From assembly GCA_030540075.1 (NCBI GenBank), contig JAUNWX010000003.1, positions 82,129 to 132,012 of the forward strand: DNA of 49,884 nt. Reading direction: 5' to 3'. Below, piece by piece: positions 1 to 49,884 of the stretch. The translations under genes were made by a program, and so were the position numbers. Numbering within the stretch: the first letter of the stretch is position 1; every line of letters begins with the position of its first letter. The DNA is from Lachnospiraceae bacterium. Lineage in GTDB: Bacteria; Bacillota; Clostridia; Lachnospirales; Lachnospiraceae. The notes below the pieces were generated by a model. That model was not told the DNA's origin and did not search any database. It saw only the letters and a program-made list of their open reading frames with translations.

Positions 1-55
1 AACCCTGGACAAACGGATTAAGAGTCCGCTGCTCTACCAACTGAGCTAAAGGTGC
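1..55 (-). tRNA. tRNA-Lys(CUU), cut by the window edge
   Basis: The 55 bases match positions 99-153, the 5' part of the complete tRNA next to it, base for base. D arm, anticodon arm and the start of the T arm are present. The 3' end lies outside the window. The anticodon loop reads CTCTTAA, giving anticodon CUU. This is the downstream member of a tandem pair on the minus strand. Confidence 0.9.
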
Positions 56-80
56 ATAAAACAGATATGAACTTTTCGAG

Positions 81-153
81 TGCACCTTCAGGGACTTGAA
101 CCCTGGACAAACGGATTAAGAGTCCGCTGCTCTACCAACTGAGCTAAAGGTGC
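81..153 (-). tRNA. tRNA-Lys(CUU)
   Basis: A 73-nt cloverleaf reads on the minus strand: acceptor stem GCACCTT/AAGGTGC, D stem GCTC/GAGC, anticodon stem GCGGA/TCCGT around loop CTCTTAA (anticodon CUU, reading AAG lysine codons), T stem CAGGG/CCCTG with loop TTCAAGT, and discriminator A at 81. CCA is not encoded. A second copy follows 25 nt downstream, so the two are probably co-transcribed and processed. Confidence 0.95.
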
Positions 154-270
154 GTTTGTCTTTCGTGTCGTGCGTTCCGCTCGACGCCTATGTAATATAC
201 AAAATCCGGTTTTGATTGTCAACAGGTTTTCAAAACTTTTTCAAAAAAATTTCGAGCAGGCGTTACAGCT

Positions 271-329
271 CAGCCAGGGGCCCCGGAGGGGCGGCAATGG
301 AGGCACAGTACTCCGGGTCCCCCTGGCTG
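271..329. repeat. GC-rich hairpin of the CCGGAGG family
   Basis: Arms 271-288 and 311-329 pair almost perfectly around a 22-nt loop. On the minus strand it follows the trmB stop by about 12 nt, and an oligo-T stretch (positions 244-250) lies some 20 nt further on, so it may end trmB transcription, though the spacing is not that of a classical intrinsic terminator. The loop and 3' arm share 13 identical bases (GCACAGTACTCCG) with the large inverted repeat at 30.7 kb, and 20 of 21 bases with an element at 34.3 kb. Confidence 0.6.
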
Positions 330-340
330 CAGAATGCTGT

Positions 341-1009
341 TTATGCTTCGTGTACTGGCGGTGTCGCGATCAGCTTGAAGATCGGGTTTCCCTTTGCGGA
401 GAACTTCTCTTCGTACTCGGTCATGATGTTTCCCTGGTTCATCTGATCGTCATGGTGCAGGTCACGGGTCACGGCGGTCAGGGTCCAGCCGGCTTCCGGG
501 ATGGACAGGAGGGAGTAGTCGAAGAGGCCTTCGTTGTCGGTCTTAAACTCGAGGTCGCCGTCCTGCTTCAGGAACTGCTGATAGATTTTCATGAAGACCG
601 GGCTGGTGAGTCGGCGGTTCGCCTGGCGGTCCTTCGGCCACGGGTCGGAGAAGTTCAGGTAGATGCGGTCGATCTCGCCGGCTTCGAAGACATCGGCGAG
701 GAGGCGGGCATCGATGGAGATGAAGGTCAGGTTCTGAAGCGTTGCGCCTTCGGCCATCAGGGCTTCTCTCTTCTTCAGCGCCTTCAGCATCACGGTATCG
801 TAGCGCTCGATGCCGATGTAGTTGATCTCCGGGTGCGTGAGCGCCATCTGCTCGATAAACTGGCCCTTACCCATGCCGATCTCCACGTGGATCGGGTGCC
901 CGTTACCGAAAAACTGCTGCCACTGTCCCTTGTTCTTCTCTGGCTCGTGTACGACGTACTCGGACTGAGCGACGTAGTCCTCTGAACCGGTGATATGTCT
1001 TAATCTCAT
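341..1009 (-). CDS. trmB: tRNA (guanine-N7)-methyltransferase TrmB
   Basis: This 222-residue cytoplasmic protein is a full-length TrmB, which methylates N7 of G46 in tRNA variable loops using SAM. The SAM-binding loop is the GMGKG motif at residues 45-49, after HVEI. The family motif SDPWPK lies at about 121-126, followed by the usual R-R-L-T segment. The ATG at 1009 has only a weak purine-rich ribosome site. Its neighbours are two tRNA-Lys genes downstream, on the same strand. It appears to be a single-gene unit. Confidence 0.93.
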   Translation of the reverse strand: MRLRHITGSEDYVAQSEYVVHEPEKNKGQWQQFFGNGHPIHVEIGMGKGQFIEQMALTHPEINYIGIERYDTVMLKALKKREALMAEGATLQNLTFISIDARLLADVFEAGEIDRIYLNFSDPWPKDRQANRRLTSPVFMKIYQQFLKQDGDLEFKTDNEGLFDYSLLSIPEAGWTLTAVTRDLHHDDQMNQGNIMTEYEEKFSAKGNPIFKLIATPPVHEA

Positions 1010-1169
1010 AATTTTTCACTTTCTGTTTCTATGTATAGGATGCCGTTCCGACGCAGGCCTTCGAGCTGCGCCCGGAAACGGCAGTTTTTCGCAGTGTAAC
1101 ATACATTCCGCGTACTCGCAAGCAGGGGACCCGAAGGAGCCGCTGTGATGCTGAAAAAATGCTTTTTCC

Positions 1170-1198
1170 TTGAAGTGATTTTGGAAATTGGTTATACT
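1170..1198 (+). promoter_or_regulatory. Sigma-A promoter of the SH3-protein gene
   Basis: TTGAAG (1170-1175) and TATACT (1193-1198) are separated by 17 nt. Transcription would start near 1205, about 110 nt before the chosen start codon at 1314. Confidence 0.7.
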
Positions 1199-1313
1199 TA
1201 GACTGTATATTTAAGGAATGATTTTCCGAAAAAAGACGTTCTTTTTTCTCAAAAAAATATCTTTCCGTGCCGTTTTCCGGCGCTGGGACATGTTCCCGTC
1301 AAGGAGGTTTCTG

Positions 1314-2621
1314 ATGCCAACACCAAGAGAAGCTAGTATCTGGGGCAAAATTCGCACCGACTTAAATGAGGCTCAGCAGAATATTCTGAACGGTCGCTAT
1401 GCTGAGGCCATGGTTCTGGACCGTGAGATTCTGAAGCGGATCGTCCGTATGCAGGTGGACAAGGCGGTTCTCGTTTCCAACAATCTCGAGAGTGATATCG
1501 AGCAGCTGTTTGAAAACCGGCTGATTTCAAAGGAGACGCGGGATCAGTATCACGCCATCCGTTTATATGCAGAGCAGGCCGAGGGCGGCGTCCAGGCGAC
1601 GGCGCAGGCAGCGAATGATTCCTTCTCTCTTCTGAAGGATGCGCTCGAGCATTATGTAGACTCGAACGCACAGCGTTCTTCCGGAAGTGGCTATGAAGCG
1701 CGCAGTTTCCAGGGCTCCAGCCGTTTTTCGAGCGGCTACAGTGGACCGGCGGCAGCTTCCGACAGCTACCCGGCCGCTGGTGCGGATACTGGCAGCGATT
1801 CTTATACGGCAGAGGCCACCCGTGACGAAGCATCTGAAGACGATATGGAAGCCATGGGACGATATAATACTGCAGCGGGCGCAGCCGGATACGATGCAGG
1901 CATCGATACGGCCTTGGGCAATGCAGGCGACGCGAGTGCATCCGCTCCGCGTGCATCTTTTGATGCGAGCGGCGTGGACATCCCGTTAGGAAATGCACCA
2001 CGTCGTTCCGGCAGTAATGTGCATCACCGCTCCAGCCGGAATACGAACCAGCGCCCGACCCGGCCGCTTCGTGATTCCGAGCGCGTATCCCGGAATGGAA
2101 ATCGTCATCCGGCCGCAGCCGGTACAGCGAAGCGTGATTCTGCTTCTGCCGGCCGTCGCAACGGCAGCCGTCCACGTGGCGGTCAGAAGGGCAGAAAGCA
2201 GGAGCTGGATCTGTACGGCATCCTGAAGTACGTGATTCCGATTCTCTGTCTCATCCTCGCGGTCATTCTGATCCGCGTTCTGATGGGCGGTTCCGGCAGC
2301 TCGACGATCGAGACGACACCAGCTGCCACCGTGGCTGTCACCGAGCCGGTGATGGAGACCGAGCCGATCGTTCCGGAGACGACGGCCGCACCGGAGCCGA
2401 CCGCGATCTATATGACCACGACCGGCGTCAAGGTTCGTACCGAGCCGAATACCGACTGTCGTGTACTCGCCGTTCTCGATGCCGGTACGCAGGTCAGCTA
2501 TAAGGGTGAAGCCGATGGCTGGGTCAATATCGACTATAACGGAGAGAGCGCCTACATCAAGAGCGATTTCGTTCAGCCGGTAGCCGCAGAAACACCAGCT
2601 GAAGAAACCCCGGCCGCCTGA
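1314..2621 (+). CDS. Membrane protein with C-terminal bacterial SH3 domain
   Basis: I do not recognise a named family for the whole 435-residue protein. The N-terminal ~115 residues are helical and charged. Residues ~120-300 are a low-complexity linker rich in Ser, Ala, Gly, Asp and Arg. One membrane segment follows at ~304-325 (ILKYVIPILCLILAVILI), then a Thr/Pro/Glu linker and an SH3b domain at ~367-421 (VKVRTEPN...GWVNIDYNG...AYIKSDFV). SH3b domains commonly bind peptidoglycan or cell-surface ligands, and topology puts this one outside. The start is the ATG at 1314, preceded by AAGGAGG at 1301-1307. An in-frame upstream extension lacks such a site. It sits just upstream of a two-component system and a carboxypeptidase, which fits an envelope role (inference). 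Confidence 0.75.
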   Translation: MPTPREASIWGKIRTDLNEAQQNILNGRYAEAMVLDREILKRIVRMQVDKAVLVSNNLESDIEQLFENRLISKETRDQYHAIRLYAEQAEGGVQATAQAANDSFSLLKDALEHYVDSNAQRSSGSGYEARSFQGSSRFSSGYSGPAAASDSYPAAGADTGSDSYTAEATRDEASEDDMEAMGRYNTAAGAAGYDAGIDTALGNAGDASASAPRASFDASGVDIPLGNAPRRSGSNVHHRSSRNTNQRPTRPLRDSERVSRNGNRHPAAAGTAKRDSASAGRRNGSRPRGGQKGRKQELDLYGILKYVIPILCLILAVILIRVLMGGSGSSTIETTPAATVAVTEPVMETEPIVPETTAAPEPTAIYMTTTGVKVRTEPNTDCRVLAVLDAGTQVSYKGEADGWVNIDYNGESAYIKSDFVQPVAAETPAEETPAA

Positions 2622-2640
2622 ATACGCAGAAACGCATCCC

Positions 2641-2673
2641 GAAGAGCTGTGCCCGCGCACAGCTCTTCTTTTT
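2641..2673 (+). terminator. Intrinsic terminator after the SH3-protein gene
   Basis: A perfect 12-bp stem, GAAGAGCTGTGC and its complement, closes on a CCGC loop and is followed by TTTTTA. It lies 19 nt after the stop codon. Confidence 0.9.
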
Positions 2674-2692
2674 ATCCCTTCTCTTACGTCAG

Positions 2693-2731
2693 CGTTCGGG
2701 CCGGGGCCCGGAGAGGTGGCACAGCTGAACG
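2693..2731. repeat. CCGGAGG-core intergenic hairpin
   Basis: A short outer stem (CGTTC/GAACG) encloses GGGCCGGGGCCCGGAGAGGTGG. The CCCGGAG core and the following GGCACAG resemble the elements at 271-329 and 30717-30947. It lies between a terminator and the next promoter, so it has no obvious termination job. Confidence 0.35.
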
Positions 2732-2777
2732 GTTACCGATCTTAATAAAACCGTCACTTATTTCGATGCTTTCTTTT

Positions 2778-2806
2778 TTGCATTGCTTCTCATAGTACGA
2801 TATACT
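2778..2806 (+). promoter_or_regulatory. Sigma-A promoter of the two-component operon
   Basis: TTGCAT (2778-2783) and TATACT (2801-2806) are spaced by exactly 17 nt. The ribosome site of the response regulator follows about 25 nt later, so the leader is short. Confidence 0.75.
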
Positions 2807-2842
2807 AATGTAGTTAATTTATATTTTTCATGGAGGTTTTCT

Positions 2843-3550
2843 ATGCAGACAATTCTGGTATGCGATGACGATAAACAGATCGTCGAGGCGATTTCCATCT
2901 ACCTGACCGGTGAGGGCTTTCATGTTTTAAAAGCCTACGATGGCTATGATGTACTGGACATCATGGAAAAGAATAAGGTCGATCTTCTGATCGTCGATGT
3001 GATGATGCCGGGACTTGATGGTGTACACACCGTACTGAAGGTACGTGAAACGAGCTCGATTCCGATCATCATGCTCTCCGCGAAGGGAGAGGATAACGAT
3101 AAGATTCTCGGGCTCAATGTCGGCGCCGATGACTATCTCACGAAGCCGTACAACCCGCTCGAGCTGGTAGCCCGTGTGAAGTCGCAGCTGCGTCGTTACA
3201 CGCAGCTCGGCAATATGGGTGAAACCACGAGCGAAAATATCTATGCCTGTGGTGGTCTCGTCATGAACGATGACACGAAGGAGGTTACCGTCGACGGTAA
3301 TCCGATCAAGCTGACCCCGATCGAGTACAATATCCTGCTGCTGCTCGTAAAGAACGCCGGCAAGGTGTTCTCCATCGACGACATCTACACCTCGATCTGG
3401 AACGAGCAGGCGATCGGTGCGGATAACACCGTTGCGGTGCACATCCGTCATATCCGTGAGAAGATCGAGATCAATCCACGTGAGCCACGCTACTTAAAGG
3501 TCGTCTGGGGTGTCGGCTATAAGATCGAGAAGCAGGACGGCGAGAAGTAA
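2843..3550 (+). CDS. OmpR/PhoB-family response regulator (VanR-like)
   Basis: This 235-residue DNA-binding response regulator has a receiver domain at ~1-120 with acidic pocket DDD (8-10), phospho-acceptor Asp52 in LLIVDVMMPG and conserved Lys101 in LTKPYNP. A C-terminal winged helix at ~135-232 has the typical KLTPIEYNILLLL and VWGVGYKIE segments. The ATG at 2843 follows TGGAGG, and an in-frame extension upstream overlaps the promoter. Its TAA overlaps the kinase ATG by one base (TAATG), so the two are translationally coupled. With the kinase and carboxypeptidase it forms a three-gene operon that probably answers a cell-wall signal (inference). Confidence 0.92.
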   Translation: MQTILVCDDDKQIVEAISIYLTGEGFHVLKAYDGYDVLDIMEKNKVDLLIVDVMMPGLDGVHTVLKVRETSSIPIIMLSAKGEDNDKILGLNVGADDYLTKPYNPLELVARVKSQLRRYTQLGNMGETTSENIYACGGLVMNDDTKEVTVDGNPIKLTPIEYNILLLLVKNAGKVFSIDDIYTSIWNEQAIGADNTVAVHIRHIREKIEINPREPRYLKVVWGVGYKIEKQDGEK

Positions 3551-5724
3551 TGATCAGAAAAATAATCAGCGCGATCGCAAACGCCATCGCCCTCCTGATG
3601 GTGCTCGTGAGCATCGGCATCCTCACCTTCGGCGCGGCGGGCGGGAATGCGCTCGAGTATGTGTCGCAGCCGGACTACATCGAGAGTAACGCCTTCGAGA
3701 ACCAGGCCCACCAGACCATGACCGACGTCTTTGACTATATCAAGCTCACGGATATCTTCGAGGAGGACGGCAAGCTGAATCTGAATCAGATCATCGCACA
3801 GGCCGACGTCAATGGTCAGAACGTTTCCTATTCCCTGGATTATCTCATCCAGTACGGGCGTTCCATGGGCTACTACTTCGATACGAAAAACCAGCTTCGG
3901 GAGGGCGGTTCTGCGACCGTCACGAAGGAGATGGATGAGCTGAAGCATCAGATCGTCGTGCAGTACCGGGCGTATATGCCGAACTATAAGCAGCAGAGCC
4001 CGACCGACGGGCAGATGTCCCTCGGCACATTGACGAAGGAGGCACTCAGCTATCTGGCGCGCTACTATGCCGTCAAGAGCGAATTTGATCCTGCACGTAC
4101 GAACTTCTATTTTAATGTCAGCTACCAGAAGGATCAGGAAAGCCGCGTCTATACCAACGCTCCGTCACTGAGCGAGGACGAGATCCGCAGCCTTCCGAAG
4201 TATGCCTATACCGATTCGAGTTCACTGGAGGTCAGCTCAGACTATCACGATCTCCCGCAGGATCTCATCATGCTGCTGCAGGCGAGAAGCCCGTTCGGCA
4301 GCAACAGCCAGTATCGTTTTTCCACGGGTATCGACACCAGCTTTCCGGTGCGGGATGCCTTTGCAGACGCTTCGCAGGAGTACAACGAGCGGCGTGAAAA
4401 CAGCATCATCGGTCTGACGCTCCTGATCATCTCGAGTCTCAGCTTCATCGTGAGTTTCGCGCTCCTCATCGCCTGGACCGGTCATGGCGCAGAAAAGAGC
4501 GACCGAAAGGCCCATCTTTTCCCATTCGATCATCTGCCGGTCGAGCTTCGGATGCTGATCGGTGCCCTCTGGGGACTGATTGCCTTTCTGGTCACGCCGG
4601 TGTTCCTGAGTTCGCTCGAAAACATCCTCGGCGTTATCGACAGCTGGAGCTTCTGGGAGAACTGCATCCGCTTCCTCGCGGATTACGTCGTGGCACTGCC
4701 ACTCACGCTCTCGATCGTGCGCAGCTTTAAAGCCGGTCGTCTCTGGACGGATTCGCTACTGAACGGCATCGCCGGCCTCATCGGCCACTATATCCATGCG
4801 GCGGAAAAGACCTCCCCGAAGATTTTTACCTATGTACTCTTCGTGCTGCCGAATCTGCTGGCTGCCGGTATGGTCGTGACACTCTTCGTGCATTTCTTCC
4901 AGGCCCAGAGCCTGCGGGCCTTCCTGTCGGCACTCTGTATCCTGATCATCATCCTCGCGATCGACTGCTACGCCTGGCGTATCGCCACCGGCCTCAGTCA
5001 GGCTGTGGATGAGCAGGTCAAGGCGGAGCGTCTGAAGGCAGACCTCATCACGAACGTCTCCCATGACCTGAAGACGCCGCTGACCTCCATCATCAGCTAT
5101 GTCGATCTCCTGAAGCGCGAGAACATCGATAATCCGAACGTCCAGGAGTATCTGAAGGTCCTCGATCAAAAGTCCACCCGTCTGAAAACACTGACGGAGG
5201 ATCTGGTCGAAGCCAGCAAGGCAAGCTCCGGCAACGTGAAGATCGACTTCGCCGATATCAACTACACGGAGATCGTCGAGCAGGCGCTCGGTGAGTTCGA
5301 GGATAAGACCTCGGCTGCGAAGCTCGAGATGGTTCTCAGCTATCCAGAGCATCCGGTCATGATCCGTGCCGATGGCCGCCACCTCTGGCGTGTCATCGAG
5401 AACCTGCTGAACAACTGCTGCAAGTATGCGCTTCGTGGCTCCCGCGTCTATGTAGATGTCACTGAAGACCCGGAGACGGGCACCGCTGCCTGCACGATCA
5501 AAAACATCTCCTCCCGTCCGCTGAATATCTCCCCGGAGGAGCTCACCGAGCGTTTCGTGCGCGGTGATGTCAGCCGGACCACAGAGGGCTCAGGCCTCGG
5601 TCTCTCGATTGCGAAGAGCCTCACGAAATTAATGGATGGCGAGCTCGTCATCTCCATCGATGGCGACCTGTATAAGGCCGCGATCGTGCTGAAGACCGCT
5701 GCCAAGGATACAAATGAAGCATAA
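3550..5724 (+). CDS. Multi-pass sensor histidine kinase
   Basis: This 724-residue kinase should phosphorylate the regulator encoded just upstream. A first membrane helix lies at ~8-32, then an extracytoplasmic region of ~250 residues rich in Tyr, Asp and Ser. Four to five further hydrophobic segments lie between ~287 and 480. The HisKA domain has His505 in SHDLKTPLTS. The ATPase domain shows the N box at ~618 (NLLNNCCKYA) and a G box at ~680 (GSGLGLSIAKS). There is no clear HAMP domain. The large sensor region joined to a multi-helix membrane block is unusual for a VanS-type kinase. Its last 11 bases overlap the carboxypeptidase gene. Confidence 0.9.
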   Translation: MIRKIISAIANAIALLMVLVSIGILTFGAAGGNALEYVSQPDYIESNAFENQAHQTMTDVFDYIKLTDIFEEDGKLNLNQIIAQADVNGQNVSYSLDYLIQYGRSMGYYFDTKNQLREGGSATVTKEMDELKHQIVVQYRAYMPNYKQQSPTDGQMSLGTLTKEALSYLARYYAVKSEFDPARTNFYFNVSYQKDQESRVYTNAPSLSEDEIRSLPKYAYTDSSSLEVSSDYHDLPQDLIMLLQARSPFGSNSQYRFSTGIDTSFPVRDAFADASQEYNERRENSIIGLTLLIISSLSFIVSFALLIAWTGHGAEKSDRKAHLFPFDHLPVELRMLIGALWGLIAFLVTPVFLSSLENILGVIDSWSFWENCIRFLADYVVALPLTLSIVRSFKAGRLWTDSLLNGIAGLIGHYIHAAEKTSPKIFTYVLFVLPNLLAAGMVVTLFVHFFQAQSLRAFLSALCILIIILAIDCYAWRIATGLSQAVDEQVKAERLKADLITNVSHDLKTPLTSIISYVDLLKRENIDNPNVQEYLKVLDQKSTRLKTLTEDLVEASKASSGNVKIDFADINYTEIVEQALGEFEDKTSAAKLEMVLSYPEHPVMIRADGRHLWRVIENLLNNCCKYALRGSRVYVDVTEDPETGTAACTIKNISSRPLNISPEELTERFVRGDVSRTTEGSGLGLSIAKSLTKLMDGELVISIDGDLYKAAIVLKTAAKDTNEA

Positions 5725-7432
5725 GAAACAAATGAAAACTTTACAGCGCTTCGTCCGACGAAGCCTCCTGACACTGAGTGCGCTCTCACTGCTGTCCGTC
5801 ACCGCCGTTCCGGATCCGTCCGGGGCGACGCGGTCCGGGGCAATGTCGTCGTCCGCGAACATCCTCACGGATGCCGGACGTTCGATGACATCGGCACTCG
5901 GTGCCACCCTGTCTGCGAGCGGATTCGCACCTCTCACCGCCTATGCGGCGACCTGGCCGACACCGGACTTCGCGGTCGAATCCGAGGGTGCGATTCTCAT
6001 CGATGCCGATTCCGGCGCTGTGCTGTATGAAAAGAACGCGACGACCGCCTACTACCCGGCTTCAATCACGAAGGTGCTGACCGCCATCATCGTCCTCGAG
6101 AACTGTATGAATCTCGAAGACAAGGTCACCTTCTCCTATGCCGCGGTCAATGGGAATCTCGAGCAGAATTCGACGATCATCGGCGCGGTTCCGGGCGATA
6201 AACTCTCCGTACGGGACTGTCTCTATGGTCTTCTGCTCCAATCGGCCAACGACTGTGCAAACGCCCTCGCCGAGTACATCGCAGGCTCCAATGAAAAGTT
6301 TGCGGAGCTCATGAACCAGAAGGCGGCGGAGCTCGGCTGTGTGAATTCGCATTTCGCGAACCCGTCAGGTCTGAATAATCCGGAGCACTATACCTGTGCG
6401 GCGGATTTCGCGAAGATCATGCAGTACGCGATAAAAAACGATACCTTCCGCTCCATCGACGCGACGCAGGTCTATACTCATGCGCCGATCAGCAAGTATC
6501 CGGACGCGGATGCACCAGAAAACACGATCTACGCCCATCACCACATGATGCGCCGTTCCTTCTCAGATTACTATCCGGGTGTATTCGCCGGTAAGACCGG
6601 TTACACCACCCTCGCCGGCAACACGCTGGTGACAGCCTGTGAACGCGACGGTATGACGCTGATCTGTGTCATCCTGAACGGCCACAACTCGCAGTACCGG
6701 GATACGCGGAACCTCTTCAATTTCGGCTATGACCGCTTCCAGTCCCTCGAGGTCGGCAGCGCCGATGAGAGCTACAACCAGCTCGCTTCGAATCTGAAGG
6801 TGGACGGCATCCAGCTTGTGAATACCCTGGATTTCACCATCGATGCATCCAACCATGTGACGCTTCCGAAGAACGAAAGCTTCGACAGTGTCCAGCGTTC
6901 GATGCGCTATGATCTTTCCGATCAGGAAAAGGCCGACGGCTCCTTCACCCGGGTGGACTACAGCATGGACGACCGAAGCATTGGCCAGGCCTATATCCGG
7001 CTCACCGACGACAGTGCGGCGAAGGCCGCGGCATCCCAGGATGCCGCCGTGATGGAGGCGAAGGTACAGGAAACCGTACCGGAGACGATCCATCTCTCGG
7101 AGAAGACCGAGGAGGATACGAAGCCGAAGGTTGCCGGACAGCTGCCGCAGGAAAGCACGGCGAACCATGCGCCGATCGTCCTGAACCGGGAGAAGGGCCG
7201 GATCGAGCTGCCGAAGCCGATCGTCCGGGTGCTGCTTATCCTGGCGGTCATCGCACTCGCCGCCGGTCTCGTCTTCGGTACCTACTATCTCCTGGAGCGT
7301 CGGGAGGAGTTTATCCGCTCGCGTCGCCGGAAGCGCATGCTGAAGCACACGAGGGACCTTACGCGGGAGCAGAAGGCCCGCCGCGATATGATGCTGAACA
7401 GTCGCACCGGGCGCCGGAAACGGCCGAAATAA
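5714..7432 (+). CDS. dacA: D-alanyl-D-alanine carboxypeptidase (DacA/PBP5 type)
   Basis: This 572-residue, penicillin-binding serine peptidase trims the terminal D-Ala from peptidoglycan stem peptides outside the membrane. An N-terminal signal segment (basic stretch, then LLTLSALSLLSV) is followed by the S11 catalytic domain: SxxK with Ser117 and Lys120 (SITK), SxN at 177-179 (SAN) and KTG at 294-296. A linker of Ala, Glu and Thr leads to a membrane anchor at ~496-520 and a very basic cytoplasmic tail. A transmembrane anchor replaces the amphipathic helix of classical PBP5. The start overlaps the kinase gene by 11 nt, with AAGGA upstream, which argues for co-regulation by the two-component system. 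Confidence 0.92.
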   Translation: MKHKKQMKTLQRFVRRSLLTLSALSLLSVTAVPDPSGATRSGAMSSSANILTDAGRSMTSALGATLSASGFAPLTAYAATWPTPDFAVESEGAILIDADSGAVLYEKNATTAYYPASITKVLTAIIVLENCMNLEDKVTFSYAAVNGNLEQNSTIIGAVPGDKLSVRDCLYGLLLQSANDCANALAEYIAGSNEKFAELMNQKAAELGCVNSHFANPSGLNNPEHYTCAADFAKIMQYAIKNDTFRSIDATQVYTHAPISKYPDADAPENTIYAHHHMMRRSFSDYYPGVFAGKTGYTTLAGNTLVTACERDGMTLICVILNGHNSQYRDTRNLFNFGYDRFQSLEVGSADESYNQLASNLKVDGIQLVNTLDFTIDASNHVTLPKNESFDSVQRSMRYDLSDQEKADGSFTRVDYSMDDRSIGQAYIRLTDDSAAKAAASQDAAVMEAKVQETVPETIHLSEKTEEDTKPKVAGQLPQESTANHAPIVLNREKGRIELPKPIVRVLLILAVIALAAGLVFGTYYLLERREEFIRSRRRKRMLKHTRDLTREQKARRDMMLNSRTGRRKRPK

Positions 7433-7526
7433 GCTGAAAACGGGCCGTCACAGCGGTCCGACGCCTCGCCGGGCATTGATGCCCGGTAGGCAAAAAAGCC
7501 CCACCTGCGGACACAGAATACAAAGC

Positions 7527-7602
7527 AAAAAAAAACAGGGCGGGATGCCTCAGAGGATGTCGAGAAGCTCGAACATCACCTGGCATTCCGCCCTGTTTTT
7601 TT
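7527..7602. terminator. Bidirectional terminator between dacA and the metallopeptidase
   Basis: The arms around 7531-7549 and 7582-7600 (AACAGGGCGG.ATGCC and its complement) pair with one G-T. They enclose an inner hairpin, GATGTCGAG-AAG-CTCGAACATC. Runs of A before and T after let it work on both strands. It sits between two converging genes. A second hairpin (7463-7491, CCGGGCAT core) lies just upstream. Confidence 0.85.
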
Positions 7603-7616
7603 ATCAGATATAAGCG

Positions 7617-7658
7617 AAGCGTTCAGGTCGTGAGCCCGGAGGCTCAGCCTGAACGCTT
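7617..7658. repeat. CCCGGAGG-core hairpin
   Basis: An 11-bp outer stem (AAGCGTTCAGG and its complement) contains an inner GAGCC-CGGA-GGCTC hairpin. It lies 12 nt after the metallopeptidase stop on the minus strand and has no T tract. It belongs to the dispersed GC-rich hairpins described in the findings. Confidence 0.6.
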
Positions 7659-7669
7659 ACCATTCAATT

Positions 7670-8266
7670 CTATTCAGCTTCCAGCCGGCCGATGATAACA
7701 CCGCCGTGCTCCCGCAGCCAGCGCTTCTGCTGCGCATAATCCGGAAGAACCGCCGCCACCAGCGCCCAGAAACGGGCGGAGTGGTTCATTTCTTTCCGGT
7801 GACAGAGCTCATGTACGATGACATAATCGATAACCTCCGGCGGCGTCAGCATGAGGAGACAGTTAAAATTGAGATTCCCCTTCGTGCTGCAGCTTCCCCA
7901 GCGGGTCCGCTGATGCCGGATCGTGATGCGTCCATAGGAGACGCCGACACGCTCCGCGTACATCGCCACACGTGGCGGGATGTACTGCGCCGCCTGATGG
8001 CTGAGCTGCCGCAGCTCTTCGTCCGTCAGCGGAGCCAGTGTATCGGCAGATGCACGCGCAGACCGGACCCGTGCCACGTGGGTACGGATCCAGTCCTGCC
8101 GTTCGAAGAGTATGCGTTTGATTTCTGCATTCGTCGTCCGGTAAGGCACCTTGAGGATGACCTCGGCCTTACTGTTCACCGACAGCACAATCGACCGGCG
8201 GCGACTCCGCTCGATCCGAACGGAATCGTTCCGGTCGACTGCATTGTCCTGTGACACCTTACTCAA
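7670..8266 (-). CDS. YgjP-type zinc metallopeptidase (DUF45)
   Basis: This 198-residue protein belongs to the YgjP/SprT-like zincins. It carries HELCH at 152-156 (zinc ligands His152 and His156, catalytic Glu153), a further candidate ligand His162 in MNHS, and the family signature TRWGSCSTKGNLNFN upstream. No signal peptide is visible, so it is cytoplasmic. The substrate is unknown. The start is uncertain: the longest frame begins with TTG at 8266, inside the last codons of the HPr-like gene (8-nt overlap), and a GTG lies three codons on. Neither has a good ribosome site, so translation is probably coupled to the upstream gene. Confidence 0.85.
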   Translation of the reverse strand: MSKVSQDNAVDRNDSVRIERSRRRSIVLSVNSKAEVILKVPYRTTNAEIKRILFERQDWIRTHVARVRSARASADTLAPLTDEELRQLSHQAAQYIPPRVAMYAERVGVSYGRITIRHQRTRWGSCSTKGNLNFNCLLMLTPPEVIDYVIVHELCHRKEMNHSARFWALVAAVLPDYAQQKRWLREHGGVIIGRLEAE

Positions 8267-8489
8267 CGATGAACTTGTGAAGGGTCTGCTTCGCTGCCGG
8301 CAGATGCTCGGTATCGAGTTTCAGATTGAGAACCTTGCCAAGACCCATATATAAAATACCAAGAATTGATTTTGCATCAACTACGCGAGAGCCCTGTACG
8401 AGATCCATATCAAACGGCATGCTGGTCGTAGCAGCCACAAATTCGCTAACTGCTTCGCGATCCTGTAACATAATGTTTAATGTGCTCAT
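8259..8489 (-). CDS. HPr/Crh-like protein lacking the catalytic histidine
   Basis: This 76-residue protein has the HPr fold signature in VDAKSILGILYMGLGKVLNLKL, matching the Ser46 region of HPr and Crh. The segment that would hold the phosphorylated His15 reads DREAVSEFVAATTSM and contains no His. Like Bacillus Crh, it could not carry phosphate in the PTS but might still be phosphorylated on Ser and act as a catabolite co-regulator with CcpA (inference). The ATG at 8489 follows AGGAGG. It overlaps the metallopeptidase gene, an odd partner. Confidence 0.75.
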   Translation of the reverse strand: MSTLNIMLQDREAVSEFVAATTSMPFDMDLVQGSRVVDAKSILGILYMGLGKVLNLKLDTEHLPAAKQTLHKFIVE

Positions 8490-9024
8490 AATTTCCTCCT
8501 GCAATAAGTGAGAGTAAAAACAGTAAAAACCTCTCGGAATACATCTCTGTTTTCCGGGATGATACCATCGGAAAAGCCTTCTTGTCATCGACGAAAAAGG
8601 CTAAAATTTCGCAGTGACGCGAGGCTTACTTTGGCAAAATAACGAAAGAATATTACAGTTTTGTCACTATATAAAATATCTGTAAATTTTCTCGGTAATT
8701 ACGCTGAAATGGCGGAATTCCGTCACTTTTTTAGCAAAGAACTGATATATCAGTTGCCTTGAGAAGTCTGATTTCCTGCCTGTAAAAATCCGATGCAGGC
8801 TGTTTTTTCAGTGTTCAGCCACGATTTATAGTGCAATTTTACTTTTGCTCCGTTTGTAACAGTTCCGCTAAGGGGAGCCCGGAGGGCTCCCCTGCCTGAA
8901 CTGTAGATACAATGTGTAATTGAGTACCGACGCACTTGAGAATTGTAAAAAGAACAGGTAAAATCTTTAGCTGTATACGTGGATTTATGTATCCTATATT
9001 CAGAGATTAGGAAAGGATTTACAT
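8490..9024. other. Divergent intergenic region with hairpin
   Basis: No gene is seen in these 535 bases. They hold the promoter regions of two divergent genes and an AT-rich centre. A strong hairpin lies at 8859-8904: a 10-bp core AGGGGAGCCC-GGA-GGGCTCCCCT inside an outer ACAGTTC/GAACTGT stem. It is related to the other CCCGGAGG hairpins and has no T tract. Confidence 0.6.
8936..8964 (+). promoter_or_regulatory. Sigma-A promoter of the small membrane protein gene
   Basis: TTGAGA (8936-8941) and TAAAAT (8959-8964) are spaced by 17 nt, about 60 nt before the start codon at 9025. Confidence 0.6.
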
Positions 9025-9621
9025 ATGATGGATCAGAATAAATTAGAGGAGTTAAATAATCTTGTAGCTCGGAATCAGGTGGAGGAAACCGGCGAAGCTG
9101 TCTCGAGTGAAACGACGGAAGAAACTGCGGATGGCGCTGTGGTGACGGAAGCGGAGGCGGCGGACGCGCCGGCACCGAAGCCGCCGGTGCAGGCGGGGGA
9201 GTCCGCACTGGGAACGTACCGGAAGAATGCGCGGAAGTTTGCGCTGCTCGGTGCCGCCGGCTGTGTGCTCGGTCTCGCCACGCTTCTCATACTGCAGCAG
9301 CAGAATAATCCGCTGATGATTCTGGCGGCGGTGGTAATGCTTGGTGGTGCACTGTTCATGATGACTGGTATGTCGGCGCTGCGTCCGGATGGCATGGTAC
9401 GTGCCTTTGCGCAGGTGGCGGCGATCCAGCCGACGACCGCACAGATGCAGGACCTTCTGGACGCTGTAAAGGCCCTCAGAGGCGGCGGACTGCATCCGCA
9501 GGTGAAGCAGCAGGCACTCACCGCAGTCGCCAGATACCGCGGCTTCGAGGGCTATGATGAGGCGGTCGCAGATGAGATCGAGGAGATCCTCCAGCACACG
9601 CGCAAGCGCGGCATCTTCTGA
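9025..9621 (+). CDS. Unknown small membrane protein, two membrane helices
   Basis: I do not recognise this 198-residue protein. Residues 1-62 are acidic and low-complexity (Glu, Ala, Thr, Val), with no signal peptide. Two hydrophobic helices at ~75-92 and ~98-116 form a hairpin. Residues ~130-198 are a soluble helical C-terminal domain. Both ends probably face the cytoplasm. The start at 9025 is followed at once by a second ATG, and GGAAAGGA lies 7-10 nt upstream. It has its own promoter and a strong terminator. Confidence 0.7.
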   Translation: MMDQNKLEELNNLVARNQVEETGEAVSSETTEETADGAVVTEAEAADAPAPKPPVQAGESALGTYRKNARKFALLGAAGCVLGLATLLILQQQNNPLMILAAVVMLGGALFMMTGMSALRPDGMVRAFAQVAAIQPTTAQMQDLLDAVKALRGGGLHPQVKQQALTAVARYRGFEGYDEAVADEIEEILQHTRKRGIF

Positions 9622-9681
9622 ATAAAATAGCGCGGACGACTTCTGTCTCTGTCCGCGCCTGTTCCATATATGAACTTATAC

Positions 9682-9716
9682 AAAACGTCCCCGGAAACAT
9701 TCCGGGGACGTTTTTT
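9682..9716. terminator. Bidirectional terminator
   Basis: AACGTCCCCGGA and its complement form a 12-bp stem with a short AACA-type loop, flanked by AAAA on one side and TTTTTT on the other. It serves the membrane-protein gene on the plus strand and probably uxaA on the minus strand. Confidence 0.92.
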
Positions 9717-9782
9717 GATGTCACTGATTCCAAATTTTCCGAATGCGCAGTGCTTCTGGTACTGATCATTCGGATCATGAAC

Positions 9783-11273
9783 TTACAGTACGACACCATC
9801 CTTGAAGATGGAGATCTCACGGAAGCCGTTCTGCTCTGCCTTCGTCTTCTTACCGGAGGCGATTTCCTTCACGAGGTCGAGGAGGCGACGGCCGGCGTCG
9901 TCGACGGACTCACCCTGGGAAGCGACCGGGCCGGCATTGAAGTCGATCCAGTTTGCCTTGCGCTCTGCGAGACGGTCGTTGGTCGCGATCTTCGCAACCG
10001 GTGCCGGTGCGCCGAACGGTGTGCCACGACCGGTGGTGAAGAGAATCACCGTGCAGCCGGCAGCGGTCAGGTTCGTGCTGGATACGAGGTCGTTTCCTGG
10101 TCCATAGAGGAGGTTCAGGCCCTTCGTGTGTACCGGCTCTGCATAGGCGAGGACGTCGGAAATCGCCGCCTTGCCGCCCTTCTGTACGCAGCCGCAGGAC
10201 TTGTCCTCGAGGGTCGTGATACCGCCCTGCTTGTTTCCAGGGGACGGGTTATCATAAACCACCTCGTTGTGGCTGATGAAGTAATCCTTGAAGCCGTTCA
10301 GCATATGCGCTGCCTTGTCAAAGATTTCCTGATTTACGCATCGGCCCATCAGCATGCTCTCGGCACCGAACATCTCCGGAACCTCGGTGAGGATGGAGGT
10401 ACCGCCCTGTGCCACGATCATATCGGATACGCGGCCGACGGTCGGGTTCGCTGTGATACCGGACAGACCATCCGAACCGCCGCACTTCATACCGAGCACC
10501 AGCTTATCGAGGCCGACGGTCTCACGCTTAAACTGGCTGGCATAGGCTGCGAGCTCATGGAGCAGCTGACTGCCCGTCTCAAACTCATCCTCGACATCCT
10601 GGCAGGTCAGGAACTTCACACGATTCGGATCGTACTCGCCGAGCTCCTCGAGGAACTGCTCGTGGGTCAGATTCTCGCAACCGAGGGAAAGCACCAGCAC
10701 GGCGCCTGCATTCGGATGACGTACGAGATCTGCAAGCAGCTTACGGGTGGTCGCATGATCATGACCGGTCTGGGAGCAGCCAAACGGATGCGTATAGGTA
10801 TAGAGACCCTCGATGCTGCCCTGCACGATGTCCTGATTCATCTCCACGAGATGCTTCGCCACATCATTGACACAGCCGACGGTCGGGATGATCCAGATTT
10901 CATTTCGCGTGCCGACCTTTCCATCCGGACGCACGAAGCCCTCGAAGGTCTCGACCGGCATGGTCTTCTTCTCCGGCACGGCCGGCTCGTAGGTATACTC
11001 CACCTCACCGGACAGATTCGTCTTCATATCGTGGGTATGCACCCACTGACCCGGCTTCACATCCTCCGTGGTGTGACCGATCGAAACACCGTACTTGATG
11101 ACCTGGCCCTCTGCCGCGATCGGCGCGACGGCCACCTTGTGTCCCTGTGGGATATCCTCCGCTGCGATGAGGTCAATGTCATCGACCTTGATCTCGTCAC
11201 CCTTCGCGATCGGAGCGATGGCCACGACGACATTGTCCTCCGGGCTGATGTGCACTACCTTTGCTCTTGCCAT
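9783..11273 (-). CDS. uxaA: Altronate dehydratase
   Basis: This 496-residue UxaA-family enzyme removes water from D-altronate to give 2-keto-3-deoxygluconate in galacturonate breakdown. An N-terminal SAF-like domain (~1-90) is followed by the catalytic part with GCVNDVAK, HPFGCSQTGHDH, CGGSDGLSGITANPTVG and KSCGCVQKGG, whose conserved Cys and His residues are expected to bind the metal. The start is the ATG at 11273, with CCTCC (the complement of GGAGG) 6 nt away. An in-frame extension is rejected. It lies 130 nt downstream of uxaB on the same strand and forms a two-gene operon ending at the terminator near 9.7 kb. Confidence 0.93.
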   Translation of the reverse strand: MARAKVVHISPEDNVVVAIAPIAKGDEIKVDDIDLIAAEDIPQGHKVAVAPIAAEGQVIKYGVSIGHTTEDVKPGQWVHTHDMKTNLSGEVEYTYEPAVPEKKTMPVETFEGFVRPDGKVGTRNEIWIIPTVGCVNDVAKHLVEMNQDIVQGSIEGLYTYTHPFGCSQTGHDHATTRKLLADLVRHPNAGAVLVLSLGCENLTHEQFLEELGEYDPNRVKFLTCQDVEDEFETGSQLLHELAAYASQFKRETVGLDKLVLGMKCGGSDGLSGITANPTVGRVSDMIVAQGGTSILTEVPEMFGAESMLMGRCVNQEIFDKAAHMLNGFKDYFISHNEVVYDNPSPGNKQGGITTLEDKSCGCVQKGGKAAISDVLAYAEPVHTKGLNLLYGPGNDLVSSTNLTAAGCTVILFTTGRGTPFGAPAPVAKIATNDRLAERKANWIDFNAGPVASQGESVDDAGRRLLDLVKEIASGKKTKAEQNGFREISIFKDGVVL

Positions 11274-11341
11274 AATTTTCCTCCTGAAAACACAGGCCGG
11301 AGCAGTGATCTGTCCCGGCCGATGATGTAAGCATTGAACAG

Positions 11342-11380
11342 ATTTACATCGCATGCATCAAAAGCATGCTCGATGCAAAT
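11342..11380. repeat. Inverted repeat between uxaB and uxaA
   Basis: ATTTGCATCGAGCATGC pairs with GCATGCGATGTAAAT across a short loop on the minus strand, with a 2-nt bulge. There is no T tract, so an mRNA-stabilising or processing hairpin between the two cistrons is more likely than a terminator. Confidence 0.55.
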
Positions 11381-11403
11381 CCATTTTTCGATTATTTTCT
11401 ATT

Positions 11404-12897
11404 TTACAGTACGCTTGCGTAAGCCGCCTTGGCACCCTGCTCACGGATGAGGGCGAGGTTCTTTACCGTCGCCTCCTCGAAGCCGGCGATCTCGGTGAGA
11501 TCCTGGCCCCAGAACTCGGTGTTGGTCATCACAGCGTGTACGAGGGTCTTCACATCGTCATCCTTGTGTGCGAAGTAGAAGTCGAGAACGAACGCATCGT
11601 CCTGAACCTTGTACTCATTGCCTGCCGGACGCTTGCATACGAGACCATCCTCCTCACGACGCTGGATATCGTTGCTGAAGAATGCCATGTACGCAGCGAA
11701 GCTCATGGTGAGCACGGCCGGAAGCTTACCGAACTTCTCGACGTACTCGAGGAAGGAAGGCATGTTTCTCGCTCTCCACTTCGAGGTAGAGTTGAGGGAA
11801 ATGCTCATCAGCTGGTGATCGACGAACGGGTTGTTGAAACGATCCTCAACCGCAGAAGCGAACTTCTCGCAGTCCTCCTTATCGAGCGGAAGGATCGGGA
11901 TGATCTCATCCTGGAGCATCTTGTTCATGTAGTCACGGATCACCTCGTCGTGCATGCAGTCACGCACGATGTCGAAGCCTGCAAGGTATGCACCAAGTAC
12001 GAAACCGGTGTGTGCACCGTTCAGGATTCTTACCTTTCTCTTCTTATAAGGAGCAACCTCCGGAACGACGTGAACATTTACGCCGGCCTTCTTGAACGGA
12101 AGCTTATCCTCGAGCTCCTTCGGTCCCTCGATGTACCATACACCGAATACCTCGCCGACATCGGTCAGCGGATCTGTGTAACCATTCTCCGCATCGAGCT
12201 CTGCAACCTCCTTCGGATCGCGGATACGGCCCGGAACGATACGGTCAACGAGTGTGGAACAGAACAGAACCTCCTCGTTTACCCAGTTCTTGAAGTCCTC
12301 GCCGAGGCCCCACTCATCAATGTGGCGGTTTACGATCTGCTTCAGCACCTGGCCGTTGGCGTCGATCAGCTCACAGGAAAGAACGACCACGCCGCCCTTG
12401 CCGGCCTTGAAACGCTCATAGAGTACTCTCGTCATCTTACCAGGGAAAGAAACAGGTGGCTCCTGATCGAACTTTGTGTCCGGATCATAGACGATACCCG
12501 CCTCCGTGGTGTTCGAAACGATGTACTCGAGATCGTCGGACTTTGCGAGATCCAGGAGTGCCTTAAAGCCCTCTGCCGTGTACGGATTGATGCAGTCCTT
12601 GACAGCGGAGATCACACGCTTGTTGTTCACCTTCTGGCCATTCTCCGAACCACGAAGGTACAGAGTGTAGAGACCCTCCTGCGCATTAACATACTCGGTG
12701 AGACCCTGTGCGATCGGCTGAACGAGGGTTACCTTACCGTTCCAGTTCGCACGCTCGTTTGCCATATCGAAGAAATAGTCAACGAATGCACGGAGGAAAT
12801 TACCCTCACCAAACTGCATCACCTTCACAGGTGCATCCTTCAGGACATATCCCTGATAACCAGACTGCTCAAGTACCTGATAATTTAACTTCTCCAT
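11404..12897 (-). CDS. uxaB: Tagaturonate reductase (altronate oxidoreductase)
   Basis: This 497-residue NAD-dependent enzyme of the polyol/mannitol dehydrogenase family reduces D-tagaturonate to D-altronate. The N-terminal nucleotide-binding region begins near VMQFGEGNFLRAFVDYFFD. The family motif with its catalytic Lys is visible as KRKVRILNGAHTGFVLGAYL. Length and both halves match UxaB. The ATG at 12897 follows AAAGGAA. It is first in the uxaB-uxaA operon, behind a strong promoter whose start region is covered by a palindromic operator, so induction by a uronate or catabolite control is expected. The isomerase UxaC and KDG-handling genes are not in the window. Confidence 0.93.
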   Translation of the reverse strand: MEKLNYQVLEQSGYQGYVLKDAPVKVMQFGEGNFLRAFVDYFFDMANERANWNGKVTLVQPIAQGLTEYVNAQEGLYTLYLRGSENGQKVNNKRVISAVKDCINPYTAEGFKALLDLAKSDDLEYIVSNTTEAGIVYDPDTKFDQEPPVSFPGKMTRVLYERFKAGKGGVVVLSCELIDANGQVLKQIVNRHIDEWGLGEDFKNWVNEEVLFCSTLVDRIVPGRIRDPKEVAELDAENGYTDPLTDVGEVFGVWYIEGPKELEDKLPFKKAGVNVHVVPEVAPYKKRKVRILNGAHTGFVLGAYLAGFDIVRDCMHDEVIRDYMNKMLQDEIIPILPLDKEDCEKFASAVEDRFNNPFVDHQLMSISLNSTSKWRARNMPSFLEYVEKFGKLPAVLTMSFAAYMAFFSNDIQRREEDGLVCKRPAGNEYKVQDDAFVLDFYFAHKDDDVKTLVHAVMTNTEFWGQDLTEIAGFEEATVKNLALIREQGAKAAYASVL

Positions 12898-12972
12898 TTT
12901 GATTCGTTCCTTTCAGCTGTAAAATGCTCTAAAAATCGATACCCTTGCTCACACAGCGGACCTTCCCTGTCG

Positions 12973-12994
12973 TTTATGTAAGCGCTTACATAAA
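12973..12994. promoter_or_regulatory. Palindromic operator (LacI-family or cre-like)
   Basis: A perfect 22-bp palindrome has core TGTAAGCGCTTACA. The core fits the CcpA cre consensus TGWAANCGNTNWCA at every position and also has the central CG typical of LacI-family operators. It touches the -10 box of the uxaB promoter and covers the likely transcription start, a position that suits repression. Confidence 0.8.
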
Positions 12995-13022
12995 ATATAT
13001 GCTTCTTCGCAAAATATGTCAA
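12994..13022 (-). promoter_or_regulatory. Sigma-A promoter of uxaB-uxaA
   Basis: On the minus strand, TTGACA (13022-13017) and TATATT (12999-12994) are spaced by 17 nt. The -10 box abuts the operator palindrome. Confidence 0.8.
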
Positions 13023-13073
13023 TCAGAAAATCAGAATTCCACCGAAGAAATACAGAATTCGTCAAAAGAAACG

Positions 13074-13116
13074 AAAAAACCGGCCTGTTTTGTGCTGATA
13101 GCACAAAAAGCCGGTT
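13074..13116 (-). terminator. Intrinsic terminator of the HipA-like module
   Basis: On the minus strand AACCGGC, a small bulge and TTTTGTGCT pair with AGCACAAAA and GCCGGTT around a short loop. TTTTTT follows. It begins 12 nt after the stop of the kinase gene. Confidence 0.85.
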
Positions 13117-13127
13117 GATATTTCTCT

Positions 13128-14381
13128 TCACTTGTTCACATTGATTTCCGCCAGCAGCTCATCCAGCGTCTTATAGGAGCTCACCTCCCGGACTTCTTTT
13201 TCCTTTTGTTTTTCATGATACAGCGATATCGAAATCCCACGTTGAAAATCCATCAGCATTTCCGATTTCGTTTGATAATTCGCCGCAATCGTACGTGCTT
13301 TTTCTTTACGAATACCACAGGTCTCGTAAAAGCGCTGTGTAAACGTCTGATCCGGCATCTTCGAAAGGTCTATGGCCGCTTTGTCTGATACATAAGAAAG
13401 CATTTTCCACTCGAATCCCGTAAAACTGTTCACCTGCGTTTCTGCAAGATCCACTCTCGATTTACCATAGGCATCCTTATAAAACATAGCATTTCCCGAA
13501 TCAAACAGCGGTGCCGGCGCAATCATCTCCATCGTATCCGAATTACGGAGCAGCCCGAAGTTTTCAAAATGTCGATCCGTATTTGTCATCAGATAATCGG
13601 ATAAAATCATATAATCCATCTGCTTTCGAATCACATCTTCTGATATCCCATGCTTCACGCATAGATGAATATAGAATTCAAACATCGACATACTGTTCGG
13701 CTTCTTTTCGGAAGATACGAGTTCATAAGCAGGGACATATTCGATTTTTTCATTTGTGAACAACGGACAGATACAGGCCGAGCATCGATGCTCCTCATCG
13801 AACGACAGACCATACGCTATATAGTTTTTAAAGCCCTGATTTTTATGAACAAGCGATGCAAATGCCTCATTGATGCTCTGCTGCCCATCCAGCGTTTCAC
13901 TGCTTTTATGTAATTCAGGTCCATCTGCAGCATATACGATACGCTTATCCAGACTGCCACCTAAAGTTGCATTACGCGTACTGTAATTCATACCATCGAC
14001 AGAATGAAATTCGATCGTATGTTCATGATGAGTATACAGATTTACATCCTTCCAGCGAAGATCGATACCGTCCGGGCAGATCCAGTAGGCGTCCGTCATC
14101 GACAGTGCCAGATTTTTCACCATATACTGCTCCGCATTCTGACATTGATTCTGCTTTAAAAGTTCGATCAGCTCCGGTCGATTCTGCGGTATCGCCCGAT
14201 GATCCCACCACTTCATAAGAAGCTGTATATCCGGATTTCCCAGATTCGGCATATACTGCACATTCAGCACCTGCGCAGATACGATTTTTCCACTCATCGC
14301 ATTCAGCTCAAGAATACACACATCCTGATCCTTGTGCTTCAAAATATAGAATCTGTTATTCTGCAACATCTCTTTCAGCAT
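13128..14381 (-). CDS. HipA-like serine/threonine kinase
   Basis: This 417-residue protein carries the HipA C-terminal kinase fold. The catalytic loop reads NTDRHFENFG at 267-276, and the metal-binding motif is DSG (294-296) in place of DFG. HipA kinases phosphorylate targets such as tRNA synthetases and act as toxins or regulators (family knowledge); the target here is unknown. The start at 14381 is chosen because AAGGAG lies 10 nt upstream. A longer GTG-started frame exists but lacks a site. The gene follows a 173-residue unknown protein by 95 nt and is followed by a strong terminator. Base composition is clearly more AT-rich than the neighbours, a sign of transfer. No HipB-type helix-turn-helix gene is present. 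Confidence 0.8.
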   Translation of the reverse strand: MLKEMLQNNRFYILKHKDQDVCILELNAMSGKIVSAQVLNVQYMPNLGNPDIQLLMKWWDHRAIPQNRPELIELLKQNQCQNAEQYMVKNLALSMTDAYWICPDGIDLRWKDVNLYTHHEHTIEFHSVDGMNYSTRNATLGGSLDKRIVYAADGPELHKSSETLDGQQSINEAFASLVHKNQGFKNYIAYGLSFDEEHRCSACICPLFTNEKIEYVPAYELVSSEKKPNSMSMFEFYIHLCVKHGISEDVIRKQMDYMILSDYLMTNTDRHFENFGLLRNSDTMEMIAPAPLFDSGNAMFYKDAYGKSRVDLAETQVNSFTGFEWKMLSYVSDKAAIDLSKMPDQTFTQRFYETCGIRKEKARTIAANYQTKSEMLMDFQRGISISLYHEKQKEKEVREVSSYKTLDELLAEINVNK

Positions 14382-14476
14382 CTGAATCCATCTCCTTGCC
14401 ATGCCAATGTTTACACCATGCACAGGAAACCTCTGTGCATACGATACATTTCACTCAGGAAATCTGTCCCTGAAGT

Positions 14477-14998
14477 TTATACACCCCGATAATGCCGGAG
14501 ATAGCGCATAGCTGTATCCACCGCCATCCCGCCCATCTTTTCATACAGGACTTTTCTTTCCGGAATCTGATTATTTACACCTGTATACGGAATCGTATAG
14601 CGCTTATGATTTTCCATAAACTGCAGCTGGTAGCCCCCATACAGATCCGATTTCCACTGATAGTGGATTCCTGACGGACTTATGCCTCTTACATTATGGA
14701 GCATATGATATTTCTGATGAATCGCGCGCATGCCCTCCATCTGCACGATCCGTTGCACTTCCAGCTTATATTTTCTGATATTTTCTTCATTCTGTCTTCT
14801 ACGGACGATTTTCTCCTGCAATTCCGGAAGGTCTTCCTTCGAAATGTATGAAGACCGTACATGCCGGCCTTCTCGAAACTGTAAATATGGATAAGTCGAA
14901 TCTTTTATTTTTTTATAGCTGATACTTCCTTTCGGAAGTAAGTGATTTTCTGTCTCCAATTCATGAATCCGATCCATCAATTCGATATATCTGTCCAT
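14477..14998 (-). CDS. Unknown partner protein of the HipA-like kinase
   Basis: I do not recognise a named family for this 173-residue, strongly basic protein. The N-terminal helix looks coiled-coil (DRYIELMDRIHELETEN). A segment with KGSISYKKIKDSTYPYLQFRE, RSSYI and LPELQEKIVRRR follows, of a kind seen in small proteins of mobile regions. The C-terminal half is rich in Tyr, Arg and His. No helix-turn-helix, signal peptide or membrane helix is seen. The ATG at 14998 follows AAAGGAGGAG. It is AT-rich like the kinase gene and comes first in the two-gene unit, where an antitoxin would usually be, but that role is only inference. Confidence 0.6.
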   Translation of the reverse strand: MDRYIELMDRIHELETENHLLPKGSISYKKIKDSTYPYLQFREGRHVRSSYISKEDLPELQEKIVRRRQNEENIRKYKLEVQRIVQMEGMRAIHQKYHMLHNVRGISPSGIHYQWKSDLYGGYQLQFMENHKRYTIPYTGVNNQIPERKVLYEKMGGMAVDTAMRYLRHYRGV

Positions 14999-15083
14999 TT
15001 TACTCCTCCTTTCATAGGTCATTATACCACAGTCCACACAGCTAACCTACATTTTTTGCTTTTTCAAACCCGGCGCGGCGTTT

Positions 15084-15158
15084 TTTTGTTTGCCTGCATG
15101 GGGCGGGTCCAATATGCAGATAGATAAGCAATGGGATGGGGTGGGCAGGCAAACAAAA
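15084..15158. repeat. Inverted repeat at the border of the HipA module and fab cluster
   Basis: TTTTGTTTGCCTGC (15084-15097) and GCAGGCAAACAAAA (15145-15158) are perfect 14-bp arms 47 nt apart. The right arm overlaps the tail of the fabT terminator. It lies exactly at the change in base composition, so it may mark an insertion edge, though no direct repeat was found. Confidence 0.5.
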
Positions 15159-15183
15159 AGAGACGCCCGGAAAAGGCATCTCT
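15151..15183 (-). terminator. Terminator of fabT
   Basis: On the minus strand GAGATGCC pairs with GGGCGTCTC (one G-T) around a TTTTCC loop, then TTTTTG follows. It lies about 75 nt after the fabT stop. Confidence 0.7.
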
Positions 15184-15255
15184 AAAAATTCGCCATGGGC
15201 GAATCACTATCCATGGCAGAGCTCTTACAATGTTCAGGGACTATCTCAGCTTTGA

Positions 15256-15714
15256 TCAATCCCGCTTCTTGATATGCTCCGGGTCAAGCTCCGGAATCAT
15301 CTCCTTCGTGATGACCTGCAGCATCTCATCAAGCTTCGCAAGGTCCTCTGCAGAGAATCGATCCTCGAAACGCTTCACGACTTCATCGAGAAACTGATAG
15401 CTGCGGTGATAGTAGTTCTCGAGCTTCTCCGTCGGGTGGAGGTAGAACTCGCGGTGGTCTTCATCCGACTGCACCTTCTCGATGTAGCCCTTCTGGACGA
15501 GCGCATTGACCTTATAAGCCGCGTTCGGTGCCGAAATACCCATCATCTTCGCAAACTCCGCCACCGTCGGCTCCCCAAGCGCCTTGATGCACTCAAGACT
15601 GAAAGCCTCGACGGAGGTCAGCGACTCATCACAGCTGCTCCCCTTCGAAAAAACCCGCTTGTAGAAGTGGATACGGAAACGATTATAAAGATCGGCGATG
15701 GACTGGTTCAGCAT
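15256..15714 (-). CDS. fabT: MarR-family regulator of fatty acid synthesis (FabT-like)
   Basis: This 152-residue protein is a MarR-type dimeric repressor. Its winged helix spans ~45-100 (LGEPTVAEFAKMMGISAPNAAYKVNALVQKG, then SDEDHREFYL for the wing). FabT proteins bind acyl-ACP and repress fab genes in Gram-positive bacteria, and the location at the end of a complete fab cluster supports that role here. It has its own extended -10 promoter between fabZ and its start (TGTTATAAT on the minus strand, 15758-15763), so it can be made independently of the cluster. A likely target half-palindrome lies upstream of acpP. Confidence 0.82.
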   Translation of the reverse strand: MLNQSIADLYNRFRIHFYKRVFSKGSSCDESLTSVEAFSLECIKALGEPTVAEFAKMMGISAPNAAYKVNALVQKGYIEKVQSDEDHREFYLHPTEKLENYYHRSYQFLDEVVKRFEDRFSAEDLAKLDEMLQVITKEMIPELDPEHIKKRD

Positions 15715-15793
15715 GTAGCACCTTTTCCTTTAACTTACATTTCGTATAAACAGTTCGATTATAACATGCTCTCGCCGATTCTATACAATTATT

Positions 15794-16378
15794 TTACTGC
15801 ACTGCGAAGGTGAGCTCCGCCTGTACAGCGGTTTTTCCGTTTACGGTGGCGACAGCGGTGCCCATGCCGACCGGGCCGTGCATACGGGTGAGCTCACAGT
15901 GGAGCTCGAGGACGTCGCCCGGGCGTACCTGCTTCTTGAAGCGGGCGTTCTTGATGCCGCCGAAAAGGGCGATCTTTCCCTTATTCTCCGGCATGCTGAG
16001 GAGCGCGACGGCGCCGGTCTGCGCGAGGGCCTCGATGATGAGGACACCCGGCATCACCGGATACTGCGGGAAGTGGCCCTGGAAGAAGGGCTCGTTCACC
16101 GTAACGCACTTCCGTGCATCGGCGAACTTTCCCGGCTCGTAATCCACCACCTGATCGATGAGGAGAAACGGGTAGCGGTGCGGGATGATCTCCTTGATCT
16201 CGTCGACACTGAGCGGATGCGCGGTACGTGCCGCCTCGACCGCTGCTGCGTTTTCGCCCGCTTCCGAAGAAGCGTGCATCTCAGCATTGGCCTCAGCGGA
16301 TGCGGAGCCTGCCGGAACGGTCATGATCTCAGCATTGGCCTCGGAAACAGACGGGTTCATGTTCATCTCTTCTGTCAT
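15794..16378 (-). CDS. fabZ: (3R)-hydroxyacyl-ACP dehydratase with N-terminal extension
   Basis: This is the FabZ hotdog-fold dehydratase, 194 residues instead of about 145. The catalytic His67 is in [10 protein letters not shown] and Glu116 in [14 protein letters not shown]. Residues 1-53 are a low-complexity extension of Ala, Glu, Ser and Asn with two copies of an EANAE peptide. GAAAGGAG sits at the correct distance from the first ATG, so the extension is probably translated. It lies 12 nt after fabF and is the last gene of the acpP-fab operon. Confidence 0.93.
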
Positions 16379-16390
16379 GGCTGTCTCCTT

Positions 16391-17674
16391 TCAGGCCTTC
16401 CGGAAAATCAGGCAGGCGTTGTGGCCGCCGAAGCCGAGGGAGTTCGAGAGTACATAGTCGAGCTTCGCCTCCCGTCCTTCGTTCGGCACGATGTCAAGGT
16501 CGCACTCCGGATCCGGCACCTGGTAGTTGATGGTCGCCGGGATGAACTGCTCCTCGAGGGCCTTTACGCTGAAGAGAGCTTCGACGCCGCCGGCGGCACC
16601 GAGCAGGTGGCCGGTCATCGACTTCGTAGAGGAAACCGGGATCTCGTAGGCCTTCGCACCGAAGACTGCCTTGATGGCCTTCGTCTCGCAGGCATCGTTC
16701 AGATGCGTGGAGGTACCGTGGGCATTGATGTAGGAGATTTCCTCCGGCTGGATACCGGCGTCCGCGATGGCGAGGCGCATGCAGTCGGCACCGCCCTCGC
16801 CCTCCGGATTCGGGCTCGTGATGTGGTAGGCGTCACAGTTTGCGCCGTAGCCGACGATCTCTGCGAGGATCTTCGCGCCGCGGTGGAGCGCATGCTCACG
16901 CTCCTCGAGCACCAGGATACCGGCTCCCTCACCCATGACGAAGCCGCCGCGCTCCTGATCGAACGGGATGCTCGCACGCTTCGGATCGGTTGCAGAACAG
17001 AGGGCACGCATGCTGGCGAAGCCGCCGATGCCAAGCTCGGTGATGCTCGCCTCGGTGCCGCCGGCTACCATGACGTCCTCATAACCATCGCGGATACGGT
17101 GGAAGGCATCACCGATGGCGTTCGAGCCGCCGGCACATGCGGTCGCCGGACAGGTGCACATGCCCTTGAAGCCGTGACGGATGGCCACGTTCGCTGCCGC
17201 CATGTTGGAGATCGCCATCGGAATAAAGAACGGAGACACGCGCTCGAAGCCACGCTTCAGGGCCTTCGTGTGCTCCTCCTCGATGGTGCTGAGGCCACCG
17301 ATACCGGAGGAGATGATGACGCCCATACGGCTCGGCTCATATTCCTTCGTGCTGATGCCGGCGTCCGCAGCGTTGGAGCTCTTCAGCTCCGCTGCGCTGA
17401 GGATGCCGCTCTCGCGGATCGCCTCCTCGGCGGCTACCATGGCGAACTGCGCATAGCGGGACATATGCTTCTGCTCACGGCGGTCGATGATGGCGGACGG
17501 ATCGAAGTCCTTTACCTCGCCGGCGAGCTTGACCGTGAAGTTCTCTGTATCGAAATGGGTGATCGGGCCGATCCCGCACTGTCCGGCGCGGACGGCTGCC
17601 CAGGAAGTCTCTGTATTATTTCCGGTCGGATTTACCGTACCGAGACCGGTGACGACGACTCTACGTTTATTCAT
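16391..17674 (-). CDS. fabF: 3-oxoacyl-ACP synthase II
   Basis: This 427-residue condensing enzyme elongates acyl-ACP with malonyl-ACP. The active-site Cys lies in CPATACAGGSNAIGDA, and the two His of the Cys-His-His triad in NAHGTSTHLND and SMTGHLLGAAGG. Length is slightly above the usual 410-415. The ATG at 17674 follows AGGAGAACAG. It is 131 nt downstream of fabG, with no terminator in the gap. Confidence 0.95.
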   Translation of the reverse strand: MNKRRVVVTGLGTVNPTGNNTETSWAAVRAGQCGIGPITHFDTENFTVKLAGEVKDFDPSAIIDRREQKHMSRYAQFAMVAAEEAIRESGILSAAELKSSNAADAGISTKEYEPSRMGVIISSGIGGLSTIEEEHTKALKRGFERVSPFFIPMAISNMAAANVAIRHGFKGMCTCPATACAGGSNAIGDAFHRIRDGYEDVMVAGGTEASITELGIGGFASMRALCSATDPKRASIPFDQERGGFVMGEGAGILVLEEREHALHRGAKILAEIVGYGANCDAYHITSPNPEGEGGADCMRLAIADAGIQPEEISYINAHGTSTHLNDACETKAIKAVFGAKAYEIPVSSTKSMTGHLLGAAGGVEALFSVKALEEQFIPATINYQVPDPECDLDIVPNEGREAKLDYVLSNSLGFGGHNACLIFRKA

Positions 17675-17805
17675 TCTGTTCTCCTATGTCTGGTATCCAG
17701 ACCTTCTCTATCGACAGGGAGCACCCCTGTACGTTTCCATCCGGGCGAAAGCAGCGCTGCTGTATGCATCGAGCAGAAGCCCCTGCCCGGCCTGTATATA
17801 TCTGA

Positions 17806-18561
17806 TCAGCAGCCCATGCCGCCATCCACACCGAGTACCTGACCGGTGATGTAGCGGGCGTCGGCCGATGCCAGGAAGGCCGCGGCCTTCGCGACGTCCT
17901 CCGGGCTTCCGAACTGACGAAGCGGGATCTGCTGCAGCATCGCTTCCTTCACCTTCTCCGGCAGGACCTTCGTCATGTCGGTATCAATGAAGCCCGGGGC
18001 GATGGCGTTTGCGGTGATACCGCGGCTCGCATACTCGAGGGCGGTCGTCTTCGTGAGGCCGATGAGACCGGCCTTCGAAGCCGCGTAGTTTGCCTGACCG
18101 GCATTGCCATGCACGCCGACGACGGAGGAGATGTTCACGATGCGGCCGGAACGCTGATGCAGCATTTCCTTCCCGACGTACTTCGTCATCAGGAAGGCAC
18201 CACGCAGGTTCTTCTCGATCACGAGGTCGAAGTCCTCTGCGCTCATGCGGAGCATCAGATTGTCGCGGGTGATGCCCGCGTTGTTGATGAGCACGTCGAT
18301 GCGGCCGAAGCGCTCGAGCGCACTCTTTACGAGGCCCTTTACGGCCTCCTCATCGGATACATCTGCCTGTACGGCGAAGGCATCGACGCCTTCCGCCTGG
18401 CAGAGGGCGACCGTTTCCTCGGCGGCGGAAGCATTGCCCGCGTAATCCACGAGGATGTGGTAGCCGTGGCGCGCAAGCTCCACTGCGATGGCACGACCGA
18501 TGCCCCGGCCTGCACCGGTGACGATGGCTGCACGCGTAATCTTTTCTGTCGATTCTGACAT
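17806..18561 (-). CDS. fabG: 3-oxoacyl-ACP reductase
   Basis: This 251-residue short-chain dehydrogenase performs the NADPH-dependent reduction step. It has the cofactor motif TGAGRGIGRA at ~15-24, NNAG at ~91-94, and the Ser-Tyr-Lys triad (Ser in NISSVVG, YAASK). The C-terminal ITGQVLGVDGGMGC is typical of FabG. The start at 18561 follows GGGAGGA. It lies between fabD and fabF in the usual Gram-positive order. Confidence 0.95.
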   Translation of the reverse strand: MSESTEKITRAAIVTGAGRGIGRAIAVELARHGYHILVDYAGNASAAEETVALCQAEGVDAFAVQADVSDEEAVKGLVKSALERFGRIDVLINNAGITRDNLMLRMSAEDFDLVIEKNLRGAFLMTKYVGKEMLHQRSGRIVNISSVVGVHGNAGQANYAASKAGLIGLTKTTALEYASRGITANAIAPGFIDTDMTKVLPEKVKEAMLQQIPLRQFGSPEDVAKAAAFLASADARYITGQVLGVDGGMGC

Positions 18562-18664
18562 ATGTTTATCCTCCCGCTGTTTCGTACAGCAGTTTCTGTT
18601 CCTGTGGAACCCTTATTTATAGAAAGAAATGGATTTCTTCCGCGCTGCTGCGTGTGATTCGCAC

Positions 18665-19723
18665 TCAGGCCTCGGCACAGAGCTTCGCGATGTCCTCGGA
18701 GGTCTCGATCGCGGTGACCGTGAACTCCGTGATGCCCATGTCACGGGCAACCTTCTTTACGAAGCCGGCAAGGGTATGGCCCGGGCCGATCTCGATGAAG
18801 TTCGTCACGCCGTCCTCAAACATCTCGCGGAGAATCGCCTCCATGCGGACCGGCTTCTGCACCTGCTCTTCGAGGAGCTCCGGGATCGCCTTACGGAGTC
18901 CGGCAAGGGTCGTCGCGGTCGTGGACTCCACGGATGCGCTGACCTCTTCACAGGCCCCGCCGAGGTAGTTGAACATCACCGGGCACTTCGGGCGCTGGAA
19001 GCGAATGTTCTTAAAGTAACGTGCGAGTGCATCGCCGGCGCTCTTCATAAAGACGGTATGGAACGGGCCGGAGACACGAAGCGGGATGCACTTGCCCTTA
19101 CCGCTTGCGCTGATGATCTCGGATGCCTTCGCAACGGCCTCCTTCTCACCACCGATGACGATCTGTCCCGGGCAGTTCAGGTTGCAGAGAGAAACGATCT
19201 TTCCGGTCTCGAGCTGTGCCTGACGGCAGACCGTCTCGAGATCCTCGGCCGCTACACCGAGCACTGCGCTCATGCCGCAGTCGATACCCTCGGACGCCGC
19301 GGCCATGCTGGTGCCACGGAAGGCCACCATGTTCACCGTGGTCTCTGCGTCCATCACCTCTGCCGCCTCGAGGGCCGAGTACTCACCGAGCGAAAGGCCG
19401 GCGGTCACATCCGGACGGATGCCATGCACGCGGAGGATTTCGGTCACGCCACAGGCGAAGGCTACCATCGCCGGCTGGGTGTAACGGGTCTGGTTGATGA
19501 CGCCATCCGGATCCTGGAAAACGAGACGATGGAGATCGTAGTTCGGATCGACGCCCTCGCCGCCTGCGAATTCCTTACGGAAGTCCTCACTCTTCGTATA
19601 CTGCTGAAGTGCATCGCTGACACTGTCAAACACCCGGCGGAACTCCGGATAATCACGGTACAGATCGGCGCCCATACCGACATGCTGGCTGCCCTGTCCT
19701 GCGTATAAAAATGCTGTTTTCAT
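18665..19723 (-). CDS. fabD: Malonyl-CoA:ACP transacylase
   Basis: This enzyme of 352 residues loads malonyl groups onto ACP. The N-terminal FLYAGQGSQHVGMG and nucleophile motif GLSLGEYSAL (Ser in GLSLG) identify it, with the conserved Arg and His regions following (GPFHTVFM). It is about 40 residues longer than E. coli FabD, mostly from short insertions. The ATG at 19723 has AAAGG upstream. Confidence 0.94.
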   Translation of the reverse strand: MKTAFLYAGQGSQHVGMGADLYRDYPEFRRVFDSVSDALQQYTKSEDFRKEFAGGEGVDPNYDLHRLVFQDPDGVINQTRYTQPAMVAFACGVTEILRVHGIRPDVTAGLSLGEYSALEAAEVMDAETTVNMVAFRGTSMAAASEGIDCGMSAVLGVAAEDLETVCRQAQLETGKIVSLCNLNCPGQIVIGGEKEAVAKASEIISASGKGKCIPLRVSGPFHTVFMKSAGDALARYFKNIRFQRPKCPVMFNYLGGACEEVSASVESTTATTLAGLRKAIPELLEEQVQKPVRMEAILREMFEDGVTNFIEIGPGHTLAGFVKKVARDMGITEFTVTAIETSEDIAKLCAEA

Positions 19724-19818
19724 CTTCTACCTTTCTATCTGCTTTCGATGACGGCCTGCGCCATCGAAGATGCATCCTTTCTCATTTCCACCGGTTCTGC
19801 AGGGAAACGCGCTTCGCT

Positions 19819-20745
19819 TTACTCCTGACAGATATCCTCGAGGATCTCCGCAAGCGGTCGAATCATATGCAGCTGTCCGCATACCTGACCCGCCATCAGG
19901 GAGCCGGTCTTCACATCGCCCTCAAATACGGCACGACGAAGGGATCCCAGGGTAAACTTCTCAAGCTCCATCTTATCGGCGCCGGCCTTCTCCTGCTTGA
20001 GGTAGGCGACGGTCATCTGGTTCTTCAGTACACGCACCGGTGTACCGCCGATCCGACCGGTCACGATGGCGTCACTGCCCTGGGCCTTCAGGAGCGCCGC
20101 CTTATAGTTCTCATGGATCGGGCACTCCTCTGCGGAAAGCAGCACCGTACCGATCTGGACACCACAGGCACCGAGGGCCATGGCTGCCTTAAACTGACGG
20201 TGATCTGCGATGCCGCCGGCGGCGATGACCGGAATCGACACGGTGTCCACACACTGCGGTACCAGGGTCATCGTCGTCATCTCGCCGACATGTCCGCCGG
20301 ACTCACAGCCCTCTGCGATGACGGCGTACGCGCCGAGGCGCTCCATCAGCTTCGCGAGGATCGGAGCACCGACCACCGGAATCACCTTGATGCCGGCTTC
20401 CTTAAAGGCCGCCATGTACTGTCCCGGATTTCCGGCACCGGTCGTCACCACCGGCACCTTCTCTTCGATACATACCTGCACGAACGCCTCCGTGCACGGA
20501 TTCATCAGCATGAGGTTCACACCGAACACCGGCTGGTAGTCTGGTGTCGCCGCCTCCTCGATCAGCTTCCGTGCGGTCCGGATCTCGGTACGGAGCTCCT
20601 CCGCCGAGTGGATGCCGCCGGTTCCGATGAGCCCGAGCGCGCCGGCACAGGCACAGGCCGCTGCGAAGCGACCCGTGGCGATGTTCGCCATACCGCCCTG
20701 GATGATCGGATATTTCGTTCCCAGTAATTCATTCAGTAATGTCAT
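19819..20745 (-). CDS. fabK: Enoyl-ACP reductase II (FMN type)
   Basis: This 308-residue TIM-barrel flavoenzyme completes each elongation cycle. YPIIQGGMANIAT at the N-terminus, GVNLMLMNP, TTGAGNPG, AEGCESGGHVG and IAAGGIADHRQ match FabK. It replaces FabI, as in streptococci and clostridia. The AAGGAGA ribosome site overlaps the stop codon of fabH, 9 nt upstream, so translation is coupled. Confidence 0.94.
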   Translation of the reverse strand: MTLLNELLGTKYPIIQGGMANIATGRFAAACACAGALGLIGTGGIHSAEELRTEIRTARKLIEEAATPDYQPVFGVNLMLMNPCTEAFVQVCIEEKVPVVTTGAGNPGQYMAAFKEAGIKVIPVVGAPILAKLMERLGAYAVIAEGCESGGHVGEMTTMTLVPQCVDTVSIPVIAAGGIADHRQFKAAMALGACGVQIGTVLLSAEECPIHENYKAALLKAQGSDAIVTGRIGGTPVRVLKNQMTVAYLKQEKAGADKMELEKFTLGSLRRAVFEGDVKTGSLMAGQVCGQLHMIRPLAEILEDICQE

Positions 20746-20754
20746 ATCTCTCCT

Positions 20755-21888
20755 TTACCGTGTCGGTGCGTCATAGTTCAGGATGCAGCCGCCCCAGGTG
20801 AGTCCGCCGCCGAAGCCGGCGAGGATCAGCCGCTCTCCACGCTGGAGGCGTCCCTGCTGCTGCATATCATACAGTGCCGTCGGAATCGACGCGGCGCTGG
20901 TGTTTCCGAGCGTTTCCATGTTCATAAAGAACTTCTCTGCCGGCCAGTGCATCGCCCGGTAGACATGCCGGATGATGCGGGCATTCGCCTGGTGGCAGAC
21001 CACATGGTCGATGTCCTCCATCGTCTCGCCGGACTGCTCGAGCAGCCCGCCGATGATGCGCGGGATGATGTCGCAGGCGAACATGAACACTTCCTTTCCG
21101 TCCATCAGCATATGGTCAATGCAGACGGTCTCTGCGCTCGTCGCTTCGCGCGCATCTCCGGCTCCACTGTGCGCTGCCTCTGTGTCCGCCGTATCGCCGG
21201 TGGATGCCTGTACCTCTGCAGTGGCCGCGGCATCTCCGCCGGCCGCCTGCGCAGTTTTCCGTGCTTCATACGCACCCGTGTAGACCCCCGGCGCGAGAAT
21301 CACATCGGATCCGCGGGAACCGAAAAGACGTACGTACGGTGCCGCTTCTTCTCTGTTTTCTGCCGTTTCCGTGCATTCGATCACGGCGGCACCGGCACCG
21401 TCTCCGAAGAGAATTGCGGTGGAGCGGTCCTCCATCGAGAGGAGACGGGACAGCTGCTCTGTGCCGACCACGAGGGCATAACGCTTCGCGCTCACGGCAG
21501 CAAGGCTGCGTGCGACCTCAAGGCCATAGATGAAGCCGCTGCAGGCTGCGTTGATATCGAGTGCCGGCACCTCCGGAAGCTGAAGCTCCCGCTGGAGGAT
21601 CGCCGCGATGCTCGGGGTTGCGAGGTCCGCGGACATGCTCGCCACGACGATCGCGCCGATGGCCGACGCTGGAACGCCCTGGCTTTCCGCCTCTGCGAGT
21701 GCCTTTCCGGCTGCCTCGATGGCGAGGGTCACCGCACTTTCCTCTTCGTTACAGAAGCGGCGTGCGTGGATGCCGGTACGTGGATAGATCCAGGCATCGG
21801 AGGTATCCATTTGCTGACTTAAGTCATCGTTGGTCACCAGTCGGCTCGGATACGCGGCCCCGAGGCCGATGAGTTTCATTTCGTTCAA
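20755..21888 (-). CDS. fabH: 3-oxoacyl-ACP synthase III with internal insertion
   Basis: This initiating condensing enzyme joins acetyl-CoA and malonyl-ACP. The triad is Cys116 (NAACSGF), His299 (VCHQANARI) and Asn329 (LGNTSAA). At 377 residues it is ~50 longer than usual. The excess is an Ala/Thr/Asp/Glu/Ser-rich insertion at ~210-255, just before the conserved MDGKEVFMFA strand. The start is uncertain: TTG at 21888 has AAAGGAG at ideal spacing, whereas ATG at 21879 gives the classical N-terminus (MKLIGLGAAYP) but 14-nt spacing. It is 10 nt after accA. Confidence 0.93.
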   Translation of the reverse strand: MNEMKLIGLGAAYPSRLVTNDDLSQQMDTSDAWIYPRTGIHARRFCNEEESAVTLAIEAAGKALAEAESQGVPASAIGAIVVASMSADLATPSIAAILQRELQLPEVPALDINAACSGFIYGLEVARSLAAVSAKRYALVVGTEQLSRLLSMEDRSTAILFGDGAGAAVIECTETAENREEAAPYVRLFGSRGSDVILAPGVYTGAYEARKTAQAAGGDAAATAEVQASTGDTADTEAAHSGAGDAREATSAETVCIDHMLMDGKEVFMFACDIIPRIIGGLLEQSGETMEDIDHVVCHQANARIIRHVYRAMHWPAEKFFMNMETLGNTSAASIPTALYDMQQQGRLQRGERLILAGFGGGLTWGGCILNYDAPTR

Positions 21889-21898
21889 GGTTTCTCCT

Positions 21899-22825
21899 TT
21901 AAATATTCCGGTACTTCTCCTGACGCTGCTTCCGGACTTCCTCCGGGCTCAGCTTCAGAAGGTCATTGAGGCTCTTCTCAAGTACGATGTCGAGGCTCGC
22001 ATAGAGACGCTCCGGATCGGTCTGTGCACCACCGAGCGGCTCCGGAATCAGGTGATCTGCGACACCGGCCTCGCGAAGATCGCGGGCGGTCAGTTTCATG
22101 ACCTCGCAGGCCTCCTCGTGACGGCTTGCGTCCTTCCAGAGGATCGACGCGAAGCCCTCCGGGCTCAGTACCGAGTACACGGCGTTTTCGAGCATGAGGA
22201 TCTGGTTTGCGACAGAAATCGCGAGTGCACCACCGGAGTTACCCTCACCGGTTACGACTGCGATCACCGGCACATGCAGGCTGCTCATCGCGGCGAGATT
22301 TCGTGCGATGGCCTCGCCCTGTCCGTGTTCCTCTGCCTCCATACCCGGGTACGCACCCGGCGTATCGATGAAGGTGATGATCGGACGGCCGAACTTCTCG
22401 GCCTGCTCCATGAGACGGAGTGCCTTTCGATAGCCCTCCGGACGTGGCATACCGAAATTGAAGCGGATGTTCTCCTCCATCGTGCGGCCCTTGCGGTGAC
22501 CGAGGACGGTCACCGGCATGCCCTTGTAGCGGGCGATGCCGCCATAGATGGACGCATCCTCATCATAGAGATGATCGCCCTTCTGCTCGAAGAAGTCGGT
22601 GAAGAGATGCTCGATGAAATCGTCGATGTGCGGGCGCTTCGGATGACGGGCCAGATAGACACGGTCCGCTGCCGAGAGATCGGCACACTGGGCGAGCAGC
22701 TGTGTACGCTCCTGATCCAGACGGCGGATTTCCTCAGCATTGGCCTCTACCTCTTCCGGTGTCAGCGAAAGCGTATGGATTCTCTGCTCGAGTGCTTCGG
22801 TCTGTTCGATGATGTCTTTAATCAT
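21899..22825 (-). CDS. accA: Acetyl-CoA carboxylase carboxyltransferase subunit alpha
   Basis: This 308-residue AccA pairs with AccD to move the carboxyl group from biotin to acetyl-CoA. Recognisable segments are [32 protein letters not shown] and [12 protein letters not shown]. The start overlaps the accD stop by 4 nt (ATGA), giving 1:1 coupled translation of the two subunits. GGGAGGT lies 7 nt upstream of the ATG. The biotin carrier (AccB) and biotin carboxylase (AccC) genes are not in the window. Confidence 0.95.
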
Positions 22826-23862
22826 GCATTTACCTCCCCGGCGGTCGCCGTCGTGCGCTGCACAGCGGAATCGACGTGCAGCTTCAGGATGTCGGTCAGG
22901 ACGTCACGCATCTCACTGCGCTTTACGATGCGGTCCACGAAGCCGTGGTTCTCAAGATACTCGGCACGCTGGAAGCCCTTCGGGAGCTTGCGGTTGATGG
23001 TCTGCTCGATGACACGCGGTCCGGCGAAGCCGATCAGTGCGCCCGGCTCTGCGAGGGTGATGTCCCCGAGGGTCGCGAAGCTTGCGGTGACGCCGCCCGT
23101 GGTCGGGTGGGTCAGGAAGCTGATGTAGAGACCGCCGTGCTCACTGAAGGTCTCGATGGCTGCACTGGTCTTCGCCATCTGCATGAGGCTGTAGATGCCC
23201 TCCTGCATGCGGGCACCGCCACTTGCGCTGAAGATGAGGAGTGGCAGATGATGCGCGTCGGCATACTCGACCGCACGGGTCACCTTCTCACCGACCGCAC
23301 GGGACATGGAGCCCATGAAGAAGCGGCTGTCGAGGACGACCGTCACGAGGCGGATGCCTTCGATGGTGCCGACCGCGGAGATGACGGACTCGGAAAGACC
23401 GGTCTTCTCCTCCTGCTTCTCGATCTTCTCCTTATAGCCAGGGAAGCCGAGCGGATCATCCGCGCTGATGTCGCTGTCCAGCTCTTCGAAGCTGCCCGGA
23501 TCGAGGATCAGCTTGAGACGATAGTAGCCACCGAGTGGTGCATACTTTCCGCAGGTCGGACAGATGAAGTAGTTCTCCTCCCATCTGCGACGGAGCGCAC
23601 GACGTCCGCAGCTCCGGCAGGTGATGAAGCTCGACGGGATCATCACCGCCGGAAGACTCCGACCCGTGCTCTTCTCTCCATCCGCCTTCGCATCTGCTTT
23701 CGCTTTTGTCTCTGCCTTTTCTGTCTTCTCGGCATCCGCGTTCTTTCCGGCGAGCGGCCAGGTAAAGTGAACACCGGCGTGTCCGATCATATCCTCCCGG
23801 GCCTTCTTCTCGAACGCACGGTTCTTATACAGCTCATAAACCTTCTTGATAGGCGACTTCAT
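22822..23862 (-). CDS. accD: Acetyl-CoA carboxylase carboxyltransferase subunit beta
   Basis: AccD has its zinc ribbon at Cys82, Cys85, Cys101 and Cys104 (CRSC...CPTC), then the crotonase-fold core with [11 protein letters not shown] and [11 protein letters not shown]. At 346 residues it is longer than the usual ~285. Much of the excess is an Ala/Lys/Glu/Asp-rich stretch at ~40-66 between the N-terminal helix and the zinc ribbon. The ATG follows CAGGAGGT. A hairpin in the 169-nt gap separates it from acpP. Confidence 0.95.
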
Positions 23863-23893
23863 GGCCCACCTCCTGTAAATCTTCTCTTTAGAA

Positions 23894-23934
23894 CAGCTCG
23901 ATTTTCAGATTAACACAAGCTGAAAACCGAGCTG
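23894..23934. repeat. Hairpin between acpP and accD
   Basis: CAGCTCGGTTTTCAG pairs with CTGAAAATCGAGCTG on the minus strand (15 positions, one wobble) around an 11-nt loop. No T tract follows. It may protect the short acpP transcript or reduce readthrough, keeping ACP in excess over the enzymes (inference). Confidence 0.65.
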
Positions 23935-24031
23935 ACATCCGTCGAAGCATCTGCCCCGACCCACAAATTTATCCTGTTCTTCGGAGGATAGGATCCCCCG
24001 CCGAAGCAGCTGCATCCTGCGATGCGATGTT

Positions 24032-24253
24032 TTAGTTCTGGCAGTAATCGACGAGATCCTGTACGGTCGCCATCTTGCCGATCTCACCATCCGGGATGGT
24101 CTTACCGAGTGCATCCTCGAGGGCCATGTGCAGCTCTACGAGAGAGAGGGAATCCACCTCGAGGTCCTCCTGGAAGCGTGCCTCCGGGGTAACCTTCTCC
24201 TCATCACATGCGAGTGTATCTACGATAATGTCCTTAACCTGCTCGAAATCCAT
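24032..24253 (-). CDS. acpP: Acyl carrier protein
   Basis: This 73-residue acidic ACP carries the 4'-phosphopantetheine site at Ser35 in EVDSLSLVEL. The start is the ATG at 24253 with AAAGGAGA upstream; eight further in-frame residues upstream lack a site. It is the first gene of the fab cluster, behind a good promoter with a FabT-like site. Being first and followed by a hairpin gap suits its need for high expression. Confidence 0.95.
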   Translation of the reverse strand: MDFEQVKDIIVDTLACDEEKVTPEARFQEDLEVDSLSLVELHMALEDALGKTIPDGEIGKMATVQDLVDYCQN

Positions 24254-24310
24254 TTTGTTCTCCTTTTGCCGTATCACGGCGATTCATCTTAAGTTTGTGT
24301 TCTGTTTACG

Positions 24311-24326
24311 AGTTTGATAGTTAAAT
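24311..24326. promoter_or_regulatory. Probable FabT operator
   Basis: AGTTTGATAGTTAAAT is close to the palindromic FabT box (AGTTTGA, 3 nt, TCAAA-type right arm) known from streptococci. It lies 35-50 nt after the predicted transcription start of acpP. An A/T palindrome (TTAAAATATTTTAA) sits at 24335-24348. Confidence 0.5.
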
Positions 24327-24368
24327 ACTTTTTATTAAAATATTTTAACTTTCCTCGCGATGGTGCCT

Positions 24369-24397
24369 AGAATAAGTGAAATAGCAGGGGAAGTCAA
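24369..24397 (-). promoter_or_regulatory. Sigma-A promoter of the acpP-fab operon
   Basis: On the minus strand, TTGACT (24397-24392) and TATTCT (24374-24369) are spaced by 17 nt. Transcription would start near 24362, giving a leader of about 110 nt that includes the FabT-like site. Confidence 0.65.
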
Positions 24398-24435
24398 TGG
24401 AATAAATTCTGAAGCGGAAATAGTTTTGAAAACTA

Positions 24436-24491
24436 CGAAAAACGGAGATAGATGAAAAAGACGCATTTCCGTCCTTTTCATCCTCTCCGTT
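24436..24491 (-). terminator. Terminator of sbcD-sbcC
   Basis: On the minus strand AACGGAGAGGATGAAAAGGACG pairs with CGTCTTTTTCATC, a short bulge and TCTCCGTT; TTTTC follows. The long stem and T run lie about 120 nt after the sbcC stop. The 356-nt gap between sbcC and acpP holds this, the acpP promoter and an AT-rich inverted repeat (TTGAACTAT at 24503-24511 against ATAGTTAAC at 24526-24534). Confidence 0.75.
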
Positions 24492-24609
24492 CTTTAAAAA
24501 AATTGAACTATATAAAATTTTTTAAATAGTTAACCGACGTTATTTCCTATTTCTGTTCATTAACAAATGATTTTCACCGAAGTCGGTAAATACAGATTCT
24601 TCACGGTTC

Positions 24610-27528
24610 TCAAGAGATGACCTCGACCCGGCTGCCGCCGGCGCGTTCCTTCGTGACGACAAGCTGCCGGTCGATCTGCTGCTTCAGTTCTCCGACATGG
24701 GAGATGATGCCGACGAGGCGATGGCCCTCGGTGAGCTCCGCGAGCGCCTGGATCGCCGCATGCAGCGAGTCCTCGTCGAGGGAGCCGAAGCCCTCATCGA
24801 CGAACATGGTGTCGAGGCGGATGCCGCCGACGCTCGAGCTGATCTCGTCGCTTAAGCCGAGGGCGAGGCTGAGCGAGGCCTTGAAGGACTCGCCGCCCGA
24901 GAGCGTCTTCACCGAGCGCAGCGTGCCGTTGTAGTGGTCGAGCACGTCGAGCTCGAGGCCCGACTGTGCCTTCAGATTCTCGGCACTCTTCCGGCGCACG
25001 AGCTCATACTGCGCATCACTCATGATCATGAGGCGCGTGTTCGCCCGTCGGAGGATCCGGTCGAAGTAGGTCGTCTGGATATAAGTCTCGAGCGTCATCT
25101 TCTCGCTGCCGGCCACGGTGCCGTTCGCGGTGTTCGAGAGCTCGCTCATCCAGGCATAGTGCCGCTCCTTCTCGCTGAGCTGCGCTGCACCATCCTTGAT
25201 CCGTGTAAGCTGTGCCTTATTATTCTCTATACGGGCAATGACGCCATCGGCCTCCGCCCGCCGCTGCTTCCGAAGACCACTGAGTCTGGTCTGCTCCGCC
25301 CGCTCGGCTTCAGCATCATACTGCGCGCCTTCGGCCGTCTTCGCCTGCTCCTCGAGCTTCTGCAGCGAACCGCGGAGCCCGGCGATCGTCTTTTCCTCGG
25401 TACGAAGCGCCTGCTCTGCCTGCGTGAGCGCTGCGTCCGCCCGGGTCTTCAGATCATCGAGGCGGCTGATTTCTGCCCGGGCTTCGCGTTCCGTCGGGAA
25501 CGGAAGCTTCGCCTGCTGCTTTTCGATTTCATCATGGGTGGCCTTCTGTGCCGTCTGCAGCTCGATCTGCTGCGCCTCCGCCTGCCGGATTTCCTCGCTC
25601 AGCGCTTCGAGCTTCCGCTCTGCCTCCGGGATCTGCTGCTCGAGGCCCGTCTTTCGCTTCGCCCGAAGCGTCAGTTCCTTCACGGCGGCCTCCAGTGCGC
25701 CTGCCGCGGTCTGCGCGTCGGCACAGGCCGCCTGCATACGCTGGTAGCCCTCGTTCAGTACCGCGGCGGTCACCACCACGCTTCCGTTCGGTGCCTGCGC
25801 GTCGCTGTGCACCGATGGCCTATGTGCTGCGCCCTCGTGTTTCGTTTCCGTCGTGCCCTCGCAGTCCGTGGCCGCCTCCGGTGCCCCCGGGTTCTGCATC
25901 TTCACATCACCGAGGAGCATCGCACACTGCTGCAGCACATGTTGTGCCGAGGCCTCGTAGTCACCCTTCAGTCCATTGGCCGTCCGGCTCTTTTCGTCCA
26001 TCTCCCGGTGAAGCTGCTCCGACAGCTGCTGGGCCTTCTGCACATCGGCTTCCGTCGGTGCCCCCTCGGAGAGGGTTGCGAGATGACTCTCCCCGGTGAT
26101 GTCGTGCCCGCAGACCGGACAGCGATCGCCCGGCTTCAGATCGCGTGCGAGGATACCGGCCTGCTCACAGAGAAACGCCCGGTTCTTTTCTTTATAGGAA
26201 GCATCGGCCTCCTCGAAGCGGCTCATCGCCGTCGTCAGTGCCTGCTGCGCCGTCTTCAGTGCCCGGTGCTTTCGGCTGAGCGCATCATAGTTTTCCTGCA
26301 GTGCACGGAGCTCGTTCTGCTTTCGTGCATTGGCCTCCTGCGCTGCCTGCTTCGTCGCGAGCTCTGCCTCCACACTGCCGAGGGTCTGTAGCTCCTGCTT
26401 CGCTGCTTCGATCTGCTGTTGTCCCTTCGCCTGCTTCGCTGTCCGCTTCGCCTGCTCGGAAATCAGCTGCTCGAGCTCCTTCCCCCGCGCCGTCTGTACC
26501 TGTAGAAGCGTCCCGAGCTCCGCATACTGCGGCAGTACCTCCGTAAGCACGGTGATCCGGCGCTCCAGTTCTTTTCGTTCCGGCTCCCGCGCCTGCTCCG
26601 CTTCATAGTGCTTCTGCAGCACGTCGAGCTTCGGCTCTGCCTCCTGAAGCTGTGCCTTCGTACGGTCGAGATCTGACTGCAGCTTCTGATACGCTCCGAT
26701 CGCCGTCAGGTGGCCGCTGATCTTTTCGAGCGCCGCGCTCGCCTCGTTGATTTCCGTCTCAAGCTGTCCGCGACGCGTCTCATCGTCCGCGATGATCCTT
26801 TCGAGGAGGGCCAGCACGTCCGCCGTCAGCAGCGCTCCCTGATGCGCCTGCTCAAGCTCGAGGGAAAGCGGGCTCAGCGGATCCGCCGTCGTGGACTGCA
26901 CATAGTGCTCGATGGCCTTCCGCGCATCCTCCTTTTCGACGAAAAGTCGCTTCGCATCACTCAGGATCTGCATCTGCAGGGCCTTATAATGTTCGGTTTC
27001 GAAGAGCTTCCGGAAGATTTCCTGGCGTTCCTTCGTGTCCGCGAGCAGCAGCTTCAGGAAGTCGCCCTGCGCGATCATCGCGATCTGCGAGAACTGCTGG
27101 TGATTGACGCCGAGGATCTCGAGGATCTTCCGATCCACCTCCCGCGGCTTCGTGAGCACCGCACCGTCCGGCAGCGTGAGCTCTGCGTCCGCCTTCTGGA
27201 TCGTCGTGCCGCCCCCGCGCTTCGCCGGGCGCTCGTACTCCGGATTCCGCTTCACGGTATAGTCCTGTCCACGGTAACGGAAGCACATCTCGACCTCCGT
27301 CGGGGTCTCCGGCTCCGCATACTTCGAGCGCAGCATCCCGGCGGTCCGGTTCTCGCCCGAGGCCTCGCCGAAGAGGGCGAAGGTGATCGCGTCGAAGATC
27401 GTGGTCTTGCCCGCGCCCGTGTCGCCCGTGATGAGATAGAGCCCGCTCTCGCCGAGCTTCTCCATATCGATGTCTGTCACGCCCTTATAGGGTCCGAAGG
27501 CGGACAGCTTTAATTTCAATGGTCGCAT
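24610..27528 (-). CDS. sbcC: Exonuclease subunit SbcC
   Basis: SbcC is the Rad50-like SMC ATPase that works with SbcD to cleave hairpin and cruciform DNA and process double-strand ends. The 972-residue protein has Walker A GDTGAGKT at 35-42, two long coiled coils, a zinc hook CPVC at 470-473, the ABC signature LSGGES at ~875 and Walker B with D loop (FVDEGFGSLDED) at ~905. Residues ~545-582 are a low-complexity insertion in the second coil. The ATG at 27528 follows TGGAGGA; a 49-residue upstream extension is rejected. Its downstream partner site is the terminator at 24.4 kb. Confidence 0.94.
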   Translation of the reverse strand: MRPLKLKLSAFGPYKGVTDIDMEKLGESGLYLITGDTGAGKTTIFDAITFALFGEASGENRTAGMLRSKYAEPETPTEVEMCFRYRGQDYTVKRNPEYERPAKRGGGTTIQKADAELTLPDGAVLTKPREVDRKILEILGVNHQQFSQIAMIAQGDFLKLLLADTKERQEIFRKLFETEHYKALQMQILSDAKRLFVEKEDARKAIEHYVQSTTADPLSPLSLELEQAHQGALLTADVLALLERIIADDETRRGQLETEINEASAALEKISGHLTAIGAYQKLQSDLDRTKAQLQEAEPKLDVLQKHYEAEQAREPERKELERRITVLTEVLPQYAELGTLLQVQTARGKELEQLISEQAKRTAKQAKGQQQIEAAKQELQTLGSVEAELATKQAAQEANARKQNELRALQENYDALSRKHRALKTAQQALTTAMSRFEEADASYKEKNRAFLCEQAGILARDLKPGDRCPVCGHDITGESHLATLSEGAPTEADVQKAQQLSEQLHREMDEKSRTANGLKGDYEASAQHVLQQCAMLLGDVKMQNPGAPEAATDCEGTTETKHEGAAHRPSVHSDAQAPNGSVVVTAAVLNEGYQRMQAACADAQTAAGALEAAVKELTLRAKRKTGLEQQIPEAERKLEALSEEIRQAEAQQIELQTAQKATHDEIEKQQAKLPFPTEREARAEISRLDDLKTRADAALTQAEQALRTEEKTIAGLRGSLQKLEEQAKTAEGAQYDAEAERAEQTRLSGLRKQRRAEADGVIARIENNKAQLTRIKDGAAQLSEKERHYAWMSELSNTANGTVAGSEKMTLETYIQTTYFDRILRRANTRLMIMSDAQYELVRRKSAENLKAQSGLELDVLDHYNGTLRSVKTLSGGESFKASLSLALGLSDEISSSVGGIRLDTMFVDEGFGSLDEDSLHAAIQALAELTEGHRLVGIISHVGELKQQIDRQLVVTKERAGGSRVEVIS

Positions 27529-27631
27529 TCTGTTCCTCCACACATTTCCATCGGATTCTGCTCGGCGCGGATGCCAGCGTTCCGCATGCTGCTCGCCGCA
27601 CGGAATCCACTTATACCAGATCTCTATACGT

Positions 27632-28948
27632 TCAGTTCTGTGCTTCCCAGATCTTCTCCATCTGCGCCTGCACATAGCGCGCCTGCTCCTCGGTCATGTC
27701 CTTATGGTTCTGCTTCTCGAAGAGCTCCGAGAACAGGTCGAGCGGGGACTTCTCCTCGAGCTGCTCGAGCTCCAGGCGCTCGCTGCCCTGGCCACGTGTC
27801 CGCGCATTATCGTAGTCAAGTTTCATCAGGTTCGGGTAGATCACCTGCAGGTGCCGCGCCGCGTCCGGGACCTCGATCTCGTCGGTGAGCGTCGCGTGGA
27901 TGTAGTCGTCCGTCGCCGTGCCCTCGTAGTTCGCGCGCAGCGTGAGTGCCTCATAGCTGCCGCGGATCTCCCGCAGGTCGTGGAGCGGCTTCAGTTCCCG
28001 TGTGCCAATGCAGACGTCCACGACGCCATCTGCTTTCTTCTCCCCGATCTCGACGACCGTCACGGACTTGTGATGGCGCGCCTCCGAGAAGCTGTATTTC
28101 AGTGGGGTGCCGGCGTAGCGGATGACCGGACCGGCAGTCGTGTTTTCCACCGCCGATGCGGGGCTTTCTGAACGGTCGACTGAGGATGCTTCCGAATCCG
28201 CAGCGGCGTTTCCGATCGTATCCACTGCTTCCGGGGTCGCTTCCTGATCGGCAGAATCCTCCTCGGGTGCCGGCTGGAAGCGGACCTGCTGTGGTCCGTG
28301 CAGGTGCCCGAGCGCCACGTAATCAAACGGCGCGAATACGGACGCGTCGACGTTATCGGTGCCGCCGACGGAGATGTCCTCCGAGTCGGAGCGGCTCGCA
28401 CCGGTCACGAACTGATGCGTCACAAGGAGATTCCGGTACGTCGGGTCGATGTCCATGTGCGCGATCGCGACCCGCATGGCATCCGTGTAGCTCTCGATGG
28501 TCTCCTCTGGATAGAAGCGACGGACATTGGCCGGCTTCAGGAACGGCAGGAGGTAGACATCGACCGGCGGCGTGCCAGACGCAGACTCATCGAGGCAGCG
28601 GATGCACTTCACGTGGCCGTCGTACACCGGCGAAAGGTAGATGCCGGAACGGTCCATGAGACGGTTGCCGAAGGCGATGCGCTCCGGTGAGTCGTGGTTG
28701 CCCGCGATGATAAAGACGCGCAGCCTAAGCGCGGCGAGCTGATACAGGAACTCGTCGAAGAGCTCGACCGCCTCCGCGCTCGGGATCGCCTTATCGTAGA
28801 TATCGCCCGCGAGGATGACGCCACCGTCCGGCTGCTCCTCGCGCAGGATCGTGAGAATCTGTTTCAGAATGTAACGCTGATCCTCCAGCATCGGAAACGC
28901 ATTGACGCGCTTCCCGATATGAAGATCCGCGAGATGGATGAATTTCAT
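27632..28948 (-). CDS. sbcD: Exonuclease subunit SbcD
   Basis: SbcD is the Mre11-like nuclease of the SbcCD complex. The metallophosphoesterase motifs are DLHIG (8-12), GDIYD (48-52), GNHDSPER (83-90), THQF (177-180) and GHLH (214-217). At 438 residues it is longer than usual because of a ~46-residue Glu/Ala/Ser/Thr/Asp-rich insertion at 226-272. It is 103 nt upstream of sbcC. A possible promoter (TTGATA, 16 nt, TAATAA; 29045-29018 on the minus strand) lies ~75 nt before the start. Confidence 0.94.
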   Translation of the reverse strand: MKFIHLADLHIGKRVNAFPMLEDQRYILKQILTILREEQPDGGVILAGDIYDKAIPSAEAVELFDEFLYQLAALRLRVFIIAGNHDSPERIAFGNRLMDRSGIYLSPVYDGHVKCIRCLDESASGTPPVDVYLLPFLKPANVRRFYPEETIESYTDAMRVAIAHMDIDPTYRNLLVTHQFVTGASRSDSEDISVGGTDNVDASVFAPFDYVALGHLHGPQQVRFQPAPEEDSADQEATPEAVDTIGNAAADSEASSVDRSESPASAVENTTAGPVIRYAGTPLKYSFSEARHHKSVTVVEIGEKKADGVVDVCIGTRELKPLHDLREIRGSYEALTLRANYEGTATDDYIHATLTDEIEVPDAARHLQVIYPNLMKLDYDNARTRGQGSERLELEQLEEKSPLDLFSELFEKQNHKDMTEEQARYVQAQMEKIWEAQN

Positions 28949-29238
28949 GGTAAATCCTTTCGAGCACTATCCTATTTACAGCCACTGACATTAAGCTGGT
29001 AAGCTTTCACACGTATTTTATTATAAATGATTTTTCCTATATCAAGGAATGATTTTCAGTTTTGACAATTCAGGGATATTGTGCCCTTATTTTTCAATAT
29101 CATTCACAGAACCGTTACAATCGCCTGCATTTTATATTTTCCGCCGCTCATTTCATTAAAATAAAAACATTTAATACTATTTATAAGTTATACTATAAAT
29201 ATATATCTGCAATGACCGCCGAAGAAAGGAGGCGCTTT

Positions 29239-30705
29239 ATGAAGAACCTGAAGAAGCTGACGATTCTGCATTCGAACGATATGCATGGTGATTTCCTCGA
29301 AGAGGAGATCGACGAGAAGCTGGTGGGTGGTGTGTCACTGCTCTCCGGCTATGTCAATAAGGTCCGCCGGGAGGAGCGGAATGTAATCTATGCCGTCGCG
29401 GGCGATATGTTCCGTGGCAGTGTCATCGATTCGGAGTATAAGGGCACCTCCACGATCGGCATCATGAACCTGGTCGGACCGGATGTCGCAACCATCGGAA
29501 ACCACGAGGTCGACTACGGGCTCGCGCATCTCCTTTTCCTCGAAAAGTGCGCCGACTTCCCGATCATCAATGCAAATCTCCACATCAAGTCGAACGGCCG
29601 CCGTATGTTCCGGCCATACTGGATCGCGAAGCTCGACGGCATGAAGATTCTTTTCATCGGCATCATCACCGAGGAGGTCCTCGCCGCCACGAAGAGTGAC
29701 GAGCTGATCGGCTCCTTCGTCGATATCGCGGAAGCCGCGCATGAGGTCGGCAACATCTGTAACGCGTACAATGCCATCGATATCGACTTCACCGTGCTCC
29801 TCACGCACATCGGCTTCGAGGAGGATAAGAAGCTCGCCGAGATGCTGGACCCGGACTGGGGCGTGGACATCATCATCGGCGGCCACAGCCATACGCTTCC
29901 GGAGGCACCGGCGAAGGTCAATGACATCTACGTCGTACAGGCCGGTACGGGCACGAATCAGATCGGCCGCTTCGACATCATGGTGGATACCGACCGGAAC
30001 GCCATCGACAGCTTCACCTGGCAGATCATCCCGATCGACGACAGCCACTGCCCGCGTGACCGCGAGGTGGAGAATTTCATCCGGCACTACCGCGATGTCA
30101 CCTCGCAGAAGTATGATCGCATCGTCACCCGTTTCGCCCATGAGCTGACGCATCCGAAGCGCAATCAGGAAACCTCGCTCGGTAACCTCATCGCGGATAT
30201 CCTGCGCGACAGCTTCGCGATCGACCTCATGCTGATGGGCTCCGGTGCGATCCGAAGCGAGGTCCTCGGTCCGGTGGTGCACTACGGCGACCTCGTCGAG
30301 TGTCTGCCGTATGACGACGCAGTCTTCATGCTGAAAGTCACCGGCACGCAGCTCGAGCGTATGATCCGCCATATCCTCCGGGAGGATGCCTTCGTCGGCG
30401 AGCACACGGAGTTCTACCAGTTCTCGCATGGCATGCGCATCGTCTGGTCCCGAAGCGCCCAGGCCTTCCGTGAGCTGACGCTCGACGGTGAGCCGCTGCA
30501 CGCCGACCGTCTCTACACCGTCGCGATGCAGAAGTACCACTACACGAACCTGAAGCCGTTCCTCGACATCACCCTCGAGGAGGCGGAGGAAAACGGCAAG
30601 ACCAGTGTACTCTCCACCTCGGCCCGCGATGTCGTCGAGGAGTACATCACTGTGAATCAGCACCTCGCCCGGGAAGTGGAGGGACGCCTCGTCGTGGAGG
30701 CGTGA
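29239..30705 (+). CDS. 5'-nucleotidase/2',3'-cyclic phosphodiesterase family enzyme
   Basis: This 488-residue protein has the metallophosphoesterase motifs LHSNDMHGDF (near residue 10), GNHEVDYG and GGHSHT, followed by a C-terminal 5'-nucleotidase domain (SLGNLIADILRD, MGSGAIRSEV, CLPYDDAV). Most relatives are exported, but this one has no signal peptide or wall anchor, so it is probably cytoplasmic (compare YunD-type proteins). Substrate is not clear. The start at 29239 follows AAAGGAGG. The AT-rich 290-nt region upstream holds divergent promoters for it and sbcD. Nine bases after the stop, the 231-nt inverted repeat begins. Confidence 0.88.
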   Translation: MKNLKKLTILHSNDMHGDFLEEEIDEKLVGGVSLLSGYVNKVRREERNVIYAVAGDMFRGSVIDSEYKGTSTIGIMNLVGPDVATIGNHEVDYGLAHLLFLEKCADFPIINANLHIKSNGRRMFRPYWIAKLDGMKILFIGIITEEVLAATKSDELIGSFVDIAEAAHEVGNICNAYNAIDIDFTVLLTHIGFEEDKKLAEMLDPDWGVDIIIGGHSHTLPEAPAKVNDIYVVQAGTGTNQIGRFDIMVDTDRNAIDSFTWQIIPIDDSHCPRDREVENFIRHYRDVTSQKYDRIVTRFAHELTHPKRNQETSLGNLIADILRDSFAIDLMLMGSGAIRSEVLGPVVHYGDLVECLPYDDAVFMLKVTGTQLERMIRHILREDAFVGEHTEFYQFSHGMRIVWSRSAQAFRELTLDGEPLHADRLYTVAMQKYHYTNLKPFLDITLEEAEENGKTSVLSTSARDVVEEYITVNQHLAREVEGRLVVEA

Positions 30706-30716
30706 TGCCAGATCCT

Positions 30717-30947
30717 GCCGAGGGCCGGAGGACAGCCACCAGAAGCACAGTACTCCGAGACCGGATCCATCAAAAATCGGACCATAAGAACCAGTAGGCC
30801 CTCCGCAAACGACTGAGTTTTCTTTATGAAAACTCAGTGTTGCGGAGGGTGCTAAGGAAAAATCACTCCAACTGGTTCTAATGGTCCGATTTTGATTCCT
30901 CACGGTCTCTCCATATGGCTTCTGGTGGCTGCCCTCCGGGCCTTGGC
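30717..30947. repeat. 231-nt imperfect inverted repeat
   Basis: The two halves are complementary along almost their whole length. Paired blocks from outside in: GCCGAGGGCC/GGCC(T)TGGC; GGAGGACAGCCACCAGAAGC with GCTTCTGGTGGCTGCCCTCC; GAGACC/GGTCTC; AAATCGGACCAT/ATGGTCCGATTT; AGAACCAGT/ACTGGTTCT; CCCTCCGCAA/TTGCGGAGGG; and an apical perfect 11-bp stem ACTGAGTTTTC with a TTTAT loop. It has no coding potential. It could be a structured RNA, a mini-transposon, or an exaggerated transcription stop after the nucleotidase gene. Parts match smaller hairpins in the window. Confidence 0.85.
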
Positions 30948-31028
30948 TTATGTATTGTGACGATTTCTGTATATCTTGCTGTGGTTTCTCGATATAATGT
31001 AGAAAAATGTAATGGGAGTGTGGAGAAA

Positions 31029-31529
31029 ATGAGTGAAGAGTTCAACATCCGGCATGCATGTATGGCGGATATCGATGCGATCACCGCAGTAGAAGCCGCG
31101 TGCTTCCCAGCAGCGGAGGCCGCGACGCGGGAGGAGTTTGAAGGACGCATCCAGTATTATGGTGATCATTTCTGGCTGTTGTACGAGGGGGATCAGCTGA
31201 TTTCCTTCGTGGATGGCTTTGTGACAGATGAAGCGGATCTCACGGATGAGATGTATGAGCGTGCGGAGATGCACGATGAACATGGTGCATGGCAGATGAT
31301 TTTCGGAGTGAACACGCTCCCGGATTACCGGAAGCGGGGGTACGCCGGACGGCTTCTCTGTCGCGCCATCGAGGACGCCCGGCAGCAGAGACGAAAGGGC
31401 CTCGTCCTTACCTGCAAGGACCGCCTGGTGCACTACTATGCGAGCTTCGGCTTCGTGGATGAGGGCATCAGTGAATCCACGCACGGAAACGTCGAGTGGC
31501 ATCAGATGCGGCTGACCTTCGGCGATTAG
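31029..31529 (+). CDS. GNAT-family N-acetyltransferase
   Basis: This 166-residue protein has the GNAT fold: N-terminal IRHACMADIDAITAVEAACFP, and the acetyl-CoA loop in VNTLPDYRKRGYAGRLLCRAIEDAR (motif R-K-R-G-Y-A-G), then ALVLT-like strand VLTCKDRLVHYYASFGFVDEG. The acceptor is unknown. The ATG at 31029 follows a GGAG; a TATAAT at 30993-30998 may be its -10 box. An upstream in-frame extension would run into the inverted repeat and is rejected. Confidence 0.87.
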   Translation: MSEEFNIRHACMADIDAITAVEAACFPAAEAATREEFEGRIQYYGDHFWLLYEGDQLISFVDGFVTDEADLTDEMYERAEMHDEHGAWQMIFGVNTLPDYRKRGYAGRLLCRAIEDARQQRRKGLVLTCKDRLVHYYASFGFVDEGISESTHGNVEWHQMRLTFGD

Positions 31530-31776
31530 TTTCGAATGAACACGTGGTATACTGTATCATGGTGGCATGTAGGATGATGAACACCCTCTGATTTTTCTGC
31601 ATTTCCTATGCTGGACCGATGGTAAGCGAGGGACGTCGTGGTATAATAAACATACCTGTAAGACTTTAAATGAAATTTCAAACAGGATGAAAAGAAACGA
31701 CCCTGTCATGAGGATGATGGCCTGATCATGATGCGTTCTGATCCTTATTGCAGATGATAAAAAGGGGGAAACAGCG

Positions 31777-32442
31777 ATGGCAGATGAGCTGAAGAATACG
31801 ACGACAGGTGCCGGCATCGCACCTGCGGGAACGCAGAAGCGGGCTCCGCGAAACGATGTGAATGGCGTGCCGAGAACAGAGCGCTTACGCCGCCCGGCCG
31901 ATCCGAATGAGCTGCTGACCCATAATCAGCCACCGCGGCGTGCCATCCCGAATCGCCCGGCAGATCCGGAGCGGATGGGTGTGCCGCTGCAGGCGGTGAA
32001 AAAAGAGGATGCATCGAGCTACACCGGTGGGCTCGCGGCAGAGGAAGCCGCCGCGAAGCAGGCGAAGTCCCGCCGCAACAGTGACAGCTTCATGCCGGGC
32101 GCAGGCTATGAGGGCCCGACCAATGCAGAGCTGATGATTGAAATCCGACGAAACCGCTACATCATGATTGCAGTGCTCGTACTGCTGCTCATCATGCTCA
32201 TCACCTTCTTCGGTTTCGGTATCTACATCTACCGTACCTTCCAGACCTATGAAACGCAGCTGCAGGACGCCTTCGAAACCATGGAGAAGATCGACGATAT
32301 GGTCGGCAAGCTTCAGCGCACCTACCAGACCTACAGCGGTCAGATCGATGACTTCTTCGATGTCGTCAGCGAGCTGAAGGGCTATGTCGAGACCTTCAAG
32401 AGCCTCCTCGGCTCACTCCCGAAGATCCAGCTTCCGTTCTAA
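31777..32442 (+). CDS. Unknown single-pass membrane protein
   Basis: I do not recognise this 221-residue protein. Residues 1-120 are disordered and rich in Pro, Arg, Ala and Asn with no signal peptide. One membrane helix lies at ~130-152 (YIMIAVLVLLLIMLITFFGFGIYIY). A C-terminal ~65-residue helical, probably coiled-coil, segment follows (FETMEKIDDMVGKLQRTYQTYSGQ). The C-terminal part should lie outside. AAAGGGGG lies 8 nt upstream. Two extended -10 motifs (TGGTATACT at ~31545, TGGTATAAT at ~31639) precede it. It ends at a strong terminator. Confidence 0.7.
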   Translation: MADELKNTTTGAGIAPAGTQKRAPRNDVNGVPRTERLRRPADPNELLTHNQPPRRAIPNRPADPERMGVPLQAVKKEDASSYTGGLAAEEAAAKQAKSRRNSDSFMPGAGYEGPTNAELMIEIRRNRYIMIAVLVLLLIMLITFFGFGIYIYRTFQTYETQLQDAFETMEKIDDMVGKLQRTYQTYSGQIDDFFDVVSELKGYVETFKSLLGSLPKIQLPF

Positions 32443-32521
32443 AAGGCAGGATGATCATACGTATGAGACGAAGATAAAGCCAGAACAAATTTATAAAGAA
32501 CATGTAGTTCTAGAATAACTT

Positions 32522-32570
32522 GAGGGCCTCGCGCTTCTGAATTTGCATTCAGAATGCGCGAGGCCCTCTT
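32522..32570 (+). terminator. Strong hairpin terminator
   Basis: GAGGGCCTCGCGCTTCTGAAT pairs with ATTCAGAATGCGCGAGGCCCTC (one bulge) around a TTGC loop, then TTCATATTTT. It follows the membrane-protein gene by ~80 nt, and converging genes could share it. Confidence 0.8.
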
Positions 32571-32664
32571 CATATTTTGTTCAAGGAAGACATGTATATC
32601 TGAAGACTCAATCATGTACCCATTTCATATCTTCCTGAGCGTCCCAGAATTTCTTTCTATTTAA

Positions 32665-33717
32665 TTATGCTTCGCTGTACAGCAGCCAGTCGATGGCGCG
32701 TTCGAACCAGTCCGCGATGTGCAGGTCGACCTCGCGATGCTTCACCGGTTCGACGACCTCCTGGGTCGAAAGGCTGAGGCCATGCACGCCCTTCGGATAG
32801 AGATGATACTCTACCGGGATGCCGTGTTCAATGAGCGCATTCACGAGGAGCAGAGAGTTCTGTACCGGTACGGAATTGTCCTCGACGGTCTGCCATACGA
32901 AGGTCCGTGGCGTCGATGCGTGCACCTGGGTCTCGAGGGAGAACCAGCGGCGTGCGCGCTCGTAATCGGTATCTTCACCGTACTTCGCGATGAAGTCCTC
33001 TCGCTTTCCGAGCAGCCGCTCGAAGCTTCCAGGATGACAGTACTCTCCGGAACTGATGACCGGATAGCAGAGCATCAGGCCATCCGGACGGAAGAGCTGC
33101 GCAGGATCTGCGGACGGCTGATGCAGTTCCTCCAGTACCTCCGTGAAGATCGGATCTCCATTCCAGTCCGTATCATCGAAGTGAATGCCGATCGAGGCGG
33201 AAACATGGGCACCGGCACTGAAGCCGCAGAGATAGACCGGCTCGTCCGGGAAGAGCGCCCGCGTCTTTCCGATGGCCCAGGCGACCTGCTTCAGCGGGCG
33301 GAGTCCGAGGATTTCGCTCTCACAGTCATAGTTGAAGACGAGTGCGCGGAAGCCGTAGGCGTTAAAAGCATGGGCGATCGGTTCCCACTCCCGGTGGCTG
33401 AGCCAGCTGTAGCCGCCACCCGGAATCACGATCACGGTGCCCCGCTGCTTTCCGGCGTGTACAGGATGCGGATAGCCTGGAATCGATACAGCATTCACAT
33501 CTGTATGCACCGCCCGCTCACTGAGCGGAACAGCGGAATTCTCAGCATTGGCCACGGAAGAGTGATGGCCGCGTGCCGCGTTGAGGGCATCCGGAAAACC
33601 GGCCTGGATGGCCTCGGCCTGCGCGGCGACGTTCCGTGGGAGCCGACCGGCGGAAAGCGTCGCCTCCTGGTCCTCCTCGTAGATCAGTTTTGCATCATAT
33701 ATACCTGTATAGATCAT
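32665..33717 (-). CDS. Alpha/beta hydrolase (acetyl-esterase type)
   Basis: This 350-residue hydrolase has the oxyanion-hole motif PGGGYSWLS at ~99-107, the nucleophile Ser167 in CGFSAGAH and a C-terminal His in KGVHGLS, as in carbohydrate acetyl/feruloyl esterases (BD-FAE/axe-like). No signal peptide is seen, so it would act on imported, decorated oligosaccharides. Residues ~42-75 are a low-complexity insertion with an ANAEN peptide. The ATG at 33717 has TGGAGG 5 nt upstream. It follows the KdgF-like gene but is separated by a terminator, so it may have weak readthrough or its own promoter. Confidence 0.82.
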   Translation of the reverse strand: MIYTGIYDAKLIYEEDQEATLSAGRLPRNVAAQAEAIQAGFPDALNAARGHHSSVANAENSAVPLSERAVHTDVNAVSIPGYPHPVHAGKQRGTVIVIPGGGYSWLSHREWEPIAHAFNAYGFRALVFNYDCESEILGLRPLKQVAWAIGKTRALFPDEPVYLCGFSAGAHVSASIGIHFDDTDWNGDPIFTEVLEELHQPSADPAQLFRPDGLMLCYPVISSGEYCHPGSFERLLGKREDFIAKYGEDTDYERARRWFSLETQVHASTPRTFVWQTVEDNSVPVQNSLLLVNALIEHGIPVEYHLYPKGVHGLSLSTQEVVEPVKHREVDLHIADWFERAIDWLLYSEA

Positions 33718-33735
33718 AATTTCCTCCATCCGATG

Positions 33736-33776
33736 AAAAAATCACGGGGCCTCGACGATTCGAGGATCCCCGTGAT
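33736..33776 (-). terminator. Terminator of the KdgF-like gene
   Basis: On the minus strand ATCACGGGG, a 2-nt bulge and CCTCG pair with CGAGG and CCCCGTGAT around a 6-nt loop, followed by TTTTTC. It lies between two genes on the same strand. Confidence 0.88.
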
Positions 33777-33816
33777 ATGGTGGTTCAATGTTGTCGCCCG
33801 GCAGTGCGTGGCGTAC

Positions 33817-34170
33817 TCAGTCCTTCACGAAATCCTCGCGGTATGGTGTGAAGATGTCGATGAGCTGTCCGGCCTCGAGGCAGACACAGCCGTGCTCGAC
33901 GCCGTCGGTCTTCAGAAGGGTATCGCCCTCGGTGACGATGTGCTTCTCCCCATCAATCGTGAACTCGAACTTACCGGACTTGATATAGGTGATCTGGGTG
34001 TGCGGGTGATGATGGAGCTTGCCGATGGCGCCCTCATCGAAGGTATTCTCGACGACCATCACGTCATCGGAGTACGCAAGGACACGCTTCGTGACGCCCT
34101 CCCCGCCGGACTCTGTGACGATATCCTTATAAAATACCCAACGTTCATTCTTGTGCTCGTGATTTAACAT
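33817..34170 (-). CDS. Cupin protein, KdgF-like
   Basis: This 117-residue single-domain cupin has metal-binding motif 1, KLHHHPHTQITYIKSGKFEF (His cluster plus Gln), and a second motif with the TDGVEHGC histidine. KdgF enzymes convert 4,5-unsaturated uronates from pectin or alginate to linear keturonates; sequence and size fit, and hexuronate genes lie elsewhere in the window. Other small cupins cannot be excluded. The start follows AAGGGAGAA. A promoter (TTGTAA, 17 nt, TAAAAT) lies ~55-85 nt upstream, and a hairpin terminator ends the gene. Confidence 0.68.
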   Translation of the reverse strand: MLNHEHKNERWVFYKDIVTESGGEGVTKRVLAYSDDVMVVENTFDEGAIGKLHHHPHTQITYIKSGKFEFTIDGEKHIVTEGDTLLKTDGVEHGCVCLEAGQLIDIFTPYREDFVKD

Positions 34171-34226
34171 CTGTGGTTCTCCCTTTTCTGCTGTCGCGGT
34201 CGCAGACGACCGCCTGTGATGACTCT

Positions 34227-34255
34227 ATTTTAGCGCCAGGTGAACCGCTTTACAA
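34227..34255 (-). promoter_or_regulatory. Promoter of the KdgF-like gene
   Basis: On the minus strand, TTGTAA (34255-34250) and TAAAAT (34232-34227) are spaced by 17 nt. The -35 region overlaps TGTAAAGCGGTTCAC, which resembles, but does not match, the uxaB operator core. Confidence 0.5.
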
Positions 34256-34304
34256 GATACATCAGCCGGTGAGCAGAAAATCCGCGCACCGACTGTTACT
34301 GTTA

Positions 34305-34344
34305 AGACCGGAGGCCGGAGGGGCGGCAACGGAGGCCCCCGTCT
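34305..34344. repeat. CCGGAGG-family GC-rich element
   Basis: An AGAC/GTCT outer stem and a GGGGC/GCCCC inner stem enclose CGGCAACGGA. Twenty of 21 bases (CGGAGGGGCGGCAAYGGAGGC) match the hairpin downstream of trmB at 0.3 kb. It lies about 30 nt after the nspC stop on the minus strand, again at an operon end. Confidence 0.55.
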
Positions 34345-34374
34345 AAACTTACCACCGGCTGAAGTATTTTTCCG

Positions 34375-35670
34375 TCACATTCGTCCCAGTCGGTACTTGA
34401 AGTCCCGGTAGCCGAAGTGGACGATTTCCTCGGTGCGGCCGTCCGACTTCCGGGTAACAATCGTCGGAAGCGGCATGCCGTTGAAGGTATTGTTTTTGCA
34501 GGTCGTGTAGATCGCCATGTCACCGAAGACGAGGAGGTCCCCGATCTTCGGCTCCGTGTCGAAGCTGTAGTCGCCGATCACATCACCGGCAAGGCAGGTC
34601 GGTCCGGCGAGGCGGACCGTGCAGGCCTTTTCGCCCGCGTCACCAGCCTGAAGCAGCGGCGGGCGGTACGGCATCTCGATGACGTCCGGCATATGACAGG
34701 CCGCACTGGCATCGAGGATCGCGATGGTCGTATCCCCGTTTTTCACGACGTCCAGCACATGGGTCAGCAGGTAGCCGGCATTCAGCGCACAGGCTTCACC
34801 CGGCTCGAGGTAGACCGTCACATCCCAGCTGTCCCGGGCGCGGCGGATGCACTGCTCGAGCAGCGCGATGTCATAGCCCGGGCGCGTGATATGATGCCCG
34901 CCGCCGAAATTGAGCCACTTCATCTTCGGCAGGAGATCGCCGAACTTCTCCGCGACGGCGTCCAGGGTCTCTGCCAGTGCGTCGGCATCCTGCTCACAGA
35001 GCGTATGGAAATGCAGTCCGTCGAGAAGCTGTGGCAGCTCCGGATGTGCCGCCACGGCGGCCTCCCACTGTGCACATGTCGTGCCTAAGCGGCTGCCCGG
35101 CGCGCACGGATCATAGATGGCATGGCCGTCCTGGGTCGAGTGCTCCGGATTGATACGGAGACCGAGACTCTTCCCCGCCGCCTTCGCCTGTGGTCCAAAC
35201 TTGAGAAGCTGCGCCGGCGAATTAAAGACGATGTGGTCCGCATAGCGGATGAGCTCTTCCATCTCGTCCACCCGATATGCGGCACAGAATACGTGCACTT
35301 CTTTTCCCGGCATTTCCTCTGCACCGAGCCGCGCCTCATAGAGGCCGCTCGCCTCGGTCCCCGCGAGATGCGGGGCGAGGATCGGATAGAGGTCGTAATT
35401 ACTGAAGGCCTTCTGCGCGAGGAGGATTCGGCAGCCGGTCCGCTCCGCGAGGGCACCCAGGATCTCAGCATTGGCCTGCAGCTGTGCTTCGTCGAGCAGA
35501 TAGCACGGGGTCGGCAGCGCATGGAAGGCCGCCGGGGTCACGCCACCGATCGACGCAAACGGCGCACGGGTGTCCGGTGTCGTCGCGGATGCCGAATCCA
35601 CTGCTGACTGCGTAGAAAGCTGTTCTGCCGACACTTCTGCATCTGCCTGCGCGCTGTCCCGCGGCTCCAT
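34375..35670 (-). CDS. nspC: Carboxy(nor)spermidine decarboxylase
   Basis: This 431-residue PLP enzyme of the alanine-racemase-fold decarboxylases removes CO2 from carboxyspermidine or carboxynorspermidine. PLP Lys87 lies in LLAQKAFSNYDLYP. Further family segments are RINPEHSTQDGHAIYDP, GLHFHTLCEQ, NFGGGHHITRPGYD and LEPGEACALNAGYL. The first ~45 residues are a low-complexity Ala/Ser/Thr/Asp extension not seen in typical relatives. Its ATG overlaps the stop of the preceding gene by one base (TGATG). It is the last gene of the polyamine operon. The natural substrate depends on which diamine or agmatine its partner uses. Confidence 0.9.
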   Translation of the reverse strand: MEPRDSAQADAEVSAEQLSTQSAVDSASATTPDTRAPFASIGGVTPAAFHALPTPCYLLDEAQLQANAEILGALAERTGCRILLAQKAFSNYDLYPILAPHLAGTEASGLYEARLGAEEMPGKEVHVFCAAYRVDEMEELIRYADHIVFNSPAQLLKFGPQAKAAGKSLGLRINPEHSTQDGHAIYDPCAPGSRLGTTCAQWEAAVAAHPELPQLLDGLHFHTLCEQDADALAETLDAVAEKFGDLLPKMKWLNFGGGHHITRPGYDIALLEQCIRRARDSWDVTVYLEPGEACALNAGYLLTHVLDVVKNGDTTIAILDASAACHMPDVIEMPYRPPLLQAGDAGEKACTVRLAGPTCLAGDVIGDYSFDTEPKIGDLLVFGDMAIYTTCKNNTFNGMPLPTIVTRKSDGRTEEIVHFGYRDFKYRLGRM

Positions 35671-36929
35671 CAGTCTACGAGCGCCGGGTTATGATTCTCG
35701 CGGCGCGGAAGTCCGTACTTGTCGAGGGCGTCGAGGAAAGGATCCGGATTGAACTCCTCGACGGTGTATACGCCCGGCTTGATCCACTCGCCGGTCAGCA
35801 TCATGAGTGCGCCGCACATCGCCGGTACGCCGGTGGTGTAGCTGATCGCCTGGCTGCCGACCTCGCGGTAGCACTCCTGGTGATCGCAGACGTTGTAGAT
35901 ATAGTAGTGCTTCTCCTGGCCATCCTTCTCACCGGTGAAGATGCAGCCGATGTTGGTCTTGCCCTTCGTGCGCGGACCGAGGCTCGCCGGATCCGGGAGG
36001 AGGGCCTTCAGGAACTGAATCGGCACAATTTCCTGACCCTGGAAGCTGATCGGGGTGGTCGACAGCATGCCGACGTCCTCAAGACAGCGCATATGATCAA
36101 GGTAGCTCTGACCGAAGGTCATGAAGAAACGGATGCGCTTCACATCCGGCAGGTTCTTGCCGAGGGACTCGATCTCCTCGTGGTGCAGAAGGTACATGTC
36201 CTTCTCGCCGACCTCGTCGAAGGTATACTCGCGCTTGATGCTCATCGCCGGGATTTCCACCCACTTGCCGTTCTCCATGTAGCTGCCCGGTGCGGATACC
36301 TCACGGAGGTTGATCTCCGGGTTGAAGTTGGTCGCGAAAGCATAGCCGTGGTCACCGCCGTTGCAGTCGAGGATGTCGATGGTATCGATGCGGTCGAACT
36401 CGTGCTTCGCCGCATACGCGCAGTACGCCTGGGTCACGCCCGGGTCAAAGCCGCAGCCGAGCAGCGCGGTGAGTCCAGCCTCCTCGAACTTCTTCTTGTA
36501 AGCCCACTGCCAGCTGTAGTCGAAGTAGGCGGAGAAGCCGGCTTCCTTACAGCGCTTCTCGTAGATCGCGCGCCACTCCGGATCATCGGTGTTCTCCGGC
36601 TCGTAGTTTGCGGTATCCATGTAGTTGACGCCGCAGGCGAGGCAGGCATCCATGATGGTGAGGTCCTGGTACGGAAGGGCGATGTTCATCACGAGGTCCG
36701 GCTGGTAGCTGCGGATCAGTGCGCAGAGCTGCTCCACATCATCGGCATCGACCTGTGCCGTCGTGATCTTCGTTTTCGTCGTCGGTGCGAGCTTCTCCGC
36801 GAGTGCATCACACTTCGACTTCGTGCGGCTGGCAATGCAGAGCTCCGTAAAAACGTCACTCACCTGACAGCACTTGGAAATCGCAACACTGGCTACACCT
36901 CCGCAGCCGATCACTAATACTCTACTCAT
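35670..36929 (-). CDS. Carboxy(nor)spermidine synthase (saccharopine-dehydrogenase family)
   Basis: This 419-residue enzyme is of the CASDH type: it condenses aspartate semialdehyde with a diamine (putrescine to carboxyspermidine) using NAD(P)H. The N-terminal Rossmann motif is VLVIGCGGVASVA. Family segments include NIALPYQDLTIMDACLACGVNYMDTANYE, LLGCGFDPGVTQAYCAYA and ILDCNGGDHG. A related bacterial pathway uses agmatine as acceptor, making carboxyaminopropylagmatine; the sequence alone does not decide. AAAGGAGA lies 9 nt before the ATG. It is 108 nt after speB and overlaps nspC by one base. Confidence 0.88.
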   Translation of the reverse strand: MSRVLVIGCGGVASVAISKCCQVSDVFTELCIASRTKSKCDALAEKLAPTTKTKITTAQVDADDVEQLCALIRSYQPDLVMNIALPYQDLTIMDACLACGVNYMDTANYEPENTDDPEWRAIYEKRCKEAGFSAYFDYSWQWAYKKKFEEAGLTALLGCGFDPGVTQAYCAYAAKHEFDRIDTIDILDCNGGDHGYAFATNFNPEINLREVSAPGSYMENGKWVEIPAMSIKREYTFDEVGEKDMYLLHHEEIESLGKNLPDVKRIRFFMTFGQSYLDHMRCLEDVGMLSTTPISFQGQEIVPIQFLKALLPDPASLGPRTKGKTNIGCIFTGEKDGQEKHYYIYNVCDHQECYREVGSQAISYTTGVPAMCGALMMLTGEWIKPGVYTVEEFNPDPFLDALDKYGLPRRENHNPALVD

Positions 36930-37037
36930 AAGGGTACTCTCCTTTTCCTGATTGATCTCTATCCGGTATTTTCCGGAAGGTCTGATTTACTTCTATTTCC
37001 ATCCCCGCTCCGCACATACGGATCGAGGCATGTAGTC

Positions 37038-37895
37038 TTACTTCTGCAGTGCCAGCAGGAGCTCTCGCAGCACCTTGCAGGCGGTCGCGGTGGACACGCC
37101 GCTCACATCCAGCATCGGGGCGAGCTCGTTCACATCGGCAGCGACGATGTTTGCCTTCGTCGCCGTGCGGATGGCCTCGAGCAGCTGCAGGAAGCTGACG
37201 CCGCCTGCCTCCGGTGTACCGGTGCCCGGGAAGGCCGATGGATCGAGGCAGTCGAGGTCGATGGTCAGGTAGACCGGCGTCCCCTTCTGCTGCAGCTTCT
37301 CCACGAGCTCTGAAAGTCCGGTAAAATCGAACTTGTTCATATCCGTGTGCGCACTTGCGAAGCGGAACTCCTCCCGCTCGCCGCTCCGGATGCAGAACTG
37401 GTGGATGCGTCCATCACCGAGGAGGTCATGACAGCGGCGGAGCACACAGGCGTGGCTCAGCTGCGCGCCGAGGTAGTCGTCCCGCAGGTCGGCATGCGCG
37501 TCGAAGTGAATGATCTCGAGCTCCGGGTACTTCGCGGCGACGGCGCGTACGGCGCCGAGCGTCACAAGGTGCTCACCGCCGAGGAGCAGTGGCAACTTGC
37601 CATCCTGCAGGATCTCCACCGCGCGGGCCTCGATGTCCTGAAGGGCCATCTCACTGGATCCGAAGCAAAGCTCGAGGTCCCCGCTGTCAAATACCTTCGC
37701 ATCCATGAGGTCCCGGTCCTGATATGGACTGTAGGTCTCGAGGCCGAAGCTCTCGTGCCGCATCGCCGCCGGGCCGAAGCGTGCACCCGGTCGGAAGCTC
37801 GTGGTCGAGTCAAACGGCGCACCGTAGAGTACGATGTCTGCTTCCTCGTAGTCTGCGTCACAGCCGATAAAGTTTTCAATATTTGGTGTAAGCAT
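37038..37895 (-). CDS. speB: Agmatinase (ureohydrolase)
   Basis: This 285-residue enzyme of the arginase/agmatinase family hydrolyses agmatine to putrescine and urea. The two-Mn ligands are in GGEHLVTLG, HFDAHADLRDDYLG and TIDLDCLDPSAFPGTGTPEAGG. A role as aminopropylagmatinase is possible given the neighbours. Its ATG overlaps the speE stop by one base (TGATG), with GGAGGG just upstream, so translation is coupled. Confidence 0.9.
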   Translation of the reverse strand: MLTPNIENFIGCDADYEEADIVLYGAPFDSTTSFRPGARFGPAAMRHESFGLETYSPYQDRDLMDAKVFDSGDLELCFGSSEMALQDIEARAVEILQDGKLPLLLGGEHLVTLGAVRAVAAKYPELEIIHFDAHADLRDDYLGAQLSHACVLRRCHDLLGDGRIHQFCIRSGEREEFRFASAHTDMNKFDFTGLSELVEKLQQKGTPVYLTIDLDCLDPSAFPGTGTPEAGGVSFLQLLEAIRTATKANIVAADVNELAPMLDVSGVSTATACKVLRELLLALQK

Positions 37896-38752
37896 CAGTG
37901 TCCCTCCACTTCCCGAAGCATCTCCTCGAGGAAGGCCGGGAGATAAAATGCGCCGACATGCAGGCGGGTGGTGTAGTAACGGGTGCGCATGTTGAGCGAC
38001 TGCCAGGCCGCGGCATCCATGTCGTTGATCGGATGGTACTTCTTGCTGGCGAAGCCGAAGAGCCAGTAGCCTGCGGCGAAGGTCGGGATATGCGCCTGGT
38101 AGACCTTACTGATCGGGAAGGTGCTCGCGATGCGCTGATGACTGCGCTGCATCGCGTTCGCATCCTCGGTGTAGAACGGGCTGCCCTGCTGGTTCACCAT
38201 GATACCGTCCTCCTTCAGTGCCTTGAAGCAGGAGCCGTAGAACTCACGGGTGAAGAGGCCCTCCGACGGTCCGAACGGATCCGAGGAGTCGACGATGATA
38301 AGGTCGTACTCAGCCTCGCACTGGCGAATGAACTTGAGCGCGTTCTCATAGTAGATGTGCACGCGACGATCGTCCATACGGCAGGCATTGCCCGGAAGAT
38401 AGGCACGGCAGGCCTCGATGACCTGCGGGTCCATCTCGACGAGGTCGATGCACTCGACGCGGTCATAGCGGGTGAGCTCCCGCACGACGCCGCCGTCACC
38501 GGCACCGATCACGAGGATGTCCTTCGCGTTCCGGTGGACAGCCATCGGGACGTGAGTGATCATCTCATCGTAGATGAACTCGTCACGCTCGGTCAGCATG
38601 ACGTTACCGTCGAGGGTCAGTACACGGCCAAACTCCGGTGTTTCGAAGATGTCGATGCGCTGGTAGTCGCTCTGCTTCGAGTAGAGCTGACGGTCCACAC
38701 GGATACTGTGCTTCACATCCGGTGTATGAAACTCTGAAAACCACATTTCCAT
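37895..38752 (-). CDS. speE: Polyamine aminopropyltransferase (spermidine synthase)
   Basis: This 285-residue SpeE-type protein has GVVRELTRY with the GAGDGG nucleotide loop, LVEMDPQVIE, YDLIIVDSSDPFGPSEGLF and the gatekeeping-loop region YWLFGFASKKYHP. SpeE enzymes move an aminopropyl group from decarboxylated SAM to putrescine. No SAM decarboxylase (speD) is in the window, while a second aminopropylation route is encoded in the same operon. The start at 38752 has GGAGG 8 nt upstream; a second Met is two codons on. Confidence 0.9.
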   Translation of the reverse strand: MEMWFSEFHTPDVKHSIRVDRQLYSKQSDYQRIDIFETPEFGRVLTLDGNVMLTERDEFIYDEMITHVPMAVHRNAKDILVIGAGDGGVVRELTRYDRVECIDLVEMDPQVIEACRAYLPGNACRMDDRRVHIYYENALKFIRQCEAEYDLIIVDSSDPFGPSEGLFTREFYGSCFKALKEDGIMVNQQGSPFYTEDANAMQRSHQRIASTFPISKVYQAHIPTFAAGYWLFGFASKKYHPINDMDAAAWQSLNMRTRYYTTRLHVGAFYLPAFLEEMLREVEGH

Positions 38753-38777
38753 TTCTCTTTCCTCCTTCCGACGATGC

Positions 38778-40247
38778 TTACTCGGCGATGACATTGAGGT
38801 GCAGGATCTCCGCATCCTCCGGTCCCGTCATGCTGCAGCCCTTCGCCTTCGCGTACTCGATGTAATCGAGGATCTCCGCAGTGATACGCTCGCCAGGTGC
38901 CAGGATCGGAATGCCTGGCGGGTAACACATAACGAACTCACTGCAGACCTTGCCCACGGTTTCACGCAGCGGCAGGCTCTTCTTCGGTGCGTAGAACGCC
39001 TCCTGCGGACTCGCGGCTACCTCCGGGTCGATGTACTCCTGACTGAGCAGGCCCTCGCCGTTCGTATGATAGCGTCGCTTGATTTCCGACAGTGCGCTCA
39101 CGAGACGCTCGATCTCCTGGATACGATCGCCGATGGAGAGGTACGCGAGGATATTGCCGATGTCTCCAAACTCGATCTGAATATCATATTCATCACGCAG
39201 GATGTCATAGACCTCAATGCCCGCGAGTCCGATGTCCAGCGTGTGGACACTGAGCTTCGTGGTATCGAAATCGAAGACAGAATCGCCGTTGCAGAGTTCC
39301 TTACCGAAGGCGTAGTAGCCGCCGACCGCATTGATCTCCTCACGTGCGTACTCGGCCATGTCTGCTACCTGATGGAAGACCTGACGGCCGCGCAGGGCGA
39401 GGTTCCGACGGGAGATGTCGAGGCTCGACATGAGGAGGTAGCTGCCCGAGGTCGTCTGGGTGAGGTTGATGATCTGACGCACGTAGCCTTCATTGACATT
39501 CGGTCCCGTCAGAAGGAGACTCGACTGGGTGAGGCTGCCGCCACTTTTATGCATCGAGACGGAGGCCATATCGGCACCCGCGGCCATCGCAGACACCGGA
39601 AGGCCGCCACCGAAATAGAAGTGGGTGCCATGGGCTTCATCGGCGAGGCAGAGCATGCCGGCGTCATGGGCCATCCGCACGATCGCGCGGAGATCACTGC
39701 AGATGCCGTAGTAGGTCGGGTTGTTCACCAGCACGGCGACCGCCTTCGGATGCTCGGCGATGGCCTTCGCCACCTGCTCCCGCTTCATGCCGAGGCTGAT
39801 GCCGAGGCGCGTATCCACCTCCGGATTTACATAGACCGGCACGGCGCCGCAGAGCACGAGCGCGTTCAGGACGCTGCGGTGTACGTTTCGCGGCAGGATG
39901 ATTTCGTCGCCGCGCTTGCAGGCCGTCAGCACCATGCTCTGCACAGAGCTCGTCGTACCGCCCACCATCAGGAAGGCGTGGGCTGCGCCGAAGGCATCCG
40001 CCGCCAGCTCCTCTGCTTCCCGGATCACCGAGACCGGATGGCAGAGATTATCAAGGGGCTTCATGCTGTTGACGTCGACACCGACGCACTGCTGCCCCAG
40101 GAACGCAGTCAGCTCCGGGTTGCCGCGGCCACGCTTGTGTCCCGGCACATCAAAAGGGACCACACGCATGCGCCGGAAGTTCTCCAGCGCCTCGTGGATC
40201 GGTGCACGCCGCTGATCCAGACGCGTGCGTTTCGCATTTCCATTCAT
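38778..40247 (-). CDS. speA: Arginine decarboxylase (Orn/Lys/Arg decarboxylase class I fold)
   Basis: This 489-residue PLP enzyme of the aspartate-aminotransferase-fold decarboxylases lacks the N-terminal response-regulator-like domain of the E. coli inducible enzymes. DVPGHKRGRGNP, DEAHGTHFYFGG and the PLP Lys in SMHKSGGSLTQSS are diagnostic. Arginine as substrate is inferred from the agmatinase gene in the same operon; lysine or ornithine are alternatives. ACGGAGGT precedes the ATG. It is the first gene of the five-gene operon, preceded by a long leader with an intrinsic terminator. Confidence 0.9.
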   Translation of the reverse strand: MNGNAKRTRLDQRRAPIHEALENFRRMRVVPFDVPGHKRGRGNPELTAFLGQQCVGVDVNSMKPLDNLCHPVSVIREAEELAADAFGAAHAFLMVGGTTSSVQSMVLTACKRGDEIILPRNVHRSVLNALVLCGAVPVYVNPEVDTRLGISLGMKREQVAKAIAEHPKAVAVLVNNPTYYGICSDLRAIVRMAHDAGMLCLADEAHGTHFYFGGGLPVSAMAAGADMASVSMHKSGGSLTQSSLLLTGPNVNEGYVRQIINLTQTTSGSYLLMSSLDISRRNLALRGRQVFHQVADMAEYAREEINAVGGYYAFGKELCNGDSVFDFDTTKLSVHTLDIGLAGIEVYDILRDEYDIQIEFGDIGNILAYLSIGDRIQEIERLVSALSEIKRRYHTNGEGLLSQEYIDPEVAASPQEAFYAPKKSLPLRETVGKVCSEFVMCYPPGIPILAPGERITAEILDYIEYAKAKGCSMTGPEDAEILHLNVIAE

Positions 40248-40657
40248 GTATTACCTCCGTTCGTGGGCCCTTTTCAGACAATAAAAAAAGCAAATTCGCC
40301 ATAGGCAAACTTGCTTCAAAATCAGCTTATGTAAAGACAGCACACTCCCCCCATCGGAGTCCGAATCCGGATGTTCATCTGTCGTTTCAAAAAACTGAGC
40401 GTGTCGAGAGTCTATATAGCAATCTTACTTTTACTACTCTTTATTGACCAATTCACAAGTCTGCGCGTTCAACGTGCAATTTCATGGTTGTAAAGGAACC
40501 AACTTATAAAATCTGAGCTTCTAACTCAATCAATAAGGTAACCGAAGTTACCGATCGGCAGTGGACCCGGCTGTCCGTATGGCCTCAGCCCCGGTGGGGC
40601 GGTCCGTAGGTAAATTGCTTTGAAAAACTCTTACAAACACGATTCGTCTTTCAAATC
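40248..40657 (-). ncRNA. Long structured 5' leader of the polyamine operon
   Basis: From the predicted transcription start near 40657, about 410 nt precede speA. On the minus strand it holds a 5' hairpin (CGATT...AATCG), a GC-rich block at 40560-40608 (GGACCGCCCCACCGGGGC...GGGTCC), a very stable GGTAAC-TTCG-GTTACC tetraloop hairpin, two short reading frames and finally a Rho-independent terminator 35 nt before the start codon. I could not match it to a known riboswitch class by eye. The arrangement indicates premature termination with conditional readthrough. Confidence 0.6.
40283..40314 (-). terminator. Intrinsic terminator (attenuator) in the speA leader
   Basis: On the minus strand GCAAGTTTGCC and GGCGAATTTGC pair around TAT with two internal G-T/mismatch positions, and seven T follow. 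Only 35 nt remain before the speA ATG, too little for a separate promoter, so speA transcription must pass through it. Confidence 0.82.
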
Positions 40658-40663
40658 GAATTG

Positions 40664-40692
40664 ATTATAAACAGATTAAAATTTACTGTCAA
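40664..40692 (-). promoter_or_regulatory. Consensus sigma-A promoter of the polyamine operon
   Basis: On the minus strand, TTGACA (40692-40687) and TATAAT (40669-40664) match consensus exactly with a 17-nt spacer. Such strength suits an operon controlled after initiation. Confidence 0.88.
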
Positions 40693-40820
40693 TTAAAATC
40701 ATGTAATGTCTCCGTAAAAATCCGTCTGTCGGATTTAAAAAGTTGAAGAACACTTGTCTACTTGTATTGTTTTGTGTGCTATGCTATTCGTGTCAGATTT
40801 TTAAATAAGAGGAAATGATT

Positions 40821-41102
40821 ATGAATCCGTATTTTGATCAGAGCATCGCGCTCTGGGTCATCTTCATGAGCGTCATCGCCTTTCTGCTGTATGGGCTCGA
40901 CAAGTATAAGGCGATCCACCATCGCTGGCGGATTCCGGAGCAGACGCTGATCCTGGCGGCGCTCGCCGGTGGTGCCCCGGGCGCCCTGCTCGGGATGCGG
41001 ACGTTTCATCATAAAACGCGGAAGTGGAAGTTCCGTATTCTGGTGTCGCTCGCCACGATTGCGTGGATGGCACTGCTCGGCTACCGCTTCGTCATGCTGT
41101 AG
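40821..41102 (+). CDS. DUF1294 family membrane protein
   Basis: This 93-residue protein is a short DUF1294 protein of unknown function: two to three membrane helices (ALWVIFMSVIAFLLYGLDKYKA; LILAALAGGAPGALLGM; ILVSLATIAWMALLGYRF) with the family motif GGxPGALLGMRTFHHKT-K-FR. Two ATGs lie six bases apart. AAGAGG is 8 nt from the second (40821) and only 2 nt from the first (40815), so the second is preferred. An extended -10 (TGCTATGCT at ~40777) precedes it, divergent to the polyamine promoter. Confidence 0.85.
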   Translation: MNPYFDQSIALWVIFMSVIAFLLYGLDKYKAIHHRWRIPEQTLILAALAGGAPGALLGMRTFHHKTRKWKFRILVSLATIAWMALLGYRFVML

Positions 41103-41129
41103 TGCTGTGGATGAAAAGGAGAAGATAAG

Positions 41130-42095
41130 ATGGAAAAGATAAAGTCAGTTGCGTTACTGGGTGCCGGTTCTGTCGGCTCCTATGTGATTTATGGATTTTC
41201 AGGCTGCCCTGATATCCACTTCAGCCTCGTCGCCGAGGGCGCACGTGCGGAGCGCTTACAGAATGACGGCTGTCTCATCAACGGGGACGTTTATCATCCG
41301 GAGGTTCTGTCGCCTGCCGAAGCACACGGTGTCGACCTGCTGATCGTCGCCCTCAAGTATGGTGCCCTGAAGGAGGCATTGCCCGAGATCCAGGCGGTCG
41401 TCGGCGAAAACACGACGGTCATGAGCCTCATGAACGGTGTCGACAGCGAGGACATCATCGCCTCGGCCATCGGCGCGGAGCACATGATCTACTCGATGAT
41501 CAAGGTGGCGTCGTCCCGCCAAGCTGGCCGGGGCTGCTGCTTCGACCCGGAAACGACCGTCGGGATCATCTATGGGGAGGCCAATGCTCCTTACGAGAGT
41601 GCACGGATCCGCGCGCTGGAGGATGCCTTCGGACGGACCCGCCTGCATACGCGGCACACGGACTGCATCCGCGAGGAGATCTGGAACAAGTTCCGGCTCA
41701 ATGTATGCAACAACCTGCCACAGGCCATCCTCGGTGTCGGCGTGGGCTGCTACCGGGACAGTGCGCACATGAAGGCCATCAGTGATGGACTGCGTCACGA
41801 GGTGGAGCAGATCGCCGAAGCGAAGGGCGTCGACATGGAGAAGCTCGCCATGCTGGACAGCAAGGGCTGTCTGGTGTCCCCTGCCGCGCGCTACTCGACC
41901 CTGCAGGACCTCGATGCCGGACGGCATACGGAGATCGATATGTTTGCCGGTGCGCTGATGCGGATGGGCGAGGAATTCGGCATCCCGACGCCGTTTAACA
42001 CCTGCATTTACCACCTGATCAAGGCACGTGAGGAAAAGAACGACGGACTCTTCGATTACGAGGGGAAGACCGATAAAAGCTGCTGGGCGAAGTAA
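41130..42095 (+). CDS. Ketopantoate reductase family oxidoreductase
   Basis: This 321-residue protein has the N-terminal Rossmann motif VALLGAGSVGSYVI (residues ~7-20) and the ApbA/PanE-type C-terminal helical domain. The conserved Lys is in the EEIWNKFRLNVCNN motif, and YSTLQDLDAGRHTEID is typical. The family reduces 2-dehydropantoate to pantoate with NADPH, but many members act on other 2-keto acids and this one has no pantothenate neighbours. AAGGAGA lies upstream. It follows the DUF1294 gene by 27 nt. Confidence 0.82.
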   Translation: MEKIKSVALLGAGSVGSYVIYGFSGCPDIHFSLVAEGARAERLQNDGCLINGDVYHPEVLSPAEAHGVDLLIVALKYGALKEALPEIQAVVGENTTVMSLMNGVDSEDIIASAIGAEHMIYSMIKVASSRQAGRGCCFDPETTVGIIYGEANAPYESARIRALEDAFGRTRLHTRHTDCIREEIWNKFRLNVCNNLPQAILGVGVGCYRDSAHMKAISDGLRHEVEQIAEAKGVDMEKLAMLDSKGCLVSPAARYSTLQDLDAGRHTEIDMFAGALMRMGEEFGIPTPFNTCIYHLIKAREEKNDGLFDYEGKTDKSCWAK

Positions 42096-42112
42096 AAAGA
42101 TCCTATTCACGA

Positions 42113-42146
42113 AACAGCCTGCCGTTCAAACGGCGGGCCGTCTTTA
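42113..42146 (+). terminator. Possible weak terminator
   Basis: GCCTGCCGTT and ACGGCGGGC pair around CAA, and the following CCGTCTTTAT has only a short T run. It lies about 20 nt after the ketopantoate-reductase-family gene. Confidence 0.45.
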
Positions 42147-42207
42147 TGTGTGCGAAGCTGTAAAGTTTTTATGCATCGACATCATCTGACGGATAGAAGG
42201 AGGTATC

Positions 42208-43119
42208 ATGCCTGTCGAAAACGCTAAAAAAGCCTGGTTTCATCTGCCAGGCCTGTTCGAATACTACGAGCTCTATGCCCGCTTTCTCCCGCTGTACCGT
42301 GCGCATCGGGCGTACTTCTACGACTGGTGCGGGATCGGCTCGATCTATGGTGCACCACGCGACGCGATCTGGAGTGGCGGGCGCATCAGCGATGGCACCG
42401 CCGCCCCGGAAGAGGTGCTGACGCTCATGCGGGCGTATGGTATCTCGGCGCGACTCACCTTCAGTAATTCCATGCTTCAGCCGGAGCATCTGCAGGATCC
42501 GGCATGCAATGCGCTGTGCCGTCTGTTTTCGGAAGGAGCTGCACCGGAAAACGGCGTGATCGTAAGCTCTGATCTGCTGATCGACTATCTCCGGGTCCAC
42601 TATCCGAAGCTCTACCTCGTCTCCTCGACCACGAAGGTACTGACGGATTTTGCAGATCTGCGTCGTGAGCTCACGCGGCCGGAATTCCGCTTCGTGGTGC
42701 CTGATTTCCGTCTGAACAAGGCGCTGCAGCCGCTCGCTGAGCTGCCGCAGGAAGCGAAGGATAAGGTCGAGTTTCTCTGCAACGAGTGCTGCTGGTTCGG
42801 CTGCCGGGATCGAAAGGCCTGCTATGAAGCGGTCAGCCGCATCGCCCTCGGAATTCCCGGACCGGAGCACCACTGCGCTGCCCCACATGCCGCGGAAGGC
42901 TATCGCTTTTCGAAAGCGATGGAGAATCCGGGTTTTATCAGCATCGACGATATCCGGAACAGCTATCTTCCGATGGGCTTCTCCCAGTTTAAGATCGAAG
43001 GGCGTGGCCTCGGCAGTGCACTCATCCTCGAGTTTCTGCTCTACTACCTGACCCGCCCGGAGTACCAGATTCACGTGCGCGAAGCACTCTACCTTGACAA
43101 TATGCTGGACCTCTTCTGA
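42208..43119 (+). CDS. Unknown protein with a Cys-rich cluster (possibly U32/UbiV-like)
   Basis: I do not recognise a characterised family for this 303-residue protein. It is soluble with no signal peptide. The centre alternates strands and helices (IVSSDLLIDYLR, LYLVSSTTK, FRFVVPDFRLNK), like a TIM barrel. A Cys/His cluster follows at ~190-225: CNECCWFGCRDRKACY, then HHC. Near the C-terminus is FISIDDIRNSYLPMGFSQFKIEGRG. The KIEGR motif and cysteines recall peptidase U32/UbiU-UbiV proteins that bind Fe-S clusters, but this is a resemblance only. GAAGGAGGT precedes the ATG. Confidence 0.6.
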   Translation: MPVENAKKAWFHLPGLFEYYELYARFLPLYRAHRAYFYDWCGIGSIYGAPRDAIWSGGRISDGTAAPEEVLTLMRAYGISARLTFSNSMLQPEHLQDPACNALCRLFSEGAAPENGVIVSSDLLIDYLRVHYPKLYLVSSTTKVLTDFADLRRELTRPEFRFVVPDFRLNKALQPLAELPQEAKDKVEFLCNECCWFGCRDRKACYEAVSRIALGIPGPEHHCAAPHAAEGYRFSKAMENPGFISIDDIRNSYLPMGFSQFKIEGRGLGSALILEFLLYYLTRPEYQIHVREALYLDNMLDLF

Positions 43120-43185
43120 TCCACTGCCTGTACCGCTCCATCTTAAGAATTTCGTAATGGGGTATGACCCCCTTAAACTCCGGCA

Positions 43186-43215
43186 TCAAAAAAGCTCCCT
43201 CGCGGGAGCTTTTTC
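43186..43215. terminator. Bidirectional terminator
   Basis: AAAAAAGCTCCC-TCGC-GGGAGCTTTTT is an ideal intrinsic terminator on either strand, placed between the converging unknown gene and dctM. Confidence 0.92.
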
Positions 43216-43252
43216 CTTATGCGCGTGATACACATACGCTTCATGCTATGCC

Positions 43253-44542
43253 TTATGCGAACAGTGCCGGGAACAGGAAGGCCGGAATCTGAAGCCAGAG
43301 GTCCGGGAACAGGATCATAACCGCAAGTACGGCAAGGGAAGACAGGAAGTACGGAAGTGTTCCCTTGAAGGCATCCTCGATCGAGATCTTCGCGATACTC
43401 GATGCGATGAGGAGGCAGAGGCCGTACGGCGGTGTAACGAGGCCGAGTGCCAGGGTTACGATGATGATGAGTCCGAGGATAATCGGGCTGATGCCGAGTG
43501 CTGCAGCGGACGGAAGGATGATCGGGCAGAACAGGATCATCGCCGGTACCGCATCCATGAAGGTTCCGATGAAGAGGAAGAACAGCACAACGACGATCAG
43601 GAATACGGTTCTTCCACCAGGGATGGATACGAAGAAGGACTGTACGATCATGTTCAGCTGGTAGTAGCTGAGAAGCTCACCCAGGGCGTTCGCCGTTGCA
43701 AGTGCAAACAGAGAAAGGGAGGACAGCTTCATGGTCTCGATCAGGATTTTCGGAAGCATGTTGAACTTCAGTGAACGGTAGAAGAACAGGCCGATCAGGA
43801 GTGCATATACACAGCATACCGCGGACGCCTCGGTCGGCGTGAAGAAACCGGTGACGATACCACCGATCAGGATAACCGGGGAAAGCAGGGCCGGAAGGGA
43901 TTCCAGTACGAGCTTCGCCACATCCTTCGCCGGAACCGGATCCATCTTCGGGAAGTTCTTCTTCTTGGAATACATCTTCACGACAGCCATCTGTGAAAGA
44001 CCGAGGAGGATGCCAGGAATAAGACCCGACATGAAAAGTGCACTCGTCGAGCAGTTTGCGATACCCGCATACACAACCATGGTGATACTCGGCGGGATGA
44101 TCGATCCAAGTGTAGAGGAGGCTGCGGTAACACCTACCGCGGTTCCCTCATCATAACCGGTGTCGATCATGGCCGGAATCAGGATGGAACCGATACCTGC
44201 GGTATCGGCCTGTGAAGAACCGGAGATACCACCGAAGACCATGGATACGAGTACGTTTGAGTACGCAAGACCACCACGGAAACGGCCTACCAGCGCATTA
44301 CTGCAGGCAACCAGACGGTCGGTGATGTCACCCTCGTTCATGAGGTTCGCTGCGAGAATGAAGAGCGGAACCGCAAGCAGGGTGAAGGAGTTCATACCGT
44401 TGAACATCTTCGTGAATACGACGGTATTCGGAATCGTCGGCATCGACATGATACCGGTGAAGGAAACCACGCCCAGTGCGAAGGAGATCGGCACACCGAT
44501 GGCAACAAATACGATAAATAAAATAACCAGTAGAGCGCCCAT
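43253..44542 (-). CDS. dctM: TRAP transporter large permease
   Basis: This 429-residue DctM-family protein is a very hydrophobic permease with about 11-12 membrane helices and family motifs such as VPLFILAANLMNEGDIT, GGISGSSQADTAGIGSILIP, PPSITMVVYAG and TPTEASAVC. It forms the sodium-driven channel of the transporter. The ATG overlaps the dctQ stop by one base (TAATG), with GGAGGT inside the dctQ tail, so the two membrane subunits are translationally coupled. It ends at the terminator near 43.2 kb. Confidence 0.94.
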   Translation of the reverse strand: MGALLVILFIVFVAIGVPISFALGVVSFTGIMSMPTIPNTVVFTKMFNGMNSFTLLAVPLFILAANLMNEGDITDRLVACSNALVGRFRGGLAYSNVLVSMVFGGISGSSQADTAGIGSILIPAMIDTGYDEGTAVGVTAASSTLGSIIPPSITMVVYAGIANCSTSALFMSGLIPGILLGLSQMAVVKMYSKKKNFPKMDPVPAKDVAKLVLESLPALLSPVILIGGIVTGFFTPTEASAVCCVYALLIGLFFYRSLKFNMLPKILIETMKLSSLSLFALATANALGELLSYYQLNMIVQSFFVSIPGGRTVFLIVVVLFFLFIGTFMDAVPAMILFCPIILPSAAALGISPIILGLIIIVTLALGLVTPPYGLCLLIASSIAKISIEDAFKGTLPYFLSSLAVLAVMILFPDLWLQIPAFLFPALFA

Positions 44543-45030
44543 TATGCCTTACCTCCGTGAACAAGCTTCATAATCTCTTCATAGATCTGATAAACCAGAT
44601 AGATGCTGGCGGTACCGCCGCAGATTGGAAGACACATCCAGGTCGGGCCTCTCTTGAAGCTCGGAATGTTCGTCCAGGTGTAGTTCCAGAACTGCTTCGT
44701 GATCTGAATGCCATACACCAGCATCAGTACTGCGAAGATCAGCATGACGATGTCGATGACGATCTGAAGTACGCTCTTCGCCTTCTCATTCTTCAGCTTG
44801 TCATAGAAAGAGGTGAATGCGAAGTGACGCTTGTCATCAACCATCGCAGCTCCACCCATAAATACTGCCCAGATGAACGAATACATCGATACATCCTCAG
44901 TCCATGTCGCCGCGATTCCCATAAATCTCGTCGCCATCTGGATAACGACGGTCATCAGGAAGATGAACAGGAATACTGCTGCGACCATGACCTGTAGATT
45001 TTTCAGACCCTTAATTGCTTTTTTCATCAT
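44542..45030 (-). CDS. dctQ: TRAP transporter small permease
   Basis: This 162-residue DctQ-family protein has four membrane helices and the family-type segments FMGIAATWTEDVSMYSFIWAVFMGGAAMVDDKRHF. It complexes with DctM. Two ATGs stand in tandem at 45030 and 45027, and the ribosome site is weak (TTGGGG). A long hairpin separates it from dctP. Confidence 0.9.
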   Translation of the reverse strand: MMKKAIKGLKNLQVMVAAVFLFIFLMTVVIQMATRFMGIAATWTEDVSMYSFIWAVFMGGAAMVDDKRHFAFTSFYDKLKNEKAKSVLQIVIDIVMLIFAVLMLVYGIQITKQFWNYTWTNIPSFKRGPTWMCLPICGGTASIYLVYQIYEEIMKLVHGGKA

Positions 45031-45053
45031 TTAACCCCAAGTATGTAGTGATA

Positions 45054-45128
45054 AAAACAGAGAAGCTGCAATCCGTTCCCTGCAGCGTCTATGATCTGCT
45101 CTTCGTTACGGTCTGCCCGCTTCTCTGT
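45054..45128 (-). terminator. Partial terminator/attenuator between dctP and dctQ
   Basis: On the minus strand ACAGAGAAGC (45128-45119) and GCTTCTCTGT (45068-45059) pair across about 50 nt of further structure (GGGCAG/CTGC-type contacts), then TTTTTA. It would let binding protein be made in excess over the permeases, as is common for such operons. Confidence 0.55.
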
Positions 45129-45216
45129 CTGAGATCTGTTTCAGTTTCTGATCTTTGTTTCGACTTCCGCTGTCAGTGCCAGCTTCGATCGAGACGGATA
45201 TCCGAAAGCCGGATGA

Positions 45217-46311
45217 TTACTTGTTGGCTGGATTTGCCTTCTTTACCATCTCAAGCTCTTCTTCCATACCGTTGTCCTTTGCGAACTTCTCCTGGATCGG
45301 CTCTGCAATCTTCTTGAATGCATCGATATCCATATCCTCAAATGCAGTAACCTCTGCACCGTCCGCGATGACCTTCTCCTTGGAAGACTTGAACATAGAG
45401 TAAACGGTCTCACGCTCAACCTCAGTCGCCTTCTTGCAGGCTGCGTCTACCCACTGCTTCTGCTCATCGGTCAGCTTGTTGTAGCGGTTGCCATCCATGA
45501 GGAGAAGACGGGTTGTGAAATCGTGGTGTGTCTCACAGATATAGTGGCCGTTTGGTGTCTTGTGGTGCTCCTTGAGCATGAAGGATGTGTAGTCATTCTC
45601 TGCGGAATCTACAACGCCCTGCTGTAATGCCTGGTAAAGCTCGCCCCATGCAACAGAGGTAGGAACGGCGCCACACTGCTTCCAGAACTCCTGCTGAACC
45701 TGTGAGGACTGTGTGCGGATGGTCATGCCCTTCAGGTCTGCCGGTGTCTTGATGGCCTTCTTACCATAGTAATCACGTACGGAAGAGGTCCAGTAGCTCA
45801 TTACACGGAAGCCGTTGTTTGTCTTATCGAGGATGGTCTGCTGCATCTTGGCACCGAAATCGCCGTCAAGTGCTGCCTCCCAGTGATCGAAGCTGTCGAA
45901 GATGTAGTACAGGGAGAAGAAATCTACCTCTGGTACACCGATGGATGTCATGAATCCCGGAGATGCAACAACGAGGTCTGCAGCACCCATGGAAAGCTTC
46001 TCTACGAGCTCGTTCTCGTTCTCGCCGAGGGTTCCCTTATGAACGGTTGCGGTCGCCTTTCCGCCGGAAGCCTCCTCCAGTGCTGCCTTAAACGCGTCCA
46101 TACCGATGGAGTATGGGTTCTCCTCAGAGGTCTGGTTCGATGCGATGATCAGGTTAAGCTCAACCTGTGCCGGATCTGCGCCGCCCTTGTTATCCTCAGC
46201 CTTATTCTCTGCGGCTGCCTGAGTTGCTGCCGGTGTGCCGCTGCCTCCACATGCTGCCAGTGACATGGCCATCGCACCTGCTACAACGAGTGATAAAATA
46301 CGCTTTTTCAT
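45217..46311 (-). CDS. dctP: TRAP transporter substrate-binding lipoprotein
   Basis: This 364-residue extracytoplasmic binding protein has a lipobox SLAACGGS (lipidated Cys21) and a low-complexity Ala/Asn/Glu linker to ~50. The DctP fold has the conserved carboxylate-binding Arg region in LKGMTIRTQSSQVQQEFWKQCGAVPTSVAWGELYQALQQGVVDSAEND. The ligand is an organic acid; a uronate or similar sugar acid is suggested by the shared operator motif with uxaB (inference). The start follows AGGGAGG. Confidence 0.93.
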   Translation of the reverse strand: MKKRILSLVVAGAMAMSLAACGGSGTPAATQAAAENKAEDNKGGADPAQVELNLIIASNQTSEENPYSIGMDAFKAALEEASGGKATATVHKGTLGENENELVEKLSMGAADLVVASPGFMTSIGVPEVDFFSLYYIFDSFDHWEAALDGDFGAKMQQTILDKTNNGFRVMSYWTSSVRDYYGKKAIKTPADLKGMTIRTQSSQVQQEFWKQCGAVPTSVAWGELYQALQQGVVDSAENDYTSFMLKEHHKTPNGHYICETHHDFTTRLLLMDGNRYNKLTDEQKQWVDAACKKATEVERETVYSMFKSSKEKVIADGAEVTAFEDMDIDAFKKIAEPIQEKFAKDNGMEEELEMVKKANPANK

Positions 46312-46346
46312 TATGCCTCCCTATGGTATAGAAAAAATTCGTTTCA

Positions 46347-46366
46347 GCGAAAGCGCTTACTTTCGC
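46347..46366. promoter_or_regulatory. Operator in the dctP promoter region
   Basis: An inverted repeat with GCGAAAG and CTTTCGC arms contains GTAAGCGCTT on the minus strand, identical to one half and the centre of the uxaB operator. It lies about 12 nt after the -10 box, a repressor position. Confidence 0.65.
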
Positions 46367-46377
46367 CCAGTGAGGTT

Positions 46378-46405
46378 ATTATACAACTTATACAAATAAT
46401 GTCAA
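46378..46405 (-). promoter_or_regulatory. Sigma-A promoter of dctP-dctQ-dctM
   Basis: On the minus strand, TTGACA (46405-46400) and TATAAT (46383-46378) are both consensus, with a 16-nt spacer. The operator follows directly. Confidence 0.85.
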
Positions 46406-46480
46406 CTTAGTCAACATATCATCCATCATATTTTCGTGGTTATCCGGTCAACTATTTTATATTCAATTTATAAAATGTAA

Positions 46481-46521
46481 AAAAGTGTTCAAAACTGTAT
46501 TTCCAGTTTTGAGCACTTTTT
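46481..46521. terminator. Terminator-like hairpin upstream of the GH13 gene
   Basis: GTGTTCAAAACTG pairs with CAGTTTTGAGCAC (one G-T) around TATTTC, with A and T runs on the two sides. It lies between divergent genes, so it does not end either one. It may be an attenuator for the glycosidase if its promoter lies upstream (a TATAAA stands at ~46470). Confidence 0.6.
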
Positions 46522-46586
46522 CATTTTCTTTTTCGGCGGGCTGATGTAATCTACAGTATAGATTTTTGAGGGGGAAGGTATTGACT

Positions 46587-48269
46587 ATGGAGAAAAAATG
46601 GTGGCACACGAAAACGGCGTATCAGATCTATCCGAAGAGCTTCTATGATACGGACGGGGATGGCATCGGTGATCTTCCGGGCATCATCAGTAAGCTCGAT
46701 TATCTGAAGGATCTCGGCATTGACATCCTCTGGCTCTCGCCGATCTACTGCTCTCCGCTCGCCGATCAGGGCTATGATATCTCAGATTACTACAACATTG
46801 ACCCTCGCTTCGGTACGATGGAGGATATGGACCGGCTGATCGCGGAAGCGAAAAAGCGCGATATGTACATCCTGATGGATCTCGTCGTCAACCACTGCTC
46901 CGATGAGCACGCGTGGTTTCGGAAAGCCTGCGAAGATCCGGAGGGGGAATACGGAAAGTACTTCTATATCGAGGACTGCCCGGATGGGAAGCGGCCATGC
47001 AACTGGCGCTCCTACTTCGGCGGCAGTGTCTGGGAACCACTCCCGGGGCATCCAGACAAGTGCTACCTCCATATGTTCCACAAGAAGCAGCCGGATCTCA
47101 ACTGGGAAAATCCGAAGCTACGTGAGGAAATCTATACGATGATCAACTGGTGGCTCGATAAGGGGCTCGCCGGCTTCCGCATCGACGCGATCATCAACAT
47201 CAAGAAACCGCTCCCGTGGCAGGATTACCCGGCCGACCGTGCCGATGGCCTGTGCAGTGCGAACGAGATGCTGAAGCACGCTGACGGCATCGGGGCCTTC
47301 CTGAGTGAGATGCGCGACCGCTGCTTCCTTCCGCACGGTGCCTTCACCGTCGGTGAGGTCTTCAATGAGAAGCCGGAGGAGCTTCCGGATTTCATCGGTG
47401 ACCACGGCTACTTCTCCTCGATGTTTGATTTTAACGAGACCATCTTCGGTGCCAGCGAGAACGGCTGGTATGATCATGCGCCGATCACCCCGAACGACTA
47501 CCGGAGCTGCTGCTTCGCCAGCCAGAAGAAGGTCGGCGACATCGGTATGCTGTCCAATGTCATCGAAAATCACGATGAACCGCGTGGCGTTTCACGCTAT
47601 ATCCCGGAGGGCGAATGCAGTGATACCGCGAAGAAGCTGCTGGCCACGATAAATATCATGCTCCGCGGCCTCCCGTTTATCTACGAGGGTCAGGAAATCG
47701 GTATGGAAAACGTCGAATTCCAGTCGATTCACGAGGTGAACGATGTTTCAACGCTCGACGAGTACCAGGTCGCACGGAACGCCGGGCTGTCACCGGACGC
47801 CGCCCTGAAGGCCGTCAACCGTCTGAGCCGCGATAATGCCCGGACACCGTTCCAGTGGGATGCTTCGGCCAATGCCGGATTCACGGATGGCACCCCGTGG
47901 CTGCCTGTCAACCGGAACTACACACGGATCAACCTGGAAAGTCAGAAAAACGATCCGGATTCCGTTTACCAGTACTACCGCCGCCTGCTGGCGCTTCGGA
48001 AGGATCCGCGGTATGCCGAGACGGTCGTCTATGGTGATCTCCATCCGGTCTTCGAGGACCACGACCGCGTCATGGCCTACTACCGGACGACGGCTGCACA
48101 GACGCTGCTCGTCATCGGAAACTACAAGACCGAAGCGCAGACCCTGACACTCCCGGCGAAGATCCGAAACGTCGTACTGAACAATCTGCCGCAGCTGAAG
48201 ACCGACGGCGATCAGATCACGCTGGAAGGATACCAGGCCGTTATCCTGGATGTTTCCTCCGATAAGTGA
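46587..48269 (+). CDS. GH13 alpha-glucosidase (oligo-1,6-glucosidase/dextran glucosidase type)
   Basis: This 560-residue cytoplasmic GH13 enzyme cleaves glucose from imported alpha-glucosides. The calcium-loop-like DTDGDGIGDL at ~21-30 is typical of the oligo-1,6-glucosidase group. The catalytic residues are Asp200 (GFRIDAI), Glu257 (TVGEVF) and Asp330 (ENHDEPR). The residue after the nucleophile is Ala, where alpha-1,6-specific enzymes usually have Val, so alpha-1,4 or mixed specificity should be considered. The ATG at 46587 follows GGGGGAAGG at 8 nt. No transporter for sugars is adjacent. Confidence 0.9.
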   Translation: MEKKWWHTKTAYQIYPKSFYDTDGDGIGDLPGIISKLDYLKDLGIDILWLSPIYCSPLADQGYDISDYYNIDPRFGTMEDMDRLIAEAKKRDMYILMDLVVNHCSDEHAWFRKACEDPEGEYGKYFYIEDCPDGKRPCNWRSYFGGSVWEPLPGHPDKCYLHMFHKKQPDLNWENPKLREEIYTMINWWLDKGLAGFRIDAIINIKKPLPWQDYPADRADGLCSANEMLKHADGIGAFLSEMRDRCFLPHGAFTVGEVFNEKPEELPDFIGDHGYFSSMFDFNETIFGASENGWYDHAPITPNDYRSCCFASQKKVGDIGMLSNVIENHDEPRGVSRYIPEGECSDTAKKLLATINIMLRGLPFIYEGQEIGMENVEFQSIHEVNDVSTLDEYQVARNAGLSPDAALKAVNRLSRDNARTPFQWDASANAGFTDGTPWLPVNRNYTRINLESQKNDPDSVYQYYRRLLALRKDPRYAETVVYGDLHPVFEDHDRVMAYYRTTAAQTLLVIGNYKTEAQTLTLPAKIRNVVLNNLPQLKTDGDQITLEGYQAVILDVSSDK

Positions 48270-48297
48270 GGAAATATCTTCATTCCATATTAACAGC

Positions 48298-48705
48298 TCA
48301 TAGTATCCGCAAAACCTGTCCGATATCTGCATTGACACAGACGGAGCGCCGCTCGATCTCCGGTGGACAAACCGCCTGCCCCTGGTTGATACAGGCGTAG
48401 ATTGCGTCTGGATTCTTCGCTGTCATCTGCCAGAACGGATATTTGATGATACCGGGCGTATTGTACCCAACGCCCAATTCCAGAAAGAGGATTTTCCCAC
48501 CTGCCCGGGTGCGGAGAAAGTTCTCATACCGCTCCGCTGCCTGGTGCCAGCCCTCATCCTCTACGAAGGTATCATCGCAGCGGAGGTTCATGGTCAGTGG
48601 TTTTCCACAGTGTGGGCAGACAGGGAGAAGTTCTGTCGGGATTTTCATATTTTCCTGCTGCATGACCATTTCAGAGATTACAGCTGCTTCGGGTTTTCAT
48701 TAAAA
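48298..48705 (-). pseudogene. 5'-truncated SIR2-family protein remnant
   Basis: The 123 codons from the first Met match only the C-terminal part of bacterial SIR2-family proteins of the kind linked to macrodomains: IPTELLPVCPHCGKPLTMNLRCDDTFVEDEGWH, then FLELGVGYNTPGIIKYPFW and YACINQGQAVCP. Homology-like sequence (KPEAAVISEMV) continues upstream to a TGA at about 48707, so the break is just there. The N-terminal NAD-binding half, with its catalytic His and the first zinc Cys pair, is absent. It is probably inactive as a deacetylase or ADP-ribosyltransferase. It lies directly downstream of the DUF6935-type gene. Confidence 0.72.
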
Positions 48706-48714
48706 GTTCTGTAC

Positions 48715-49206
48715 TTATGCCCATGCATCCTCTTCCTTCGGGATCCGGATACCGGTCAGCAGCTGCTGTTCCCACAGGAACCACTCACCGGTCGACGGCT
48801 TATTCCGTAGCTTCAGTGGTCTCGGGCTGTCGGCACCACTGCAGGCCACATAAAGCGTAAGATAGCCATCCTCGCTCCGGCTATTTGCATTTTCCGATAC
48901 CGAAACACGATACGGAAGTGTCGGCGTATAATTATTATCCGGCGTCGAGCCTGCAAAATAAGATCGCATCAAATACGCTTTTCCGCGGAACCGATCCCTG
49001 ATAAACTGCTTATCCATGCCATTTAACGGTCGTGGTCCGCGCAGAAAATCCAGCATTTTTTCGGTCTCCACCGGATTCTCCGGATAGAGAGCCAGCACAG
49101 CCACCGTGAGTGCGGCCACCTCCTCCGGATTCTTCAATGTCGCCTGCGGCATCGCCTTACATTCTTCCAGTGTCTTCGGAAGGCGGTCCATCGTAATCAC
49201 GCTCAT
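48715..49206 (-). CDS. DUF6935-type hypothetical protein
   Basis: This 163-residue protein resembles the DUF6935 family of gut Firmicutes: a helical N-terminal half (NPEEVAALTVAVLALYPEN, MLDFLRGPRPLNGMDKQFIRDRFRGK) and a beta-rich C-terminal half (YFAGSTPDNNYTPTLPYRV, LYVACSGADSPRPLKLR, WFLWEQQLLTGIRIP). Function is unknown. No signal peptide or membrane helix is seen. The ATG at 49206 follows AAGGAGGT; a longer in-frame start lacks one. In related genomes this type of protein is often in accessory clusters (recollection, not checked). Composition is slightly more AT-rich than the housekeeping genes. Confidence 0.7.
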   Translation of the reverse strand: MSVITMDRLPKTLEECKAMPQATLKNPEEVAALTVAVLALYPENPVETEKMLDFLRGPRPLNGMDKQFIRDRFRGKAYLMRSYFAGSTPDNNYTPTLPYRVSVSENANSRSEDGYLTLYVACSGADSPRPLKLRNKPSTGEWFLWEQQLLTGIRIPKEEDAWA

Positions 49207-49291
49207 CACGTACCTCCTTTTCATCACGTACGGGCACTTTCACCTCGCCCCATACTTACACACCTGAACGGATCATCATAAAGAGTTTACC

Positions 49292-49770
49292 TTATAGTAA
49301 CAGTTTACCACAATCCATAGCTGACGCATACAGGTCGGTAATCTTCTGATCGAACTTTCTTTCGCTGGCACGAATCTCACGAATACGCTCCAACTGCTCG
49401 TCAAAATACTTTTCCGTCAGATACGTTCCACGCTTCAGCCGCTCATCATCCATCACCCAGCCTTTGATGGTGTAGTCCTTTGCAATCTGGTTTACCCATT
49501 TACGGAACTGTACGGCCCGCTCAGAATTGACCTTAAAGCCTACGGCAATAATCATTTCCAGAGAATAGTGATTTGTGCTGTAGCTTTTTCCGTCAAGAGC
49601 AGTTATTCGAAATTTTCGAATAACTGAATCCTCCTGTAACTCACTATCCTCGAATATCTTTTTAATATGATAATTGATTGTATTTGTTCCTACATTGTTG
49701 TGGACTGCCTAGATTGACTTCTGGCTGATCTGCTTGCCTGTCACGAGATGGATCTGTATACTGACATGAG
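49292..49770 (-). pseudogene. RhuM-family remnant with internal stop
   Basis: The intact stretch of 87 codons from 49555 (AVGFKVNSERAVQFRKW, WVMDDERLKRG, YFDEQLERIREIRASERKF) is the middle of a RhuM-family protein. The same frame continues upstream without a start (GTNTINYHIKKIFEDSELQ, then VIRKFRITALDGKSYSTNHY) to an in-frame TAG at 49711-49709. Beyond this, IHLVTGKQISQKS still resembles the family's N-terminus. The C-terminal part usual in RhuM (another 150 or so residues) is missing: the frame ends soon after YASAMDC. It is a decayed accessory gene. Confidence 0.75.
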
Positions 49771-49827
49771 ATTAAAAAGAAAGAAGGTCCAGGGTTACCC
49801 TCCTAGCACGTCGTGTCACCCTGAACC
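49771..49827 (-). terminator. Probable terminator of a gene beyond the window
   Basis: On the minus strand GGTTCAGGGT pairs with ACCCTGGACC across a structured loop (CACGAC/GTGCT part), followed by a pyrimidine run, TTCTTTCTTTTT. A second small hairpin (ATGGT-ATCAAA-ACCAT) lies at 49829-49844. No coding sequence was recognised in the last 110 bases. Confidence 0.55.
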
Positions 49828-49884
49828 TATGGTATCAAAACCATGTTCAGTGTATCAAACTTCGAGCTCAGACACAATGAGGTA

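Follow-up and report, generated by a model that had tools for sequence, protein, structure and literature searches.

The window, i.e., the whole stretch of 49,884 nucleotides analysed here from a Lachnospiraceae bacterium (contig JAUNWX010000003.1), contains a polyamine operon with the gene order speA-speE-speB-CASDH-nspC behind a leader of about 410 nt, which reaches from the promoter side to a terminator just ahead of speA (Table 1). For the speA-type protein, no NCBIfam model scored above its cut-off, and family searches do not settle its substrate, which is likely arginine because an agmatinase gene stands behind speA. The CASDH-like protein reached 398 bits against NF043000, which is under the equivalog cut-off of 800, and the nspC product 411.5 bits against TIGR01047 (cut-off 409.05). 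A DUF1294 gene is situated at window positions 40815-41102, divergent from the polyamine leader, and two tRNA matches, one of them cut by the window end, are found on the minus strand at window positions 1-153.

Table 1. Genes of the polyamine operon and elements of its leader in the window (window positions)
Feature	Position	Strand	Evidence or match
speA-type Orn/Lys/Arg decarboxylase, first operon gene	38778..40247	-	PF01276
speE, spermidine synthase / polyamine aminopropyltransferase	37895..38815	-	NF002010 and TIGR00417, above cut-off
speB, agmatinase	37038..37895	-	TIGR01230, above cut-off
CASDH, carboxy(nor)spermidine-dehydrogenase-like, saccharopine dehydrogenase domains	35670..36929	-	NF043000
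nspC, carboxynorspermidine decarboxylase	34375..35670	-	TIGR01047
Sigma-70 type promoter TTGACA-17-TATAAT	40664..40692	-	12/12 consensus bases
Closing stem, 5' strand: outer GAGU 40630-40627, inner AGCAAUUUAC 40619-40610	40610..40630	-	Flank permutation test
5' domain P1/P2/P3 (= RF02440 SpF59), with ACGGACAG loop and UGCCG (40560-40556)	40555..40605	-	Rfam and alignment A1
P4, variable hairpin, here UUCG-capped	40537..40552	-	Two-sided changes in 5/5 pairs; 85.4% of cells paired
P5 5' strand UUAUUGA (40536-40530) and hairpin P6 (40529-40513)	40513..40536	-	A1 covariation, folding
P7 5' strand (40505-40501) and hairpin P7a (40500-40486)	40486..40505	-	A1 covariation, folding
Switch strand GCAGACUUGU, overlapping the P7 3' strand (40461-40457); can pair alternatively with the terminator 5' arm	40455..40464	-	Pairing test, folding
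P5 3' strand UCAAUAA, long-range partner of 40536-40530	40441..40447	-	A1 covariation, folding
Closing stem, 3' strand: inner GUAAGAUUGCU 40428-40418, outer ACUC 40411-40408	40408..40428	-	Flank permutation test
Terminator 5' arm GCAAGUUUGC; its 10-bp pairing with 40464-40455 is the antiterminator	40305..40314	-	Pairing test, folding
Intrinsic terminator with seven-T run	40283..40317	-	Terminator scan and folding

The earlier note on this DNA had described a perfect promoter, a leader with several strong stems and a terminator with seven T 35 nt before speA, and had read them as an attenuated leader over the polyamine operon; each of these features was recovered, with the five genes lying behind the terminator. 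The promoter matches all 12 consensus bases with a spacer of 17 nt and is the sole promoter-like site that the consensus scan found within 39500-41200; as the scanner also accepts sites with 9/12 bases, of which shuffles of this region contained 1.3 +/- 1.2, the promoter stands out by its perfection, not by its presence. The same scan found no promoter in the interval between the terminator and speA, and transcription would start near 40657. The terminator possesses a stem of 14 pairs (40317-40287) and seven T at 40289-40283, and the ATG of speA (40247) follows 35 nt further; five terminator-like sites were observed, compared to 1.8 +/- 1.2 in shuffles. Both the GC-rich block and the UUCG-capped hairpin (40552-40537) are present, and the folding energy of 40655-40270 amounts to -116.1 kcal/mol (z -3.58), a value equalled by none of 100 shuffles.

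Concerning known RNA families, the segment 40605-40555 (minus strand), which corresponds to the GC-rich block, matches positions 1-54 of Rfam RF02440 (SpF59_sRNA, ldcC RNA); it scores 65.4 bits, where the gathering score is 37.2. This model is 54 nt long and is typed 'Gene; sRNA'. Apart from it, the Rfam search of 40200-40720 at E up to 10 yielded only two snoRNA families far below their cut-offs; there was no match to the SAM-I family, nor to the lysine and cobalamin riboswitch classes. The earlier statement that no known class is recognisable is thus half right, as the first 54 nt of the RNA belong to an already described orphan family; the search with Rfam covariance models that had been proposed as a check returned this one match well above cut-off, to a family typed as an sRNA, and all other families below theirs. 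RF02440 scores in eight of 98 genomes, including that of the window, and also in the control genome of Lactococcus lactis.

In an alignment of the RF02440-scoring genomes, conservation extends in the 3' direction as UUAUUGAUUGAGUUARAAGCUCAAAUUUUAUAAGU and ACUUGUGAAACGGUCAAUAAGAG. A scan of genome contigs for the core pattern found at least 117 stretches, with Paenibacillus, Neobacillus, Bacillus, Kurthia, Blautia, Lachnospira, Faecalibacterium, Gemmiger, Flavonifractor, Acidaminococcus, Phascolarctobacterium and many Oscillospiraceae and Clostridia MAGs among the matches listed. Within a set of 141 rows (L009 repeats L001, and L133 is apparently the same contig as L045), the last conserved block was found with at most 5 edits in 135, the middle block with at most 9 edits in 114, and both in 112. 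The leader RNA is therefore much larger than the 54 nt of Rfam, with a conserved core of about 170 nt inside a closing stem.

Block 6 was found by search string in 134 of 140 rows, of which 106 were left after those more than 93% alike had been dropped; 94 of these constitute alignment A1, the remaining 12 being excluded for unusual length. Of the columns of A1, 21 are invariant and another 49 nearly so, in part because the search pattern imposed it. Helices P1 to P7a and a possible pseudoknot were drawn by hand on this alignment; 94.1% of 3842 cells are paired in this structure, and two-sided changes are found in 24 of the 42 pairs, such that the conservation and covariation for which the earlier note had wished to search relatives' leaders are indeed present. 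The covariation score is 0.210 against 0.100 +/- 0.003 in shuffles (0/500 reach it), and pairing falls to 26-47% when one strand is slid by 1-3 columns. RNAalifold, run unguided, recovered only 14 pairs, chiefly in P1, P2 and P4. The long-range helix P5, inside which P6 and the P7 junction lie, is nearly invariant and its covariation weak, with two-sided changes in two of seven pairs (two cells each). The pairs of the possible pseudoknot between the ACGGAC loop and UGCCG never vary in A1, but this invariance is no evidence, because 81 of the 94 rows were found via an exact pattern that fixed the ACGGACAG...UGCCG letters. A further pseudoknot pair, A35-U47, was dropped, as L135, L140 and L142 have A at the site.

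The closing stem lies outside A1 and joins sides such as CAGAGU...GCAAAUAUU and AAUAUUUGC...ACUCUG. Flanks of 43 and 95 nt, with any pairing allowed, fold with their own partner at a mean of -25.2 kcal/mol, compared to -19.5 +/- 0.38 kcal/mol after permutation among loci (0/2000; 101 of 106 loci), although the permutation counts, here and in the pairing test below, are not independent, as the sequences are related. A hairpin after GGUCAAUAA had also been considered and was replaced by this closing stem.

The RNA is modular, in that either domain can be absent. Among 12 loci brought in solely by the longer covariance model R1 (see below) or by rescoring, CUUGUGAA and UCAAUA are kept in all 12, and CGGACA in eight (in seven within the R1 match, in L167 at the match edge); L161 exhibits an altered loop, and in L163, L170 and L171 the whole 5' (RF02440) domain is absent. 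These last three copies (L163:1501-1626, L170:1273-1404 on the minus strand, L171:550-672) are situated upstream of speA or speD and keep P5-P7. In L170, the closing-stem strand AUGCAAAUAUU leads directly into P4. The sole part of the RNA known to Rfam is thus dispensable in some organisms. Conversely, L017:3898-3990 and L030:491-594 (minus strand) are minimal copies of about 100 nt, which keep the 5' domain, UGCCG and P4 and lack most of P5-P7. The P5-P7 side is the more persistent one among these divergent copies; because of this modularity, the ligand-binding part may lie on either side. An extra hairpin between UGCCG and P4 is found in A1 in L012, L014, L048, L060, L074 and other potA-type loci, and a single long hairpin takes the place of the P7 junction in L046, L058 and L092; such leaders possibly form a sub-type that goes with uptake operons (the L012 stretch stops short of the gene).

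An intrinsic terminator between the motif and the first gene was found in 91 of 127 leaders with a placeable first gene, whereas about 0.8 would be expected from mononucleotide shuffles. By first gene, terminators were found in 40/51 speA, 21/32 speD, 21/22 potA, 8/21 CASDH and 1/1 speE leaders. The 5' arm of many terminators is similar to CACAAGUUG or CGCAAGUUG, complementary to CAACUUGUG on the 3' side of P7; the arm pairing of potA leaders is displaced towards the P7b side. In the window, the antiterminator helix GCAGACUUGU/GCAAGUUUGC comprises 10 bp with -14.2 kcal/mol and is mutually exclusive with both P7 and the terminator. The conserved GGCCAUA together with the window's terminator loop UAUGGC had been considered as a switch and was rejected in favour of the P7/terminator-arm pairing, the terminators listed for other loci being without that loop.

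In the pairing test on 75 de-duplicated leaders, the arm and switch strand of the same locus pair with a mean of -13.2 kcal/mol, compared to -10.2 +/- 0.27 kcal/mol for swaps among all loci and -10.9 +/- 0.24 kcal/mol for swaps within gene classes (0/2000 in either case), and to -6.8 kcal/mol when the switch strand is shuffled. The gain is found in speA (32), speD (20) and potA (20) leaders, and was not found in the two CASDH leaders tested, which are slightly worse than swaps (-12.65 vs. -13.4 kcal/mol). The median rank of the own arm among the 75 arms is 16 and not near 1, because terminator arms resemble one another. As long as the terminator has been made no further than its 5' arm, the predicted states with a free arm (-98.1 kcal/mol) and with the antiterminator (-95.8 kcal/mol) are 2.3 kcal/mol apart; once the full terminator has been made, the antiterminator state (-99.2 kcal/mol) is 14 kcal/mol less stable than the core plus terminator (-113.5 kcal/mol), and the switch would therefore be kinetic and its control co-transcriptional.

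Downstream genes were assigned in the 141 rows on the same strand only, 120-2600 nt downstream of the core, by blastp against the window's proteins plus SpeD. The first recognised gene was speA in 54 rows, speD in 33, a CASDH-type gene in 21 and speE in one. Among the 32 rows without a blastp match, 25 are followed by potA (PotA was called by reading translations, with NCBIfam run on two of the 25), and the other seven run off their contigs (at most 500 nt downstream). A polyamine gene is hence the first recognised gene in 134 of 141 rows, i.e., in every row with enough downstream sequence. In 72 loci the available downstream stretch spans 3 kb or more; potA is the only one of the sought genes there in 18 of them, and CASDH-nspC is present without speA, speD, speE or speB in nine.

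R1, a covariance model of the core that is longer than RF02440, scores in 12 of 61 relatives, in four of which RF02440 had scored; the eight newly found copies are followed by speA (7) or speD (1). All 12 loci that R1 scored and that the Rfam model or the search strings had overlooked precede speA (9) or speD (3); L141 and L143, not caught by the search string, were both scored by R1, as L161 and L160, respectively. SpeE is present in 29 of the 61 relatives (45/98 in the wider set), and all 12 R1-scoring genomes are among these 29. The conservation in relatives that the earlier note had expected thus holds for 12 of 29 SpeE-bearing genomes, but in the other 17 R1 found no copy, including G018, G023 and G028, whose SpeE is 77-81% identical to that of the window. 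In a phylum-wide draw of 398 genomes, R1 scores in 20 and RF02440 in 18; in the family of G389, a match was found in four of 20 genomes. Divergent copies upstream of speD in a Spirochaetes MAG (L068) and a Synergistaceae MAG (L107) would lie outside the Firmicutes if the MAG labels are right. A search of plasmids returned one record, from Paenibacillus cellulosilyticus, whose stretch is without annotation; this copy (L175, NZ_CP054613.1 2204029-2204200) is 85% identical to that of Bacillus testis, and the 2.7-Mb replicon is recorded as a plasmid. A search of phages for the RNA returned no record.

A conserved, covarying aptamer-like core is found in the 5' leader, the expression platform can form mutually exclusive structures (except in the two CASDH-first leaders tested), and the downstream genes share a consistent metabolic theme. 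The sequences support structure, switch and gene theme alike, and the leader is probably a cis-acting, OFF-type riboswitch that terminates transcription in response to a polyamine, most likely spermidine. The identity of the ligand, its binding and the direction of control are inferred. Without ligand, the emerging terminator arm would pair with the P7 3' strand as the antiterminator, and the polymerase would read into speA-speE-speB-CASDH-nspC; with ligand bound, the folded core would hold P7 closed and leave the arm free, whereupon the terminator would form and the operon would be off. Spermidine is the product of both the speA/speE/speB route and the CASDH/nspC route, as well as a substrate of PotABCD, and it is for these genes that it is proposed as the ligand. 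The loci with potA alone (18/72) or with CASDH-nspC only (9/72) make SAM, arginine and agmatine poor common signals and spermidine the best one; among the ligands named in the earlier note, a polyamine accordingly remains logical, but these three are disfavoured. The leader constitutes a concrete and testable candidate, whose core and switching element are both defined and which occurs in many copies, some of them in genera that are known to live in the gut.

A cis-regulatory switch could also respond to another effector, be it putrescine, cadaverine, norspermidine, another metabolite of the pathway or an ion (Mg2+) trading off with polyamines. The genes mark a pathway, not a molecule; speA and speB, which lead to putrescine, are found in many of the operons, and PotABCD imports putrescine too. 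CASDH-nspC yields a carboxylated triamine, from which spermidine or norspermidine is made, and as these genes also occur without speA, speD, speE and speB, the simplest signal common to the loci is the end product, such that another effector, though possible, seems unlikely. We regard it as quite improbable that the core or the antiterminator is stabilised by an RNA-binding protein responsive to polyamines: protein-controlled attenuators likewise combine a large structured leader with a terminator and an antiterminator, but the many invariant and nearly invariant columns of A1 (partly imposed by the search pattern) and the multi-helix core are more aptamer-like.

There is very little to be expected from the reading, following the Rfam label, of a trans-acting small RNA merely placed upstream of polyamine genes. 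RF02440 is typed as an sRNA, and pneumococcal catalogues, in their available parts, list it as sRNA F59/srn235/SN20/Spd_sr49; however, polyamine genes come next in all rows that do not run off their contigs, the terminator arm co-varies with the core, and pneumococcal F59 is, according to the accessible text, oriented like SP0916, which we take to be a lysine/arginine decarboxylase gene. Least probable of all is attenuation through a translated leader peptide, which the earlier note had also put forward. Short start-to-stop frames do exist in the window leader, e.g., MKLHVERADL from 40485, but the distances between conserved blocks take every value modulo 3 (in 101 loci, 45/33/23 and 43/29/29), so that no reading frame is kept, and no conserved leader-peptide frame was found by this spacing analysis of the 101 loci.

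The preferred reading, a polyamine-responsive riboswitch, resembles known systems in its general plan. Lysine and cobalamin riboswitches are large, OFF-type and transcription-terminating, with a multi-helix aptamer and feedback on synthesis and uptake genes. The plan found here is similar (a big multi-helix aptamer-like core, terminator and antiterminator, synthesis and uptake targets), without an Rfam match to either class. The spermidine riboswitch described by Salvail et al. (2023; PMC10853860) is, according to the available part of that paper, a variant of the SAM-I aptamer, whose model comprises 13 representatives from seven named genera and metagenomes; it is tied to speE, speB, speD and ldcC and acts as an OFF switch through spermidine-driven transcription termination. 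In contrast to that class, the leader RNA has no SAM-I match at E up to 10, is also found ahead of potA and CASDH-nspC, and has a wider distribution in the present searches. Likewise structured RNA candidates near polyamine genes are two motifs of Brewer et al. (2021; PMC8632094), namely the potE motif, described from Veillonella and metagenomes, and the odc1 motif, described as a hairpin of alpha-proteobacteria that has a uORF; as described, both would differ from the leader RNA. We consider it an even call whether the leader RNA represents a second, widespread and structurally unrelated class of spermidine riboswitches in Firmicutes, controlling the aminopropyl and carboxyspermidine synthesis routes and PotABCD uptake, with the pneumococcal 'sRNA' F59 as its prematurely terminated leader.

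In the portions accessible of the respective publications, F59 is described as an 82-nt RNA located between SP0915 and SP0916 and oriented like the latter, with SN20 and srn235 as further names (PMC3395615), is listed with the lung profile in a review (PMC4387999), and appears in a 2025 study as candidate M7 (869478-869804), present in 385 genomes, among 76 candidate sRNAs (PMC12323649). A riboswitch role for F59/SpF59 is not proposed in the open-access literature searched, where it figures only as a pneumococcal sRNA candidate, and term look-ups in PMC11109978, PMC6296669, PMC6429828 and PMC2864571 gave no hit; the riboswitch reading, if true, would explain an RNA still tabulated as a candidate sRNA in June 2025. 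Concerning RF02440 itself, the first 54 nt of the leader RNA fit the model well above cut-off, but the model ends at UGCCGA, covers neither P4-P7 nor the closing stem nor the switch, and is typed as an sRNA gene, whereas the genomic layout found here argues for a leader. Its alias 'ldcC RNA' suggests that a gene association had already been noted earlier. The 5' end of the leader RNA is hence already catalogued as an orphan family, and the RNA as a whole would add a new class to a kind of system that is already known.
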